This document shows, piece by piece, positions 1-64,000 of a stretch of 64,000 nucleotides of DNA. Position 1 is the first letter of the stretch; every line of letters starts with the position of its first letter. Source of the DNA: Prochlorococcus sp. AG-355-P07 (GTDB lineage: Bacteria > Cyanobacteriota > Cyanobacteriia > PCC-6307 > Cyanobiaceae); contig QCEN01000007.1 in NCBI GenBank assembly GCA_003280575.1, forward strand, positions 1 through 64,000. The letters run 5' to 3'. A program made the translations under genes and the position numbers. Under the pieces are notes generated by a model, which was not told the DNA's origin, searched no databases, and saw nothing but the letters and a program-made list of their open reading frames with translations.

Positions 1-41
1 TAATGGTTCAAAAATTCTAAGAGCAACTTTAAAATAGTAAC

Positions 42-1766
42 TTAGCCTTCAAAAACAATACTAAATGTCTCTTTATCTAGATTAAATTTTCTTGTAGATG
101 AATATAAGATTTCATTATTAATAGTAAATTTAGTATTGATTAATTTGATGCTACTTTTTGGGTGTAAGGCCTGTTCAATGTTTCTAGAAACAATAATTCC
201 AATCTTTGTACTATTTTCATAATTAGATAAAAACTGAATAAATAATTCTATATTCTTTATTTCTTCATCAGTAATGTTGGAATTAGTTCTATTCTGATCA
301 TGCAAAATTCTCCAAACTAATTTTGGTCGATTCCAAAAAGCCAATAGTCTTGGTGTACTTTCTAATTTGATATTAATGTTCTTGTAACTACAGAATTTAA
401 TAACGTCATTTTTTATTTGAACTAGATCAATAGATTTATATTTTCCGTCAAGAAAAATTGATATAAATGGATCGATATTCCTGGAATTAGAATTATTTTC
501 ATCAATCATATGGCCTAACTTGGTTTTTTTTACACTCAAATATTCTGCATTATTATCGTTTGGACAAATAACCAATGGAACTCTCTCAATAACTTCTATT
601 CCATAACCACCTAATCCAGCAATCTTTCTAGGATTGTTTGTAAGTAATTTTAGTTTTTTTATCCCTAGATCGGTTAATATCTGTGCTCCAACTCCATAAT
701 TTCTCAGATCAGCCGGAAAACCTAATTTTTCATTAGCTTCTACAGTGTCTAATCCACCATCCTGTAAACTATAAGCCTTTAATTTATTTATAAGACCAAT
801 ACCTCTACCTTCTTGTCTCAAGTAAACAACAACTCCTTCTTCCTCCTTTTCTATTCTTGATAATGCAGCCTCTAACTGGGGTCTACAATCACAACGTAGA
901 GATCCAAAAGCATCGCCAGTTAAGCACTCTGAATGCATTCTTACTAGTACAGGTTCGCTTAATTTGGAGGATTTTTGTTTAACTAATGCAACGTGCTCTG
1001 AACCATCAAGTTCATTAACATATCCATAAGCTTTGAAGTTACCAAAAATACTTGGAAGTACCGCATCAGATTTTCTAAATACAAATCTCTCAGTTTGAAA
1101 ACGATAACTAATTAAATCAGCTATAGATATTAATTTCATTCCCCACTGTTGAGCATACTCTTTAAGTTGTGGAAGTCTTGACATGGAACCATCAGGATTT
1201 TGTATTTCGCAAATCACTCCAGCGGGATAAAGACCTGACATTGCAGCAATATCTACGGCAGCTTCAGTATGACCTGCTCTTTTTAATACTCCACCTTTCT
1301 TAGCTCTTAATGGAAAAATATGTCCCGGCCTTCTCAAATCATCGGGTTTTGTATTTGGGTTTATAGCGACTTGAATTGTCTTTGCTCTGTCTTCAGCAGA
1401 AATTCCAGTAGTGACATTATTTTCAGGTCCAGCATCAATTGATATCGTAAAAGCTGTTTGATTTTCATCTGTATTTCTATCTACCATTAATGGTAAATCT
1501 AAAGAGTCAAGTTTTTCACCTTGCATGGCTAGGCATATAAGACCACGTCCCTCAGTAGCCATAAAATTAATTTGCTGTGGAGTTGCAAACTGAGCCGCAC
1601 ATATTAAATCTCCTTCATTTTCTCTTCTCTCATCATCTACAACAATTATGCATTCTCCATTTCTTATAGCAGCCAACGCATCGCTGATAGGATCAAATTC
1701 AATTTTAAAAGATTCATTTATATCCAAAATTGTTCCATTATTTGATTTGGGACTTGTTTCTTTCAT
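42..1766 (-). CDS. ribBA: Bifunctional riboflavin synthesis protein RibBA
   Basis: Makes the two riboflavin precursors: 3,4-dihydroxy-2-butanone-4-phosphate from ribulose-5-phosphate (N-terminal half) and the pyrimidine precursor from GTP (C-terminal half). The first half shows DDERRENEGDL, GRGLICLAM and the PGHIFPLRA...RAGHTEA block. The GTP cyclohydrolase II half shows the zinc-binding SECLTGDAFGSLRCDC motif, LRQEGRGIGL and LLTNNPRKIAGL. About 130 further residues follow the cyclohydrolase core and match nothing I recognise. I chose the ATG at 1766 because AGGA lies just upstream; a TTG four codons earlier is possible. It is divergent from argC across about 90 nt. Confidence 0.96.
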   Translation of the reverse strand: MKETSPKSNNGTILDINESFKIEFDPISDALAAIRNGECIIVVDDERRENEGDLICAAQFATPQQINFMATEGRGLICLAMQGEKLDSLDLPLMVDRNTDENQTAFTISIDAGPENNVTTGISAEDRAKTIQVAINPNTKPDDLRRPGHIFPLRAKKGGVLKRAGHTEAAVDIAAMSGLYPAGVICEIQNPDGSMSRLPQLKEYAQQWGMKLISIADLISYRFQTERFVFRKSDAVLPSIFGNFKAYGYVNELDGSEHVALVKQKSSKLSEPVLVRMHSECLTGDAFGSLRCDCRPQLEAALSRIEKEEEGVVVYLRQEGRGIGLINKLKAYSLQDGGLDTVEANEKLGFPADLRNYGVGAQILTDLGIKKLKLLTNNPRKIAGLGGYGIEVIERVPLVICPNDNNAEYLSVKKTKLGHMIDENNSNSRNIDPFISIFLDGKYKSIDLVQIKNDVIKFCSYKNINIKLESTPRLLAFWNRPKLVWRILHDQNRTNSNITDEEIKNIELFIQFLSNYENSTKIGIIVSRNIEQALHPKSSIKLINTKFTINNEILYSSTRKFNLDKETFSIVFEG

Positions 1767-1854
1767 TATTCCTATCAATATAGAAAAATAGTGTTTTAGT
1801 TACCTTAAATTCAACACTTTATAATCCTATCTCAAAGTCTGCCAATTCAAAGAA

Positions 1855-2910
1855 ATGAATGTTGCAATAGTAGGTGCTACAGGTTACGGCGGTATTCAAG
1901 CGGTAAATCTTTTAAAGAAAAATAAAAAATACAAAATTTCATTTTTAGGAGGTAATAAAACATCTGGAACAAAGTGGAATGATAATTTCCCTTTTATTTA
2001 TCTAGATAATGATCCTTATATAGAAGAAATTTCAGTTGATAATATTTCAATAAATGCAGATGTTGCTTTGCTTTGCTTACCAAATGGCTTATCTTCAACA
2101 TTGACAAGGAAATTATTAGATAGAGGACTTAAAGTTATTGATTTATCTGCTGATTATAGATATAAGTCTTTAGATGAATGGAAAAAAGTATATTCCAAAG
2201 AAGCCGCTATTTATAAAAGAAATGATGATGACTTATGTAAAGAGGCAGTTTATGGTCTTCCAGAAATAAATAAAGAAGCCATTTCAAAAGGAAGATTAAT
2301 TGCTTGTCCAGGATGTTATCCAACATCTGCTCTTATTCCATTAGCTCCTTATCTCTCTCAAGGAATTATTGAAAATGAAGGTATAGTTATTGACTCTAAA
2401 AGCGGAACCTCAGGGGGTGGTCGAGAACCAAACCAAAAGCTACTCTTATCAGAATGTGGAGAAGGTCTATCAGCTTATGGATTGATAAACCATAGACATA
2501 CCTCAGAGATCGAGCAAGTGGCATCTTTAATTTCTGGAAATAAGATTGAACTGCTTTTTACTCCTCATTTAGTCCCAATCTCAAGGGGTATGCATTCGAC
2601 AATATATGGGAGATTAAGAGATCCAGGATTAACTTCCGATGACTGCAGAATTCTTCTGGATAATTTTTATAGAAATTTTAAAAATATTAAAGTCTTACCT
2701 GTAGATACATTCCCATCAACAAAATGGGTTAAAAATACAAACCAAATTTTACTTTCTGTTAAAGTTGATAATCGAAATGGAAGAATAATTATATTATCTG
2801 TAATTGATAATTTGTTAAAAGGTCAGACTGGGCAAGCAATTCAAAATTTAAATATTATGAGTGGATTTTCAATGGATGAAGGTCTTGATTTAACTAATAA
2901 TTTTCCATAA
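1855..2910 (+). CDS. argC: N-acetyl-gamma-glutamyl-phosphate reductase
   Basis: Third step of arginine synthesis: NADPH-dependent reduction of N-acetylglutamyl-5-phosphate to the semialdehyde. The protein is 351 aa, the usual length. It opens with the Rossmann motif VAIVGATGYGG and has the active-site CPGCYPT with the catalytic cysteine near residue 154, then SGTSGGGREP and the conserved HRHTSEIEQ. It starts at ATG. Its last 17 nt overlap the end of the convergent purN gene, so no dedicated terminator fits between them. Confidence 0.97.
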   Translation: MNVAIVGATGYGGIQAVNLLKKNKKYKISFLGGNKTSGTKWNDNFPFIYLDNDPYIEEISVDNISINADVALLCLPNGLSSTLTRKLLDRGLKVIDLSADYRYKSLDEWKKVYSKEAAIYKRNDDDLCKEAVYGLPEINKEAISKGRLIACPGCYPTSALIPLAPYLSQGIIENEGIVIDSKSGTSGGGREPNQKLLLSECGEGLSAYGLINHRHTSEIEQVASLISGNKIELLFTPHLVPISRGMHSTIYGRLRDPGLTSDDCRILLDNFYRNFKNIKVLPVDTFPSTKWVKNTNQILLSVKVDNRNGRIIILSVIDNLLKGQTGQAIQNLNIMSGFSMDEGLDLTNNFP

Positions 2911-3550
2911 AATTACTTCTTATCAAAAATCCAGCTAGAGAGATTGAGTGAGGTAAAATTTTATGCTCAAGCATTTGTATCCTTTTGGAAAGTGATTCAA
3001 TATCATCATCATTCCTAATTGATAATGCAGCTTGCATTATCAATGATCCACTATCTACCTCCTCTTCAACAAAATGTACGGAACAACCAGTTATCTTTGA
3101 GCCATTTAATATAGAATCCTTTATCGCAGAACCACCTTTATATGCTGGAAGTAGTGAAGGGTGAATATTTATTATTTTATTCTTAAATTTATTAATAAAA
3201 AATGGAGTAACAATTTTCATCCAGCCTGCCATAACCACAAGTTCAACATCGTAATGAATTAAAGTATTTACAATTTCTAATTCAAATGCCTCTTTTTCCA
3301 GAAAGTCTTTGCCTCTTATAATTTTGTGAGGTATTTTTTTACTTTCAGCTCTCTCTATACAACCTGCATCATCTTTGTTAGTTATTAGAATTCTTATATC
3401 GATATCTAATTCTCCTTTTTCTGAGAGATTAATTAATTCCTGAAAGTTTGTTCCTTTCCCAGAAGCAAGTACACCTATTTTTAATTTTGGGGAAAATCTT
3501 CTATATTCAGATATCTCAGGCGAAATTATGTAGTTAAATAATCGTTCCAA
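2894..3550 (-). CDS. purN: Phosphoribosylglycinamide formyltransferase
   Basis: Transfers a formyl group from 10-formyl-THF to GAR in purine synthesis. The folate-enzyme core starts near residue 24 with IGVLASGKGTNFQ. It then has INIHPSLLPAYKG, with the catalytic histidine, and VHFVEEEVDSGSLI, with the catalytic aspartate. About 22 N-terminal residues precede the core. The start must be TTG at 3550, since no ATG or GTG lies upstream of the core in this frame, so the N-terminal extension is uncertain. It is convergent with argC (17 nt overlap) and divergent from pgi. Confidence 0.95.
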   Translation of the reverse strand: MERLFNYIISPEISEYRRFSPKLKIGVLASGKGTNFQELINLSEKGELDIDIRILITNKDDAGCIERAESKKIPHKIIRGKDFLEKEAFELEIVNTLIHYDVELVVMAGWMKIVTPFFINKFKNKIINIHPSLLPAYKGGSAIKDSILNGSKITGCSVHFVEEEVDSGSLIMQAALSIRNDDDIESLSKRIQMLEHKILPHSISLAGFLIRSNFMENY

Positions 3551-3732
3551 AGTTTTTTATTTTACCCAATGATAAATTCATATGAAATAAAAAAAACCTT
3601 ATATTTTAATTATTTATATTCAAAAACATATTTATTTGAAGATAATAATTTAAACAAATTTAAATGATTCAAATCTATGTACTATTCATTTAGATATACT
3701 TAAATAATAAATAAAGGAAACAAATATATAAA

Positions 3733-5316
3733 ATGAATGGAGAATTAAACTCTTGGGATAAATTTTGTAATTATCTTTGGTTTGATAAAAAATTAAATAT
3801 TTGGTTAGACATAAGCAAAATTAATTTCACTAGTAAAGAGATAAAAAATTTTGAACAGAAATTTATAGATGTATTTTCATCAATAAAAAAATTAGAAAAT
3901 GGTGCAATCTCAAATATTGATGAAAATAGACAAGTTGGTCATTATTGGCTTAGAAATCCGTCAATTTCTCCATCTTCAAAAATTGCTGAGGAGATTAGCG
4001 CAGATATTAATGCTATCTCTGAATTTGGAAAACAAATTTTAAATGGAGATATTAGGAATAAGAATAATAAGAACTATACTGATGTTCTATGGATAGGAAT
4101 TGGTGGAAGTGGATTAGGCCCATTACTTATTACTGAGTCATTGCAAAAGTGCACCAAAGGCTTAAATTTTTCTTATATCGATAATATTGATCCATTTTTA
4201 ATTAGCGAAAAGTTAGTAGAGTTATCTGAAAAATTATCCACAACATTATTTGTAGTAGTTAGCAAATCAGGTGGTACCCCTGAACCTAGAATTGCTATGG
4301 AAATTATTAAAAGTCATTGCGAAAACAATTCTCTTGAATGGAATTCTAATGCTATAGCCATTACAATGAAAGATAGTAAGTTATTTAAAAAGGCTACTTC
4401 TGAAAATTGGTTAAAAATATTTAATTTACAAGATTGGGTTGGAGGAAGAACTAGTATAACAAGCTCTGTAGGATTACTCCCATTAGCTCTTATTAATGAA
4501 AACATATTTGAATTTATTAGAGGTGCATCATTAATGGATGAGGCCACACGTATAAGTGATTTTAAAAATAATCCAGCGGCATTATTATCATCTGCATGGT
4601 ATTTAACTGGAGATGGTGTTGGGAAGAGAGATATGGTCGTATTACCATATAGAGATAGGTTACAAGTATTTAGTAAATATCTTCAGCAATTAGTAATGGA
4701 ATCATTAGGTAAGAAATTTAATAGGAATGGTGAAGTAGTTAATCAAGGTATTTCCGTTTTTGGTAATAAAGGATCTACTGACCAACATGCTTATGTTCAG
4801 CAACTGAGAGATGGTATTGACAATTTCTTTTGTATTTTTATTGAATTATTAGATTCTCCATCTACTAATATTTTTGATGAAAAAGAGAATCCTAAAGAAT
4901 ATCTTTCTGGTTTTATGCAAGGAACAAGATCCGCACTCTCTAGTGAAAATAGACAAAGTATAACTATCACATTAGAAAAATTAAATTGTTTTTCACTAGG
5001 TGCCTTAATCGCCTTATTTGAGAGGGCTGTCTCCTTTTACGCTGAATTAGTAAATATAAATGCATATGATCAACCTGGAGTTGAAGCTGGAAAGAAAGCA
5101 GCAGCAAATATTATTGAGTATCAGCAAAAATTAACTACTTTATTAGATAAAGGAGGAGAATATTCTATAAATGACATAACATCATTATTTGATAATTCAG
5201 TGAGAGAACCTATATTTTTCATACTCCGTGAAATGTGTTACGGAAATGATGATTATTTAGTTAAGGGCGATTGGTCAAATCCAAATTCATTAGTTATTAA
5301 AAAAACCAATTCTTAA
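3733..5316 (+). CDS. pgi: Glucose-6-phosphate isomerase
   Basis: Interconverts glucose-6-phosphate and fructose-6-phosphate in the cytoplasm, serving glycogen use and the oxidative pentose phosphate route. The 527 aa protein has the sugar-phosphate-binding [26 protein letters not shown] and the [18 protein letters not shown] segment. It is the shorter, cyanobacterial/Bacillus style of the family. The ATG is preceded by AAGGA about 15 nt upstream. Its stop overlaps the stop of convergent leuS by 4 nt. Confidence 0.96.
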
Positions 5317-7883
5317 ATAACAAAATTTATAATTTTTCCTTTAACAATAATTATTTTTCTTATTTCCTTTTCTTGAGTCCATTTTAATATGTTAGGTCTC
5401 TTAAGAGTCAATTCTTTTATTTGATCTTCATTCATTTCATTATTAATATTTACTTTGTCTCTCACTTTTCCATTTACCTGTATTACTAGTTCATATGAAT
5501 CTTCCTTTAAAGCTTCGACATTATATGAAGGCCAGTGTTCTAAATGCACAGATTTATTAAATCCTATAAGATGCCATATTTCTTCTGCAATATGAGGTGC
5601 AAATGGAGCCAACAAAATACAAAATGTTTTTAAAGCCTCAATTTTTAAATTATTGTTTACGTCATTAATGGAATTAGATAATGAATTATAAAACTTCATT
5701 AATTCTGAAATCGCAGTATTAAATTGGTTGTTTAATATGTCATTCGAAATTTCTTTTATGGCAATATTCATTGACTTTATTAAACTTTTTTCTTTATCTG
5801 GATAGGAATTAGATTTATTATTTATATCTTTTGCACAATTTATATAGAGCTTCCAAATCCTGCTTAAAAATCTAAATTGTCCTTCAACATCTGTATCTCC
5901 CCACTCCAAATCTTTTTCTGGAGGTGCTTTAAATAATATAAACATTCTTGCTGTATCTGCTCCATATTTTTTAATTACTGATTCAGGATCTATTCCATTA
6001 TATTTTGACTTAGACATCTTCTCGAAAAGAACTTCAAGTTTAGAATTGTCAATTGGATCCGTAGGATTTGTTAGGTCAATAATATCTGAAGGAGAAACAT
6101 ATTTACCAGTATTATTGTTTTTATAAGCCGCAGCCTGAACCATTCCTTGCGTTAATAGTTTTTTAAATGGTTCATCAATTTCAAATAGTTCATTATCCCG
6201 CAAAGCTTTGGTGAAAAATCTTGCATATAACAAATGTAATATTGCATGCTCTACTCCTCCAACATATTGATCTACAGGCAACCACTTATTAATTTCAATC
6301 TTTTCAAATGGCTTAGTTGAACATTTTGAAGATGGATATCTTAAAAAATACCATGATGAACACATAAAAGTGTCCATAGTATCAGTTTCTTTTTTTGCCG
6401 CTATTCCACATTTTGGACATGTTGTATTTATCCAATTATTATTATCACCTAAAGCATTAATCTTGTTAGCCGAGATATCTATATCTTTTGGTAATGCAAC
6501 GGGCAATTCCGATTGGTTTAAAGGAACAGATCCACATTTTTTACAATTAACGATGGGAATCGGACATCCCCAATATCTTTGTCTAGATATTAACCAATCT
6601 CTTAAACGATATTGAATCTTATTTTCGGCCCATCCATTATTTAAGCCCTCCTCTGAAATTTTTAATTTAGCAATAGTATTTGCTATACCATTGTATTGAT
6701 TTGAATTAATAAGATATCCATTTTCCACATAAGCTTCATCAAGCTCTTTAGTTTGTTCATTTTTATCCTTTATTATTACCTGTTTAATATCAATATTATT
6801 TTTCTTAGCAAATTCAAAATCTCTTAGATCATGAGCAGGCACGCCCATAACAGCGCCTGTACCGTATTCATCGAGAACATAACTTGCCACCCAAATAGGA
6901 ATAGGTTCAGAATTAACTGGATTTATTGCTACTAAGCTAGTTTTTATTCCTATTTTTTCAAGTTCATTATTTTTATTATTTTTCAAATATTGTTTAAGAT
7001 TTTCTATATCTTGTATGGTTTCTTGATCAGAAATATTTTTAATTAATGAATGATTAACAGAAATTGCTAAATAAGTAACTCCAAATAAAGTATCTGGCCT
7101 TGTTGTAAATACAGTTATTTTCTCTTCTGGATTGATTTTGATATTGAAATTAATATTCGTACCAATTGACTTTCCAATCCAATTATCTTGCATTATTTTT
7201 ACTCTTTCTGGCCAGTTATCTAATTTTTCTAAATCCTTCAATAACTCATCCGCGTAATTAGTAATCCTTAAAAACCATTGCTTTAATAATTTTTTTTCAA
7301 CTAGTGCACCAGATCTCCAAGATTTACCCTCTGAGTCAACTTGTTCATTCGCTAAGACTGTATTATCTATCGGATCCCAATTAACTTCAGATTCCTTTTG
7401 ATATACAAGACCTGCTTTGTATAACTCTAAAAATAGATATTGTGTCCAAACATAGTAATTTTCATCACAAGTTGCAAATTCTCTATCCCAATCAACTGAT
7501 AGTCCCAAAAGTTTTAATTGTGACTTCATATGAGAAATATTTTTTTTAGTCCAGACACTTGGACTAATTCCTCTTTCAATCGCAGCATTCTCAGCAGGCA
7601 AACCAAAAGCGTCCCAACCCATTGGATGTAAAACAGATTTGCCCTTAAACCTTTGGAACCGAGCTATTAAGTCTGTAATAACATAATTCCTAACATGTCC
7701 CATATGAAGATTACCCGAAGGGTAGGGAAACATTGATAAGGCATAAAATTTATTGCTATTCTCAGTTAATTCTTCGGTTTTGTATAAATTGTTTTCTGTC
7801 CATATTGACTGCCATTTTTTTTCTATTTCAGATGGATTATATAAATTGGTATCAGTCTCATATTGTTTATCGGGAGAAATCAC
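5313..7883 (-). CDS. leuS: Leucyl-tRNA synthetase
   Basis: Charges tRNA-Leu. At 856 aa it is full length for a bacterial LeuRS. In order it shows the class I HIGH-type motif ([17 protein letters not shown]), the CP1 editing domain ([14 protein letters not shown] and [12 protein letters not shown]), the [14 protein letters not shown] segment, KMSKS ([11 protein letters not shown]) and a C-terminal anticodon-binding region. The start codon is GTG at 7883; the next in-frame ATG lies inside the catalytic motif, so GTG is needed. Divergent from dapF, 107 nt away. Confidence 0.97.
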
Positions 7884-7990
7884 TTAATTTTTATTTGTTA
7901 AATTATTATTTTAATATCCATTGTATAAAATAGAAATAGATTGTTAAAAGGAATAATTTATAATTAAAATTTAAAATATATTATCTACAA

Positions 7991-8851
7991 ATGAAAAATA
8001 TAACTTTTGAAAAATATCAAGGTAACGGAAATGATTTCGTAGTAATTGATTCTAGAGGAAATGATTTATATAAAAATTACAAGACAAATAAAATATTTGA
8101 TATAAAACAAATTTGCAACAGGCAATTTGGTATTGGAGCAGATGGTGTGATTTTTATAGAAGAACCTAATGAAGATAATTATGCAAAAATGATAATCTTT
8201 AATTCTGATGGTTCTGAAGCACAAATGTGTGGAAACGGAATTAGGTGTTTAGTTGAGTATCTCCACGTAAATGATTCAATAAATAATAAAAATATAGAAT
8301 ATAAAATTGAGACTAAAGCAGGTTTAAAAATTGCAAAATATAAAAATGATGAAATTACAGTAAAAATGGGAGTTCCAATTTTAGAAAGTCAAAATATTCC
8401 AACAACAATTGAAAAAAAAATCAATTCAATTCCTTCATACGAATTTATTGAGAAAAATTTTAATAATAAAGGTTATGCAGTGGGGATGGGAAATCCTCAT
8501 TTAATATTCTTTGTACAAGATTTAGATTCCATTGCTCTTTCTACACTTGGGCCAATATTTGAAAATAATGAATTATTTCCAGAAAAAACTAATGTGCATT
8601 TTTGTCAAATCCTAAATAGAGATAATATCAAGGTAAAAGTATGGGAAAGAGGAGCAGGTCCAACCTTAGCCTGTGGGACAGGCGCTTGTGCTATTCATGT
8701 AGCAGCCTATAAACTAGGACTTTGCAACTCGTTGACAATTGTTTCTTTGCCAGGAGGCAATCTTAAAATAGATTGGTCAAAAGAAGATTCTGAAGTCATG
8801 ATGACAGGTAACGCTAAAAAGGTTTTCTCGGGAACAATTTTAATAAATTAA
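7991..8851 (+). CDS. dapF: Diaminopimelate epimerase
   Basis: Converts LL- to meso-diaminopimelate for lysine and peptidoglycan. The 286 aa protein carries both catalytic cysteine motifs, NSDGSEAQMCGNGIRC and GAGPTLACGTGACA. It begins with the typical KYQGNGNDFVVID. The stop codon overlaps the start of the next gene by one base (TAATG), so translation coupling is likely. It leads a four-gene run: dapF, cysteine desulfurase, DUF1995 and dacB. dapB of the same pathway lies at the far end of the window. Confidence 0.97.
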   Translation: MKNITFEKYQGNGNDFVVIDSRGNDLYKNYKTNKIFDIKQICNRQFGIGADGVIFIEEPNEDNYAKMIIFNSDGSEAQMCGNGIRCLVEYLHVNDSINNKNIEYKIETKAGLKIAKYKNDEITVKMGVPILESQNIPTTIEKKINSIPSYEFIEKNFNNKGYAVGMGNPHLIFFVQDLDSIALSTLGPIFENNELFPEKTNVHFCQILNRDNIKVKVWERGAGPTLACGTGACAIHVAAYKLGLCNSLTIVSLPGGNLKIDWSKEDSEVMMTGNAKKVFSGTILIN

Positions 8852-10023
8852 TGGAAAATAATTTCATATATTTAGATAATGCATCTACAACTCCATTATC
8901 TGAAAATGTTTTAAATATAATAAATTCAACTTATAAGAATTATTGGCATAACCCTTCATCAACATACGAGCTAGGTATAAAATGCTCTAAATATCTTGAA
9001 AAAATTAGATCTAAAATTGCTTATATATTTGAAGCGGAACCAGAGGATATAATTTTTACATCTGGTTCTTCGGAATCAACAAATATTGTATTTAATAATA
9101 TTTATGAGAACTTTAAAAATGGTAGAGTTGTCATCTCAAATGTTGAACATCAAGCAACTACTATTTGCGCTAATAAACTAAAAAAACAAAATTGGGATAT
9201 TTACGAATGGAAGGTAAATAGTGATGGAATTTTAAATATTGCTAATATCGATAAAATTTTAACCAATGATACTAAGCTTGTATCAATTATTTGGGGACAA
9301 AGTGAAATTGGGACAATTCAACCTGTTCAATTTATAGGTTCCAAATGTAAAGAATTAAATATAATGTTTCATTTAGATGGAACTCAAATATTAAGTAATG
9401 GAATATTCAGTTGGAAAGATCTTAAATGTGATTTTTTAAGTTTATCTGCCCATAAATTTGGAGGTCCAAAAGGTATCGGCATTCTCTTAACCAAGAAAAA
9501 GTCTCGAATGATTTTAAAAAATAAAGACATATCACTTACCCAGGAATATTCAATTAGACAAGGTACACAAGCTTTGCCATTAATTGCTGGCATGTATGAA
9601 TCATTAAAGAATATTAAAGGAAAAATAAAATCATATGATTACAAAACAGAATTTCCTTCAAATAACATTAATAAACTTAAAAATTATTTTTTTCAAAAAA
9701 TTAAGGATAATAATCATATAAAGATTACGGGAAGTATTAACCATAGGCTTCCAAATCATATTTCGTTTCTACTTTTAAATAAGCTATTTGATCCTATAAG
9801 AGCCTATAAGATTGTTAATTTCATGTCAGAAAATAGAATAGCCATAAGTAGTGGAAGTGCTTGTTCAAGCTCATCTGGGAAACCGAGCTCAACACTTAAA
9901 AATATTGGTTTAAAAGATGATGAACTATATTCCAATATTCGTGTTACTTTAGGTTCGATAAATAATAAGTCAGAAATAGATAAATTTTTAGAACTTATTC
10001 AAATATGTATTGACAAATTTTAA
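8851..10023 (+). CDS. Cysteine desulfurase (NifS/IscS-type)
   Basis: PLP enzyme that takes sulfur from cysteine for iron-sulfur clusters and thiolation. It has the N-terminal YLDNASTTPLS, TSGSSESTNIVF, the PLP lysine in SLSAHKFGGPKG and the active-site cysteine loop SSGSACSSSSGKPS. It is 390 aa. It is coupled to dapF upstream and to the DUF1995 gene downstream, each by a one-base stop/start overlap. Cyanobacteria usually carry several paralogues, and I cannot tell from sequence alone which cellular role this one has. Confidence 0.93.
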   Translation: MENNFIYLDNASTTPLSENVLNIINSTYKNYWHNPSSTYELGIKCSKYLEKIRSKIAYIFEAEPEDIIFTSGSSESTNIVFNNIYENFKNGRVVISNVEHQATTICANKLKKQNWDIYEWKVNSDGILNIANIDKILTNDTKLVSIIWGQSEIGTIQPVQFIGSKCKELNIMFHLDGTQILSNGIFSWKDLKCDFLSLSAHKFGGPKGIGILLTKKKSRMILKNKDISLTQEYSIRQGTQALPLIAGMYESLKNIKGKIKSYDYKTEFPSNNINKLKNYFFQKIKDNNHIKITGSINHRLPNHISFLLLNKLFDPIRAYKIVNFMSENRIAISSGSACSSSSGKPSSTLKNIGLKDDELYSNIRVTLGSINNKSEIDKFLELIQICIDKF

Positions 10024-10649
10024 TGGAAACAAATTACAGACTACCTAAAGATTTAAATGAATCTCTTAAGAATATGGAGGATGCAATTATTCCAAGTTTA
10101 TTAGATTCAAATAAAAGATTTACTATAGAATTTAATTTTGAAGGATTGAAGTTTAACAGAATTGGAATAACTATTTACAAGATATTAGCTAAAAATAATA
10201 ATGTATTCATAACATTTGCTGATCAAGGTGCTGTGGCTTTGGCTCAAAGAGACTATCCAGATATCAAAGATAAAATCTTTACTTTTAAATCATTTAATGA
10301 ATCAAATAATATAAATAATATTGATAGTGTAATGATATCGATACTTCCTCAGCCATATGATTTTGATTCATTTGAACCTATGTCCGATAATTATCAAGGA
10401 ACGCATTATTCATTAAATCCTAAATTTGAAGATGCCAATATTGGTATAGGAAGTGTTATTAGAGAGAGACGTAAAAACTTTGTCAAAACTTGGAAAAATA
10501 TTTATTTTCTTCAGCCTTTAAATAAAGCTGCTCTAATGCATATTTATCCTAATAGCTGGTTGCTTTTCAAAGAAGAAAACAAAAAATATTTTTTTAAAAA
10601 AGAATTTGAAATTAAACCCGACAATGAATCTATTTTTGTAAATTTATAG
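10023..10649 (+). CDS. DUF1995 family protein
   Basis: The 208 aa protein looks like the DUF1995 family, known from cyanobacteria and plastids and without an agreed function to my knowledge. It starts with YRLPKDLNESLKNMEDAIIPSL, here quoted only as its opening region, and ends with the family-like block around QPLNKAALMHIYPNSW. No membrane segment or signal peptide is visible. It overlaps the cysteine desulfurase by one base and is followed one base later by dacB, so it is probably co-transcribed with both. The family call is from memory of conserved patterns. Confidence 0.75.
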   Translation: METNYRLPKDLNESLKNMEDAIIPSLLDSNKRFTIEFNFEGLKFNRIGITIYKILAKNNNVFITFADQGAVALAQRDYPDIKDKIFTFKSFNESNNINNIDSVMISILPQPYDFDSFEPMSDNYQGTHYSLNPKFEDANIGIGSVIRERRKNFVKTWKNIYFLQPLNKAALMHIYPNSWLLFKEENKKYFFKKEFEIKPDNESIFVNL

Positions 10650-10650
10650 A

Positions 10651-11877
10651 TTGAATGTGATTAAAAAGATTTATTCATTTTTCTTAATTGTTCTTGTATT
10701 AGTAACATCTCCATTCTTAATAAGATATTTACTAACAAATCAGAAAATAAATATTTTTAATAGTATTTATTTTAATTTCCCTGGAATAATTACTAAAAAT
10801 AAAAAATGTCCTACTTATGATGCTTTATTGAATCAAACGCTAGATGATTCTTTTAGTGTATCAATTATCAATAATAACGGGACAATAATTAGTTCCTATA
10901 ATGATGAAGTTCCAAGGTTACCAGCTTCAAATCAAAAATTATTCTCATCAGCCTATGTTTTAAGTAAATATAAATTAAATAGTAATTTAAAGACCTTTTT
11001 ATTAAAAAAAAATAAAAACAATTATTATTTGCTCGGTCAAGGGGATCCAGATCTGAACTATGAAGATATAATCAAACTAATTATAAATATTAAAGAAAAT
11101 AAAACTATTAACTTTAATATTGTAGAAATTGATTCAAAATTAAATTGGCCTAGTGGTTGGACAAATACTGATAAACTTTACGAATATGGATCTCCAATTA
11201 CATCTCTAGCTATTGAAAGTAATCACAATAAATATGAAGATATTTATGCTTTAAGAAATTTTATTAAAAACTATTTAAAAAGTAAATTTCCTAATTCAAA
11301 AGTAAATATAAATTTTTTAGATTCAGAAAAAACATTTTATTTAAAAGATATTAAAGAGATAAGTAAAATATATTCAACTCCAATTCTTTCATTATTAACT
11401 CTTACAAATTCTGAAAGCCATAATTTTACAGCTGAATCACTCTTTAAAAGTGCCTCAAATACATGGAACGATAATGACTATATAAAATTGAAAAGATGGC
11501 TTGAGAATAAGGGCCTCCCAGCAACTAATGCTTACTTTGCAGATGCTAGTGGATTGTCTCGAAAAAATAGAATTACAACAAAATTAGTTGTATTGTTTTT
11601 AGATAAAATGAGATATTCTAATTATTTTCAAGCTTATCAATCTACACTTTCAATTTCGGGAGTAAGAGGAACATTAGCTAAAAGATTTGTAAATAGTGAA
11701 TTATCTGGAAAGTTTTTTGGGAAAACTGGGACCCTTTCAAATGTCTTTGCATTATCTGGCTTTTTATATAAAAATGAAAAGCCAATAATTATAAGCATTA
11801 TCCAAAATTCTAATAAAATTGATAAAGAAAAAGCATTTAAATTATTACGTGATCTTTATTACTTGAAATCTTGTTAA
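10651..11877 (+). CDS. dacB: D-alanyl-D-alanine carboxypeptidase (PBP4/DacB type)
   Basis: Penicillin-binding peptidase of family S13 that trims or cleaves peptidoglycan stems outside the membrane. The N terminus has a hydrophobic segment (residues about 7-24) acting as signal or anchor. The SxxK motif is in LPASNQKLFSS, a SHN triad is in SESHNFTAESL, and KTG is in FFGKTGTLSNVFALSG. At 408 aa it is shorter than the E. coli enzyme (about 480), mainly in the inserted domain. The start is TTG at 10651, one base after the previous stop; a GTG two codons later is an alternative. Confidence 0.88.
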   Translation: MNVIKKIYSFFLIVLVLVTSPFLIRYLLTNQKINIFNSIYFNFPGIITKNKKCPTYDALLNQTLDDSFSVSIINNNGTIISSYNDEVPRLPASNQKLFSSAYVLSKYKLNSNLKTFLLKKNKNNYYLLGQGDPDLNYEDIIKLIINIKENKTINFNIVEIDSKLNWPSGWTNTDKLYEYGSPITSLAIESNHNKYEDIYALRNFIKNYLKSKFPNSKVNINFLDSEKTFYLKDIKEISKIYSTPILSLLTLTNSESHNFTAESLFKSASNTWNDNDYIKLKRWLENKGLPATNAYFADASGLSRKNRITTKLVVLFLDKMRYSNYFQAYQSTLSISGVRGTLAKRFVNSELSGKFFGKTGTLSNVFALSGFLYKNEKPIIISIIQNSNKIDKEKAFKLLRDLYYLKSC

Positions 11878-11885
11878 TAAAAATA

Positions 11886-12359
11886 TTATTTAAAGTATTC
11901 TTTTAAATCCTTCTCAACAGAGGGAGGCACCATGTGATTAATTTCACCACCAAATTTTGCAACTTCTTTTACTAAAGAGCTACTAAGAAAACTATAATTT
12001 GTATTTGTTGATAAAAATATAGTTTCAATATCATTATTAAGAGATTTATTTGTATGAGAAATCTGAAGTTCATACTCAAAATCACTCATTGCTCTTAAGC
12101 CTCTAAGAATAAGATTAGCTTTTAGATCATTTGCACAATCCACAGTGAGTCCAGAATATGAAATAACTTCAATATTAGGTAAATGAGAAAGAGAATTTTT
12201 TATTTGTATTATTCTTCTTTCAAGATTAAATGTTGGTGTTTTAGAAGTATTTTCTAAAACAGCAACTACTAGATTGCCAAATATTTTTTCAGCCCTTTCT
12301 ATTAAATCAAGATGTCCGTTGGTTAAAGGATCAAAAGTACCTGGATAAAGAATTTTCAT
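11886..12359 (-). CDS. coaD: Phosphopantetheine adenylyltransferase
   Basis: Fourth step of coenzyme A synthesis: ATP plus 4'-phosphopantetheine to dephospho-CoA. At 157 aa it is the standard bacterial size. It starts with the nucleotidyltransferase motif [19 protein letters not shown], and has [14 protein letters not shown] and the C-terminal [14 protein letters not shown]. It starts at ATG. Convergent with dacB (8 nt apart) and divergent from the flavin reductase gene. Confidence 0.97.
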
Positions 12360-12418
12360 GAATTTATTATGATCGAATAAGAAATTTAGTTAAAATAAGA
12401 TTATTAGATAAATCAATT

Positions 12419-12907
12419 ATGACATTAAATCTAGAAGCAAAAAAAATCTTATTAAGAAAAATACCTCACGGATTATTTATTTGTGGTGTTAGGGACGAGG
12501 ATAAAAATGAAGTGAATGGATTTACTGCAAGTTGGGTGACTCAAGGTTCCTTCACCCCACCATTAGTTGTAATGGCTGTTAGAGCAGAGGGTTCTAGTCA
12601 TGAAATAATAAAGTCCACCAATAAGTTCTCATTAAATGTGCTCAAAAGTGATCAAAAGGATCTAGCTGCTGTTTTCTTTAAACCTCAAAAAGCATTAGGA
12701 GGTAGATTTGAATCTGTTGAATTTAATTTAGGTGAGCTTGGATTGCCTATTTTAGTTGATAGCGTTGGTGGTGTTGAATGTAATGTTGTTGGAAGTGTTA
12801 TGCATGGAGACCATACCGTTTTTGTAGGAGAGGTTGTATCTGCTTATCTGAATAATGATGTTGACTCACTAAATTTATCTTCAACTGGCTGGAATTATGG
12901 AGGGTAA
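12419..12907 (+). CDS. Flavin reductase-like domain protein
   Basis: The 162 aa protein matches the split-barrel FMN-binding flavin reductase fold. It shows GFTASWVTQGSFTPPLVVMA, then KFSLNVL and GDHTVFVGEV near the end, typical of this family. In cyanobacteria the same domain forms the C-terminal part of flavodiiron proteins; here it stands alone with no beta-lactamase-like or flavodoxin domain. Likely role is NAD(P)H-dependent flavin reduction, but the partner is unknown. uvrC follows 9 nt downstream. Confidence 0.85.
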   Translation: MTLNLEAKKILLRKIPHGLFICGVRDEDKNEVNGFTASWVTQGSFTPPLVVMAVRAEGSSHEIIKSTNKFSLNVLKSDQKDLAAVFFKPQKALGGRFESVEFNLGELGLPILVDSVGGVECNVVGSVMHGDHTVFVGEVVSAYLNNDVDSLNLSSTGWNYGG

Positions 12908-12916
12908 TTATTTTAA

Positions 12917-14875
12917 ATGAGTAATTCCTCTATCGAAAAAATAGATAATAAGTATAATTTTAAAATTGAATATAAATTAATTAATAATAAGGAGTTATTA
13001 AAATCAAGATTATCCGAAATTCCGAAGTCATCTGGTTGTTATCTTTTTAAAGATATTGATAGTAACTTACTTTATATCGGTAAATCTAAAAAACTACGTA
13101 GTAGAGTAAGTAGTTATTTCAATAATTATTCAGATTTAACGCCCAGATTAAGTTTGATGGTTCGTCAAATAACTGAAATAGAAATAATAGTCACAGATAG
13201 CGAATATGAAGCATTAAATTTAGAGTCAAATTTAATTAAAACAAACAAACCATACTTTAATATTCTTTTAAAGGATGATAAGAAATATCCATATCTTTGT
13301 ATAACTTGGAGTGAAAAATATCCTCGAATATTTATTACAAGAAGAAGAAGAAATAGAAATAATTTAGATAGATATTATGGGCCTTATGTTGATGTCGGAT
13401 TATTAAGGAGAACATTATTTACGATAAAAAAAATATTTCCACTTAGACAAAGACCAAGGCCAGTCTATAAAGATAGAACTTGTTTGAATTATTCAATAGG
13501 AAGATGTCCAGGTGTTTGCCAAGAAGTTATATCATCTGAAGATTATAAAAAAATAATGAAGCAAGTATCTATGATATTTCAGGGAAGAAATGATGACTTA
13601 GAAATATTTTTACAAAAAAAAATGTTGCAATTTTCAAATGATTTAGATTATGAGAATGCAGCAAAAATAAGAGACCAAATTTCAGGTTTAAAATTATTAA
13701 CTGAATCACAAAAAATATCAATACCAGATTCTTCAATTAATAGAGATATCTTTGGAATAGTTTCTGAAAAAAATGTAGCTAGTATACAAATTTTCCAAAT
13801 GAGATCTGGTAAGCTCATTGGGAGAATTGGCTATAGTCAAAAATTAAATAATGAAGATGAAAATATCATTCTACAAAAGATATTAGAAGAGCATTATATG
13901 AATGTTGAAGCTGTAGAAATACCATCAGAAATTCTTATTCAATATAACCTTCCAAAACAAGCAACCATAGAGGATTGGTTAACGGATCTAAGAAAAAAGA
14001 AAGTAAAAATCTTAATCCCAAAAAGAAATAAAAAACATGAAACTGTAGAAATGGTTTTAAAAAATGCGAAATTGGAATTAGATAGAATAATAAATGGGAT
14101 ACAAGATAATGAATCATCAATTGAGGATCTTGCCCAAATACTTGAATTAAGCGAACAACCTAAAAGAATTGAAGGTTATGATATAAGCCATATTCAAGGT
14201 AGTGACCCTGTAGCATCACAAGTTGTTTTTATTGATGGGATTCCTTCTAAACAGCATTATAGGAAATATAAAATTAAAGATCCAAACGTTGTTTTAGGAC
14301 ATAGTGATGATTTTGCTTCGATATATGAAGTAATACATAGAAGGTTTAAAAAATGGTCAAGATTTAAAGAAAACGGAGGGGATTTTTCAGTATTAAATGA
14401 TAAAACGAATAGTAAATTAGACAATGAACTTCTATCAGATTGGCCTGATTTAATAATGATTGATGGAGGAAAAGGACAGTTAAATGCAGCTATTAAAGCA
14501 TTAAAAGAATTAAATCTTGAGGAAGAAGTAACTATATGTTCATTAGCAAAAAAACATGAAGAAATATTTATTCCAGGATTTACTAAGTCTCTTGATACTG
14601 ACGAAAATCAAAAAGGAATTCTTCTATTAAGAAGGGTAAGAGATGAAGCACATAGATTTGCATTATCTTTTCATAGAGACAAAAGATCTAAGAGAATGAA
14701 TAGATCTCAATTGTCCCAAATCAGTGGATTAGGACCATCAAGAATAAGAGAATTGCTTGAGCATTTTAAATCAATAGACGCGATAAGAATAGCTAGTAAA
14801 GAGGATTTATCAAAAGTTAAAGGACTTGGAAAAAATTCAGTAAATGATATATATGAATATTTTAACGAGTTATAA
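12917..14875 (+). CDS. uvrC: Excinuclease ABC subunit C
   Basis: Makes both incisions in nucleotide excision repair with UvrA and UvrB. In order: the GIY-YIG nuclease (SGCYLFKDIDSNLLYIGKSK), a UVR motif for UvrB contact (LDYENAAKIRDQISG), the RNase H-like endonuclease domain (EGYDISHIQGSDPVASQVVF and DLIMIDGGKGQLNAA) and C-terminal helix-hairpin-helices (ISGLGPSRIRELL, VKGLGKNS). At 652 aa it is full length. The repair-coupling factor gene mfd in this window is truncated, while uvrC is intact. Confidence 0.97.
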   Translation: MSNSSIEKIDNKYNFKIEYKLINNKELLKSRLSEIPKSSGCYLFKDIDSNLLYIGKSKKLRSRVSSYFNNYSDLTPRLSLMVRQITEIEIIVTDSEYEALNLESNLIKTNKPYFNILLKDDKKYPYLCITWSEKYPRIFITRRRRNRNNLDRYYGPYVDVGLLRRTLFTIKKIFPLRQRPRPVYKDRTCLNYSIGRCPGVCQEVISSEDYKKIMKQVSMIFQGRNDDLEIFLQKKMLQFSNDLDYENAAKIRDQISGLKLLTESQKISIPDSSINRDIFGIVSEKNVASIQIFQMRSGKLIGRIGYSQKLNNEDENIILQKILEEHYMNVEAVEIPSEILIQYNLPKQATIEDWLTDLRKKKVKILIPKRNKKHETVEMVLKNAKLELDRIINGIQDNESSIEDLAQILELSEQPKRIEGYDISHIQGSDPVASQVVFIDGIPSKQHYRKYKIKDPNVVLGHSDDFASIYEVIHRRFKKWSRFKENGGDFSVLNDKTNSKLDNELLSDWPDLIMIDGGKGQLNAAIKALKELNLEEEVTICSLAKKHEEIFIPGFTKSLDTDENQKGILLLRRVRDEAHRFALSFHRDKRSKRMNRSQLSQISGLGPSRIRELLEHFKSIDAIRIASKEDLSKVKGLGKNSVNDIYEYFNEL

Positions 14876-14962
14876 ATATTAATTAATTTTTGAAAAATAG
14901 ATTTCTTGATATTGTTAAATATAACTATATTAAAAATATATATTTTTAATTAATTTAGTAAT

Positions 14963-15529
14963 TTGGCAGCTGAAGCATATCTCTGGTTTAAATCACTTCA
15001 CATTATTGGTGTAATCGTTTGGTTTGCGGGCCTTTTTTATTTAGTAAGACTTTTTATATATCATGAAGAATCTAAAAATATGGATAATGAATTAAAAATT
15101 GCCTTTAATAAACAATACACTTTGATGGAAAAAAGGCTGGCGAATATAATTACAACACCTGGGATGATATTAGCTTTAAGTATGGCTATATTCATGGTTA
15201 TTATGCAACCAAGTTGGTTAAGTGAGAAGTGGTTACAAATTAAAATTTCTTTTGTTTTAGGATTAGTAATTTATCATTATTACTGTTACAAAATAATGTA
15301 TTCATTACAAAATGGTACTTCAACCATTTCAGCAAAAAACCTTAGATTACTAAATGAATTGCCTACTTTATTATTATTTATAATTGTACTTTTAGTTATT
15401 TTTAAAAATAATTTTCCAACTAGTGTTGCTACATGGAGCGTAGTTGGACTAATTATTTTCATGTTGGCTTCAATACAATTATATGCAAAGATTAGAAAGA
15501 AAAATGAGAATTCATTAAGTAATGAATAG
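14963..15529 (+). CDS. hemJ: Protoporphyrinogen IX oxidase HemJ
   Basis: Membrane enzyme that oxidises protoporphyrinogen IX, before the branch to heme and chlorophyll. The 188 aa protein has about four or five hydrophobic segments, the conserved histidine in SLHIIGVIVWFAGLFYLVRL and the ITTPGMILAL segment. It belongs to the UPF0093/HemJ family known from Synechocystis and proteobacteria. The start is TTG at 14963, because ATG codons only occur well inside. It overlaps the PHP gene by 8 nt. ChlH and AcsF of the downstream chlorophyll branch are elsewhere in the window. Confidence 0.92.
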   Translation: MAAEAYLWFKSLHIIGVIVWFAGLFYLVRLFIYHEESKNMDNELKIAFNKQYTLMEKRLANIITTPGMILALSMAIFMVIMQPSWLSEKWLQIKISFVLGLVIYHYYCYKIMYSLQNGTSTISAKNLRLLNELPTLLLFIIVLLVIFKNNFPTSVATWSVVGLIIFMLASIQLYAKIRKKNENSLSNE

Positions 15530-16169
15530 GGAAGACTTAATAAAATTAACCTCCAATATTAATAAAAATAGTTGTCCTAAAAATATTAATTTTCACTGTC
15601 ATACAAAATTTAGTGATGGAAGTCTAGAACCATATGAACTTTTAGAACAAGCTTATAAAAATAAATTGAAATTTTTATCAATAACAGATCATCATACAAT
15701 TAAAGCTCATGAATATATAAAAAAAAATAATATACTCAAAAATTACCCTAAAGATTCTTTTAAATTAATTTCGGGAATAGAAATTAATTGTTTGATTCTG
15801 GGATGTTTAGTACATGTAATTGGATTGGGAATAGATATAAAAAGTAAATACCTAAATCCTTACATCCTTGGAGAGTCACCAATAGGTAATGATTTAAATA
15901 TTAAATCAGTTATTAAAGCAATAAATTTAGCTGGTGGTTTATCATTTCTTGCACACCCAGCGAGATACAGGATTCCCTTTTATAAATTAATTCCAGAGGC
16001 CAAAATACAAGGTATTGATGGAATAGAGGTTTGGTACGATTATGAACTTAAAGAAGTATGGAATCCTAGTTTATTTGTTTGTTCAGAAATAGATAAATTA
16101 GCAGATAAATATTCAATGCTAAAAACATGCGGAACAGATAGTCATGGACTTTCGCTATTAGGTAGATAA
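15522..16169 (+). CDS. PHP-domain phosphoesterase
   Basis: Likely metal-dependent phosphoesterase of the PHP (polymerase and histidinol phosphatase) family. Metal ligands appear in NFHCHTKFSDGS, ITDHHT, FLAHPARYR and CGTDSHG, which is a complete set for the family. The 215 aa protein matches cyanobacterial stand-alone PHP proteins, whose substrate may be a nucleotide or a small phosphoester; the sequence does not tell which. It starts inside the 3' end of hemJ and stops one base from convergent cobN. Confidence 0.88.
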   Translation: MNREDLIKLTSNINKNSCPKNINFHCHTKFSDGSLEPYELLEQAYKNKLKFLSITDHHTIKAHEYIKKNNILKNYPKDSFKLISGIEINCLILGCLVHVIGLGIDIKSKYLNPYILGESPIGNDLNIKSVIKAINLAGGLSFLAHPARYRIPFYKLIPEAKIQGIDGIEVWYDYELKEVWNPSLFVCSEIDKLADKYSMLKTCGTDSHGLSLLGR

Positions 16170-16170
16170 T

Positions 16171-19100
16171 TCAGAATTCGTTTTTTTCAATTATTGAATC
16201 AGTATTAATAATTATATTCTTTAAATTTTCAATGACATCTGATGAACAATTATTCCACATTTTTCTATTGACAATTTCAAGTAATCTTTGTGCAATATCT
16301 CTTAAAGCCCATGGATTATTCTCTAGAAAGAAATTCCTAAGATCTTGATTACATAACCATGATTTATAAACTTTCTCATAACACCAATCTGAGACTACTT
16401 CAGTAGAAGCATCAAAAGCATATAAGTAATCTAATGTAGCTGAAAATTCAAACGCTCCTTTATAACCATTATCCTTCATTCCATTTATCCATTTAGGGTT
16501 AAGTATTCTTGATATAACAACTTTATTAATCTCATCTTGTAATTTTGAAATTTTAGATAATCCAAATTTTGATAAATCACCATGATACATTTCAGGTAAT
16601 TTACCGCTCAATTTTTTTACTGCTGATGATAATCCACCCTGAAACTGATAATAATCATCAGAATCTAAAATATCATGTTCCTTATTATCTTGGTTATGAA
16701 CAACTAACTGCACATTTTTAAGAGCATTTACTAATGATTTTTTATCCTCTATGGGTTCATGATTATCACTGTAAATCCATTTACTCCAATTAAGAAAAGA
16801 TTCTCCAAAATCGTCAATATTTTCCCAATTAGAATTTGAAATTAGTTCTTGCAGACCAGCTCCATATGAACCTGGCGCTGACCCAAATATACGATTAATT
16901 GCACCATTCCTTGATGCCACAGCAAGAGGGTTAAATTTATCATCCTCATTAAGATTAGAAACAAGATTTATTGCTTTAGAAGTTAATTTAACTAACTGTG
17001 GAAATGCATCTCTAAACATTCCCGAAATCCTTAAAGTAACATCAACCCTTGGTCTTTCGAGAACAGATAAAGGAATGATTTCTAGATCTACTACTCTTCT
17101 TGAAGGCCCATCCCAAATAGGCTGTACTCCTAATAAATATAGTATTTGACATATGTCTTCACCACCATTTCTCATTGTGGATGTTGCCCATACAGATATT
17201 GCTATATTTTTTAAATCTTCTCCATTATCTTGTTTGTATAAATCAAGTATTTGTGAAGCGGATTGACAACCAACACTCCATGCTGATTCAGTTGGCAGTC
17301 CTCTCGAATCAACTGAAAAGAAATTTTTACCAGTGGGTAAAGCTTCAGTTTTACCTCTCGTAGGGGCTCCAGATGGACCACTTTTTACATATTGTCCATT
17401 TAATGAATTAATAAATGATAATTTCTCATTATATGAAGAATTAATGATTGGATATAGAATCTCTTTTTTTAATAATAAAAAATACTTATTGTGTTTTTTT
17501 TCATTAAAGAAATAGTCTATTATTTTCTGATTTTTATATTTTTCTAGATTATTTATATTGGTATTCTTTTTGTAAAAAAACAAATATATTAAATACTTTG
17601 CTTGTTGTTCCAAAAAATCAATAGCCATTCTAAAGTTTAAAATGTTTTTGTTGGAAAAAGTCAATAATATTTTTTTATCCTTTTCACTTAACTTTTGATC
17701 ATATTTATTTGTCCAAGGATCCAAATCTAGTTTTAAATGTTTTGCTATATATTGAATAATCCCAATTCGATTGGCATTTGGCACTCTAGCGATACACAAG
17801 AATAAATTTATTTCATTAATTTCATTCTGCCTATTACCAAAAATATGCAAACCTGTCCTAATTTGAGATTCTTTAATTTTGCAAAGAAAAGAATCAATCT
17901 CTTCAATTTGATTATTTTTATTATTTAAAGTGATTTCGTTAAAATCTTTTTTAATTAATTCAAAAATATATTTTTCTATAATTTCAATCCGATTAGAATC
18001 TAATAATTTTGCTTCAAAATATTCGTCTAAATAATTTTCTAATATTGAATATTTTCCATATAATTCTGACCTATCCAAAGGAGGGGTTAAATGATCAATA
18101 ATTGTTGCAGCAATTCTTCTTTTAGCTTGGGATCCTTCTCCAGGATCATTTACGATAAAAGGATATATGTTTGGTATTGCTGGACAAATAATATTTGGAA
18201 AACATTTATTACTGAGACCAATAGATTTGCCAGGTAACCATTCAACAGTACCATGTTTACCAATATGGCAAATAGCATTTGCGTTAAAAACTTTTTCAAT
18301 CCAAAAATATTGTGCTAAATATCTATGGGGAGGTGGAAGATCGGGAGAATGAATATCTCTATCAGTGAAAGCGTCATAACCTCTTTGAGGTTGAATCAAT
18401 AATGTTATTTTTCCAAATCTAATACCATTTATTGAGAAGCCTTCATTATCAAGATCGATCGCTTCTGATGGTTTGCCCCAACGGTTAACAATAATATTTT
18501 TTGGTTCAAGTTCTAAATAATTCCAATATTTTAAATATTCACTTAGTGGTAAGTAATCTAATGGTTTATTATTTTGAGATTCAAGATCATTAGTTCTAGT
18601 TTTTATAAGTATTGACATTAATTCAGAAGAATCTTGAGGATAATTACAAGATCCAAGATCATAACCTTCTTCTTTTAACCAGTTAAGAATATTTATTATC
18701 GAAGATGGTGTATTAAGACCAACACCATTACCGATTCTTCCATTCTTTACTGGATAATTACTTATTATTAAACAAATTTTTTTATCAAAATTATTTAGTT
18801 TTTGAAGTTTCACATAATTTGTTGCGAATTTTGAAATCCATTTAATACCTACTTGATCAGCTTTGTAACTGGTTATTTCACTGTAGAGTGTATTTTTTTC
18901 AGAAATTATTTCTTTAAATGCTGAAGGACAGGTAGTAATCCTTCCATCAAATTCAGGTATAATTATTTGCATTAATAAATCAGATGAATTCATTCCAATG
19001 GACGAATTTAACCAATTTTTTCTTGATCTATTTGAAGAGAGAAGCTGTAAAATTGGAATTTTAAGAGAAGTAAAAATATTTGTAGAATTTTCAATTAAAT

Positions 19101-19905
19101 CATTATTTTTGATTTGAGATGAAGAAAATGAAGTTGTGGTAATTATTATTTTAATATCTTCTTGTTTAAAAATTTCTATTAATTTCTTTTGAATAATTTG
19201 ATCTTTTAGAGTTGAAATAAAAAATGTTTTAGGAGATAGTCCGCATTTTCTTAACTGCAAGTTAAGTTTTTCGTTTACTTCAATTTCATTAGCCAAAAAA
19301 AGCGATTTATAGGATATTATTCCTATCTTTTCTCCTTTTTCAATTTTCCAATCATACAAATAAGGATCTGCATAAATAGAAATCTTCAAAAACTCATTAG
19401 GAATTAATGTTTCATCTTTTTTTAGGTAATTTAAACAATTAAGAAATTTTCTATAGTTATCCAATCCTCCAGATCTAAGTAATTTAGAAATATTTAATGC
19501 TACATCTTTATCTATACTACTAATTTCACATAAGGAAACTTCCTCATCAAGGGTACCTGATAGGATTACTAACTTCCTTTTTTTATTGACTGCTTGCCAA
19601 TTTAAAAGTTGTTCAATTCCATAGTTCCATGTACCTTTATCTCCAAAAATTCTTAGTATGACAACTTTTGCATAATTAATTGTTTTTAATAAATAATTAT
19701 CTATTTGAGCTGAGGAATTTAAATTGGAAATTTCTAAAGCTCTTATATTATTTTTTAATGAAGCAAATTCCTTTTCTAATAATAAGTTTGATATGAGATT
19801 TAAATCAGCTTTGACACTTGTAATAAAAATAAAATCTGCCGCTGGTTGCTCAATTAAATCATCCTTATTCTTTTCATTTCCTGCTATATTTAATATCCTG
19901 TGCAT
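16171..19905 (-). CDS. cobN: Cobaltochelatase subunit CobN
   Basis: Large ATP-dependent chelatase subunit that inserts cobalt into the corrin ring. The 1244 aa protein is a full-length CobN/magnesium-chelatase family member with HIGKHGTVEWLPGKSIGLS and FIVNDPGEGSQAKRRIAATI. Its paralogue chlH is also in the window, at 60445. The AAA+ partners CobS and CobT are not encoded here; in cyanobacteria it is inferred that the magnesium-chelatase subunits ChlI and ChlD may serve. The cobU gene at 35641 and B12-using metH at 20911 fit a cell that makes its own cobamide. Confidence 0.94.
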   Translation of the reverse strand: MHRILNIAGNEKNKDDLIEQPAADFIFITSVKADLNLISNLLLEKEFASLKNNIRALEISNLNSSAQIDNYLLKTINYAKVVILRIFGDKGTWNYGIEQLLNWQAVNKKRKLVILSGTLDEEVSLCEISSIDKDVALNISKLLRSGGLDNYRKFLNCLNYLKKDETLIPNEFLKISIYADPYLYDWKIEKGEKIGIISYKSLFLANEIEVNEKLNLQLRKCGLSPKTFFISTLKDQIIQKKLIEIFKQEDIKIIITTTSFSSSQIKNNDLIENSTNIFTSLKIPILQLLSSNRSRKNWLNSSIGMNSSDLLMQIIIPEFDGRITTCPSAFKEIISEKNTLYSEITSYKADQVGIKWISKFATNYVKLQKLNNFDKKICLIISNYPVKNGRIGNGVGLNTPSSIINILNWLKEEGYDLGSCNYPQDSSELMSILIKTRTNDLESQNNKPLDYLPLSEYLKYWNYLELEPKNIIVNRWGKPSEAIDLDNEGFSINGIRFGKITLLIQPQRGYDAFTDRDIHSPDLPPPHRYLAQYFWIEKVFNANAICHIGKHGTVEWLPGKSIGLSNKCFPNIICPAIPNIYPFIVNDPGEGSQAKRRIAATIIDHLTPPLDRSELYGKYSILENYLDEYFEAKLLDSNRIEIIEKYIFELIKKDFNEITLNNKNNQIEEIDSFLCKIKESQIRTGLHIFGNRQNEINEINLFLCIARVPNANRIGIIQYIAKHLKLDLDPWTNKYDQKLSEKDKKILLTFSNKNILNFRMAIDFLEQQAKYLIYLFFYKKNTNINNLEKYKNQKIIDYFFNEKKHNKYFLLLKKEILYPIINSSYNEKLSFINSLNGQYVKSGPSGAPTRGKTEALPTGKNFFSVDSRGLPTESAWSVGCQSASQILDLYKQDNGEDLKNIAISVWATSTMRNGGEDICQILYLLGVQPIWDGPSRRVVDLEIIPLSVLERPRVDVTLRISGMFRDAFPQLVKLTSKAINLVSNLNEDDKFNPLAVASRNGAINRIFGSAPGSYGAGLQELISNSNWENIDDFGESFLNWSKWIYSDNHEPIEDKKSLVNALKNVQLVVHNQDNKEHDILDSDDYYQFQGGLSSAVKKLSGKLPEMYHGDLSKFGLSKISKLQDEINKVVISRILNPKWINGMKDNGYKGAFEFSATLDYLYAFDASTEVVSDWCYEKVYKSWLCNQDLRNFFLENNPWALRDIAQRLLEIVNRKMWNNCSSDVIENLKNIIINTDSIIEKNEF

Positions 19906-19977
19906 TTTTATATATAAATAAGGTTTAGAATACGTAAGTAGGATAAAACAAGTTTACCTTAATTAAATAAATTGAAT

Positions 19978-20892
19978 ATGCATGAATTTCTTCCATACGC
20001 CTGGTTCGAAGGTAAATGTATTCCATTTAAAGAAGCAAAAATATCAATAGCTACACATGCACTTCATTATGGTACTGCTGCATTTGGAGGAATGCGAGCG
20101 ATACCTAACCCTACAAATAAAGAAGAATTCCTGTTGTTTAGAACTGATAAACACATAAAAAGATTATCTCAAAGTGCAAAATTACTCTTAACTGATATTT
20201 CTGAAGAATATATTTTTAAAGCCTTAGTGGAAGTTATAAAAAGAAATAAGCCAGAAAAACCTATTTATATTAGACCATTCGTATATACAAGCGATTTAGG
20301 TATAGCTCCAAGGTTACACAATATTGAAACAGATTTCTTTATGTATTGTATTGAACTAGGGGATTATCTATCCCCAGATGGAGTTTCTTGTAGAATGAGT
20401 AGTTGGACTAGACAAGAAGATAGATCTCTCCCATTAAGAGGAAAAATAAGTGGGGCTTATATTACTAGTTCTTTAGCTAAAACAGAAGCTAGTTTATCGG
20501 GTTTTGATGAAGCCTTGTTATTAAATTCAAGTGGTAAGGTAAGCGAGGCTAGTGGTATGAATTTATTTATTGTAAGAAATGGAGACTTAATCACTCCTGG
20601 TGTTGATCAAGATATCCTTGAGGGGATTACTAGAGCTAGTGTAATTGAATTAGCAAAATCTTTTGGAATAAATGTAATTGAAAGACCTGTTGATAAAACA
20701 GAATTATTAATAGCAGATGAAGTTTTTCTAACTGGTACAGCAGCAAAAATTACACCAGTTAAAAAAATTGAATCAAGTGAATTAAATGGTGAAAGACCAA
20801 TAATGAATAAATTAAAAAGTAAGCTTATAGAAATAACAGAAGGTCGTTCTCAAGACTATGATAATTGGGTAACAAGAATTTCTCTAAAATAA
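19978..20892 (+). CDS. ilvE: Branched-chain amino acid aminotransferase
   Basis: PLP-dependent transaminase for the last step of valine, leucine and isoleucine synthesis. It is a class IV aminotransferase with the PLP lysine in RGKISGAYITSSLAKTEA and the family signature EASGMNLFIVRNG...ILEGITR. I take the ATG at 19978; a TTG two codons earlier is also possible. About 304 aa, the usual length. metH starts 18 nt downstream, so the two are probably co-transcribed. Divergent from cobN. Confidence 0.95.
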   Translation: MHEFLPYAWFEGKCIPFKEAKISIATHALHYGTAAFGGMRAIPNPTNKEEFLLFRTDKHIKRLSQSAKLLLTDISEEYIFKALVEVIKRNKPEKPIYIRPFVYTSDLGIAPRLHNIETDFFMYCIELGDYLSPDGVSCRMSSWTRQEDRSLPLRGKISGAYITSSLAKTEASLSGFDEALLLNSSGKVSEASGMNLFIVRNGDLITPGVDQDILEGITRASVIELAKSFGINVIERPVDKTELLIADEVFLTGTAAKITPVKKIESSELNGERPIMNKLKSKLIEITEGRSQDYDNWVTRISLK

Positions 20893-20910
20893 ATTAATTT
20901 TTACCTAAAA

Positions 20911-23900
20911 ATGGAATCTTTCAGAACCTATTTAAATAGAGATGAAAAGCCATTATTAATTTTTGACGGGGGTACTGGAACATCTTTTCAGAACTTGAAT
21001 CTTACTGCCGACGACTTTGGAGGAAAAGAATTAGAGGGTTGTAATGAAAACCTTGTTTTATCCTCACCAAAGGTAGTTGAAAAGGTTCATAATTCATTTT
21101 TAGCCGCAGGTTGTCATGTTATAGAAACTAATACTTTTGGAGCCTCATCAATAGTTCTTGATGAATATGGTATTGCGGATAAGGCATATGAGATAAATAA
21201 AAATGCTGCAATAATAGCCAAAAAGTCTGCTTCCAAATATGCATCAGTAGATAAGCCAAGGTTTGTTGCTGGCTCAATTGGACCAACTACTAAATTACCC
21301 ACATTAGGACACATAGATTTTGATGAATTAAAGGAATCATATAAAGAACAAATATATGGTCTTACAGATGGAGGCGTTGATCTTCTTTTAATTGAAACTT
21401 GTCAAGATGTATTACAAATTAAATCTGCCTTGTTAGCCTCTAAAGAAGTACTTGATAGTAAAAATATAGATATCCCAATAATGGTATCTATAACAATGGA
21501 AACAACAGGTACTATGCTTGTTGGATCTGACATCGCCTCTGCATTAACAATATTAGAGCCATTTAATATAGATATCCTTGGACTGAATTGTGCAACTGGT
21601 CCAGAACAAATGAAAGAACATATTAAATATTTATCTGAAAATTCACCCTTCGCTATAAGCTGCATTCCAAATGCAGGACTTCCTGAAAATATTGGTGGTG
21701 TTGCTCACTACAGATTAAAGCCAATAGAATTAAAAATGCAGTTAATGAATTTTATATATGATTTTAATGTTCAATTAATAGGTGGATGCTGTGGGACAAC
21801 ACCTGATCATATTAAATATCTTTCTTCAATAATCGATGAAATTAATTATGAAGAAAGGTCTAACAAAGTTGATAATAATATAAGTGGTTATATTCCTTCT
21901 GCATCATCAATATATAATTCTGTACCGTACAAACAAGACAATTCTATATTAATTGTAGGAGAAAGATTAAATGCAAGTGGATCTAAAAAGGTAAGGGACT
22001 TATTAAATAACGACGATTGGGATGGACTAGTTTCAATTGCCAAGCAACAACAAAAAGAAAATGCACACGTTCTTGATGTGAATGTTGATTATGTGGGAAG
22101 AGACGGAGTGAAAGATATGAAAGAAATAACTTCAAGACTTGTTACCAATATAAATTTGCCACTAATGATTGACTCTACAGATGCAGACAAAATGGAAAGT
22201 GGATTAAAGTCAGCTGGTGGTAAATGTATTATAAATTCAACCAATTACGAAGATGGCAATGAAAGGTTTGACCAAGTACTAAATTTAGCCTTAGGGTATG
22301 GTTCAGGTCTTGTTGTAGGAACTATTGATGAAGATGGAATGGCAAGGAATGCAGATAAAAAATATAACATTGTAAAACGAGCGCTTAATAGAACAAGAGA
22401 ATGTGGCTTGTCAGATTATGAACTATTTTTTGATCCATTAGCTCTGCCAATATCTACTGGGATAGAAGAAGATAGATTAAACGCTAAAGAAACAATCAAT
22501 GCTATATCAAAAATTCGTGAAAATTTCCCAAATATTCATATCATACTGGGAATATCTAACATTAGCTTTGGTCTTTCACCATTATCAAGAATTAATCTAA
22601 ATTCAATATTTTTAGATGAATGCATTAAAGCAGGATTGGATTCTGCTATCATCGCGCCAAATAAAATTTTGCCATTATCAAAAATTTCTAAAGAAACTAA
22701 AAAGCTTTGCTTAGATTTGATATATGACAAAAGAGAATTTGAAGATGATATTTGTATTTATGATCCATTAGTAGAATTAACAAAGGCTTTTCAAGATTTA
22801 TCTATTCAAGATTTCAAAAAAGCATCTTTGGAAAATAAAAACCTAACTCTGGAAGAAAGTCTAAAAAATCATATTATTGATGGAGAAAAAATAGGTTTAG
22901 AGGATCAATTAAATAAAGCGTTAAAAAAATATAAACCTCTTGAGATAATTAATACTTTTTTACTTGATGGGATGAAAGTTGTAGGAGATTTATTTGGGTC
23001 AGGTCAAATGCAATTGCCATTTGTACTCCAATCAGCAGAAACAATGAAATTTGCTGTTTCAATTTTAGAACCATATATGGAAACTGTAGATGAAAACATA
23101 TCAAATGGAAAACTCTTAATTGCCACTGTCAAAGGCGATGTTCATGATATCGGAAAAAATTTGGTTGACATAATACTTACAAATAATGGTTATGACGTTA
23201 TAAATCTTGGAATAAAGCAAGATGTTTCAGCAATTATAGACGCACAAAAGAAGCACAATGCAGATTGCATCGCTATGAGCGGATTACTTGTTAAATCAAC
23301 TGCTTTTATGAAAGATAATTTAGAGGCTTTTAATAATGAAGATATTAATGTACCAGTAATATTAGGAGGCGCAGCCTTAACCCCAAAATTTGTAAATGAG
23401 GACTGCAGCAAAATATATAACGGCAAAATATTGTACGGAAAAGATGCGTTCACTGATCTTAAATTTATGAATGAATATATGGATAATAAAAAAAAGGGTA
23501 ATTGGTCAAATACAGAGGGGTTCATTAACAATGAGGGTATAAACATAAATTTAGCGTCATCAAAATCCAACTCTAAAGCTGTTAAAAAATCAATATCCAT
23601 AAATACCGAAACTTCCAAATTAAATTTAAAAGAAAATTTTTTAAGATCTAAATTTATATATGAAGAAGAACCAATTCAAGCTCCTTTCTTTGGAACGAAA
23701 GTCTTGAACGACGTTGATATAGATTTAAATAAGTTAATTTTTTATTTAGATACAAAAGCTCTTTTTAGCGGACAATGGCAAATAAAAAAAGGAAAAAACC
23801 AAAGCGTAGATGAATACAATAACTATTTGGATTCATACGCTAAACCATTGTTGGATAAATGGATAGATACAATCATAGAAAAAAAACTTATCTCACCCAA

Positions 23901-24474
23901 AGCTGTATATGGATATTTCAGATGCGGGAGAAAAGATAACAGTATCTTCTTGTTTGATGATAAATCATTAAATAAAATTTCCCAATTTAATTTTCCAAGA
24001 CAAAAATCTGGGAATAATTTATGCATAGCTGATTTCTATTGTGATTTAAAAAATGATAAACCGATAGATGTATTTCCTATGCAGGCAGTAACGATGGGGG
24101 ATATTGCTAGTGAATATTCTCAAAAATTATTTAGAGAAGATAAATATAGCGATTATTTATTATTCCATGGACTAACAGTTCAATTAGCAGAAGCTCTGGC
24201 TGAGTATGTCCATGCATTAATTCGCATTGAATGTGGTTTTAGTACTGAAGAACCTGACAAAAATAGAGAAATACTAGCTCAAAAATATAGAGGTGCTAGA
24301 TATTCTTTTGGTTATCCTGCATGTCCAAAAGTATCTGATTCAAACAAACAATTAACATTGTTGGATGCAAAAAGAATAAACTTGACCATGGATGAATCTG
24401 AACAACTTCATCCAGAACAAAGTACCACAGCTATCATTTCACTGCATTCAAAAGCTAAATATTTCAGCGCTTAA
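20911..24474 (+). CDS. metH: Cobalamin-dependent methionine synthase
   Basis: Methylates homocysteine using methyl-THF and cobalamin. All four modules are present in 1187 aa: homocysteine-binding (FDGGTGTSFQ; zinc cysteines in GLNCATG and GGCCGTTPDH), pterin-binding (VGERLNASGSKK, IDSTDADKME), cobalamin-binding (GDVHDIGKNLVDIIL with the cobalt-ligand histidine) and the AdoMet reactivation domain (AVYGYFRCGRKD; GARYSFGYPACPK). The enzyme needs B12, and cobN and cobU in this window belong to that supply. The 18 nt gap after ilvE leaves no space for a cobalamin riboswitch. Confidence 0.98.
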   Translation: MESFRTYLNRDEKPLLIFDGGTGTSFQNLNLTADDFGGKELEGCNENLVLSSPKVVEKVHNSFLAAGCHVIETNTFGASSIVLDEYGIADKAYEINKNAAIIAKKSASKYASVDKPRFVAGSIGPTTKLPTLGHIDFDELKESYKEQIYGLTDGGVDLLLIETCQDVLQIKSALLASKEVLDSKNIDIPIMVSITMETTGTMLVGSDIASALTILEPFNIDILGLNCATGPEQMKEHIKYLSENSPFAISCIPNAGLPENIGGVAHYRLKPIELKMQLMNFIYDFNVQLIGGCCGTTPDHIKYLSSIIDEINYEERSNKVDNNISGYIPSASSIYNSVPYKQDNSILIVGERLNASGSKKVRDLLNNDDWDGLVSIAKQQQKENAHVLDVNVDYVGRDGVKDMKEITSRLVTNINLPLMIDSTDADKMESGLKSAGGKCIINSTNYEDGNERFDQVLNLALGYGSGLVVGTIDEDGMARNADKKYNIVKRALNRTRECGLSDYELFFDPLALPISTGIEEDRLNAKETINAISKIRENFPNIHIILGISNISFGLSPLSRINLNSIFLDECIKAGLDSAIIAPNKILPLSKISKETKKLCLDLIYDKREFEDDICIYDPLVELTKAFQDLSIQDFKKASLENKNLTLEESLKNHIIDGEKIGLEDQLNKALKKYKPLEIINTFLLDGMKVVGDLFGSGQMQLPFVLQSAETMKFAVSILEPYMETVDENISNGKLLIATVKGDVHDIGKNLVDIILTNNGYDVINLGIKQDVSAIIDAQKKHNADCIAMSGLLVKSTAFMKDNLEAFNNEDINVPVILGGAALTPKFVNEDCSKIYNGKILYGKDAFTDLKFMNEYMDNKKKGNWSNTEGFINNEGININLASSKSNSKAVKKSISINTETSKLNLKENFLRSKFIYEEEPIQAPFFGTKVLNDVDIDLNKLIFYLDTKALFSGQWQIKKGKNQSVDEYNNYLDSYAKPLLDKWIDTIIEKKLISPKAVYGYFRCGRKDNSIFLFDDKSLNKISQFNFPRQKSGNNLCIADFYCDLKNDKPIDVFPMQAVTMGDIASEYSQKLFREDKYSDYLLFHGLTVQLAEALAEYVHALIRIECGFSTEEPDKNREILAQKYRGARYSFGYPACPKVSDSNKQLTLLDAKRINLTMDESEQLHPEQSTTAIISLHSKAKYFSA

Positions 24475-24483
24475 GCTAAACTT

Positions 24484-24702
24484 TTAGTTGTTTTCTAAAT
24501 ATTCAATAATTTCTTCCTGTAGTTCTTCCATTGTTTCATTATCACCTAGATCGAGTCCCTCACCAGCGGCATCCTGTGTTAATTCAAGATAATATGAAGC
24601 ACCATCACTAGATAAAAATTCTAATGCAGAAGTTTCATCACTATCTTTAAAAGCTTCATAAAGAGCTTTAAATGCTATGTTTTCAGTAAAGTCCCAATCC
24701 AT
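24484..24702 (-). CDS. Small acidic conserved protein (unknown)
   Basis: A 72 aa, very acidic protein beginning MDWDFTENIAFKALYEAFKD. It has no membrane segment and no motif I recognise, and it ends in a run rich in glutamate and asparagine. Codon use and length look like a real small gene; it is convergent with metH with a 9 nt gap. I cannot give it a function. Confidence 0.7.
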   Translation of the reverse strand: MDWDFTENIAFKALYEAFKDSDETSALEFLSSDGASYYLELTQDAAGEGLDLGDNETMEELQEEIIEYLENN

Positions 24703-24801
24703 AATGAAAAAAACCTTATTAGAATTATTACCTCTTTACCCCCCATACTCGTCAACCTTTTTTAAGGAAATGTTTGAGTTTTATTATTATTAAAAAAATC
24801 T

Positions 24802-25185
24802 ATGACCATTAATAATCAAAATCAGTTAAATGTCCTAGGAGAAAAAATTGAGATTTGTAGTTGCGCACCTATAACAGGGTGGTTCAGAGATGGATTTTGC
24901 AACTATGACAAAAATGATGGAGGGAATCATTCCATATGTTGTGTAATGGATGATAATTTCCTGAAATATAGTAAATCACAAGGTAATGATTTAATAACTC
25001 CTATGCCTATTTATTCCTTCCCAGGACTAAAGGATGGTGATCATTGGTGTATTTGTCTTGATAGGTGGAGGCAAGCATTATTAGACGGTCTTGCACCAAA
25101 AGTCATATTAGAATCAACGAATATTGTAGTCTTAGAATCTGTACCTCTGGAAAAATTGAAAGAATATCAATTTAATAAAAAGTAA
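24802..25185 (+). CDS. DUF2237 family protein
   Basis: The 127 aa protein has the pattern of the DUF2237 family found in cyanobacteria, proteobacteria and some eukaryotes. Conserved blocks include LNVLGEKIEICS, GFCNYDKNDGGNHSICCVM, and the C-terminal GDHWCICLDRWRQALLDGLAP with VILESTN. Several conserved cysteines could bind a metal or form disulfides, but the biochemical function is not known to me. It starts with ATG after a 99 nt divergent gap. Confidence 0.88.
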   Translation: MTINNQNQLNVLGEKIEICSCAPITGWFRDGFCNYDKNDGGNHSICCVMDDNFLKYSKSQGNDLITPMPIYSFPGLKDGDHWCICLDRWRQALLDGLAPKVILESTNIVVLESVPLEKLKEYQFNKK

Positions 25186-25233
25186 TTACAAGTTAATTTT
25201 TTTTTTTAAAATGATTATGATAATTTTTTTTAA

Positions 25234-26058
25234 ATGAGCTTAGAAATATATTGGAAAAAAGCACTAGAACAAAGTCGATTATCAATTGATGGTGAATCAT
25301 TATATCCTCTCAAAACTTATATTATTACAAAAGATTTATATGAAAAAGACGACTTCATAATTAGGAAACTCGATACTTCAAAATTTAATAAAAAAAAAAT
25401 TTATGGTCCTAAGCAAAATCCATTTTGTCCCTGGGAAAAGATACTAGAAATTGATAAAATTGGTGATAATCATCAACTAATATTAAATAAGTACCCTGTA
25501 CAAAAAGGTCATATTTTACTTATTACAAATGAATGGAAACCTCAAAATGGATGGTTAGATATTAAAGATTGGAGAGCGATCCAACAAGTTAATAAAGATA
25601 CTAGTGGATTATGGTTTTTCAATAGTTCTCCAATTGCAGGAGCAAGTCAACCTCACAGGCATTTTCAACTTCTGCGTAGATCTAAAGGTGAGATATCATG
25701 CCCTAGAGAAAAGTGGTTTTTAGAGATGAACTCATATAAAGATAGTAAGCTTAAAAAAAATATTATTGTATCCAAATTTAATTTTTTAGAAAATCCATCT
25801 TGTCTTTTTGAATTTTACCTAGAATTATGCAAGAAATTAGGACTTGGGGACCCTATTAACGATAAAAAACCAATATATCCATACAATATTCTAATAACTA
25901 ATAAATGGATCGCTATCATAAAGAGAAAAAATGATCATATCCATGGTTTCAGTATTAACGGTTTAGGCTTTGCAGGATATCTATTAGTAACTGAAAATTC
26001 AAATATTAATTATTTAAAGAAATTTGGTCCTGAAAAGCTTCTAGAAAGTTTTGTTTGA
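25234..26058 (+). CDS. ATP adenylyltransferase (Ap4A phosphorylase)
   Basis: Likely breaks down diadenosine tetraphosphate to ATP and ADP using phosphate (APA1/APA2 type, HIT-like superfamily). The active-site HxHxxQ is seen as QPHRHFQLLRRS, preceded by WFFNSSPIAGASQ. An N-terminal QNPFCPWE block and the KYPVQKGHILLIT strand are typical. It is 274 aa, close to the cyanobacterial versions. No clear operon partner; it is convergent with a small gene 3 nt away. Confidence 0.85.
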   Translation: MSLEIYWKKALEQSRLSIDGESLYPLKTYIITKDLYEKDDFIIRKLDTSKFNKKKIYGPKQNPFCPWEKILEIDKIGDNHQLILNKYPVQKGHILLITNEWKPQNGWLDIKDWRAIQQVNKDTSGLWFFNSSPIAGASQPHRHFQLLRRSKGEISCPREKWFLEMNSYKDSKLKKNIIVSKFNFLENPSCLFEFYLELCKKLGLGDPINDKKPIYPYNILITNKWIAIIKRKNDHIHGFSINGLGFAGYLLVTENSNINYLKKFGPEKLLESFV

Positions 26059-26061
26059 ATA

Positions 26062-26283
26062 CTAGTTACTTACTTCAACTTCCTTATCCCTACTAATTTG
26101 GTTTTCTAGAACTTCAATAGATGCTGTTACGGAGGCGATTTTACGTTCAAGGGAATCCTTAATATAATTGAGCATTTCTAGTTTCTTATGTTGATAAAAA
26201 CTCTTTTTTTCTTTAGATGACTTGAAATAACAATTTAACATTTTTATTTTATTATAAAAAGATACTTTATTGACTTGTGACAT
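26062..26283 (-). CDS. Small coiled-coil protein (unknown)
   Basis: A 73 aa basic protein beginning MSQVNKVSFYNKIKMLN. The second half (about residues 35-68) has heptad-like spacing of L, I and V consistent with a short coiled coil. It starts at ATG and is divergent from the ribbon-helix-helix/J-domain gene across 100 nt. I do not recognise the family; it may be restricted to Prochlorococcus and relatives. Confidence 0.6.
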   Translation of the reverse strand: MSQVNKVSFYNKIKMLNCYFKSSKEKKSFYQHKKLEMLNYIKDSLERKIASVTASIEVLENQISRDKEVEVSN

Positions 26284-26383
26284 GAAAATAAATTGGTTTT
26301 AATTTAAAAACAATATTCCATATGGACTTTCAATTTTTTTTTAATAAAATTAAATAAATTCCATACAATTCAAGAAAATATTA

Positions 26384-27394
26384 TTGAATATTCCTGAAAA
26401 TACAAATACAAAAAGAATTTCAATTGATTTACCTGAGGAACTAATTTCCAGGTTTGATCAATTACGAAAAGAGTGGGGATTAAGAGCAAGAGGACCCGTA
26501 ATAGAAAAGATACTTAAAGGTCTTCTTCAAGAAGATGATTTACTACCTAAGAACCAACAGCAAGAAATAGACTTTAACGAGAAGAATAATGAAGAAAATT
26601 TAAATATTGATGAAGATACTGCATTGGTATTAATTAAATCAGATGTAAAAAAAGAAGTTAATGATATATCTTTGAATAAAAGATTTACAAATAACAATCA
26701 ATATAAAGAAAAAGCTAACTCAAACATAAGCCTTCCTAATTTTGTTGAAAAAAAAGTAAAGAATCTAAGAAGAAGTATTAATAGTGAAAAATTAAAGGAG
26801 AATATTAATGATATTCAAATTAATACAATTAAAGAAACTGAATTAATAAAATGTCGAATTGAGTTAATTAGTCATTGGAAAACCTTATATGGATCAGTTC
26901 CTAATGATCATGTAGTAGAAGCTTCGATGGACTGGTTTGAAATGGATATATGGCCAAATCTTGATGCAACTGAAAATCTTCCCTTTACGTGGAGTGCAGC
27001 AAATAAATTAATGTCAGAATTATGCCCATTTTGGATAAAGAAAAATCCATCCCTTGAAATTGTTTTATTAATGATTGGCGTTTTAGAAGACCCTTTTGCT
27101 ACATCAAATCTGATAAATAGAATACCAACACTTATGAGAAGGTTTGTAAGTAGATTTAAGCGAAATAATAGATCAAATTCATTTGAAACTTTGGACTCAA
27201 CAATGACAGTTCATGGAGCACTTAAATTATTGAATTTATCAACATCCGCAGGATCAGCTCACACGTTACGTAAAATCAAGGAGGCCTATAAATCAATAGC
27301 CCTAGAGACGCACCCAGATGCTGGAGGATCAACAGATCAAATGAGAAAATTAAATGAAGCGTATCAATTGCTAAAAAATCTATATAGAAATTAG
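26384..27394 (+). CDS. Ribbon-helix-helix / J-domain fusion protein
   Basis: The 336 aa protein joins two recognisable ends. Residues about 8-46 (KRISIDLPEELISRFDQLR...GPVIEKILKGLL) read like a CopG-type ribbon-helix-helix DNA-binding domain. The last 60 residues form a J domain with the HPD motif at residues 310-312 (ALETHPDAGGSTDQMRKLNEAY). The middle contains a charged linker and a helical region of about 110 residues (SHWKTLYGSVPNDHVVEASM...) that I do not recognise. J domains stimulate Hsp70/DnaK ATPase; the HPD is intact. The start must be TTG at 26384. A TCCATATGGA palindrome sits in its promoter region, at 26317. Confidence 0.8.
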   Translation: MNIPENTNTKRISIDLPEELISRFDQLRKEWGLRARGPVIEKILKGLLQEDDLLPKNQQQEIDFNEKNNEENLNIDEDTALVLIKSDVKKEVNDISLNKRFTNNNQYKEKANSNISLPNFVEKKVKNLRRSINSEKLKENINDIQINTIKETELIKCRIELISHWKTLYGSVPNDHVVEASMDWFEMDIWPNLDATENLPFTWSAANKLMSELCPFWIKKNPSLEIVLLMIGVLEDPFATSNLINRIPTLMRRFVSRFKRNNRSNSFETLDSTMTVHGALKLLNLSTSAGSAHTLRKIKEAYKSIALETHPDAGGSTDQMRKLNEAYQLLKNLYRN

Positions 27395-27403
27395 TATATC
27401 AAA

Positions 27404-27415
27404 TCTCATATAAGA
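27404..27415. repeat. Near-palindromic 12-mer, copy 1
   Basis: TCTCATATAAGA, nine bases after the stop of the ribbon-helix-helix/J-domain gene. It is one of five related sites between 27404 and 28142. Confidence 0.6.
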
Positions 27416-27438
27416 CCAATCATAAGTCTAATTTATAG

Positions 27439-27450
27439 TCTCAAATAAGA
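27439..27450. repeat. Near-palindromic 12-mer, copy 2
   Basis: TCTCAAATAAGA. With its left flank (TTATAG, from 27433) it matches copy 5 at 17 of 19 positions, so the similarity extends beyond the core 12-mer. Confidence 0.55.
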
Positions 27451-27570
27451 TACCTGTAAAGACCATAATTTTTATTTTCATCAATTATTTTTATTCAAAT
27501 TTATGGAAACAATAATTATGTATAAATAAAAAATAAATAAAAATTTATTTAAAAATTTTTGTATAGTAGA

Positions 27571-27582
27571 TCTTATATAAGA
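27571..27582. repeat. Palindromic 12-mer, copy 3
   Basis: TCTTATATAAGA, a perfect palindrome, followed at once by CTTATATTAAGTC. The exact 12-mer recurs at 28096. Confidence 0.6.
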
Positions 27583-27687
27583 CTTATATTAAGTCTATTA
27601 AGTAGTCTCAGAATAGATATATTAGATGAATTTAACAATTCAAATGAATCATACCCAAACCGCTTAATTTCTAGAAAAAACTAAAAA

Positions 27688-27765
27688 ATGAATAATGAAT
27701 CAATAAATTATGTCCTTTCAATGTCCAAGAAATTAATAAAAGCTAAAAAGTACTGCTATAAGTGA
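27688..27765 (+). CDS. Possible 25-aa peptide
   Basis: An ATG-started ORF reading MNNESINYVLSMSKKLIKAK and five more residues. It is basic, with no motif. It could be a real micro-peptide or chance in AT-rich DNA; only conservation in related strains would decide. Confidence 0.2.
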   Translation: MNNESINYVLSMSKKLIKAKKYCYK

Positions 27766-27780
27766 TTTTTTTGACTTAAT

Positions 27781-27801
27781 GTACTGTCATATAGACAGTA
27801 C
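27781..27801. repeat. Perfect 8-bp inverted repeat
   Basis: GTACTGTC and GACAGTAC separated by ATATA. It lies directly at the 3' end of the small minus-strand gene, touching its stop codon. No T-run follows on either strand, so it is not a textbook rho-independent terminator; it could still form an RNA hairpin or an operator. Confidence 0.6.
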
Positions 27802-28049
27802 TACTTAGATTGAAGCTTTTCAATGGCAGTTTGTTTATCAATACTGGGGACATCACTTAATCCGTTAGCATCAAACCAAGGAGCACTAGCCCAATCAAAT
27901 CCATCCCCAAAAGTGTTATCTGGTGCAGTTATATACCAATGACATGATGCATCTGGTATGTCAACAGCACATTTTGACCAATCATCTGACCACTGAGGAA
28001 CTTGCACCCAAAGCACTGAAGATAGAAGTAGAGATAGCAAATTAATCAT
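27801..28049 (-). CDS. Small exported protein (unknown)
   Basis: About 82 aa with a hydrophobic leader (MINLLSLLLSSVLWVQVPQW) that reads as a signal peptide, followed by a tryptophan- and aspartate-rich mature part with two cysteines 10 residues apart (KCAVDIPDASCHW) that could form a disulfide. ATG codons at 28061 and 28049 and a TTG at 28070 are all possible starts; I prefer 28049 for the leader. It lies 105 nt downstream of pheT on the same strand, with two copies of the 12-mer palindrome between. I do not recognise the family. Confidence 0.6.
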   Translation of the reverse strand: MINLLSLLLSSVLWVQVPQWSDDWSKCAVDIPDASCHWYITAPDNTFGDGFDWASAPWFDANGLSDVPSIDKQTAIEKLQSK

Positions 28050-28095
28050 GTAACTTATCATACAACACAAATTAGTTTAATAGGATTATTATTTA

Positions 28096-28107
28096 TCTTA
28101 TATAAGA
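28096..28107. repeat. Palindromic 12-mer, copy 4
   Basis: TCTTATATAAGA, identical to copy 3, in the gap between pheT and the small exported-protein gene. Confidence 0.6.
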
Positions 28108-28130
28108 ATTATATCTAGACTAGCTTATAG

Positions 28131-28142
28131 TCTCATATGAGA
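28131..28142. repeat. Palindromic 12-mer, copy 5
   Basis: TCTCATATGAGA, a perfect palindrome with left flank TTATAG as in copy 2. It lies 12 nt beyond the end of pheT. Confidence 0.6.
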
Positions 28143-28154
28143 TTAATAATAAAA

Positions 28155-30599
28155 CTAATTCCTCAATTTAGTATTAAAACATTTTTCAACATTAGAAATG
28201 ATATTTGAATGTATTGATGTAATGTCCGAGTCCAGTAATGTTTTATCTTTATCTCTATAAGATAATCTAAATGTATAACTTATATGATCATCTCCAAATT
28301 TAGGATCTTCAAAAACATCAAGTAAATTTACATCCTCTAAGAGATTTCTTCCTGTTTTTCTTATCTGTGATGTTATTTCGCTAATTAAAAATTTTTTACT
28401 GAAAACAAAATTTATATCCCTTTCCATTTTCGGAACAATTGGATATTGCTTATATATTGGAATCCATTTATTTTTTCTGGTACTAGCTCCCAAGAGGTTA
28501 GAAATATTTATCTTAAATAAATAAACTTTTTTTAATGACTTCTTTTCTAATATTAGTTTGGGATGTATTTCACCAAAATAACCTGCATCTTTCCCTTCAA
28601 TAACTAATTTCGCAGTTCTACCTGGATGAAGAAAATCAATCGAATCAGTAGGTTTATCTTCAATTTTTATGTTCAAAGATAATAAAGCCTCCTTTAACTT
28701 CCCTCTGGCCTGGTAAAAATTAAGATCGTCATCCTTACCCGAATTTATCCATTTTCCAAATTTTTTATTTCCATAAATCGCACCATTCAGAACTTCTTCT
28801 TGAATGAACTCAGTTTTCTTTTCAAAAACATTCCCAATTTCAAATATATAACAACTTTCTTGTCCAGCTTTTATATTACGGTTAACTATCTCCAAATGTT
28901 CTTTCCAGATATTATCTCTAAGACAACTTGTCTCTAATAATAAAGGATTAGAAATCTTTATGAGTTTTTCATTATCTTCAGGAACAAGAGAGTAGCTTAA
29001 TACCTCGTTAAAACCATTTTCTATAAAACCATTTTTTACTTTTCTCAATACCAACTGTTCTGATGACAATTTTCCAGGTTTAATTGGATTAGGAAGTTTT
29101 AAGTCGAATCTGTCATACCCTATTAATCTCGCTATTTCTTCAATTAAATCTATTTCTCTTATTAAATCATGAGATCTATTAGGAATTACTGCTACATCCC
29201 AGCCATATTCTTTTTTCTTTAAAGTACAACCTATGAGCTTTAATTTATCAACTATTTCATTATCAGTTAAATTTCTTTTTTCAAATTGATCATTAATTAT
29301 TAATGGACCAAGAATTTTATTTATTCGATTTCTCCGTAGTTTAATAAATATATCCTCATTACTTATTAAATTGGAAGTATTGATGATTGGTGAATCAATA
29401 GAAAAATATTCTTCTAAAAGATTAATTGCCCTTGTTAGTGCACTTATTGTATTTTTTGATGAAATCCCTTTTTCATATCTGCTGCTAGATTCTGTTCTTA
29501 TGCCAATCGCCTTTGAAGATTTTCTTATAATTACTGGATTAAAAACAGCACCTTCAAGGTAAATAGATGAGGTAGTATTAGTTACAGAAGTCTCTAAACC
29601 GCCTATCAACCCAGCAATAGCTACCGGTTTATCACAACAAGTAATAATTGTGATATTGTCATTCAAGTCGTATTCTTTACCATCTAAGCAAATAAGGCTT
29701 TCGTTATCCTTGCCTTTTCTTACAGAGAAATCTTCTGGAGAAACTTCCTTACCAATCAAGTTTGACAGTTTATCTTTATCAAACGCATGCAAAGGTTGAC
29801 CTTGTTCTAAAAGAATATAATTTGTTAAATCAACTAGAAGATTAATAGATTTTATACCTGATTTTTCTATACGGTCTTTAAGCCAATTTGGCGATAATTT
29901 CTCTCCATTTACTCCATCAATGCAGCTTATTGTATAAATGCCATTAGATTCTATAGCCTCTGGACAAAGCTTAACTCCCTTAAGTAAATGAATATCGTAT
30001 TTATGGCTTAATTCTGGAAAATTTAAAGTGGATTCTAAAAGGGCAGAAATTTCACGGGCTATACCAATAACAGACATTCCGTCAGGTCTATTAGCTGTAA
30101 TGGCTAAATCATATATAAAATCATTTAATTGAAGCACGTCAGACGCTGGAGTGCCCAATTCATATTTTAAAGCTAAATCTTCATCAATGATCTCTATCCC
30201 CTCGCTAGAGTCTTCTAAACCCAGTTCCTGCAGTGAACATATCATTCCTTCACTCATGACACCTCTAATTTCACTTCTTTTAATAGTTAAATCAACAGCA
30301 TTTAATTTAGCGCCGACAGTAGCAATATAAACATAAATATTTGGTTTAATATTGCGCGCACCACAGATAATTTGTAAATTCTTTGAATTGCCAATATCGA
30401 CTTGGCAAATTGAAAGTTTGTCAGATCCTTCGTGTTTTAAAACAGATAATACCTTACCTAAAACAACACCATTTACATTTTCTGAACAATCTTCTAATGA
30501 TTCAACCTCAAATCCACCAATAGACAATTTCTCAGAGAGATCTTCAGGAGTAGAAGTAATTTCTACTAAATTTTTCAACCAATTTTGAGAAACTTTCAT
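28155..30599 (-). CDS. pheT: Phenylalanyl-tRNA synthetase beta chain
   Basis: Non-catalytic, tRNA-binding and editing subunit of the alpha2beta2 PheRS. The 814 aa protein shows the N-terminal tRNA-binding domain (GVVLGKVLSVLKHEGSDKLS), the B3/B4 editing region (AITANRPDGMSVIGIAREIS), B5, the class II-like core (IEEIARLIGYDRF) and the C-terminal anticodon-binding domain (YPIVPKMERDINFVF). Length is normal. pheS is not in this window. Divergent from rpmG. Confidence 0.97.
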   Translation of the reverse strand: MKVSQNWLKNLVEITSTPEDLSEKLSIGGFEVESLEDCSENVNGVVLGKVLSVLKHEGSDKLSICQVDIGNSKNLQIICGARNIKPNIYVYIATVGAKLNAVDLTIKRSEIRGVMSEGMICSLQELGLEDSSEGIEIIDEDLALKYELGTPASDVLQLNDFIYDLAITANRPDGMSVIGIAREISALLESTLNFPELSHKYDIHLLKGVKLCPEAIESNGIYTISCIDGVNGEKLSPNWLKDRIEKSGIKSINLLVDLTNYILLEQGQPLHAFDKDKLSNLIGKEVSPEDFSVRKGKDNESLICLDGKEYDLNDNITIITCCDKPVAIAGLIGGLETSVTNTTSSIYLEGAVFNPVIIRKSSKAIGIRTESSSRYEKGISSKNTISALTRAINLLEEYFSIDSPIINTSNLISNEDIFIKLRRNRINKILGPLIINDQFEKRNLTDNEIVDKLKLIGCTLKKKEYGWDVAVIPNRSHDLIREIDLIEEIARLIGYDRFDLKLPNPIKPGKLSSEQLVLRKVKNGFIENGFNEVLSYSLVPEDNEKLIKISNPLLLETSCLRDNIWKEHLEIVNRNIKAGQESCYIFEIGNVFEKKTEFIQEEVLNGAIYGNKKFGKWINSGKDDDLNFYQARGKLKEALLSLNIKIEDKPTDSIDFLHPGRTAKLVIEGKDAGYFGEIHPKLILEKKSLKKVYLFKINISNLLGASTRKNKWIPIYKQYPIVPKMERDINFVFSKKFLISEITSQIRKTGRNLLEDVNLLDVFEDPKFGDDHISYTFRLSYRDKDKTLLDSDITSIHSNIISNVEKCFNTKLRN

Positions 30600-30700
30600 A
30601 TATATTTTTTAATCAATGATGATAAAAGAAATGAGTATATCTTCAAAAAAGTTTGTTGAAGATGTACAATAGAAAATTATACAATAAAGTATTAATTAAA

Positions 30701-30895
30701 ATGGCTAAAAAAGGGACAAGAGTTGTAGTGACCCTGGAATGTACTGAAGCTAGGACAAGCACAGATCCTAAAAGATCTAATGGTGTCTCAAGATATACTA
30801 CTGAAAAGAATCGTAGAAATACAACTGAAAGATTAGAACTAAAAAAATTTAATCCTCATTTAAACAGAATGACAATTCACAAAGAAATTAAGTAA
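30701..30895 (+). CDS. rpmG: 50S ribosomal protein L33
   Basis: 64 aa from the ATG at 30701 ([20 protein letters not shown]), with the conserved [14 protein letters not shown] and [16 protein letters not shown]. An in-frame extension to 30653 exists but lies outside the family's usual start. rpsR follows 17 nt later, so the two form a ribosomal protein pair, probably transcribed on into the RNB gene. Confidence 0.96.
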
Positions 30896-30912
30896 TCAAA
30901 TCAAATTAAATC

Positions 30913-31134
30913 ATGCCTAATTCAATTTTTAAAAAACAATTATCACCGATCAAACCTGGAGATCCTATTGACTATAAGGATGTAGAACTACTAAAAAAAT
31001 TCATAACTGAAAGGGGCAAAATCCTACCAAGAAGGATGACAGGATTAACCTCTAAACAACAAAGAGATCTTACATTGGCTGTAAAGAGAGCCAGAATCGT
31101 AGCTCTTTTACCCTTCGTAAATCCTGAAGGATAA
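30913..31134 (+). CDS. rpsR: 30S ribosomal protein S18
   Basis: 73 aa with the S18 core: [35 protein letters not shown] and [14 protein letters not shown]. It lies downstream of rpmG, an arrangement common in cyanobacteria and plastids. The RNB-domain nuclease gene follows 45 nt later on the same strand. Confidence 0.97.
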
Positions 31135-31179
31135 TTTCATATTGAATATAGTTGGCACTATAATTAATATCTCAAATAT

Positions 31180-32364
31180 TTGAAAGATTTAACTAGTTTA
31201 AAAACGTATATTATTGACTCTGATGATCCACATGAGGTTGATGACGCTATTTCATTAGAAATAAAAGAAGGAAATAAAAAAAATTTATGGATACATATTA
31301 GCAATCCATGCAAACTCTTTTTGCATGACTCTAATGTTGACATAAATGCAAGAAAGAGAAATAGCAGTTTATATTTAATTGATCAATATGTCCCAATGCT
31401 ACCTAAAGAAATTCTTGAAAAGGCAAATCTAGCTCAAAATAAAGTTTCAGAAACTATTAGTGCTGCAATAGAATTCAATGACGATGGATCAATAAATAGA
31501 TATGAAATAACCGAAGCAATAATAAAACCAAAATATCAACTAACATATGAAGATGCAAATGAAATATTAGAAATAGAACCTAAAGAAGAAATAGAATTAA
31601 TTGAGATTAAAAATTTATTAGAAAAAAGTATTAAATTCAGAAAGAAACAAGGAGCAATTATTTTTGAAAGTCCTAATTGTAAAATTAAATTATATGAGGA
31701 TAAGATTATACTAACTAAATTAGAGAAAACAATATCACAAATTATAGTTGCAGAATCAATGATATTAATGGGTTATGTAACAAGTTTATTTATAGATAAA
31801 AATAATTTAACGGCTGCATTTAGGATTCAAAAATTAAACTGCAATCCTACTGAAATACTTAATAGATACAATGATAGTGATATTAAATATATAATATTAA
31901 AACAATATATGGGAAGAAGTTATATAACTACTAAGCCAGGAATCCATGAATCATTAGGCCTTAAAATGTATGTACAATGTACATCACCATTAAGAAGATA
32001 TCTTGATTTAGTTATACAAAGGCAAGTCTATAATAAAATTAATAATTACGAAGTTCTAAGTAAAGATTCAGTCACTAAGATAATTGATTATTCAAAAAAT
32101 AGACAATCAGAGAATAATAATATATTTAAAAATGATAAATTTAAGTATTTAAAATTATTTTTTAAGAACGAGAAAAAAGATTTTTATAAAATAATATTCG
32201 TTAAGTGGATTAATCATAAAAAAAATATTGCTTTGGTTTATTTTCCAGATTATTCACTAGAAATACTTATTACTCTATTTGTATCAATAGAAATATATAG
32301 TAATAAAATATATAAAGTTAAATATATTATAAATGATAGTAATCTTTTAGAGTTTATTTATTAA
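31180..32364 (+). CDS. Short RNB-domain exoribonuclease
   Basis: The 394 aa protein is essentially a lone RNB (RNase II/R) catalytic domain. It starts almost at the active site (YIIDSDDPHEVDDAISLE, with the metal-binding acidic cluster) and continues with LWIHIS, YLIDQYVPMLPKEI, and the conserved TSPLRRYLDLVIQRQ near residue 275. No cold-shock or S1 domain is present before or after it. It should be a 3'-5' exonuclease core without the usual RNA-channel domains. The start is TTG at 31180, forced by the position of the active site. Compare the degenerate full-length homologue at 47003. Confidence 0.85.
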   Translation: MKDLTSLKTYIIDSDDPHEVDDAISLEIKEGNKKNLWIHISNPCKLFLHDSNVDINARKRNSSLYLIDQYVPMLPKEILEKANLAQNKVSETISAAIEFNDDGSINRYEITEAIIKPKYQLTYEDANEILEIEPKEEIELIEIKNLLEKSIKFRKKQGAIIFESPNCKIKLYEDKIILTKLEKTISQIIVAESMILMGYVTSLFIDKNNLTAAFRIQKLNCNPTEILNRYNDSDIKYIILKQYMGRSYITTKPGIHESLGLKMYVQCTSPLRRYLDLVIQRQVYNKINNYEVLSKDSVTKIIDYSKNRQSENNNIFKNDKFKYLKLFFKNEKKDFYKIIFVKWINHKKNIALVYFPDYSLEILITLFVSIEIYSNKIYKVKYIINDSNLLEFIY

Positions 32365-32432
32365 TAAGATAATAAATATATTAGGTTGTTATTAGGTTAA
32401 AAAATATCTGTTAGTATTAATAAAAAAGCTTT

Positions 32433-33977
32433 ATGACTTTTGTCATTACCACACCTTTATATTATGTTAATGATAAACCTCATCTAGGAAGCGTATATAC
32501 AACAATAATTTGTGACTCAATAGCTAGGTATAAAAGGCTTGCAGGTGAAGATGTTATTTTCATCACTGGTGTTGATGAACATGGTTTGAAAATACAAAGA
32601 ACAGCTAATGAAAAGGGTATTGAACCAAAATCACATTGTGATGAAATCTCAAAAGTCTTTAATAATAATTGGAAAAATTGGAATATATCCTTTGATAAAT
32701 TTATAAGAACTAGCTCAAAAGATCATGAATTTGTTGTTAATGAATTTTATGAAAGAGTAAAAGCATCAGATGATATCTATATGGGAGTTCAAAAAGGTTG
32801 GTATTGTGTTGGTTGTGAAGAATTTAAAGATAATCCAGAAAATTCCCCAACATACAAGTGTCCCATACATCAAAAAAATCTAGAATGGAAAAATGAAGAG
32901 AATCTCTTTTTTAGGCTTTCAAAATATCAAAAAGAAATTGAGAAAATAATCAAACAACCTTCTTTTATAGAGCCAATAGAAAGAAAGAATGAAATTATAA
33001 ATTTTGTGTCTAAAGGTTTAAAGGATTTTTCAATTTCAAGAACAAATGTCTCATGGGGAATTCCTGTCCCTGGTTACGATAAACATACCTTTTATGTATG
33101 GTTTGATGCTTTACTTGGATATGTAAGCGCCATTAGCTCTGATGCGACAGAACACTCATTGGAAAAATCAATTAATGGAGGATGGCCAGCTGATGTTCAT
33201 TTTATTGGTAAAGATATTCTGAGATTCCATGCTGTATATTGGCCCGCAATGCTCATTTCTGCCAATATTAAAATTCCAAAAAAGGTTTTTGGGCATGGGT
33301 TTCTTACAAGAGAGGGGCAAAAAATGGGTAAAAGCTTGGGAAATGTACTCGACCCTGATTTATTGCTTACAAAATACGGAAATGATCCTGTAAGGTGGTA
33401 CCTCATTAAAGACATATCACTAGGAAATGATGGAGATTTTCAAGATAAAAGATTTGTTGACATTATCAATAACGACTTAGCTAATACAATTGGTAATTTA
33501 TTAAATAGAACATCATCTATGTCTAGAAAATGGTTTGATAATAAAGTGCCAAATAGTGAAAAAACTTTAAGTGAAAATAAATTAGAGATTTCGGCCAAAA
33601 TTGCCGTCGAGAACTATATTTATAATTTTGATAACTACAAATTAGATCTTGCCGCTAATGAAGTCCTTAGCTTAGCAATTAATACAAATTTGTATTTAAA
33701 TGATAATCAGCCTTGGCTGTTAATAAAAGATAAAGATAATCTACCTCTAGTTAAACAAATTATTTATAACGTTTTAGAAAGTACCCGAATAATCGGATTG
33801 TTATTAATACCTTTATTGCCCGAATTATCTACAAAAATTAATGAGCAACTTGGTTCTATATACAGAAAAGAAATTCCTTGGAAACAGCAATTAAGTTGGG
33901 GATTATTAGTAAGTAACTCAAGTCTTCCTAAACCCACTCCAATAATAAATAAACTGGAGTATGAGCAACATTTATAG
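32433..33977 (+). CDS. metG: Methionyl-tRNA synthetase
   Basis: Charges elongator and initiator tRNA-Met. It shows the class I HIGH-type motif (TTPLYYVNDKPHLGSVYTT), a zinc-knuckle region (YCVGCEEF...YKCPIHQ), WFDALLGYVSA and the KMSKS-type KMGKSLGN. At 514 aa it lacks the extra C-terminal tRNA-binding domain seen in some bacteria. Its 3' end overlaps the start of the LptC-like gene by 17 nt. Confidence 0.96.
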   Translation: MTFVITTPLYYVNDKPHLGSVYTTIICDSIARYKRLAGEDVIFITGVDEHGLKIQRTANEKGIEPKSHCDEISKVFNNNWKNWNISFDKFIRTSSKDHEFVVNEFYERVKASDDIYMGVQKGWYCVGCEEFKDNPENSPTYKCPIHQKNLEWKNEENLFFRLSKYQKEIEKIIKQPSFIEPIERKNEIINFVSKGLKDFSISRTNVSWGIPVPGYDKHTFYVWFDALLGYVSAISSDATEHSLEKSINGGWPADVHFIGKDILRFHAVYWPAMLISANIKIPKKVFGHGFLTREGQKMGKSLGNVLDPDLLLTKYGNDPVRWYLIKDISLGNDGDFQDKRFVDIINNDLANTIGNLLNRTSSMSRKWFDNKVPNSEKTLSENKLEISAKIAVENYIYNFDNYKLDLAANEVLSLAINTNLYLNDNQPWLLIKDKDNLPLVKQIIYNVLESTRIIGLLLIPLLPELSTKINEQLGSIYRKEIPWKQQLSWGLLVSNSSLPKPTPIINKLEYEQHL

Positions 33978-34584
33978 ATTAATAATTTTCCTTCAATTAT
34001 TTATGCTTGGTTGTGCCCCAAATGTAATTGATGAAAATAAAGTAATACAAAAAATTGAAAGTTTAAATATGACTATTTTATCTAAAAGTGGAGATAAAAT
34101 ATATTCTATTACCAGCCCAAATTCAAGTTATGACAATATTGGATTAGAATTCGAATTAAAAAATCCTATCATTAATATTCTCAATGGGGAAGAAACTAAA
34201 TATATTATTAGCTCAGAAGAATCTTCATTATCAGACAACAATAAACTCCTGAAATTGAAAGGTAATGTTAAATTAAGAACTCTTAAAAAAGATGGGGATA
34301 TTTTATATGCTGATAATTTTACTTGGAATATAGAAAATACTAAATATTTATTAGAGGGTAATATAAGATTTGAAAATCAAAATATCATCTTAAATTCAGG
34401 AAAAGCCATATTGGATTCAGCTAATATAATTGAATTTTTCAATCCCGTAAAATATATAATAAAAGATGAAAATAACGAAAATAAATATGAAATAAATTCA
34501 GAAAATGCTTACTATAATTTAAATACTAAATCAGTAAGTTTTAAAGCAAAAGATAAAAGAGTTAAATCAATAATTTATTTTTAA
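33961..34584 (+). CDS. lptC: LptC-like lipopolysaccharide-transport lipoprotein
   Basis: 207 aa. The N terminus is a short hydrophobic leader ending in a lipobox (LFMLGCAPN, cysteine at residue 18), so it should be a membrane-anchored lipoprotein. The rest is beta-rich with repeating segments (KLKGNVKLRTLKKDGDILYA, LEGNIRFE...LNSGKAILD) as in the LptC/OstA jellyroll family that passes LPS across the periplasm. The exact symbol is a family-level inference. It overlaps metG at its start and the convergent gene by 4 nt at its end. Confidence 0.75.
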   Translation: MSNIYRLIIFLQLFMLGCAPNVIDENKVIQKIESLNMTILSKSGDKIYSITSPNSSYDNIGLEFELKNPIINILNGEETKYIISSEESSLSDNNKLLKLKGNVKLRTLKKDGDILYADNFTWNIENTKYLLEGNIRFENQNIILNSGKAILDSANIIEFFNPVKYIIKDENNENKYEINSENAYYNLNTKSVSFKAKDKRVKSIIYF

Positions 34585-35207
34585 ATTTTATTTTTTGAAA
34601 AAATATTATTAATTTTTTTGGACCAGTTATTAATCCATTTTTCATCAGACTTGGTAAAGCACTTAGCACTCCAGCCTCCTATCAATATAAAAGCTTTATT
34701 ATTAATAGGTACAACTAAGATAGATGGAATGTCGGCACAAAAATTAAAAAATTCATCTCTTCCAGGATAAAATTTAGTGTTTGCTAATGATATTAATTTC
34801 ATATCTTTTATAGATCTCAGACAAGTTTCCCCTGGTTTGAAATCATTATTTGAAGTCATTCCCCTCCTCAATATATTAACGCCATCATTGTGGATTAATA
34901 TTGCTGCTGCTGCTGTAGAAGTTAATATCGCTTCAGAACCCCATGCAAGTTCATCAATAACTTCATCCGGCATGGTGCTATCGAAGAGAAACTTATTTTC
35001 TCCTTTTAAAGCAACTTTCTCACCAGCTAATGGTTCGAATTGTTTAAATAAAAAACCTATCAAAATAACAATTAATGAAGCTATTGCAGCTAACACTTGT
35101 GCTCTTTCAAGCTCAGGACTGATAGTTTCTATTGAAATGAAATTTGCTATCTGAAAAATAAATAGTATTGCACCGACTAATATTAATGATTTCCCATTGA
35201 ATCCCAT
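34581..35207 (-). CDS. Cofactor assembly of complex C subunit B (CCB2/CCB4-like)
   Basis: 208 aa. Two hydrophobic N-terminal segments (about residues 8-26 and 36-55) are followed by a soluble domain with DELAWGSEAILTSTAAAAILI and VVPINNKAFILIGGWSAKCF. This matches the cyanobacterial family related to plastid CCB2/CCB4, which helps attach heme c(i) to cytochrome b6. Function is inferred from the family; the start is ATG. Confidence 0.75.
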   Translation of the reverse strand: MGFNGKSLILVGAILFIFQIANFISIETISPELERAQVLAAIASLIVILIGFLFKQFEPLAGEKVALKGENKFLFDSTMPDEVIDELAWGSEAILTSTAAAAILIHNDGVNILRRGMTSNNDFKPGETCLRSIKDMKLISLANTKFYPGRDEFFNFCADIPSILVVPINNKAFILIGGWSAKCFTKSDEKWINNWSKKINNIFSKNKI

Positions 35208-35318
35208 ATTTTAAATATGTTTTTTCTAATTAAATTATGCAAATATTATATTGTTTAGTACATTTAAAATTACTCAAACATATGGTTTTTAATATATAAT
35301 TAATCAAAACCTTTTAAA

Positions 35319-35630
35319 ATGAACCTAAACATCAATAAATATATACTTTCCCTTATCTTTAGTGGATTAATTTTTATTCTTATCCCCTCGACTACATACG
35401 CAAATGAAATTAGTATTTTAAATAATTATTTTGGTATCACTCAACAGAAAACTATTATAAATTACGAAAAAAGTCAGCCTTCATCTATTGACAACCCAGT
35501 GGTTGATCCAAATTTTAACACTATGAGATCAAAAGATACTGAGAGTTCAACAGCTACTTATATAGTTATAGGTTTGTTAGTTGCAGCCACAATTATTCCA
35601 TTAGCTACATGGTGGTATTTCTCTAAATAA
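35319..35630 (+). CDS. Small membrane protein with signal peptide (unknown)
   Basis: 103 aa. A signal-peptide-like N terminus (ILSLIFSGLIFILIPSTTYA, cleavage likely after TYA) precedes a short polar middle. One C-terminal transmembrane helix (TYIVIGLLVAATIIPLATWW) is followed by YFSK. The likely topology is therefore a small periplasmic domain anchored by one helix. I do not recognise the family. cobU starts 10 nt downstream on the same strand. Confidence 0.7.
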   Translation: MNLNINKYILSLIFSGLIFILIPSTTYANEISILNNYFGITQQKTIINYEKSQPSSIDNPVVDPNFNTMRSKDTESSTATYIVIGLLVAATIIPLATWWYFSK

Positions 35631-35640
35631 TAGAGAATTT

Positions 35641-36201
35641 ATGAATGCTAAGGATTTAAGTATAAGTGAATATTCATCTCATATAGTTTTTATTACAGGA
35701 GGGACAAAGAGTGGCAAAAGTGAATTCGCAGAGCATCTTGCAAAAGAGGTAAAAAATTTATCATATGTTGCCTTGTCTGAAAACAATTTGAATGATAAAG
35801 AATGGCAAAATAAAATTAATTTACATCGAAAAAGGAGGCCAAAAGATTGGAAGTTAATAGAAACGACAAATCTTTTAAAAACATTAAGGAAAGAAGAAGG
35901 TCCATTATTAATAGATTCGATTGGCGGATTCGTTATGAAAAGTATCGGCAAGAATAAAAATAAATGGTCAACAAATATGGATTCACTTATGAGTCTCTTA
36001 ATGAAAAGAAAAAGCATAACAATTATTGTTGGGGAACAAGTAGGTTGGAGTCTGGTCTCTGAATATAAAGTTGGTAATACCTATATTGAAAGAATCGGCG
36101 AACTCCAAAAGAGAATAACCAAAATATCAAAAGATAATTGGCTTGCAGTAAACGGCAGAGCAATAAAAATAGATGAAATAAGTATTGAGATACCTACTTA
36201 A
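35641..36201 (+). CDS. cobU: Adenosylcobinamide kinase / guanylyltransferase
   Basis: Late cobalamin step: phosphorylates adenosylcobinamide and adds GMP before the lower ligand is joined. The P-loop FITGGTKSGKSEFAE is near residue 18, followed by RPKDWKLIETT and LLIDSIGGF. GEQVGWSLVSEYKVGNTYIE is a variant of the usual EVG.G..P segment. It is 186 aa, normal length. With cobN in the window it supports de novo cobamide synthesis. trmL begins 2 nt downstream. Confidence 0.9.
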   Translation: MNAKDLSISEYSSHIVFITGGTKSGKSEFAEHLAKEVKNLSYVALSENNLNDKEWQNKINLHRKRRPKDWKLIETTNLLKTLRKEEGPLLIDSIGGFVMKSIGKNKNKWSTNMDSLMSLLMKRKSITIIVGEQVGWSLVSEYKVGNTYIERIGELQKRITKISKDNWLAVNGRAIKIDEISIEIPT

Positions 36202-36203
36202 AA

Positions 36204-36686
36204 TTGGAAGTCGCTCTTTTTGAACCTAGAATCCCACAAAATACAGGTAATATTGCCAGATCATGTGCTGCGTTTAATATACCTTTAAATCTTATAGAGC
36301 CCTTAGGTTTTAAACTAGAAGATAAATATTTAAAGAGAGCAGGATTAGACTATTGGCCTCTAGTTACTGTTAATAAGTATGAAAATTTTGAAAAATTTTT
36401 GACGTCAAAAGCAACAAAGAGAATAATCTCTTTTAGTAAAAAAAATGGATTATATTTGAAGGATTTTAAATTTAAGCAAGATGACATTTTGCTATTTGGG
36501 AGAGAAGATTTAGGATTGCCAGATTCCATAATTGGTAAAAGCGACTTTTTAATATCAATATTTATGCCGAATTTACAGACTGGAAACAATGATAAAAAAG
36601 GTGTTAGAAGTCTAAATCTTTCCGTAGCATGTGGAATCGCTATATATGAGGCACACAAACAAATAAATTTTCAAAATGGTAATTAA
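36204..36686 (+). CDS. trmL: tRNA (cytidine/uridine-34-2'-O)-methyltransferase
   Basis: SPOUT-family enzyme that methylates the wobble ribose of certain tRNA-Leu. Signature blocks: LFEPRIPQNTGNIARSCAAF at the start, ILLFGREDLGLPDSI, and the knot region RSLNLSVACGIAIYEAH. At 160 aa it is the normal length. The start is TTG at 36204, two bases after cobU. A tRNA gene lies 29 nt downstream. Confidence 0.93.
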   Translation: MEVALFEPRIPQNTGNIARSCAAFNIPLNLIEPLGFKLEDKYLKRAGLDYWPLVTVNKYENFEKFLTSKATKRIISFSKKNGLYLKDFKFKQDDILLFGREDLGLPDSIIGKSDFLISIFMPNLQTGNNDKKGVRSLNLSVACGIAIYEAHKQINFQNGN

Positions 36687-36715
36687 GTACAACCAATGCC
36701 TTACAATATTCCCAT

Positions 36716-36789
<74 letters not shown>

Positions 36790-36856
36790 TTTTCAATACT
36801 TTTCAATTGAAGAAATTCGGTTAAATTTTAATTGACTAAAACTATTACAAACGATA

Positions 36857-37144
36857 ATGTTTAATTCACTCGGCACAGTCTTAGAGCCAAAGAAATCTAA
36901 AGCAAAATATCCAGAAGCAAGGGTAATAGTTCTTGATGATAGTTTTAATACTTTTCAGCATGTCGCAAATTGTCTTCTTACAATAATCCCTAGTATGGGT
37001 GAAAAAAAGGCATGGGACCTAACCATCAAAGTTGACAAGACAGGATCGGCGGAGGTTTGGAGAGGTAATCTTGAACAAGCAGAGCTATATCATGAGCAAC
37101 TCTTCAGCAAAGGATTAACAATGGCTCCAATTGAGAAAACATAA
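36857..37144 (+). CDS. clpS: ATP-dependent Clp protease adaptor ClpS
   Basis: Adaptor that delivers N-degron substrates to ClpC/ClpP. The 95 aa protein has the ClpS core: ARVIVLDDSFNTFQHVANCLLTIIP and later LEQAELYHEQLFSKGLTMAPIE, with the substrate-pocket DDxxNTF segment. It starts at ATG. It stands alone after the tRNA, at the left edge of the micro-gene island. Confidence 0.93.
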   Translation: MFNSLGTVLEPKKSKAKYPEARVIVLDDSFNTFQHVANCLLTIIPSMGEKKAWDLTIKVDKTGSAEVWRGNLEQAELYHEQLFSKGLTMAPIEKT

Positions 37145-37248
37145 AATAAGTAAAATTGACAGAAAATTTTTGGCTTATAAATTAGAATCGTTCAAGGGTT
37201 AAAAGGTTTTCAAAGAATAATCAAAATAAAGATAAATGTTTTGAATAT

Positions 37249-37407
37249 ATGTTTATTGACTCTGGAAGAATTAATGGTGTTTTAGGAAAAGAAAAACCTC
37301 TTATGACAACCAGAGAAGAACTTAAAGTTGATAAAGCTAGAGATGAATGGAAAAAGTTAATCGCTCAAGGTTGGAGGAAAACTAAACCAGTTTGGGAGGA
37401 CTGTTAG
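37249..37407 (+). CDS. Small DUF1651-like protein
   Basis: 52 aa: MFIDSGRINGVLGKEKPLMT, followed by TREELKVDKARDEW and ending AQGWRKTKPVWEDC. The pattern of a basic helix with regularly spaced A, W and L, then GW, then PVW, resembles the DUF1651 family of marine cyanobacteria, though it is shorter than I expect. The frame stays open upstream to 37186 without a start codon, so a slightly longer ancestral version is possible. Function unknown. Confidence 0.6.
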   Translation: MFIDSGRINGVLGKEKPLMTTREELKVDKARDEWKKLIAQGWRKTKPVWEDC

Positions 37408-37760
37408 TATCCAATATTGTTACTAGGATTAGTTATATAAATTATGAGATTAAGGACGTAGTTAGCGGGTAAATTTAATGGCTTCAAAAGTAACAAAGCC
37501 ATTCCTTGAGTCACATTAAATTCTTTATTTTTCATAAAAAAAGAAAAGTCTCATTTTAATTATAAAAAGACTGTCAAATACAAACTAAAAATACTGAAAA
37601 AAAGATATATATGCATTTATTGATTAAGGATTCTCAAGATATCTTATATCTAAAAAATGTTTTAAAAAATTATAGATTTTGGATTACTTGATATTTTTAT
37701 TTAAAAGAAATCCACGTAATAATCTAATAATCCCTAATATTTGATAATTATAAATACCCA
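37408..37760. other. Gene-poor intergenic stretch in the small-gene island
   Basis: About 350 bases with only weak ORFs: 43 codons on the minus strand (37404-37535) and 26 codons on the plus strand (37611-37691). It contains one clear stem-loop at 37477 and otherwise AT-rich sequence. Confidence 0.6.
37477..37503. repeat. 8-bp inverted repeat (possible RNA hairpin)
   Basis: AATGGCTT and AAGCCATT separated by 11 bases. The stem is perfect. There is no T-run directly after it on either strand, so a small RNA or an mRNA structure is as likely as a terminator. Confidence 0.45.
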
Positions 37761-37910
37761 ATGAAATATCTCATCTCACACAAAAGATCAATAGCTTTAT
37801 TTGGTATTGGAATAGTTGCTATAAGTATTGGATTAATGTCAAAAAAAGTAATTAATTATCCAGCTGGAGATTGTATGAAAGGAACTCAAGAAATAACCTT
37901 TAATATCTAG
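37761..37910 (+). CDS. 49-aa single-helix membrane peptide
   Basis: ATG-started ORF: MKYLISHKRSIALFGIGIVA, then ISIGLMSKKVINYPAGDCMK and a short tail. One hydrophobic helix at about residues 11-28 follows a basic N terminus, giving either an N-in anchor or an uncleaved signal. It ends just before the convergent thioredoxin-like gene. Codon use resembles its neighbours; no family recognised. Confidence 0.5.
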   Translation: MKYLISHKRSIALFGIGIVAISIGLMSKKVINYPAGDCMKGTQEITFNI

Positions 37911-37933
37911 CCATTAATCTTCATACATATTCC

Positions 37934-38323
37934 TTAATTCTTAAATCCAGTCAACTTTGATAACTCTTTTAGTGAAAGTACACCTAAAATAAGTTTTCCA
38001 TTTATTTCCCATGTGGGAAACCCTTTAATTTTTTTATCAATGCATAATTGAGTTTGACTGTTTATGCCATCTCTTGCACATTCAACTACATTCAGTTCTC
38101 TATAAGCTTGCTTACCAAATAATTCACCTTGATTAAGACAATTAGGACACCAATATGCTGAATATTTAACTACACCATTATCTTTAAGGTATTTTGCCAA
38201 CTCGATTGATTCACTATTGCTTTCTGAGGTTACTTTAAGTACTCTCTGATTATTCAAGTGGGAGCTATGAACAACACTTGGTAAATTAAGCAAAATTAAT
38301 AGTGGGATTAATAAGCTCTTCAT
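37934..38323 (-). CDS. Exported thioredoxin-like protein (CPNC)
   Basis: 129 aa with a signal peptide (MKSLLIPLLILLNLPSVVHS) and a thioredoxin-like fold: YLKDNGVVKYSAYWCPNCLN with the redox pair CPNC, a conserved GFPTWEINGKLILG (cis-proline loop) and two further cysteines (VVECARDG and TQLCIDKK). This matches the thioredoxin domain that cyanobacterial VKOR/LTO1 proteins carry at their C terminus, here encoded alone. Likely acts in disulfide exchange in the periplasm or lumen. Its ATG overlaps the stop of an upstream broken ORF (ATGA). Confidence 0.82.
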   Translation of the reverse strand: MKSLLIPLLILLNLPSVVHSSHLNNQRVLKVTSESNSESIELAKYLKDNGVVKYSAYWCPNCLNQGELFGKQAYRELNVVECARDGINSQTQLCIDKKIKGFPTWEINGKLILGVLSLKELSKLTGFKN

Positions 38324-38472
38324 TTATTTACTACTTTACCTCCATATTTTCTATCTATCTTATCAAGCAAAATTCGTATATCTTTATTTTTAAGTTTCAC
38401 TATTTGCTGAAGATTTTCAAGAAGATTACATATTTGATCCTGTGTACGTTCATTTAATTAACTTACTGCCAT
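38320..38472 (-). pseudogene. Small ORF interrupted by an in-frame stop
   Basis: From ATG at 38472 the frame reads MAVS, then TAA, then 45 well-formed codons: LNERTQDQICNLLENLQQIV, KLKNKDIRILLDKIDRKYGG, KVVNK and TGA. The final TGA overlaps the ATG of the thioredoxin-like gene by ATGA, as in a translation-coupled pair. No ATG, GTG or TTG follows the internal stop until a GTG halfway through. A single base change at codon 5 would restore a 50-aa helical protein, so this looks like a recently inactivated gene or a sequencing error. Family unknown. Confidence 0.5.
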
Positions 38473-38562
38473 TTATATTAAGAGTTTTTATATATTAACT
38501 TTAAATCAACAGTAAATTTAAATACTTATTGTATTTATATTTTTTTATTGCTATTTTTTTAA

Positions 38563-38603
38563 AGCGGGCTAAGGTTCATATCTCCACGAGGATTTAGTCC
38601 GCT
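38563..38603. ncRNA. Strong 11-bp stem-loop, possible small RNA or terminator
   Basis: AGCGGGCTAAG pairs with TTTAGTCCGCT (11 pairs, three G-T) around a 19-base loop that has its own TCC/GGA. It is markedly more GC-rich than its surroundings. On the plus strand GAATTTTT follows, a weak terminator tail, yet no plus-strand gene ends nearby; on the minus strand an A-run follows. An unannotated small RNA ending here is plausible but unproven. Confidence 0.4.
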
Positions 38604-38726
38604 GAATTTTTAAAGATTCATTTATTTTGGATCTCTCTTTAAGAAGTTGATTAGAAATATTCAAAAATATTTATCTTTGCTTAATTTCTAAATTCCATTT
38701 AAAATCATTCTAATATACTTATTAGA

Positions 38727-38737
38727 AGTGTGACACT
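38727..38737. promoter_or_regulatory. Palindrome AGTGTGACACT, 3' copy
   Basis: Perfect 11-bp palindrome (AGTGT-G-ACACT) two bases past the stop codon of the ribbon-helix-helix gene. The same sequence, apart from the centre base, occurs just before that gene's start. Confidence 0.5.
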
Positions 38738-38739
38738 AT

Positions 38740-39105
38740 TTATTCAAAAATAATGTTATTTCGCTTCATAACTTTCTTAAAATATTTAAACTCAATAAAT
38801 TCATGCATCATTTTGATATCATCTGATAATATTTTTTTATTAACTTCATAGTCGTCCCCATTACGTGGAGATTTATTATTTTCTGAGAACCTATCTGGAT
38901 CAAAAGAAAAATTGATAAAATCCCCTTTAGCAAATTTATTTTGACCAATAGATTCATATAATACACCTCGAGATCTCAAAGCCTCCTCGACCAATAAACC
39001 TGTGACTTTTGACTGACTAAATTCATTAGCTTTGCACAATTTTTCGATAATTCCATGAACTTCTTCACTTGGCAAAAAACCAATTCTTTTCCTCTGAGAG
39101 GGCAT
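38740..39105 (-). CDS. Ribbon-helix-helix-like regulator (unknown family)
   Basis: About 121 aa from ATG at 39105 (MPSQRKRIGFLPSEEVHGII); a TTG two codons earlier is possible. The first 50 residues (KRIGFLPSEEVHGIIEKL...SQSKVTGLLVEEALRSRG) follow the ribbon-helix-helix pattern of a short strand then two helices. The rest is polar with no known domain. Palindromes at 39120 and 39142 cover the promoter, suggesting autoregulation. The 14-mer TATTCAAAAATAAT occurs at both gene ends (38741 and 39105). The partner or target genes are unknown. Confidence 0.65.
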   Translation of the reverse strand: MPSQRKRIGFLPSEEVHGIIEKLCKANEFSQSKVTGLLVEEALRSRGVLYESIGQNKFAKGDFINFSFDPDRFSENNKSPRNGDDYEVNKKILSDDIKMMHEFIEFKYFKKVMKRNNIIFE

Positions 39106-39119
39106 ATTCAAAAATAATT

Positions 39120-39130
39120 AGTGTCACACT
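39120..39130. promoter_or_regulatory. Operator-like palindrome, proximal
   Basis: AGTGTCACACT, 15 nt upstream of the ribbon-helix-helix gene's ATG; it is the reverse complement of the copy at 38727. Its centre is 22 bp from that of the next site, two helical turns, which suits cooperative dimer binding. Confidence 0.55.
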
Positions 39131-39141
39131 TGCACATTACA

Positions 39142-39152
39142 AGTGTTGCACT
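39142..39152. promoter_or_regulatory. Operator-like palindrome, distal
   Basis: AGTGTTGCACT, differing only in the centre from the site at 39120, so the outer AGTG/CACT arms are kept. It lies between the regulator gene and the divergent 50-aa ORF at 39182 and could control both. Confidence 0.5.
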
Positions 39153-39181
39153 ATATTTGATTTAAGTCAACTAATTTTGCT

Positions 39182-39334
39182 ATGCATATTTTAATATTTC
39201 CTGCCGGATTTATTCTTTGGTATCTAGCTTATGAAGCAAAACCTATCATTAATGATGAAGTAACACTTCATTGGAAAGAGAAAAATACAAATAAAAGAAA
39301 TAAACTTTTAAATATAATCAACGAAAGCTTTTAA
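39182..39334 (+). CDS. 50-aa membrane-anchored peptide
   Basis: ATG-started ORF: MHILIFPAGFILWYLAYEAK, then PIINDEVTLHWKEKNTNKRN and KLLNIINESF. A hydrophobic N-terminal helix (residues 2-17) is followed by a charged tail. It is divergent from the ribbon-helix-helix gene, with the distal palindrome about 30 nt upstream of its start. It overlaps the next convergent ORF by 4 nt. Codon use is normal; no family recognised. Confidence 0.55.
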   Translation: MHILIFPAGFILWYLAYEAKPIINDEVTLHWKEKNTNKRNKLLNIINESF

Positions 39335-39510
39335 AATTTTCTATCAATCGATTTTGACCATTCCTTGTGCTTAAAATCTAAATCTGAGATTAACTGTTTT
39401 TGATAAGTAAATTTAAGTTTATTTTCGTTAAGTGATTTTTTTGTAAGAATCATCTCTTCAGAGAAAAAATCCGGAGTATTAGAGCTACTAATTTTTTTTT
39501 GGACTTCCAT
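39331..39510 (-). CDS. 59-aa soluble small protein (unknown)
   Basis: ATG-started ORF: MEVQKKISSSNTPDFFSEEM, then ILTKKSLNENKLKFTYQKQL and ISDLDFKHKEWSKSIDRKF. It is polar, predicted helical, and has no membrane segment. Its stop overlaps that of the convergent 50-aa ORF (TTAA). The composition looks coding, but I do not recognise a family. Confidence 0.55.
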   Translation of the reverse strand: MEVQKKISSSNTPDFFSEEMILTKKSLNENKLKFTYQKQLISDLDFKHKEWSKSIDRKF

Positions 39511-39673
39511 ACTAAGTAATTAATATAATTTTTTTATATGACTCAAAAGATTAAGGTCTTAATATTTTTATATTCTTTTTATATTTTCTTAATATATATT
39601 TCTAGCAGGTTTGTTAAAAATATTAGTTTATCAAATAAAAAAGGCTATATTTAAAAAAATATATATTTTTATT

Positions 39674-39844
39674 ATGAATCTTAAGGAGAGAGGGATTACT
39701 GTTGGAGACTTACTAATAATACTAATAATAATCACTTCAACAATACTAATTAAATCAATTAGCAAGGATAAGAAAACAACATTTAACTATAGTAATCAAG
39801 AGCAAGTTTCATATAAGAAAAATTATTGTCAAAAATTGATTTGA
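39674..39844 (+). CDS. 56-aa single-helix membrane protein
   Basis: From ATG at 39674: MNLKERGITVGDLLIILIII, then TSTILIKSIS and a polar C-terminal half. A GGAGAG stretch lies inside the gene start region. The frame is open upstream to 39611, but the basic N terminus followed by one hydrophobic helix (residues 9-28) makes the inner ATG more natural. It resembles small membrane proteins common in Prochlorococcus genomes; function unknown. Confidence 0.6.
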   Translation: MNLKERGITVGDLLIILIIITSTILIKSISKDKKTTFNYSNQEQVSYKKNYCQKLI

Positions 39845-39964
39845 ATAGCCTATAAAAATTATTATTAAAACTATAAATTAAATCATTTAAATATTATTTA
39901 TCACTTATATAAATTTAAAGAATTCATATTTATCAAACAAGGAGTATATTTATTTTTAAATATT

Positions 39965-40132
39965 TTAATGAAATGATTTAGAACTTTCCCATTTCAAATT
40001 ATCCTTTAATTCATTGAAATCATTTGAAATTGAAACTAAGTTCACCATTTGAAGAATTTGAGTTTTATTTAGCCTATTAATAGCAATAAGTTTATTAAGC
40101 ATTTCTAAAACAGATTTATCATTAATATTCAT
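39965..40132 (-). CDS. 55-aa helical small protein (unknown)
   Basis: ATG-started ORF: MNINDKSVLEMLNKLIAINR, then LNKTQILQMVNLVSISNDFN and ELKDNLKWESSKSFH. It is amphipathic and helical with regularly spaced leucines. It vaguely recalls the broken ORF at 38320 (short helical protein with a TQ-I-L-N-L pattern), but the similarity is weak. No known domain. Confidence 0.5.
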   Translation of the reverse strand: MNINDKSVLEMLNKLIAINRLNKTQILQMVNLVSISNDFNELKDNLKWESSKSFH

Positions 40133-40331
40133 TGTTTGTATAGAATAACTATGATTCTTCGATTCCTATATCTTATCTTAAAAATCATAAAATTTATTTT
40201 TAAAACTTCATAATTTATTTATAGACCAAAATAATAAATATCTAAAAAATCATCAGAAATAAAACTCTTACTTTTAAGTAAAAATCATTAGCTCACTTTC
40301 TTATAAATTCGTTTATTGTAAAAAGAAAAAA

Positions 40332-40502
40332 ATGAAAAAAAACTCCAATAAAGAATACTTAAATAGAGATGAAGTAAATGAAATGATTGAATCCGCTTTA
40401 AGGAGACACAATAGGAGATCTACAATAATATCAAGTGTACTTGGCTGGATTCTAATTGGAGGTTATTCGTTTGGACTTTTTCAAGCAGTTCAAAATGTCT
40501 AA
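40332..40502 (+). CDS. 56-aa membrane-anchored small protein
   Basis: ATG-started ORF: MKKNSNKEYLNRDEVNEMIE, then SALRRHNRRSTIISSVLGWI and LIGGYSFGLFQAVQNV. A charged, helical N-terminal half is followed by one C-terminal transmembrane helix (about residues 32-50), so it is probably tail-anchored. Codon use is normal. Family unknown. Confidence 0.6.
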   Translation: MKKNSNKEYLNRDEVNEMIESALRRHNRRSTIISSVLGWILIGGYSFGLFQAVQNV

Positions 40503-40565
40503 TTAATCTTTTATTTAAAGCTGAACTAGCTAGATGATAAATTAATATAAGTCTAAGTATTTATT

Positions 40566-40787
40566 ATGAGGGAATATATTAAGGAAAATCTTACAGTGAT
40601 AAGAAAATATTTAAAAAAACGAAAAAAATATACATCAAAACTAAATAATGACTCGATAATGGAAGAATTCAAAGAATGGAGCAACGATCCATTACCTGAG
40701 AAAGAATCAATTTGGACTTTACCTGACTTAACGAGAAATGAAAGACTAAAAAATTTTTGTCGCTCAATTAAAAAGGAAATAAGATAA
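40566..40787 (+). CDS. 73-aa basic small protein (unknown)
   Basis: MREYIKENLTVIRKYLKKRK followed by an acidic and proline-containing stretch (EEFKEWSNDPLPEKESIW) and a basic end. It is soluble, with no recognised domain. It lies 64 nt after the tail-anchored ORF and is convergent with the next one. Confidence 0.55.
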   Translation: MREYIKENLTVIRKYLKKRKKYTSKLNNDSIMEEFKEWSNDPLPEKESIWTLPDLTRNERLKNFCRSIKKEIR

Positions 40788-40791
40788 GTTT

Positions 40792-40950
40792 CTAATTACC
40801 TAGTTGTATATGATGTACCTTTAAATAAAAATAACCTGCAAATCCAACTATATTCAAAATTATAACGAAAACCCAAGCTCCAATTGGCTGATTAGAATCA
40901 AATTTTTTTATTTTAACTTTTTCCTTTAGTCTTTCAATATATTTAACCAT
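40792..40950 (-). CDS. 52-aa single-helix membrane protein
   Basis: ATG-started ORF: MVKYIERLKEKVKIKKFDSN, then QPIGAWVFVIILNIVGFAGY and FYLKVHHIQLGN. A basic amphipathic N terminus is followed by one clear transmembrane helix (residues 24-42). It shows the usual charge asymmetry of a real membrane peptide. Family unknown. Confidence 0.6.
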   Translation of the reverse strand: MVKYIERLKEKVKIKKFDSNQPIGAWVFVIILNIVGFAGYFYLKVHHIQLGN

Positions 40951-41027
40951 AGTAAAAATATTTAAAAGAATATCTTTAATTATAGAGATTTGGATTTAAA
41001 GGAATCTTAAATAAAATAAAATTTCTT

Positions 41028-41153
41028 TTAATTCGCATTTTTATTGTCAACCCTTTTAATGGGATATTTAATTAACTCCTTTTTGAGATTTTTTAAAAGT
41101 TTATTGTGATTCAAAATTGTAAATTTCCTAGTAAAGGAATAATGCCATTTCAT
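41028..41153 (-). CDS. Possible 41-aa basic peptide
   Basis: ATG-started ORF: MKWHYSFTRKFTILNHNKLL, then KNLKKELIKYPIKRVDNKNA and N. It is strongly basic. It occupies the otherwise empty gap before the peroxiredoxin gene. It might be real or chance; conservation would decide. Confidence 0.3.
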   Translation of the reverse strand: MKWHYSFTRKFTILNHNKLLKNLKKELIKYPIKRVDNKNAN

Positions 41154-41169
41154 TGAATTAAAAAAAAAC

Positions 41170-41199
41170 TTGCTAATTCATTATTAATAAAATTATAAT
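41170..41199 (+). promoter_or_regulatory. Sigma-70-type promoter of the peroxiredoxin gene
   Basis: TTGCTA at 41170 and TATAAT at 41194 with an 18-base spacer, about 50 nt before the ATG. The leader then contains the small inverted repeat GGTC-ATTCA-GACC at 41209. It fits a constitutive promoter for an abundant protein. Confidence 0.5.
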
Positions 41200-41252
41200 A
41201 CTTATTACGGTCATTCAGACCATACTTAATTTAAATAAGGACAAATTTTTTC

Positions 41253-41837
41253 ATGAGCTTAAGAGTTGGCCAAGAAGCACCAGACTTTAGTGCTACAGCA
41301 GTATATGATCAAGAGTTTAAGGAGATTACACTTTCAGGTCTAAGAGGTAAATGGGTAGTTTTATTCTTTTACCCACTAGATTTTACATTTGTATGTCCAA
41401 CTGAAATCACTGCATTTAGTGATAGGTACCAAGATTTCTCAGCTCTTAATACTGAAATACTTGGGGTATCAGTTGATAGCAAACACTGTCATTTGGCTTG
41501 GATACAAACCCCAAGAAATGAAGGTGGAATAGGTGATATTAACTACCCGTTAGTTTCTGACTTAAAAAGAGAAATTTGCCAGGCGTACAATGTTCTTAAT
41601 GATGATGGAGAGGCCGATAGAGGTTTATTTCTTATCAATCCCGAAGGAGTAGTTATGCATACGACTGTTAACAAGGCTCCTGTAGGTAGAAATGTTGATG
41701 AAACGTTAAGGATTCTACAAGGTTATCAATACGTTGCGGCAAACCCAGATGAAGTATGTCCAGCAAACTGGACCCCCGGGGAGAAAACAATGTTAGAGGA
41801 CCCCAAAGGTAGTAAGGAATATTTTTCTGCGCTATAA
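41253..41837 (+). CDS. 2-Cys peroxiredoxin
   Basis: Thioredoxin-dependent peroxidase protecting the cytoplasm from H2O2. The 194 aa protein has the peroxidatic cysteine in [32 protein letters not shown], the [13 protein letters not shown] segment and the resolving cysteine in [13 protein letters not shown]. This is the typical 2-Cys (Prx1/AhpC) class of cyanobacteria and chloroplasts. It is notably less AT-rich than its neighbours, as expected of a highly expressed gene. Confidence 0.97.
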
Positions 41838-41852
41838 ATGGATTAGAAAAAT

Positions 41853-42605
41853 TTAAGTAAGTATTGAGTAGTAAATAATTATAAAAAAATAAAAAATAAA
41901 TATATTCAAAAAAGTGATAACGTCCCCTCTTTGAGGTTTGGGCACGATCCAATCACTTAAATTAGTTTTATATGATATGAAAGACCATGTATAAAAAGAA
42001 ATTTCTATGGCGACCAGGATAAAAAGATTAATTATATTTAAGTCATCTATACCAAAATATCTATAAATATGAAACTGATCATCAACACTAATATTATTAA
42101 TTTGAAGATGCCAAAGATATAGAGAAATCAAAATAAAATTTACTAATATAATTTTTTTTAACAAAAACCTAGATTTCTTAAAAATTAATAAAATAGAAAT
42201 TAAAAATATGAAGAAACTTAACTGTGGAAGATCCGGTTTTGGTACATTATTTCCTTCAAGAAATAAATTAAATATAATATCAAAATTTATATATATATAA
42301 TCAGCTATTAAGTAAGAGAGAAATAGTAAATTTATTGCTACTAAGAATAATAATCTTTTTCCTTTAATTATTTTTATACTTTGGATTTTGTCATTATTAA
42401 ATGTATAGTATGTATATTTTTTTAAAGAGTTTAAACAGACAAAAGATGGACATATTGCTCCGCTCAAATAGTAAAGGATTGAATAAAAGGAAATATCATT
42501 AATATTGAATGAATACAAATTAAGCCATTGTTTTTGTACAAATGGAAAAATAAGTAAGAATGAAAGTGTAACTAATAACTTTGTTGTATTGTTTTTAATT
42601 ATCAA
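41853..42605 (-). CDS. Polytopic membrane protein (unknown)
   Basis: 250 aa with about six or seven hydrophobic segments (near residues 9-25, 38-55, 85-112, 127-142, 150-166, 189-210 and 230-249). Short polar loops include NNVPKPDLPQ and DWIVPKPQRGDV. No enzyme or transporter motif is visible. The start is TTG at 42605 with no ATG nearby. It lies 33 nt downstream of the FtsH-like gene on the same strand, so they are probably one operon, and it is convergent with the peroxiredoxin gene (15 nt). I do not recognise the family. Confidence 0.75.
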   Translation of the reverse strand: MIIKNNTTKLLVTLSFLLIFPFVQKQWLNLYSFNINDISFYSILYYLSGAICPSFVCLNSLKKYTYYTFNNDKIQSIKIIKGKRLLFLVAINLLFLSYLIADYIYINFDIIFNLFLEGNNVPKPDLPQLSFFIFLISILLIFKKSRFLLKKIILVNFILISLYLWHLQINNISVDDQFHIYRYFGIDDLNIINLFILVAIEISFYTWSFISYKTNLSDWIVPKPQRGDVITFLNIFIFYFFIIIYYSILT

Positions 42606-42638
42606 GAAAAAAGTTTTTTTTAATTTAAAACAATTAAA

Positions 42639-44393
42639 TCAAACTTTCAACAATTTATAAGTTGTTAATTTAAAAACTTTTTTATCTATAGTTTCTTGAT
42701 TTAAAAGTATATCAACTAATTTATCAAGTAAGACTCTATTTTTTTTCAAGATTTTTATTGAATTATTTAATGATATTTTAGAAATATTTATGATTTCATT
42801 ATCTATTCTAGAACTAGTATTTTCTGCTATGAGAGGCTTTCTTCTAAATAATCCATCTCCTAAATATATTTCATTATTATCAGAATCCAATGAAATTGGA
42901 CCAATCATGGAAAATCCATATCTTGTAACCATTTCCCTTACGATATTTGTTGCATAAGAGATATCATTTAAGGAGCATTGTGTAATTTCATTTTCACCAA
43001 AAACTATCGTTTCTGCTGCTCTTCCAGCTAGAGCAATTTCAATTTTTGAAAATAATAATTTTTTTGAAATCAGGCCACTAGAAATTACATCTTCGTCAGG
43101 GCAGATTTTTGTATATCCTCCTATAGATCCAGATCTAGGTAAGATCGTAATTTTATCTACTGATTCAATTCCATTTCTCACAGCAGATACAATCGCTCTG
43201 CCGACCTCGTTATAAGCAATAATTTTTTTCATATTTGGGGAAGTTATTAATGAACTCCTCAGGCCGATCGTAATTTTATCAAGGGCATTTTCTATATGAT
43301 GATCACTGATTAATTTAGATTCATCTCTGGCACAGTGAATAGCGCTCTCGTTCATCAAATTTGCTAGATCTGCTCCCGAAAATCCAACTGTTCTAGAAGC
43401 CCAATATCGTAAGTCAACTTCGCTTGAAAGTGGTTTGGAAAGTGAATGAACTGAAAGAATTTTTTTTCTTCCATCTAAATCTGGAAGCATTACCTCAATT
43501 TTTCTATCAAATCTACCTGGTCTTAATAATGCTGCATCCAAAATATCTGGTCTATTTGTTGCAGCTAAAACAATAATCCCAGAATTATCAGCAAAACCAT
43601 CTAATTCAGTTAGAAGCTGATTAAGGGTTTGTTCTCTTTCATCATTTCCACCTCCGATCCCAGACCCTCTTTGCCTACCAATGGAATCAATTTCATCAAT
43701 GAAAATTATACAAGGTGATTTTTCCTTAGCTTTTGAGAATAGATCACGAACTCGGCTAGCTCCAACACCGACAAAAAGTTCTACAAACTCTGATGCCGAT
43801 ATTGAGAGAAAAGGTACTCCTGATTCACCAGCAATAGCTTTAGCTAATAATGTTTTACCTGTTCCTGGTGGGCCTATTAGAAGAACTCCTTTAGGAACTT
43901 TTGCTCCAAGATTTTCAAATTTCTTTGGTTCTTTCAAAAATGTTATAACCTCTTTTAATTCCTCAGCGGCTTCAGGGACGCCAGCTACGTCATCGAATCT
44001 TGTTTCTACATCATCAATAGTTACAAATTTAGCTTGATTTTTGGTAAATCCAAAAGCTCTGGAAGCCAATTTTGATGTACTCCTCAAGATTAAGACTATT
44101 GCTAATATAAAAATCAAGAAAAGACTTATTGAAGCAAATGAATTAGCAGCTGAGGCTTCTTTTCTACTATTGTTAATAGTTAGATCTACCTTATTTTCAG
44201 TGGCCTTTTTAAGGATTAATTGATCGTTGTAAAGGATAGGTATTTTAAATTTATCGCCATTTTTATACAGAACATCAATTTCTCTCTGCCTAGGATAAAA
44301 AAATATTGATTCTATTTTCCCCGTCTCTATATCTTCTAGAAGATCCGAATAACTTGATTTAGAATCTGAATAAGAGAATTTTGATCTAAACAC
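42639..44393 (-). CDS. FtsH-like AAA+ protein lacking the protease zinc motif
   Basis: 584 aa of the FtsH family. The AAA+ module is intact: Walker A ([14 protein letters not shown]), pore loop ([18 protein letters not shown]), Walker B ([15 protein letters not shown]) and second region of homology ([20 protein letters not shown]). The metalloprotease motif HExGH is replaced by NEVGR ([13 protein letters not shown]); both zinc histidines are gone. The usual first transmembrane helix is also missing: the GTG start at 44393 follows an in-frame stop, and only one helix (about residues 88-105) remains. It should unfold or remodel proteins but not cut them, like plant FtsHi. Confidence 0.9.
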
Positions 44394-44524
44394 TAATCTT
44401 TATAAGTGATTAATAAAGCATATATGCTTATTTAAAAAATTGAGGTATATAAACAAAATATACTCAAAAGTTTTGGAGATAACCAGTTAAAGGTTATATT
44501 ATTATATGGTAATAAAGAAACAGT

Positions 44525-44695
44525 ATGGCTGTACCTAAGAAGAAAAAATCAAAGAGCAAAAGGAACCAAAGGCATGCTGTTTGGAAAGGGAAAGCTGCAA
44601 TAGCTGCTCAAAAAGCTATATCTTTAGGTAAATCAGTTTTAACTGGGAAAGCCCAAGGATTTGTTTATCCTATTGAAGAGGAAGAAGAAGAATAG
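44525..44695 (+). CDS. rpmF: 50S ribosomal protein L32
   Basis: 56 aa: [20 protein letters not shown], then [20 protein letters not shown] and an acidic C terminus. This is the cyanobacterial form, without the zinc cysteines. The leader has a possible promoter (TTTTGG at 44471, TATATT at 44495) and an inverted repeat ATAACC/GGTTAT (44479-44497). Divergent from the FtsH-like gene. Confidence 0.95.
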
Positions 44696-44698
44696 CTT

Positions 44699-45025
44699 TT
44701 AAGACCCTAATTTAAATGCTTCAAGTATAATTGCATAAATTGCACCAATTCGTATTTTATCAACTACGGTCCATAAATAATAAAACTTGGAACTTGCAGC
44801 AGGTTTAATTCTTATAATAATTTCAATAAAAACAATAATTATTGGAACCATTATCAACTCATTTTTTCCTTCAGATATAAATTTCGTAATAAAATTTGCG
44901 AACAAAAAATAACCTGTCAAAACAGAAATTAGACCAATAGATTTTGTTCTCCAAGTATCACTCAGAAAACCAAAAAATAATTTATTCAACTGGTAGGTAA
45001 TTCTTGAAAAATTAGTTTTTTGCAT
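44699..45025 (-). CDS. ycf20: Ycf20-like membrane protein (DUF565)
   Basis: 108 aa with two or three hydrophobic segments (near residues 27-48 and 58-72). It matches the DUF565/Ycf20 family of cyanobacteria and plastids, starting with RITYQLNKLFFGFLSDTWRT. Plant relatives affect non-photochemical quenching, but the molecular role is unclear. It overlaps the HAD gene upstream by 14 nt, so they are probably co-transcribed. Confidence 0.72.
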   Translation of the reverse strand: MQKTNFSRITYQLNKLFFGFLSDTWRTKSIGLISVLTGYFLFANFITKFISEGKNELIMVPIIIVFIEIIIRIKPAASSKFYYLWTVVDKIRIGAIYAIILEAFKLGS

Positions 45026-45776
45026 TCCTAAAAGACATTAAATAATCACTTAAAAAGTTATAGTCAACATATGATTTTTTTAGTTTAGGGCCTTTAATTA
45101 CATTTGCCACATTATTCTCATCACCAAGACTGTCTAAAATACAATCTAATTTAATATTTTCCTCAAGATCAATTTGGATATTTGAAGGAACAAAAATTGT
45201 AGGCAAGTTAGCTGCCAAGGAAGATTTCAATCCTTGATTGGAGTCTTCAAAAACAATTGATTTGTTTTTGTTTATACCACTTAATTGGATTGCCTTTAAA
45301 TATGGTAATGGATTTGGTTTCTTTAATTCAACGTCTTCACTTGAAATAATGAACTCAAAAGGGTTGAAGCCATTAAAAAGATGTTCAACAAGTAAATTGA
45401 CTTGAATTCTTGAACTTGAAGTAACAATAAATTGTCTTACTTTTTTTTTATGTAATTCATTTATTAACCTGAAAACGCCAGTTTTTAATCTAACGCAATT
45501 CTTTTTTATAATTTCCAAATAATGAAACTGCTTTGTTTCATGAATTTTGAGAATTAAATCTTCTGAGAAATCATCATTATTAGATTTAGCGTAATAAGAA
45601 ATCCTATTTTTGCCCCCATTTATCTTCAGAAGTTTTATATATTTATTACTGTCCCAATTCCAATTAATACCAAGGTCATTGAAAGCATTATTAAAAGCAG
45701 GTAAATGGGCCTCTAATTCAGTATTTGCTATGGTACCATCTAAATCCCAATAAACGCCCTCAAGATAAGTCACCAA
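45012..45776 (-). CDS. HAD-family phosphatase (CbbY-like)
   Basis: 254 aa haloacid dehalogenase hydrolase. Motifs: the nucleophile DxDGT in YWDLDGTIANTE, motif II in FIVTSSSR, the lysine in KKPNPLPYLKA and the acidic FEDSNQGLKSS. The helical cap between residues 20 and 90 is of the CbbY/beta-phosphoglucomutase type. Substrate unknown; probably a sugar phosphate. The start is TTG at 45776 or GTG at 45773. It sits between a Psb30-like peptide and the Ycf20 gene. Confidence 0.87.
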   Translation of the reverse strand: MVTYLEGVYWDLDGTIANTELEAHLPAFNNAFNDLGINWNWDSNKYIKLLKINGGKNRISYYAKSNNDDFSEDLILKIHETKQFHYLEIIKKNCVRLKTGVFRLINELHKKKVRQFIVTSSSRIQVNLLVEHLFNGFNPFEFIISSEDVELKKPNPLPYLKAIQLSGINKNKSIVFEDSNQGLKSSLAANLPTIFVPSNIQIDLEENIKLDCILDSLGDENNVANVIKGPKLKKSYVDYNFLSDYLMSFRNAKN

Positions 45777-45787
45777 AAAGAATTTCT

Positions 45788-45865
45788 TTATTTACGGTAA
45801 AATACAAGAGCTATTATTGCTGGTCCTGCTAACGCAACTACAGCCAAAGGAATAAGTGTTGCCAT
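45788..45865 (-). CDS. Tiny membrane peptide, Psb30/Ycf12-like
   Basis: 25 aa: MATLIPLAVVALAGPAIIAL followed by VFYRK. It is a single transmembrane helix with a basic end. The AGP-containing helix resembles Psb30 (Ycf12), a small photosystem II subunit, though the usual C-terminal GNL is absent, so the name is tentative. The HAD gene follows 11 nt downstream. Confidence 0.6.
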   Translation of the reverse strand: MATLIPLAVVALAGPAIIALVFYRK

Positions 45866-45947
45866 GATTAATGAATATGTTTTGTGATACTATTTTTACA
45901 AATAAATGACGAAACTGTACTAATACGTTACAAGATTGAATTAAATC

Positions 45948-46295
45948 ATGAAATCATGGACATGTATAGAAAATTGTGGGGCTTGTTGTAAATTCGACTT
46001 GAACGAAAGAAGCGATTTGGCTGACAAACTTAACAAAGAAGATATAGCTTTGATAAATTCTATGACTTCTAGAGACGGTTGGTGTAAAAATCTAGACAGA
46101 GAAAATAAAAAATGCTTAATTTATGAAACCAGACCACATTTTTGCCGGGTAAATGAATTTTCAACTAAATTTAAGGGATATTTGAAATCTGGTGACAAAT
46201 TTTTAATAGATTGCTGCAAACAACATATTTCATCAAATTATGGATACCAAAGTAAAGAGATGAAAACTTTTAGAATTGCTGTTTCAGGAAAATGA
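45948..46295 (+). CDS. YkgJ-type cysteine-cluster protein
   Basis: 115 aa. It starts with the CxxxCGACC-like cluster (WTCIENCGACCKFDL) and has further cysteines in GWCKNL, KKCLIYETRPHFCRV and DCCKQH. The pattern is that of the YkgJ/UPF0153 family, thought to bind zinc or an iron-sulfur centre. Function unknown. Its stop overlaps the ATG of the next gene (ATGA), coupling it to the GDT1-type transporter pair. Confidence 0.85.
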   Translation: MKSWTCIENCGACCKFDLNERSDLADKLNKEDIALINSMTSRDGWCKNLDRENKKCLIYETRPHFCRVNEFSTKFKGYLKSGDKFLIDCCKQHISSNYGYQSKEMKTFRIAVSGK

Positions 46296-46618
46296 ATAGT
46301 AAATTAGAAAAAAAAGAAAACAATTTAGAAAAAAGTTTTTTTTCTATATTTATAACGACTTTTACAACAATTTTCATTGCTGAACTTGGCGATAAAACTC
46401 AAATAGCCACATTAATGCTTTCTGCTGAATCGGGCAGGCCAATAATTGTTTTTCTTGGAAGCTCTCTCGCATTAATAAGCTCTAGCATAGTAGGAGTTCT
46501 TATTGGTAAATGGGTATCAAAAAAAATATCTCCTAGCAATTTTGCTTTATCTACTGGTACTTTAATGATATTGATAAGTATATTTTTAGCTTATGAAACT
46601 TTCAAAAATTATTTATAA
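46292..46618 (+). CDS. GDT1/UPF0016 transporter half 1
   Basis: 108 aa with three hydrophobic segments and the family signature ExGDKT (FIAELGDKTQIATLML). The TMEM165/GDT1 family moves Mn2+ or Ca2+; in Synechocystis a relative (Mnx) exports manganese to the thylakoid lumen as one protein with two such repeats. Here the repeats are on two ORFs. It starts with an overlap to the YkgJ-type gene, and the stop is followed directly by the ATG of half 2, in the same frame. Confidence 0.87.
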   Translation: MNSKLEKKENNLEKSFFSIFITTFTTIFIAELGDKTQIATLMLSAESGRPIIVFLGSSLALISSSIVGVLIGKWVSKKISPSNFALSTGTLMILISIFLAYETFKNYL

Positions 46619-46930
46619 ATGGTTTTAAGTTTATTACTATCAACATTTCTAACCGTTTTCATAGCTGAATTAGGAGACAAAACTCAACTAGCTACTTTAA
46701 CGATAAGCGGCACTTCAAATAAACCATTTGCAGTTTTTCTAGGATCCTCTTCAGCTCTTGTTTTTGCAAGTTTACTTGGAGCTTTGACTGGCGGATCTAT
46801 TTCAAGTTTTCTCCCCGAAGTAGTTCTTAAGTCAATAGCCTCTATTACATTTTTTATCATTGGTATAAGGCTTTTTATCAACTCTTTCACCATCGAAAAA
46901 GAAGAAAAAGAAGAGAAAGAAAATAATTAG
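46619..46930 (+). CDS. GDT1/UPF0016 transporter half 2
   Basis: 103 aa with the second ExGDKT signature (FIAELGDKTQLATLTI), then the FLGSSSALVFASLLGALTGG helix and an acidic/basic C-terminal tail. It probably pairs with half 1 to form a functional Mn/Ca transporter with two signature motifs. Both start in the same reading frame with only a TAA between them. Confidence 0.87.
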   Translation: MVLSLLLSTFLTVFIAELGDKTQLATLTISGTSNKPFAVFLGSSSALVFASLLGALTGGSISSFLPEVVLKSIASITFFIIGIRLFINSFTIEKEEKEEKENN

Positions 46931-47002
46931 TTTTAAGCTTGGATAATAAGGTGTAATAATGAAGTGTATACACCTAAATTAATTTATAATTTCATTTTGA
47001 TC

Positions 47003-49225
47003 ATGTTCACATCATCTTCAATAATTGATAATCTTAATCAGTCAGAAGGGTTAGAATATAAAAAATTATGCAGATTGTTAAAAATAACAAAGAAATCTGA
47101 TAGGGATAAATTAGATATTGCTTTAACAGCTCTAGAAAAACTTGAAATAATTAATAAAAATGAAAATGATGAATATACCTGCATAAAAGATAGTGATCAT
47201 CTTGTCGCCAAAATAAGATGTAGTAGCAAAGGCTATTGCTTTGCTGTGAGAGGAAAAGACAAAGAAGATATTTACATTAAAGAAAATCTTCTTAATTATG
47301 CATGGAATGGAGATAAAGTTTTAGTAAGGATAATAAAAGAGGGTTATAGAAGAAGATCTCCTGAGGGAATAGTTGATTGTATTCTTGAAAGATCAAATCA
47401 AATACTTCTTTCTAAGGTTGAAATAATAAATAATGATGTATATGCAATCCCAATTGACGACAGGATACTTTCTAAAATTAAACTTCCAAAAGAGAATAAA
47501 AAATACACTTTCAATCCAGACAATAAGAATATAGTAAAAGTTGAGATTGATAGATTTCCCATAGGTCAAGAAGAGGGACTAGGTCACGTGATCCAAGAAC
47601 TAAAACTAAACAATAATGAGGAATATGATACAGACTTTGTTTTATCTAAAAGCAATATCGCCAAATCATACAATTTAAATCATATTGAATCAAAAAAAAT
47701 AGAAAAAAGGGAGAGGATAGACCTTACAGATAAAAACTCTTATTTATTTAAAAGCTGGAATTCTAATAATTCTCCAATGCTCCCAATGATTCAAATAGAG
47801 AAGGGAAAAAATAAAAGTACTAAATTGTGGATACATACAAATAATCTTGCAGAAAGAGTAGATCTAAATAGTAAAAAATCTCTAGAAATATTATTAAAAA
47901 GTTTTGAATCATTACCCTTATTAAATGATTGGGAAAACTACCTCAGTGAAGCCATAAGAAATGAATCTGAATTTAAATTTCGTGAAAAGAGTGAAGCGAT
48001 AAGCCTTTGTGTACATTTAAATAGTGATAATGAAATAATTGATTGGTCATTTCATCTTACTTTAGTAAAGTGCTCTCTTATTGTTGGAAGTGATCATACT
48101 TACGCGCTTCTATCTAGAAAAAGTAAATCAAGAATAACCTCTCGGGTATTAAAACCCATAAAGGAATATATTGAAGATTTGGATAAAATACTGGAAATTT
48201 CATTTTCATTTAGGCAAAAACATCTTTTGGAGGGTAAGGTTGAAATTCCTGCTCCACTCAACAAAATACAAGTACTAGAAGAATTTTTTGTTCACAATCC
48301 AGCTGAACATTCAAAAGGATATTTTGAATCATTAAACAGAGAAGATTGCCAAACTTTTCTTTCACCAATACTATATGAGGCTAATTTAATATGGTTCAAA
48401 CATTCAAATAAATATGGCTTAAAAAGTGCAGGATACATCTCAAAGGGAATAGATTACGTTAATGCAAATGAAATCATCAAATATTCAGAATTTATTGAAA
48501 ATGATATAGAGCTTAATGAAGATGGCAATTTAACATTTAGTCAAATAATTAAATTATGCGGCGATGATAATAAAAAAAGAATCTTACATAAACTTCTAAT
48601 TAATGAATTTAAGGACAACGAAATAAGGTTGATATCTAAAAATCCTGATAATGATGAATCAGAAAAATTATTTATTTCACCATGGACAATTCCTGGGTTT
48701 GACTTCACTAATCTTATAAACCAGTATTGTATTTTTAATATGATAATAAATGGAAAGAAATCACAGAAAAATAATATTAATACAATCAATATATCGGAAA
48801 GTAAGTCATTAGACTTAGTAACTTGGGATATATTTAATTCATCAATATCAAAGAATCTAGAAACATTATTTAATAAGTTTGTAATAGATAAACATAATGA
48901 ATTCAAGTACAAAGTTAACCAATATAAATCTAATATGATAAGTATAAAAAAAGTTAGAAAAGCAGAAAAGTTACTAGGTAATATTTATAGTGGTTTTATA
49001 TTATCAGTCCAAACATATGGTTTCTTTGTTGAAATATCAGAACTAAATGTAGAGGGTTTAGTACATGTAAGCACTCTTAATAATGATTGGTACGAATATA
49101 GATCAAGGCAAAATCTATTGATTGGAAGAAAATCTAAAAAATCATATAAAGTTGGAGATGCAATAGAAGTTAAAATCATAAAAGTAGATATTCTTAAATA
49201 TCAAATTGATTTAGAGTTAACCTAA
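47003..49225 (+). CDS. RNase R-like protein with a degenerate catalytic centre
   Basis: About 740 aa from ATG at 47003; a GTG at 46964 would add 13 residues. Domain order follows RNase R: a winged-helix start (SEGLEYKKLCRLLKITKKS), a cold-shock-like domain (SKGYCFAVRGKDKEDIYI), the RNB region (from RIDLTDKNSYLF to about residue 560) and a C-terminal S1 domain (GFILSVQTYGFFVEISELNV). The four catalytic aspartates expected just after RIDLTD are absent (that segment reads LFKSWNSNNSPM), and the conserved SP-RRY-D segment is SPILYEANL. It should bind RNA but probably cannot degrade it. Confidence 0.83.
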   Translation: MFTSSSIIDNLNQSEGLEYKKLCRLLKITKKSDRDKLDIALTALEKLEIINKNENDEYTCIKDSDHLVAKIRCSSKGYCFAVRGKDKEDIYIKENLLNYAWNGDKVLVRIIKEGYRRRSPEGIVDCILERSNQILLSKVEIINNDVYAIPIDDRILSKIKLPKENKKYTFNPDNKNIVKVEIDRFPIGQEEGLGHVIQELKLNNNEEYDTDFVLSKSNIAKSYNLNHIESKKIEKRERIDLTDKNSYLFKSWNSNNSPMLPMIQIEKGKNKSTKLWIHTNNLAERVDLNSKKSLEILLKSFESLPLLNDWENYLSEAIRNESEFKFREKSEAISLCVHLNSDNEIIDWSFHLTLVKCSLIVGSDHTYALLSRKSKSRITSRVLKPIKEYIEDLDKILEISFSFRQKHLLEGKVEIPAPLNKIQVLEEFFVHNPAEHSKGYFESLNREDCQTFLSPILYEANLIWFKHSNKYGLKSAGYISKGIDYVNANEIIKYSEFIENDIELNEDGNLTFSQIIKLCGDDNKKRILHKLLINEFKDNEIRLISKNPDNDESEKLFISPWTIPGFDFTNLINQYCIFNMIINGKKSQKNNINTINISESKSLDLVTWDIFNSSISKNLETLFNKFVIDKHNEFKYKVNQYKSNMISIKKVRKAEKLLGNIYSGFILSVQTYGFFVEISELNVEGLVHVSTLNNDWYEYRSRQNLLIGRKSKKSYKVGDAIEVKIIKVDILKYQIDLELT

Positions 49226-49291
49226 ATCAATTCTTACAAATAATATTATGGAAATATTAATCAAAAATTTTTAAAATAAAATTTTAAAATT

Positions 49292-49738
49292 ATGTTTAAG
49301 AAAAAATATTTATTATTAACTCTTTTTTTTATAATAATTTTTCAAATTTTATTATATACAAATAATAATCAGAAGACTTCATTTAGATACTTTAAATGGA
49401 CTCTCCAAGAAGTGAGTATAGGTAAGTTAATAAGTATTTCATTTTTTTCTGGTTTATTTGTAAGCACCTTATTGAATACAACAATTAATAGTACTAGTTT
49501 CAGAAATAAAACATTTGAAAATGTGGAAGATGATTTCGTATCTGAAAACAATGAGGAAAATATGGAATCAAATGTTGAGGTACCGCCACAAAGAGACATA
49601 AGAGAAACTCAACCAACAATTTCTGTTAACTATAGAGTAGTCAAAAATATGGATGACAATAATTTAAAAAAAGATCGAAATTATTCAAATAATACTGATG
49701 ATAAAGATGACTGGGATAATGGCGATAATGATTGGTAG
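49292..49738 (+). CDS. Two-helix membrane protein with acidic tail (unknown)
   Basis: 148 aa. Two hydrophobic segments (residues 5-22 and 43-61) flank FRYFKWTLQEVSIGKLI, an arrangement that recalls LapA-type (DUF1049) membrane proteins but is not a firm match. The remaining C-terminal half is hydrophilic and acidic, ending in D/N/W-rich repeats (DKDDWDNGDNDW). The DUF2996 gene follows 64 nt later. Confidence 0.6.
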   Translation: MFKKKYLLLTLFFIIIFQILLYTNNNQKTSFRYFKWTLQEVSIGKLISISFFSGLFVSTLLNTTINSTSFRNKTFENVEDDFVSENNEENMESNVEVPPQRDIRETQPTISVNYRVVKNMDDNNLKKDRNYSNNTDDKDDWDNGDNDW

Positions 49739-49802
49739 AAAAATAGATTATTTAGATAAAAAATGATTTTTTAATTTATAATGTATAAAAGTAGTTTTTC
49801 TT

Positions 49803-50381
49803 ATGGAAGAAAATTTAGACATAAATAATAAAGTTAATAATGAAAATTCTGACAACATAACTAAATCAAACTTTGAAGAAATAAAAGAACCGAAATCAGA
49901 AAAAGATACAAACACGGCTCTAAATAATGGCAATTCTCAAAGTAATTCTGTTTCTAAAGTCAATTTAAAAAATGAAATTGACACTTCTGTCAAGCCTGTC
50001 ACTAAACCAATAAAGGAACTTCCAATAGAGAAAAAGCCTTTCCAAGAATTTATCAACATTCATTTAATTCCTGCTCTTATAGAGGAAATTAATCTAAGAG
50101 GACTAAAAGTAAACAATATTAATCTCACTAACACAAATAGACCTATTGCTGGAGATAAATGTTGGGTGATAGATTGTGAAATTAAAGATACATGTAACTT
50201 TTGGTTATCCTTTCAGAAAGAGGACATTAGTTCATTAAAAAGTATTTCTTTATCTAAACCAAATCAGAAACCTAGCATTATTGAATCATTCCTTATTGAT
50301 GAGAAAAGAATAACCCTTAAATTAATTATTTCAAGAATATTTCAGAGATTAAATGGACAAAAATTGATAGGAGTTAATTAA
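49803..50381 (+). CDS. DUF2996 family protein
   Basis: 192 aa. The first 75 residues are low-complexity, asparagine- and glutamate-rich. The conserved domain (about residues 80-188) reads PFQEFINIHLIPALIEEINL...KCWVIDCEIKDTCNFWLSFQ...IIESFLIDEKRITLKLIISR. This fits DUF2996 of cyanobacteria and plants; related proteins in plants have been connected with photosystem assembly, which is an inference here. acsF follows on the same strand after 79 nt. Confidence 0.78.
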   Translation: MEENLDINNKVNNENSDNITKSNFEEIKEPKSEKDTNTALNNGNSQSNSVSKVNLKNEIDTSVKPVTKPIKELPIEKKPFQEFINIHLIPALIEEINLRGLKVNNINLTNTNRPIAGDKCWVIDCEIKDTCNFWLSFQKEDISSLKSISLSKPNQKPSIIESFLIDEKRITLKLIISRIFQRLNGQKLIGVN

Positions 50382-50460
50382 ATAAAGAATAACACCAAGT
50401 TAACTTTTCCCTCGAAAATACAAATAATGGTAAATAATAGTATTAACAAAACAGTTAAAG

Positions 50461-51633
50461 ATGTCTCAATCAACTATTGAATCTACAAATAAAAAAGAAA
50501 TAAATAAAGGAAAAACTCCAGCAAAGGAAACAATTTTGTCTCCAAGGTTTTATACAACAGACTTTGAGGCAATGGAAAATATGGATTTATCAATAAATGA
50601 GGAGGAATTAGAAGCGATATGTGAGGAATTTAGGAAAGACTACAATAGGCACCATTTTGTAAGAAATAATGAATTTGAAGGAGCTGCTGAAAAGTTAGAT
50701 CCTGAGACGAGAGAACTTTTTGTTGATTTTCTGGAGGGGAGTTGTACCTCAGAATTTTCAGGTTTTTTACTTTATAAGGAGCTAAGCAAAAGGATTAAAG
50801 ATAAAAACCCTCTTCTTGCTGAATGTTTTGCTCATATGGCCAGAGACGAAGCTAGACATGCAGGTTTCTTGAATAAATCCATGAGTGATTTTGGATTACA
50901 GTTAGATTTAGGTTTTTTAACAGCTAATAAAGATTACACCTATTTTCCACCAAGAAGTATTTTTTATGCCACTTATTTATCTGAAAAAATTGGCTATTGG
51001 AGATACATCGCAATTTATAGGCATCTTGAAAAAAATCCAGATAGCAAGATTTTTCCACTATTTAACTACTTTGAAAATTGGTGTCAAGATGAAAATAGAC
51101 ATGGGGATTTCTTTGATGCACTGATGAAAGCACAGCCACGTACTGTTAAATCTTTAAGTCAAAAAATTACCATAGGGGGCTCTACCTTTACAAACCCACT
51201 ATTTGACTACTTTCATAGATTTAGATATTTTTTAAATAATCTTCCAATTACATCAAGGCTATGGTCAAGATTCTTTCTACTAGCTGTATTTGCAACTATG
51301 TATGCAAGGGATTTGGGAATAAAAAAAGATTTCTACAGTTCATTAGGTTTAGAGGCCAGAGATTACGACCAGTTTGTTATTAATAAAACGAATGAAACTG
51401 CAGCTAGAGTTTTCCCTGTAGTAATGGACGTTTATGATAAATCTTTTTATGGAAGATTAGATAAAATAGTAGAGAATAACAAGGTTCTTTCCAATATTGC
51501 AAGCAGTAATGGAAATAAAGTATCTAAAACTTTTAAAAAATTACCTAAATATTTATCAAACGGTTACCAGTTATTAAGACTATACTTATTAAAACCTCTT
51601 GATAGTAAAGATTTCCAACCTTCAATCAGATAA
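50461..51633 (+). CDS. acsF: Mg-protoporphyrin IX monomethyl ester oxidative cyclase
   Basis: Diiron oxygenase that forms the fifth ring of chlorophyll (protochlorophyllide synthesis), acting after ChlH-driven Mg insertion and methylation. The 390 aa protein has the ferritin-like iron ligands: E in [15 protein letters not shown], ExxH in [10 protein letters not shown], and [29 protein letters not shown] at the N terminus is typical. It is the aerobic enzyme and needs O2. Confidence 0.96.
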
Positions 51634-51664
51634 TCTTACATACAGAGAAGATTTATAAATTCAA

Positions 51665-53089
51665 ATGCTTTCGTCACAAATCAAATCAAATGAAATAGTT
51701 TTTGGTAGTTGCAATAAAGATTTATTAGAAGAAATAATTTTCTACGGTATTGGACTTGGCGCTGATTTTGTAGAAATATTTATAGAGAATACCGACAATT
51801 CAAGTGTGCTAGCTGAAGAAGATTTTATTACAAGTGTAAGTCCATCATTTGGGAAGGGTGCTGGTATTAGAATATTCAAAGAAAAAAAGGATGGATTTGT
51901 AAGTACAAATGATTTAACAAAGCATGGCTTGATGAGATCGGTAACTCAGGCTATTGAGATGTTAGATATAGTACATAACAAAAAAAGAGAAGTTTTTAAT
52001 GGTTTAAATAAACTTAGGGACTATAGTTCATACAAGAAAAAATGGATTAATGAAGTACCATCGATTCATGAGATAAGTGAAAAGCTATTAGTAAGCACAA
52101 AGTCTCTAAAAAAAAATAATAAAGTAATAACTAGAAAAGGTAGTTACTCAAGAAATCTGCAAGAAGTAATTATAGCCTCAAGCGACGGAACCTATGTCTC
52201 AGATATTAGGTTGCATCAAACAGTTGGTCTCAACGTAATTGCTACTGATGCCCAATATAGATCTAGTGGAAGTAGAAGATTTGGATCGTCAGGAATGCCT
52301 AATGAATTCAGATTATGGGATCACGAAAAAGCAGCTAATGAGGTGTTTGAAAGCTCAATGAACATGTTGTATGCAGATTATGTTGATGCGGGACAAATGC
52401 CTGTTGTATTGGCTAATAAATTTGGTGGCGTTATATTCCACGAAGCCTGCGGTCATCTACTTGAAACTACTCAAATAGAGAGAGGAACAACACCATTTGA
52501 CAATAAATTGAATGAAAAAATTGCACATGAATCTGTAACAGCTATAGATGAAGGAATTTCAGAAGGATCCTTTGGTTCATTATCAGTAGATGATGAAGGT
52601 ATGGAACCCGAAAAATCAGTTCTTATAAAAGATGGGATTTTAAAAAAATTCATATCCGACAGGGCAGGTGAATTAAGAACTGGCCATAAAAGAACTGGAA
52701 GTGGAAGAAGACAAAATTACTCTTTTGCTGCAGCTTCACGAATGAGAAATACATATATAGCTAAAGGTGAGCACTCGAAAGAGGATTTAATCAATAGTAT
52801 TAGTGATGGTCTTTACTGCAAATCAATGGGTGGTGGCAGTGTAGGTGCTACAGGACAATTTAATTTTGCGGTAGAAGAAGGATATCTTATTAAAAATGGA
52901 AAATTAACTAATCCAGTAAAGGGAGCAACTTTGATTGGTGAGGCTAAAGAAGTTATGACAAAAATATCAATGTGCGGGAATGACCTCGAATTAGCTCCTG
53001 GATTCTGTGGATCCATCAGTGGGAGTGTCAACGTAACTGTTGGCCAACCTCATATAAAGGTTGATTCAATCACTGTTGGCGGAAGATAG
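51665..53089 (+). CDS. tldD: TldD-family metalloprotease
   Basis: 474 aa. It carries the TldD zinc motif HExxxH in GGVIFHEACGHLLETT and the C-terminal conserved CGNDLELAPGFCGSISG. TldD and TldE form a heterodimer that degrades unfolded peptides and matures some RiPPs and antitoxins. tldE follows with a 3 nt gap, so the pair is complete. No RiPP precursor gene is evident next to it. Confidence 0.93.
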   Translation: MLSSQIKSNEIVFGSCNKDLLEEIIFYGIGLGADFVEIFIENTDNSSVLAEEDFITSVSPSFGKGAGIRIFKEKKDGFVSTNDLTKHGLMRSVTQAIEMLDIVHNKKREVFNGLNKLRDYSSYKKKWINEVPSIHEISEKLLVSTKSLKKNNKVITRKGSYSRNLQEVIIASSDGTYVSDIRLHQTVGLNVIATDAQYRSSGSRRFGSSGMPNEFRLWDHEKAANEVFESSMNMLYADYVDAGQMPVVLANKFGGVIFHEACGHLLETTQIERGTTPFDNKLNEKIAHESVTAIDEGISEGSFGSLSVDDEGMEPEKSVLIKDGILKKFISDRAGELRTGHKRTGSGRRQNYSFAAASRMRNTYIAKGEHSKEDLINSISDGLYCKSMGGGSVGATGQFNFAVEEGYLIKNGKLTNPVKGATLIGEAKEVMTKISMCGNDLELAPGFCGSISGSVNVTVGQPHIKVDSITVGGR

Positions 53090-53092
53090 GAT

Positions 53093-54445
53093 ATGAATTC
53101 AAAAGAAATAACAACTCAAATCTCTGAAGCTGCAGATTCTCTAAATCTTAAAAAATGGGATTATGGTGCAAGCCTTTCTAATGATTATTCTGTGCAAGTA
53201 GATAAAGGTGAGGCTAAACAACTTAAGGCATCACAAAAGCAAATTTTAACTATAAGAGTTTGGAACGAATCTAATTTAGTTGGTATTACAACAACTAGTG
53301 ATATCAGTGAATCTGGTATTAAAAAAGCTCTAAATCAAGCAAACATTGCATCTGATTTTGGCAACAAGAATGAAAGAACAGAATTCTCACCACTAGCCAA
53401 GGTTCCTATTGAAGTTAAGGACTCAAAAAAAAGAAATCCTGTTGGAATAAAGAAATTACTTACGCTTTTAAGAGAAGCAGAAGTAAGATTATTAGAAAGC
53501 CATGAATCCATAAAATCTGTTCCGTATAATGGTTTATCTGAGAGTTTTTATGAGAGAGTTTATGCAAATAGTGATGGTGCATTTAGGAGTCATACCAAAA
53601 GTCAAGCTGCACTTTATTTATATGCAAGAGCAGAAGAAAAAAATAAGAAGCCTCGTAGCTCAGGTTCTGTAAAACTTGGATATGGAGTTGAAGATATAGA
53701 TATAGAGTCGTGTATTAAAGACGCTTCTAATAAAACAATTTCTCATTTAAATTATTCATCTATTAAAACTGATAAATATTTAATATGTTTTTCCCCAGAG
53801 TCTTTTTTAACGATCATTAATGCCTTTAGTTCTATGTTTAATGCTAGAAGCATTTTAGATGGAGTTAGCTTATCTAATAAAAATTCTATTGGAGAGAAAC
53901 TATCTACAGAAGCACTTAATATTTATGATGATGGTCTTCACGTAAAAAATATTTCTTCATCACCATTTGATGGAGAGGGAACTCCTACTAAAAGACTATG
54001 TTTAATTAACAAAGGGAGACTTAGAAATTTTATACATTCTGAATCAACTGCAAGAATATTTAAAACAACCCCCACAGGCCACGCTGGACTAGGATCAAAA
54101 GTCTCAGTATCTCCTGATTGGATAGTAGTTGAGAAATCAGAGAAAAACTCAGATCTAAAAACATTATTAGATCATTCTACTTACAAGGGAGAATTTGTTT
54201 ATATTGAAGAATTAAATGCAATCCATGCAGGTGTTAGAGCAAGTCAAGGTTCATTTTCTCTTCCATTTGATGGATGGCTCTACAAAAACGGTGAAAAAAT
54301 CTCAATAGAATCTGCCACCGTAGCAGGCGATATCAAATATCTTTTGAAAAATATAGTAAATATTGAATCAAGACAGGAGGTAACAACAAGTGGAATTTCT
54401 CCACATATATGGGTAAATGAATTATCAATAACTGGTGACGGGTGA
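53093..54445 (+). CDS. tldE: TldE/PmbA-family partner protein
   Basis: 450 aa, the non-catalytic partner of TldD; it has no HExxxH. It shares the family's fold, with VQVDKGEAKQLKASQ in the N-terminal part and SVSPDWIVVEK and HAGVRASQGSFSLPFDGWLY near the C terminus. It is 3 nt from tldD and overlaps the fmt start by 4 nt (GTGA), so all three are likely one transcript. Confidence 0.92.
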   Translation: MNSKEITTQISEAADSLNLKKWDYGASLSNDYSVQVDKGEAKQLKASQKQILTIRVWNESNLVGITTTSDISESGIKKALNQANIASDFGNKNERTEFSPLAKVPIEVKDSKKRNPVGIKKLLTLLREAEVRLLESHESIKSVPYNGLSESFYERVYANSDGAFRSHTKSQAALYLYARAEEKNKKPRSSGSVKLGYGVEDIDIESCIKDASNKTISHLNYSSIKTDKYLICFSPESFLTIINAFSSMFNARSILDGVSLSNKNSIGEKLSTEALNIYDDGLHVKNISSSPFDGEGTPTKRLCLINKGRLRNFIHSESTARIFKTTPTGHAGLGSKVSVSPDWIVVEKSEKNSDLKTLLDHSTYKGEFVYIEELNAIHAGVRASQGSFSLPFDGWLYKNGEKISIESATVAGDIKYLLKNIVNIESRQEVTTSGISPHIWVNELSITGDG

Positions 54446-55428
54446 AAATTATATTCTGGGGAACACCTGAATATTCAATTCCGAGTCTTGATATTTTTAT
54501 TAAATCTAAGCACGAGGTAATTGCAGTAGTTAGCCAACCGGATAAGAAAAGATCTAGGGGAAATAAATTAATATCTTCACCTGTTAAAAGCTTTGCTGAG
54601 CAAGAATCTATAAAAATTTATACTCCAGATAAAATTAGGGGCAATAATGATTTTATAAATGAACTTAAATTACTTTCTTGTGATTTATTTATTGTTATAG
54701 CTTATGGGAAAATTTTACCCATAGAGATATTGAAAATCCCTAAATATGGTTGTTGGAACGCACATGCTTCATTACTTCCAAGATGGCGTGGTGCTGCCCC
54801 AATTCAATGGTCCCTAATAAAAGGCGATGAATTTACCGGTATAGGAATTATGAAAATGAATGAAGGACTAGATACTGGCGACATATTGTTGGAAGAAAAA
54901 ATTAAAATCGATAATAACGATAATTTAAATACACTATCGGAAAAACTTAGTATTTTATCGGCAAAATTATTTTTAAATGCTACATCTTTAATCGAAGAAA
55001 ATATTAATAAAAATAATAATTCTCAATTAACAAAACAAAATACTCTTGGAAGAGAAATTACTTATGCAAGAATGATTGAAAAATCAGACTTTAAAGTTGA
55101 TTGGAGTAATGAGGCAATAAAAATTTCTAGACAAATTAAAGCCTTATACCCAAGAGCAAATACAACTTTTAGAGGTAAGAACCTAAAAATACTTAAAATC
55201 AAAGTCTTGAGTAGTGATGAAATTAAAAATGAAAAATACCTATTCATGAGCAATTATTCAAAAGCAGGCATCATCCTTGCTGTCATAAAAAATGAAGGAA
55301 TAATAATTTCAACTAAAACTGATCCTATTATTTTGTTGGAAGCAAAACTTGAAGGCAAAAACATTTCTAGCAAAGAGAAATTGATACAACAGTTAAAGCC
55401 ATCAGTAGGTGAATATCTCTCAGATTAA
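54442..55428 (+). CDS. fmt: Methionyl-tRNA formyltransferase
   Basis: Formylates initiator Met-tRNA using 10-formyl-THF. The 328 aa protein shows IIFWGTPEYSIPSLD, the catalytic HASLLPRWRGAAPIQWS, MNEGLDTGDILLEEK and a C-terminal oligonucleotide-binding domain. It starts with GTG at 54442 inside the end of tldE. It is convergent with terC with a 4 nt overlap. metG is in the same window. Confidence 0.96.
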   Translation: MKIIFWGTPEYSIPSLDIFIKSKHEVIAVVSQPDKKRSRGNKLISSPVKSFAEQESIKIYTPDKIRGNNDFINELKLLSCDLFIVIAYGKILPIEILKIPKYGCWNAHASLLPRWRGAAPIQWSLIKGDEFTGIGIMKMNEGLDTGDILLEEKIKIDNNDNLNTLSEKLSILSAKLFLNATSLIEENINKNNNSQLTKQNTLGREITYARMIEKSDFKVDWSNEAIKISRQIKALYPRANTTFRGKNLKILKIKVLSSDEIKNEKYLFMSNYSKAGIILAVIKNEGIIISTKTDPIILLEAKLEGKNISSKEKLIQQLKPSVGEYLSD

Positions 55429-56132
55429 GTTTTTGATTCTTTTTTAGAGAATCCCCAAATAAAAGCAAAAAGAATCAAAATATAAAAATAATAGTCTGGA
55501 AGAATAGATTCTTCAATTAACGTATTTAGTAGAAGTTTAATCCCAACGATTAAAATAGCTACGTAACCCGCTGTTTCTAATCTGGAAAATATATCCAGAA
55601 GTTTTAGAAAAATCCCTGATGTAAATCTTAAGGCTAATACTCCAATTACTGCACCAAATATAATTAATATGTATTGATCGCTGATAGCTACTGCAGTAGT
55701 AATGCTGTCTATGGAAAATGCAAAATCAGTAATTGAAAGAAGCGCTACAACCCTCAAGAACCTAAAATTATTATTATTTTTCGTCTCATTTTCAGCGTTT
55801 TCTTGATCTGGATTAAAAAAAACATTAGAGAAGAATAAATATATTAAATAAAAACCAGCAAAAACCCTAATAAGAATAAACTTTAGAAGAACGTTAGATA
55901 ATATGATGAGAATAATTCTGAATAATAAAGATATCGTTATACCAATATTTAAGGCTCTTGACCTTAATTCTGAACTGTCGAGGGATTTAGTAAGAGAAGC
56001 AAGTGCGACAGCATTATCTGCCGATAATAATAATTCTAAAGCAATTAATATTGGTAAAAGTGTAAAGATTTCGTACCAACTGTCTACCTGATCTAGTGTT
56101 GGTATAAAAGAATTTATTGCGGCTGAATCCAT
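55425..56132 (-). CDS. TerC-family membrane protein
   Basis: About 235 aa with seven hydrophobic segments. Conserved acidic residues within helices, ELLLSADNAVALASL and ITDFAFSIDSITTAVAIS, are the signature of TerC. Related proteins take part in metal (manganese) export and, in plants, in thylakoid membrane-protein insertion; the exact substrate here is open. I take the ATG at 56132; a TTG precedes it at 56135. Divergent from mfd. Confidence 0.9.
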   Translation of the reverse strand: MDSAAINSFIPTLDQVDSWYEIFTLLPILIALELLLSADNAVALASLTKSLDSSELRSRALNIGITISLLFRIILIILSNVLLKFILIRVFAGFYLIYLFFSNVFFNPDQENAENETKNNNNFRFLRVVALLSITDFAFSIDSITTAVAISDQYILIIFGAVIGVLALRFTSGIFLKLLDIFSRLETAGYVAILIVGIKLLLNTLIEESILPDYYFYILILFAFIWGFSKKESKT

Positions 56133-56206
56133 CAAATATTATTCACAATCGGTATAAAATCTAATATAATGTATCGGATATTTGTAATCAAGATTGATAA
56201 ATATAA

Positions 56207-57880
56207 ATGAGTTTAAATACTTTAATTGATTATATTTCGAACTCACAAATTACTTCTGAATTAATAAAAAGAATTTCAAAAAATAATGAATTAAATATTG
56301 TTGGTTCAAGTAGATATGCAAAATCAATAATCTTAGATAGCATCGCAAAAAAAGAAGAAAAAAATATATTATTAATTTGTCCTAATGTAGAAATTGCCTA
56401 CAAATGGATTGGTTATTTTGAAAGTATAAATGATAAAGAAGTTTTATATTATCCTCCAACAGAACATTTACCATACTCATCAATTAACAAATCAAAAGAG
56501 ATTGAATTTAGTCAGCTTACTGTTTTATCTAAATTAATAAAAAAAGAAAAAAAGGAACTTAATATTGTTATATCAACAGAGAAATCACTGCAACCTCATC
56601 TATTAAGTAAAAACATATTAATTGAAAACAAGTTAGATTTACAAAAAGGGGGGCAATTTGAGATCAAAGAATTAGCAAATAAACTTACTTTGCTAGGTTA
56701 TAAAAAGGAAAATGTAACTACAACAGAGGGATTCTGGAGTAGGAGAGGGGAAATAATAGATATTTATCCTGTCAATAATGAATTTCCTATAAGATTAGAA
56801 TTTTTTGATAATGTAATTGAGAAAATAAGAGAATATGATCCACATACACAAAAAACATTAGAAAATATTAATAATATTGAAATAATACAAGCTGGATTTG
56901 ATTTACTAATAAAAGATAAGCTAAATAATTTATCTAAGAACAGTAATTTTATTTCAGAAGATACAAATAAAAATAATCTTGATCGTTATTTAGGAATAAT
57001 TGAAGAAGAGCCCTCAAATATAATAGATTTTATAAATAAAGAAACAATTCTTGTAATTGATGAATTAGAAGATTGTAAAAAATTTGCGAATAATTGGTAT
57101 CTAGATTCAGAAAGTAATTTTGATAATTGTGCTTATGAATTAAATGAGAATCTAAGAAATAATGATATTAATTTAGAGACCAAACCTAATTTGCATTTAA
57201 AGTTTGACGAAATAATAAATTCACTGGGAAACTTTAATTTAATAAAATTTTATGAATTTGAATCTAAAGTCAATATTGATAATAGGTTTTTATTAAACGA
57301 TCAAAGAATAAATTCATACTCAAAAAATATAGGAAAATTATCTGCAGATATAAATAAAAATATCAAAAATAAAGAAAAAGTATGGATATTATCAGCACAG
57401 CCATTGAGAACAAGGACTTTACTTTTTGAGCACGAATGTAATGCAAACTTCTTAAGCAATCCTAATGATAATGATGAAGCATTTAAGTCAATTAATAATT
57501 CACTACCTTTAATTATAAAAAATAAGAACAATTATGAAATTGAAGGTTTTTTTCTTCCGATATGGAAAGTTGTCCTCATAACTGATAAAGAATTATTTTC
57601 ACAACAATCTCTTTTTAATAATGTTTTCATAAGAAGAAAAAAAAGAAGTGCCAATTCAAATATAAATGTCAATAAGATTAATCCAGGTGATTTTATAGTT
57701 CATAAAAATCATGGAATAGGTAAATTTTTAAAAATAGAAAAAATAAATATAACTGGTGATTCAAGAGATTATTTAGTTATTCAATATCAAGATGGGAAGA
57801 TAAGTGTTGCAGCTGATCAACTTGGAAGTGTTAACAGATATAGATCAAGTGGAAAAATAAAACCGAAAATAAATACTTAA
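56207..57880 (+). pseudogene. mfd: Transcription-repair coupling factor, N-terminal half only
   Basis: 557 aa, against about 1150 for complete Mfd. Present are the UvrB-like domains D1-D2 (IVGSSRYAKSII..., GFWSRRGEIIDIYPVNNEFP), the linker domain and the RNA-polymerase-binding CarD-like domain (residues about 491-549: GDFIVHKNHGIGKFLKIEK, QYQDGKISVAADQLGSVN). The whole translocase motor (helicase motifs) and the D7 domain are missing: the frame stops after RYRSSGKIKPKINT, just where the next domain should begin. It ends inside the convergent, likewise shortened, ubiH. Transcription-coupled repair should be lost unless the join is artefactual. Confidence 0.9.
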
Positions 57881-58832
57881 ATTTAAACAAAATCAAACTC
57901 AATTTAGTAATTGTATTATTTTTATTAAAAAGATTAAAAATTGTATTAACATCTCTCCAACAACTATTTAGACCCTGACCACCAACAGGATGAAATGTAT
58001 GAAAAGCATCACCTACAAAAACAAATTTTTTAAAATTTAAAACTGCTAAATTCAAGGATAATGAAACTGGAAAAATATTCAATTCGCCAATTATTTGATC
58101 TAATTTAAATTCATCAGGCAATATAGTTGATAAATTATCCATCAAGAAATTCTTATCAGAATTCAATCTTTCAATAGACTTAAATGTACTGGAAGTCCAA
58201 ATTACTTGATATAAGTTTTTTTCTAAAGGTAATAATGCAAGTGGGCCTTCTTTTCTAAAAATTTCATAAGCACGCTTTTCAGAATTACCTCTAAGAGAAA
58301 CCTTAAACGTTAAACAAGACTGATTATAAGATTTTTTTATAGCTACAAAATCTAGTAATTTTTTATCAAGAGAGTTTGCTCCACAAGAAAAGAATTCATA
58401 ATCAAATGAAATTTTTTTACCTAACAATTTTTGTGATGTCATGAAAAAAATATTTTCATAATTATTAATCTCTTGAAAAAATATATTCATGAGATCTGAA
58501 TGTTTAACAACCCAGCCAATATTTTTAGCAGAACTTATATCATCATCTAAATCAAAGATTGTTAGCTTAGTAAAAGCCGAAGTTACACTATCTGATATTG
58601 AGAGGGTATCAAAGCCAAATAAATATGGTTCTAATTTATCCCAAAGTCTGAATTTAGATAATATTTTTCTTGTTGAGTGAGTAATTGCATAAGTTTTATC
58701 TTTATCAATTATTCTATTTTTTGACATTAAATCAATTAAAAAAATATTGCAATTAAATTTTGAAAGCGCAATTGAAAGAAGCAGACCAGTTGGTCCGGAG
58801 CCAACAATTTTAAAATTATATGTATTTTTCAT
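57831..58832 (-). pseudogene. ubiH: FAD-dependent UbiH-type monooxygenase, C-terminally truncated
   Basis: 333 aa. The FAD-binding GxGxxG (IVGSGPTGLLLSIAL), the DKTYAITHSTR segment and the GD motif (VFVGDAFHTFHPVGGQGLN) are intact. Family members usually run to about 370-410 aa. Here the protein drifts after KFKYLF into LIYIC, which is read from the mfd gene on the opposite strand, so the true C terminus is missing. In cyanobacteria such enzymes are placed in quinone hydroxylation. It converges with truncated mfd, with a 50 nt overlap of frames. Confidence 0.78.
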
Positions 58833-58847
58833 CAGGTAATATTGATA

Positions 58848-59492
58848 TTATCTATCTAATAAGTATATATAGCAAATTTCCTCAAATGCTGGTCTCAATA
58901 AATAAGGGTACTCACCTACCCACAAATTAATTTCAGGCAACCAAGCATCAGTAAAATAAAAATCTCTGTCAAAATTTCGATTATTAGACGTTAATAAACA
59001 CCTTATATTCGAACCTACTCGAATTTGACTATGCATATTTTCCATAGGGAAACTTAAATTACCTAGATAACCATCTTCATCTTCCATTTCAAGCACTAAC
59101 CAAGTCCTTTTATTTTCGATCAGCTCTAATCGACCTTGCCTATTGGATTGTTCTCTAGAACTCTCAATCTTTTCTGTTTTATAAATATCTGATACGTATC
59201 CATCAAATATAGAAAAAAATTTATATTTTCTAATTTGCAAATTCTTTCTACTTGATTCAAGAATTGGACCCCAAATGATATATAAGAAGAAAGCAACACA
59301 TAGTAATAACCAAAAATTATTTGTTTGATCTCCTGTTGAACTAATAATTAATGTGATAAAACCTCCGATTGAAGAAATTATTACTCTTTGTAGAATTTTT
59401 TTTGGATTACCCAATGCATATTTAAATTGACTTCCTGTACCAACTGCAGGAATAAGTTTTGAAATTTGATTCGATTTAATAGGAATTAGCAT
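58848..59492 (-). CDS. Cyanobacterial two-helix membrane protein (unknown)
   Basis: 214 aa. It begins LIPIKSNQISKLIPAVGTGS, then has two hydrophobic segments (about residues 36-52 and 58-75), followed by a soluble beta-rich domain (WLVLEMEDEDGYLGNLSF, SNIRCLLTSNNRNF, TDAWLPEINLWVGEYPYLLR). It is conserved in cyanobacteria as far as I recall, sometimes mislabelled as a phosphate permease. Function is unknown. It is 1 nt from dapB and 15 nt from ubiH on the same strand, so probably co-transcribed. Confidence 0.72.
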   Translation of the reverse strand: MLIPIKSNQISKLIPAVGTGSQFKYALGNPKKILQRVIISSIGGFITLIISSTGDQTNNFWLLLCVAFFLYIIWGPILESSRKNLQIRKYKFFSIFDGYVSDIYKTEKIESSREQSNRQGRLELIENKRTWLVLEMEDEDGYLGNLSFPMENMHSQIRVGSNIRCLLTSNNRNFDRDFYFTDAWLPEINLWVGEYPYLLRPAFEEICYIYLLDR

Positions 59493-59493
59493 T

Positions 59494-60342
59494 TTAAAAA
59501 ATCAATTTTTCAAGTCCATAAACTAAAAATTCATAATTACCTATTTTTTTAATAGCCTGCAAAACACCTGGCATATATGCCTTTCTATCAATAGTGTCAT
59601 GCTTAATTGTATAAGTTTCACCAGGTGATCCCATAATTACTAACTGATGGGCTAATAATCCTGGCAATCTTACTGAATGAATATTTATTCCTGAATCTCT
59701 TACTCCGCCGCGGACACCCTTCAACGATTCAAACTCTTTTACCAAATTTGGATTGAATTTCTTTAAACTTTCTTCAATCATTTCAGCGGTTTTTATACAA
59801 GTTCCACTAGGTGAATCTGCTTTTTGGTTGTGATGCATTTCAATTAATTCAATATTGTCATAGAATCTTGCAGCCACAGATGCTGCCTGCTGAAGAAGAA
59901 CCATGCCAACTGAAAAATTAGGTATTATTGCGCAACCGGTAGATGCTTTCTGAGCAAAAACTGATAAATCTTTTATTTGTGAGGGAGTAAGACCTGTGGT
60001 CCCAACGACTGGTGAAATACCATAAGCGATAGATGCTCTAGTATTTTCATATACAGAATCAGGATGAGTAAAATCAACGAGGACAGGTTTGATATTTTCA
60101 TTTCTGTAATTTTGACTAACAGAACATAAAGTTCCTTCAAAATCATTTGAAACAAGAACATCACAATATTTTACCTTCAATAATTCAGAAATATTTGAGC
60201 CATTGTTCTTTTCGTTTATGTCAATTGCCGCCACAAGTTCACAATCTGCAGAATTTAATACAGTATTCACAACTTCGCTTCCCATTCTGCCTAAAGCTCC
60301 GGATACAAGTACTGGTATAGGTTTTTTAGAATTTTCAATCAT
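59494..60342 (-). CDS. dapB: 4-hydroxy-tetrahydrodipicolinate reductase
   Basis: NAD(P)H reduction step of the diaminopimelate/lysine pathway, upstream of dapF (also in this window). The 282 aa protein shows the Rossmann [25 protein letters not shown] and the catalytic histidine region [14 protein letters not shown]. It starts at ATG and is divergent from chlH across 102 nt. Confidence 0.96.
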
Positions 60343-60444
60343 TTTTGTAAAAAATTTTTTTTTAAATGATGTTACACGCTATTTATATTGCACACAATAA
60401 CGTCTTTTCATTCGTAGGCTGGTAAAAATACTTAAATAAAATCA

Positions 60445-63400
60445 ATGTTTACGCAGGTCCGCTCAGCAAACCGCAGAGTATCTCCTGTTGAGGATAACAA
60501 ACACAAAGTTGTAATAAAAGCAGTTTATGTTGTCCTTGAGCCACAATACCAAAATTCCTTAACGGAAGCAGCAAAGTCAATAAACGAGATGAATGGATCA
60601 ATAGGTATAGACCTCAGCGGCTATCTTATTGAAGAACTTAGAAATGAAAGTAATTTTGAGGATTTTAAAGAAGATATAGCTAATGCAGATATATTTGTTG
60701 CTTCCCTCATTTTCATAGAAGATCTTGCTCAAAAGGTTGTTGATGCTGTTTCTCCGTACAAAGATAATCTCAAAGCTTCAATAATCTTCCCCTCGATGCC
60801 AGAGGTAATGAGATTAAATAAATTAGGTTCATTTAGTATGGCCCAACTTGGTCAATCTAAAAGTATTATTGGAGATTTAATAAAAAAGAAAAAGGAATCT
60901 GATGGTGCAAGCTTCCAAGATTCAATGTTGAAATTATTAAATACACTACCTTCAATACTTAAATATCTACCAGTAGAAAAAGCTCAAGATGCTAGAACAT
61001 TCATTCTGAGTTTTCAGTATTGGCTAGGTGGTACGACTGAGAACCTAAAAAATTTCTTGTTAATGATTTCTGAAAAGTACGCTGTTTCAGAGAATATAAA
61101 AGATCAAATAGAAGAATTTAAAATACAAGACCCTGAGACTTTCCCAGATCTAGGAATTTGGCATCCTTTAGCTCCTTGTATGTTTGAAAGTCTGAAAGAA
61201 TATCAAAATTGGGAAAATAACAGGACTGATATAAATCCAAAGGGTGACAAAACACCCACAATTGGATTAGTACTTCAAAGAAGTCATATAGTTACTGGAG
61301 ATGATGCTCATTATGTTGCTGTTATTCAAGAATTGGAATATAGAGGAGCAAGAGTTCTTCCTATTTTCTGTGGTGGTCTAGATTTTTCTAAACCAGTTAA
61401 CGAATTCTATTATGATTCAATCAATAAAGATCTCCCTATAGTAGATGGAGTTGTATCTTTAACAGGATTTGCACTTGTTGGTGGCCCAGCGAGACAAGAC
61501 CATCCCAAAGCTGTGGAGGCCCTTAAAAAACTAAATAGACCTTATATGGTTGCCCTTCCTTTAGTTTTTCAAACCACTCAAGAATGGGAAGATAGTGATC
61601 TGGGATTACACCCTGTTCAGGTTGCACTTCAAATAGCGATTCCTGAACTAGATGGAGCAATTGAACCTATTATTCTCTCAGGTCGGGATGATGCTACAGG
61701 TAAGGCGCATACACTTCAAGATCGAGTCGATGTAATAGCTGATAGAGCAATTAAATGGTCAACTTTAAGAGTAAAGCAAAGAAAAGATAAAAAATTAGCT
61801 ATTACAGTATTTAGCTTTCCTCCTGACAAAGGCAATGTCGGAACAGCTGCATATCTTAACGTTTTCGGTTCAATTTACAGAGTACTTCTTGAAATGAAAT
61901 CGAAGGGATATCAAATTGATGAACTTCCAAATAATTCAAAAGAATTAATGGAAAAAGTAATTAACAATCCTGAAGCACTGGATGGTTCTCCGGAATTAAA
62001 TATTGCACATAAGATGTCGGTAAAAGAATACGAAGAATTCACACCCTATTCACAAAGACTTGAAGAGAATTGGGGCAAACCACCTGGAAACTTAAATAGT
62101 GATGGACAGAATCTTCTTATCTATGGAAAACATTTTGGAAATGTTTTTATAGGTGTTCAACCAACCTTCGGTTATGAAGGTGATCCAATGAGATTACTTT
62201 ATTCCAGAAGTGCTAGTCCTCATCACGGTTTTGCCGCTTACTATACTTATGTAGAAAAAATCTGGGGTGCTGATGCTGTTCTTCATTTTGGAACTCATGG
62301 TTCACTTGAATTTATGCCTGGTAAACAGATGGGTATGAGTGATACATGCTATCCAGATTCTCTCATTGGATCATTGCCTAATTTGTATTATTATGCAGCG
62401 AACAACCCTTCTGAAGCAACAATTGCAAAGAGAAGAGGATACGCATCCACTATTAGCTATTTGACTCCTCCAGCAGAAAATGCAGGGCTTTACAAAGGAC
62501 TTAAAGAACTAAGTGAGCTTGTTGGTTCTTATCAACAATTAAGAGAAAATAGCAGGGGAATTCAAATAGTTAATGCAATAGTCGAGACTTCTAAGCAATG
62601 TAATCTTGATAAAGATGTTGAGCTCCCATCAAAAAACGTAGAAGAACTTTCTCTAGAAGAAAGAGATCTATTTGTCGGTAATATCTACAAACAGTTGATG
62701 GAAATAGAAAGTAGATTACTTCCATGTGGCCTTCATACCATTGGAGAAGCTCCAACTGCTGAAGAAGCTGTAGCAACACTTGTAAACATTGCATCGTTGG
62801 AAAGGGAACAAGAGGAATTAAGATCTCTACCTGGATTACTGGCGGAATCAATTGATCTGACTATTGACCAAATTTATGATGGAAATAATAAAGGTGAACT
62901 TAAATTTGTAGAGTTAAATGAAAAAATCATAAAGACATCAAGAGAAGCAATTTTTGCTATGGTTAATTCCTTAAAAATTGTTGATGGTAGAGTTTATTTA
63001 GAAAAATCACTTCTGTCTAAACTATTTGACTTTCTTAAACTATTTGGTCTGAATCTTCCTACTCCCTGGCTTAGAGTTTGTAGAATAAACGGTTTTAACG
63101 AAATTAATCAGAAAGAATTAAATAAATTATTTGATTATTTACTTTTCTGTTTGGAACAGGTTTGTGCAGACAAAGAAATGGATAGCCTCATCAAGGCATT
63201 AGATGGTAATTATGTTTTACCAGGACCAGGAGGAGATCCAATAAGAAACCCAGGTGTTTTACCCAGCGGTAAAAATATACATGCACTTGATCCTCAATCA
63301 ATTCCAACTACAGCAGCAGTCGCTGCTGCAAAATCAGTTGTCGACAAACTAATTGCGAGACAAAAGGAAGAACAAGGTACTTGGCCTGAAACAATTGCTT

Positions 63401-64000
63401 GCGTATTATGGGGTACGGACAACATCAAGACCTACGGAGAATCACTTGCACAAATCTTATGGTTTGTAGGAGTAAAACCAAAACCAGACTCTGTAGGAAG
63501 AATCAACAAATTAGAATTAATCCCATTAGAAGAATTAGGCAGACCAAGAATAGATGTAGTAGTAAACTGTTCTGGGGTTTTTAGGGATCTGTTTATCAAT
63601 CAAATGGCATTAATAGATCAAGCAGTCAAACTAGCCGCAGAGGCTAATGAGCCTTTGGAGTCAAATTTTGTAAGAAAACATTCACTAGAACAAGCAGAAA
63701 AAGAAGGTACTTCAATCCGAGAAGCTTCTGCGAGGGTATTCTCTAATGCTAGTGGTAGCTATAGTTCGAATGTTAATTTAGCTGTAGAAAATTCTACTTG
63801 GGAGGAAGAAAATGAATTACAAGAAATGTATTTATCTCGCAAGACATATGCTTTCAATGCTGATAATCCAGGTGAAATGAATCAAAAAAGAGATGTATTT
63901 GAATCTGTCATGAAAACAGCAGATGTTACATTTCAGAATCTTGATTCATCTGAAATTTCTCTAACAGATGTTAGTCACTATTTTGATTCAGATCCAACAA
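60445..64000 (+). CDS. chlH: Magnesium chelatase subunit H (partial)
   Basis: Porphyrin-binding subunit that inserts Mg2+ into protoporphyrin IX with ChlI and ChlD: the first committed step of chlorophyll synthesis. From ATG at 60445 the frame stays open to the window end (1185 codons; complete proteins are about 1330 aa). Recognisable parts are the start [20 protein letters not shown], the [20 protein letters not shown] motif, the [20 protein letters not shown] segment and [17 protein letters not shown]. It is the paralogue of cobN at 16171. Divergent from dapB. Confidence 0.96.

Follow-up and report, generated by a model that had tools for sequence, protein, structure and literature searches.

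A join that truncates mfd and a UbiH-like gene in Prochlorococcus: a probable error of amplification or assembly rather than the loss of a DNA-repair gene

In a Prochlorococcus genome, mfd and a facing gene of the UbiH type are both cut off at the point where they converge. The locus raises the question of whether a cell has lost transcription-coupled repair, or whether the two genes have been brought together by an assembly or chimera error. The original prediction named both alternatives; the balance of the evidence leans to error, and the data presented here do not decide outright. The window is the whole stretch of 64,000 nucleotides that was analysed (bases 1 to 64,000 of contig C7, 77,411 bp), from a genome of 1,524,965 bp in 30 contigs that is rated 96.87% complete. 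If the truncations are real, a cyanobacterium of the sunlit ocean would manage with neither transcription-coupled repair nor several genes that its relatives keep. More probably, one false assembly join makes six genes seem cut or lost, a caution for a genus in which many of the genomes that represent species seem to be assembled from single cells. We read the join as a probable error of amplification or assembly; a living cell that has lost a DNA-repair gene is the less likely reading.

Two truncated genes and the join between them

The locus comprises the following features:

56,207 to 57,880, plus strand: mfd stub of 557 aa, in which codons 1-556 agree with those of intact Mfd and are followed by a single novel residue and the stop codon.
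57,831 to 58,832, minus strand: UbiH-like stub of 333 aa, with residues 1-320 as in an intact 384-aa relative, then 13 residues antisense to mfd.
57,871 to 57,875, no strand: the join, a 5-bp microhomology (AAATA) common to both breakpoints, with approximately 4.09 kb of the relatives' DNA missing.

The mfd stub ends directly behind the RNA-polymerase-interacting domain. Profile searches identified UvrB_inter (PF17757, 78 bits, cut-off 22.9) and CarD_TRCF_RID (PF02559, 58.8 bits, cut-off 23) in its 557 residues and no match to DEAD, Helicase_C or TRCF; a TRCF domain was found nowhere in the genome. The intact Mfd of a relative (locus L082) has 1,169 aa and contains UvrB_inter, CarD_TRCF_RID, DEAD, Helicase_C and TRCF. 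Codons 557-1169 are therefore missing, in agreement with the predicted stop after the polymerase-binding domain and loss of the motor and D7. The gene uvrC, said to be kept, is indeed full length at 12,917-14,875.

The UvrB-like domain of Mfd is the contact for UvrA, and a polymerase-binding domain without the motor is unable to move a stalled polymerase. If the truncation is real, the predicted stub keeps the UvrA-contact and polymerase-binding domains; on this background a stalled polymerase would not be moved, and transcription-coupled repair would therefore be lost while uvrC remains. It is doubtful that a single step stripped a living Prochlorococcus cell, or a young lineage, of the Mfd motor, of four small genes that relatives retain and of the C-terminal part of the UbiH-like protein, and left it with such a polymerase-binding, non-moving stub.

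The UbiH-like stub agrees with its relative through residue 320 (...LILFKFKY) and lacks the relative's last 64 codons. The final 13 of its 333 residues are read from antisense mfd codons, as had been proposed, and the two open reading frames overlap by 50 bp. Both truncations follow from a single join of the deletion type, located at a microhomology where the two genes converge, as had been suggested. Alignment with the relative loci places an exact microhomology, AAATA, at 57,871-57,875, which bears out a microhomology event and replaces the GAAAATAAATA originally put forward. Among random pairs of breakpoints drawn from the region, 1.2% have at least 5 bases in common. If approximately 4.09 kb had truly been deleted at this microhomology, very recently and in the cell or in a young sublineage, the event would have removed the Mfd motor (and hence transcription-coupled repair) along with the four small genes and the C-terminal part of the UbiH-like protein; we consider such a deletion possible and on the whole unlikely.

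The missing interval and its presence in relatives

Both flanks are present in 78 of the 88 loci inspected, and the other 10 stop before the second flank. Three pairs of loci come from the same genome, so that the 78 loci represent 75 distinct genomes. The missing interval measures 4,082-4,105 bp in all 78, about twice the 2 kb first suggested for what is nevertheless a single deletion-type join. In L082 (6003-10088) it contains mfd codons 557-1169, a 122-aa ORF with no Pfam match, DUF4335, DUF3038, DUF2949 and the 64 codons at the 3' end of the UbiH-like gene. The two truncated genes were taken for direct neighbours; in relatives the four small genes lie between them, and these too are lost here. 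The join thus affects six genes at once, all of them intact in relatives.

Full-length matches in the 88 loci number 83 for mfd, 83 for the 122-aa ORF, 84 for DUF4335, 79 for DUF3038, 78 for DUF2949 and 78 for the UbiH-like gene. The missing matches come from loci that end early, from two frameshifted mfd genes (one also in an early-ending locus) and from two slightly short alignments in L122. DUF3038 gave no match in L125 and L168 at the 60% identity filter. Across the class, DUF3038 is present in 107 of 117 genomes, and the studied genome is among the ten without it. Both this and the retention of the interval in every locus with both flanks argue against a real deletion.

Intact copies elsewhere in the genome had been named as grounds for abandoning the original prediction, and none was found when mfd and the missing DNA were searched for across the assembly. 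Relocation of the missing DNA was likewise rejected, the best match being 71% identical over 111 bases on contig C2, in what we take for a related helicase gene.

A 601-bp probe spanning the join has some match in 226 of the 266 genus genomes searched. Among the matches listed, where a spanning match would rank first, the full-length match is in its own genome alone, and the other high-scoring matches cover approximately positions 1-276 or 272-601. A real deletion has to contend with this lack of a second genome with the join. The named loci that carry a match to the mfd stub (the best 80 of 182) are nearly all Prochlorococcus, including four MIT isolates; two are labelled uncultured Synechococcaceae. 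Most of these 80 relatives bear what we take to be plate-style single-cell names, in part recognisable from PMC6122165.

Apparent loss of mfd was also considered in three genomes that are at least 90% complete (G149, G177 and G284) and seem to have no more than a weak match to the mfd stub. These were taken as assembly gaps: in G149 and G284 the contig ends no further than approximately 1 kb from pmbA, the neighbour of mfd, in the direction of mfd, and in G177 the pmbA match breaks off at residue 432 of 450.

At mfd codons ~820-823 the usual GGGGAGGT is replaced by a pure G run in four loci. The run has nine G in L101 (G276, AG-920-M14) and L103 (G179, AG-347-I19) and ten in L259 (G258), all with a shifted frame, and eight in L084 (G183), in frame. 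The shifted open frames have 833 aa in G276 and G179 and 839 aa in G258. Either a slippery tract that switches a repair gene on and off or an amplification or sequencing error at a homopolymer could explain the run. If the frameshifts are real, the loss of mfd would be tolerated, which speaks for a real deletion at the locus under study. A literature search returned nothing useful on Prochlorococcus mfd, on slr1300 with plastoquinone or on DUF3038, DUF4335 and DUF2949, and a term search found no mention of mfd in PMC9659335 and PMC5464585.

Constraint on the stubs and ancestry of the flanks

Neither stub is clearly decayed. The dN/dS of the mfd stub is 0.152 (panel mean 0.148, sd 0.017; equalled or exceeded by 30 of 72) and that of the UbiH-like stub is 0.175 (panel 0.147, sd 0.019; 4 of 72). 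The relaxed constraint of an old pseudogene pair is not seen, the mfd stub being ordinary and the ubiH stub slightly raised at most. This small rise favours a real deletion, and the otherwise normal constraint counts against it. Involvement of ubiH in plastoquinone biosynthesis has been described in marine Synechococcus (PMC7393227), so its loss may harm the cell, a further point against a real deletion.

Apart from the join, collinearity with two relatives, G078 and G068, extends over the whole contig of 77 kb, which speaks for a real deletion. Identity to both is approximately 93.5% left of the join and 88.4% right of it, and is back at approximately 94% by the contig end. The stretch of ~88% identity covers 57,876-64,000 and continues to ~74,400 of the contig, some 17 kb in which G078 and G068 are 90-97% identical to each other.

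The fall in identity suggested that the join might have two sources, either a diverged right segment imported by recombination that was homologous at one end and illegitimate at the other, or a mixture of two cells. One-sided illegitimate recombination has been described in naturally competent bacteria (PMC3240628). This explanation was rejected as very improbable because divergence does not jump at the join itself and because identity falls likewise in relatives that are intact. The synonymous difference to the panel near the join is 0.25 on the left (panel 0.12) and 0.34 on the right (panel 0.19), about twice the panel's on both sides, and the intact relatives G075, L138 and L158 fall similarly without any deletion. 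On these sequence comparisons both flanks look like one lineage. Since they do, and since neither stub is clearly decayed, either the loss took place very recently or it is not real.

In two other loci, L125 and L168, the ubiH-side allele is strongly diverged (74-76% identity to the window) whereas mfd is 92-93% identical. The contrast suggests a recombination boundary within the interval in these loci.

Origin of the join and comparison with known systems

Approximately 300 kb of the assembly was compared with G078 (77.4 kb of C7, 99.2 kb of C3, 84.9 kb of C2 and 38.9 kb of C1). No inverted join and no further gene-cutting join was found in it. Left out of the count were 7.3 kb at the start of the C1 sample, which lie outside the reference stretch, and the C1 sample beyond 150,251, where the only matches are scattered ones at 65-73% identity, in part on the opposite strand. 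A difference on C3 is a gene-content swap, and the edges of a 15.1-kb insertion on C2 and of two differing stretches on C1 cut no ORF relative to G078. A 1,031-bp difference on C2 corresponds to pstS, which the studied genome has on C1 at 47,190-48,170. In G078 and G068 pstS adjoins pstC; it is missing there in the studied genome (C2 near 72,186; L215 near 12,186). The absence of inverted joins is a weak test because an assembler may drop inverted joins more readily than direct ones.

In our judgement an artefact is the probable explanation, and the join is most likely not part of the cell's chromosome. During whole-genome amplification or assembly, the copied strand or the assembly path would have hopped between two AAATA sites approximately 4.09 kb apart in the same orientation. 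The DNA between the sites would have been skipped, and would then have been too poorly covered to appear elsewhere. We infer that the assembly derives from a single cell and that the hop took place in vitro. Support for an artefact comes from the restriction of the join to this genome among the matches listed, the constant spacing of the flanks in relatives, the number of genes affected at once, the lack of clear decay in the stubs, the microhomology at the join, the misassembly rate published for single-cell pipelines and the single-cell names of most relatives.

Published benchmarks bear on both sides. A pipeline that has been applied to many single cells of Prochlorococcus keeps contigs >2,000 bp and gave a mean of 1.5 misassemblies per 100 kb in benchmark cultures, according to excerpts of PMC6122165; the last-numbered contig of the studied genome is 2,565 bp. 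Excerpts of PMC5519541 give single-cell assemblies of P. marinus the fewest misassemblies among the benchmark strains, which counts against an artefact. In an excerpt on 475 amplification chimeras, direct joins across <10 kb number 11 and inverted joins across <10 kb number 337, and 90.9% of direct chimeras <10 kb have complementary bases at the junction (PMC1855051). The rarity of the direct class and the lack of a second suspicious join in the ~300 kb compared are points against an artefact and for a real deletion.

The mfd product resembles Mfd (TIGR00580) in its UvrB-like and RNA-polymerase-interacting domains, and residues 1-556 are 93% identical to the best intact relative. It differs in lacking the helicase motor (DEAD/Helicase_C) and the TRCF domain, and scores 174.8 bits against a cut-off of 800. 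The UbiH-like stub resembles the UbiH/UbiF/VisC/COQ6 family hydroxylases (TIGR01988) in its conserved FAD-binding part and differs in lacking the last 64 residues. It scores 151.6 bits against 175.8 in the intact relative, both below the cut-off of 224.65. The join itself differs from the direct-orientation chimeras of multiple displacement amplification (MDA; Lasken and Stockwell 2007, PMC1855051) in that this class is rare in the part of that work cited above and the more numerous inverted joins are not seen in ~300 kb here. It resembles them in that the linked segments lie <10 kb from each other, keep their orientation and order, and have a short sequence in common at the join.
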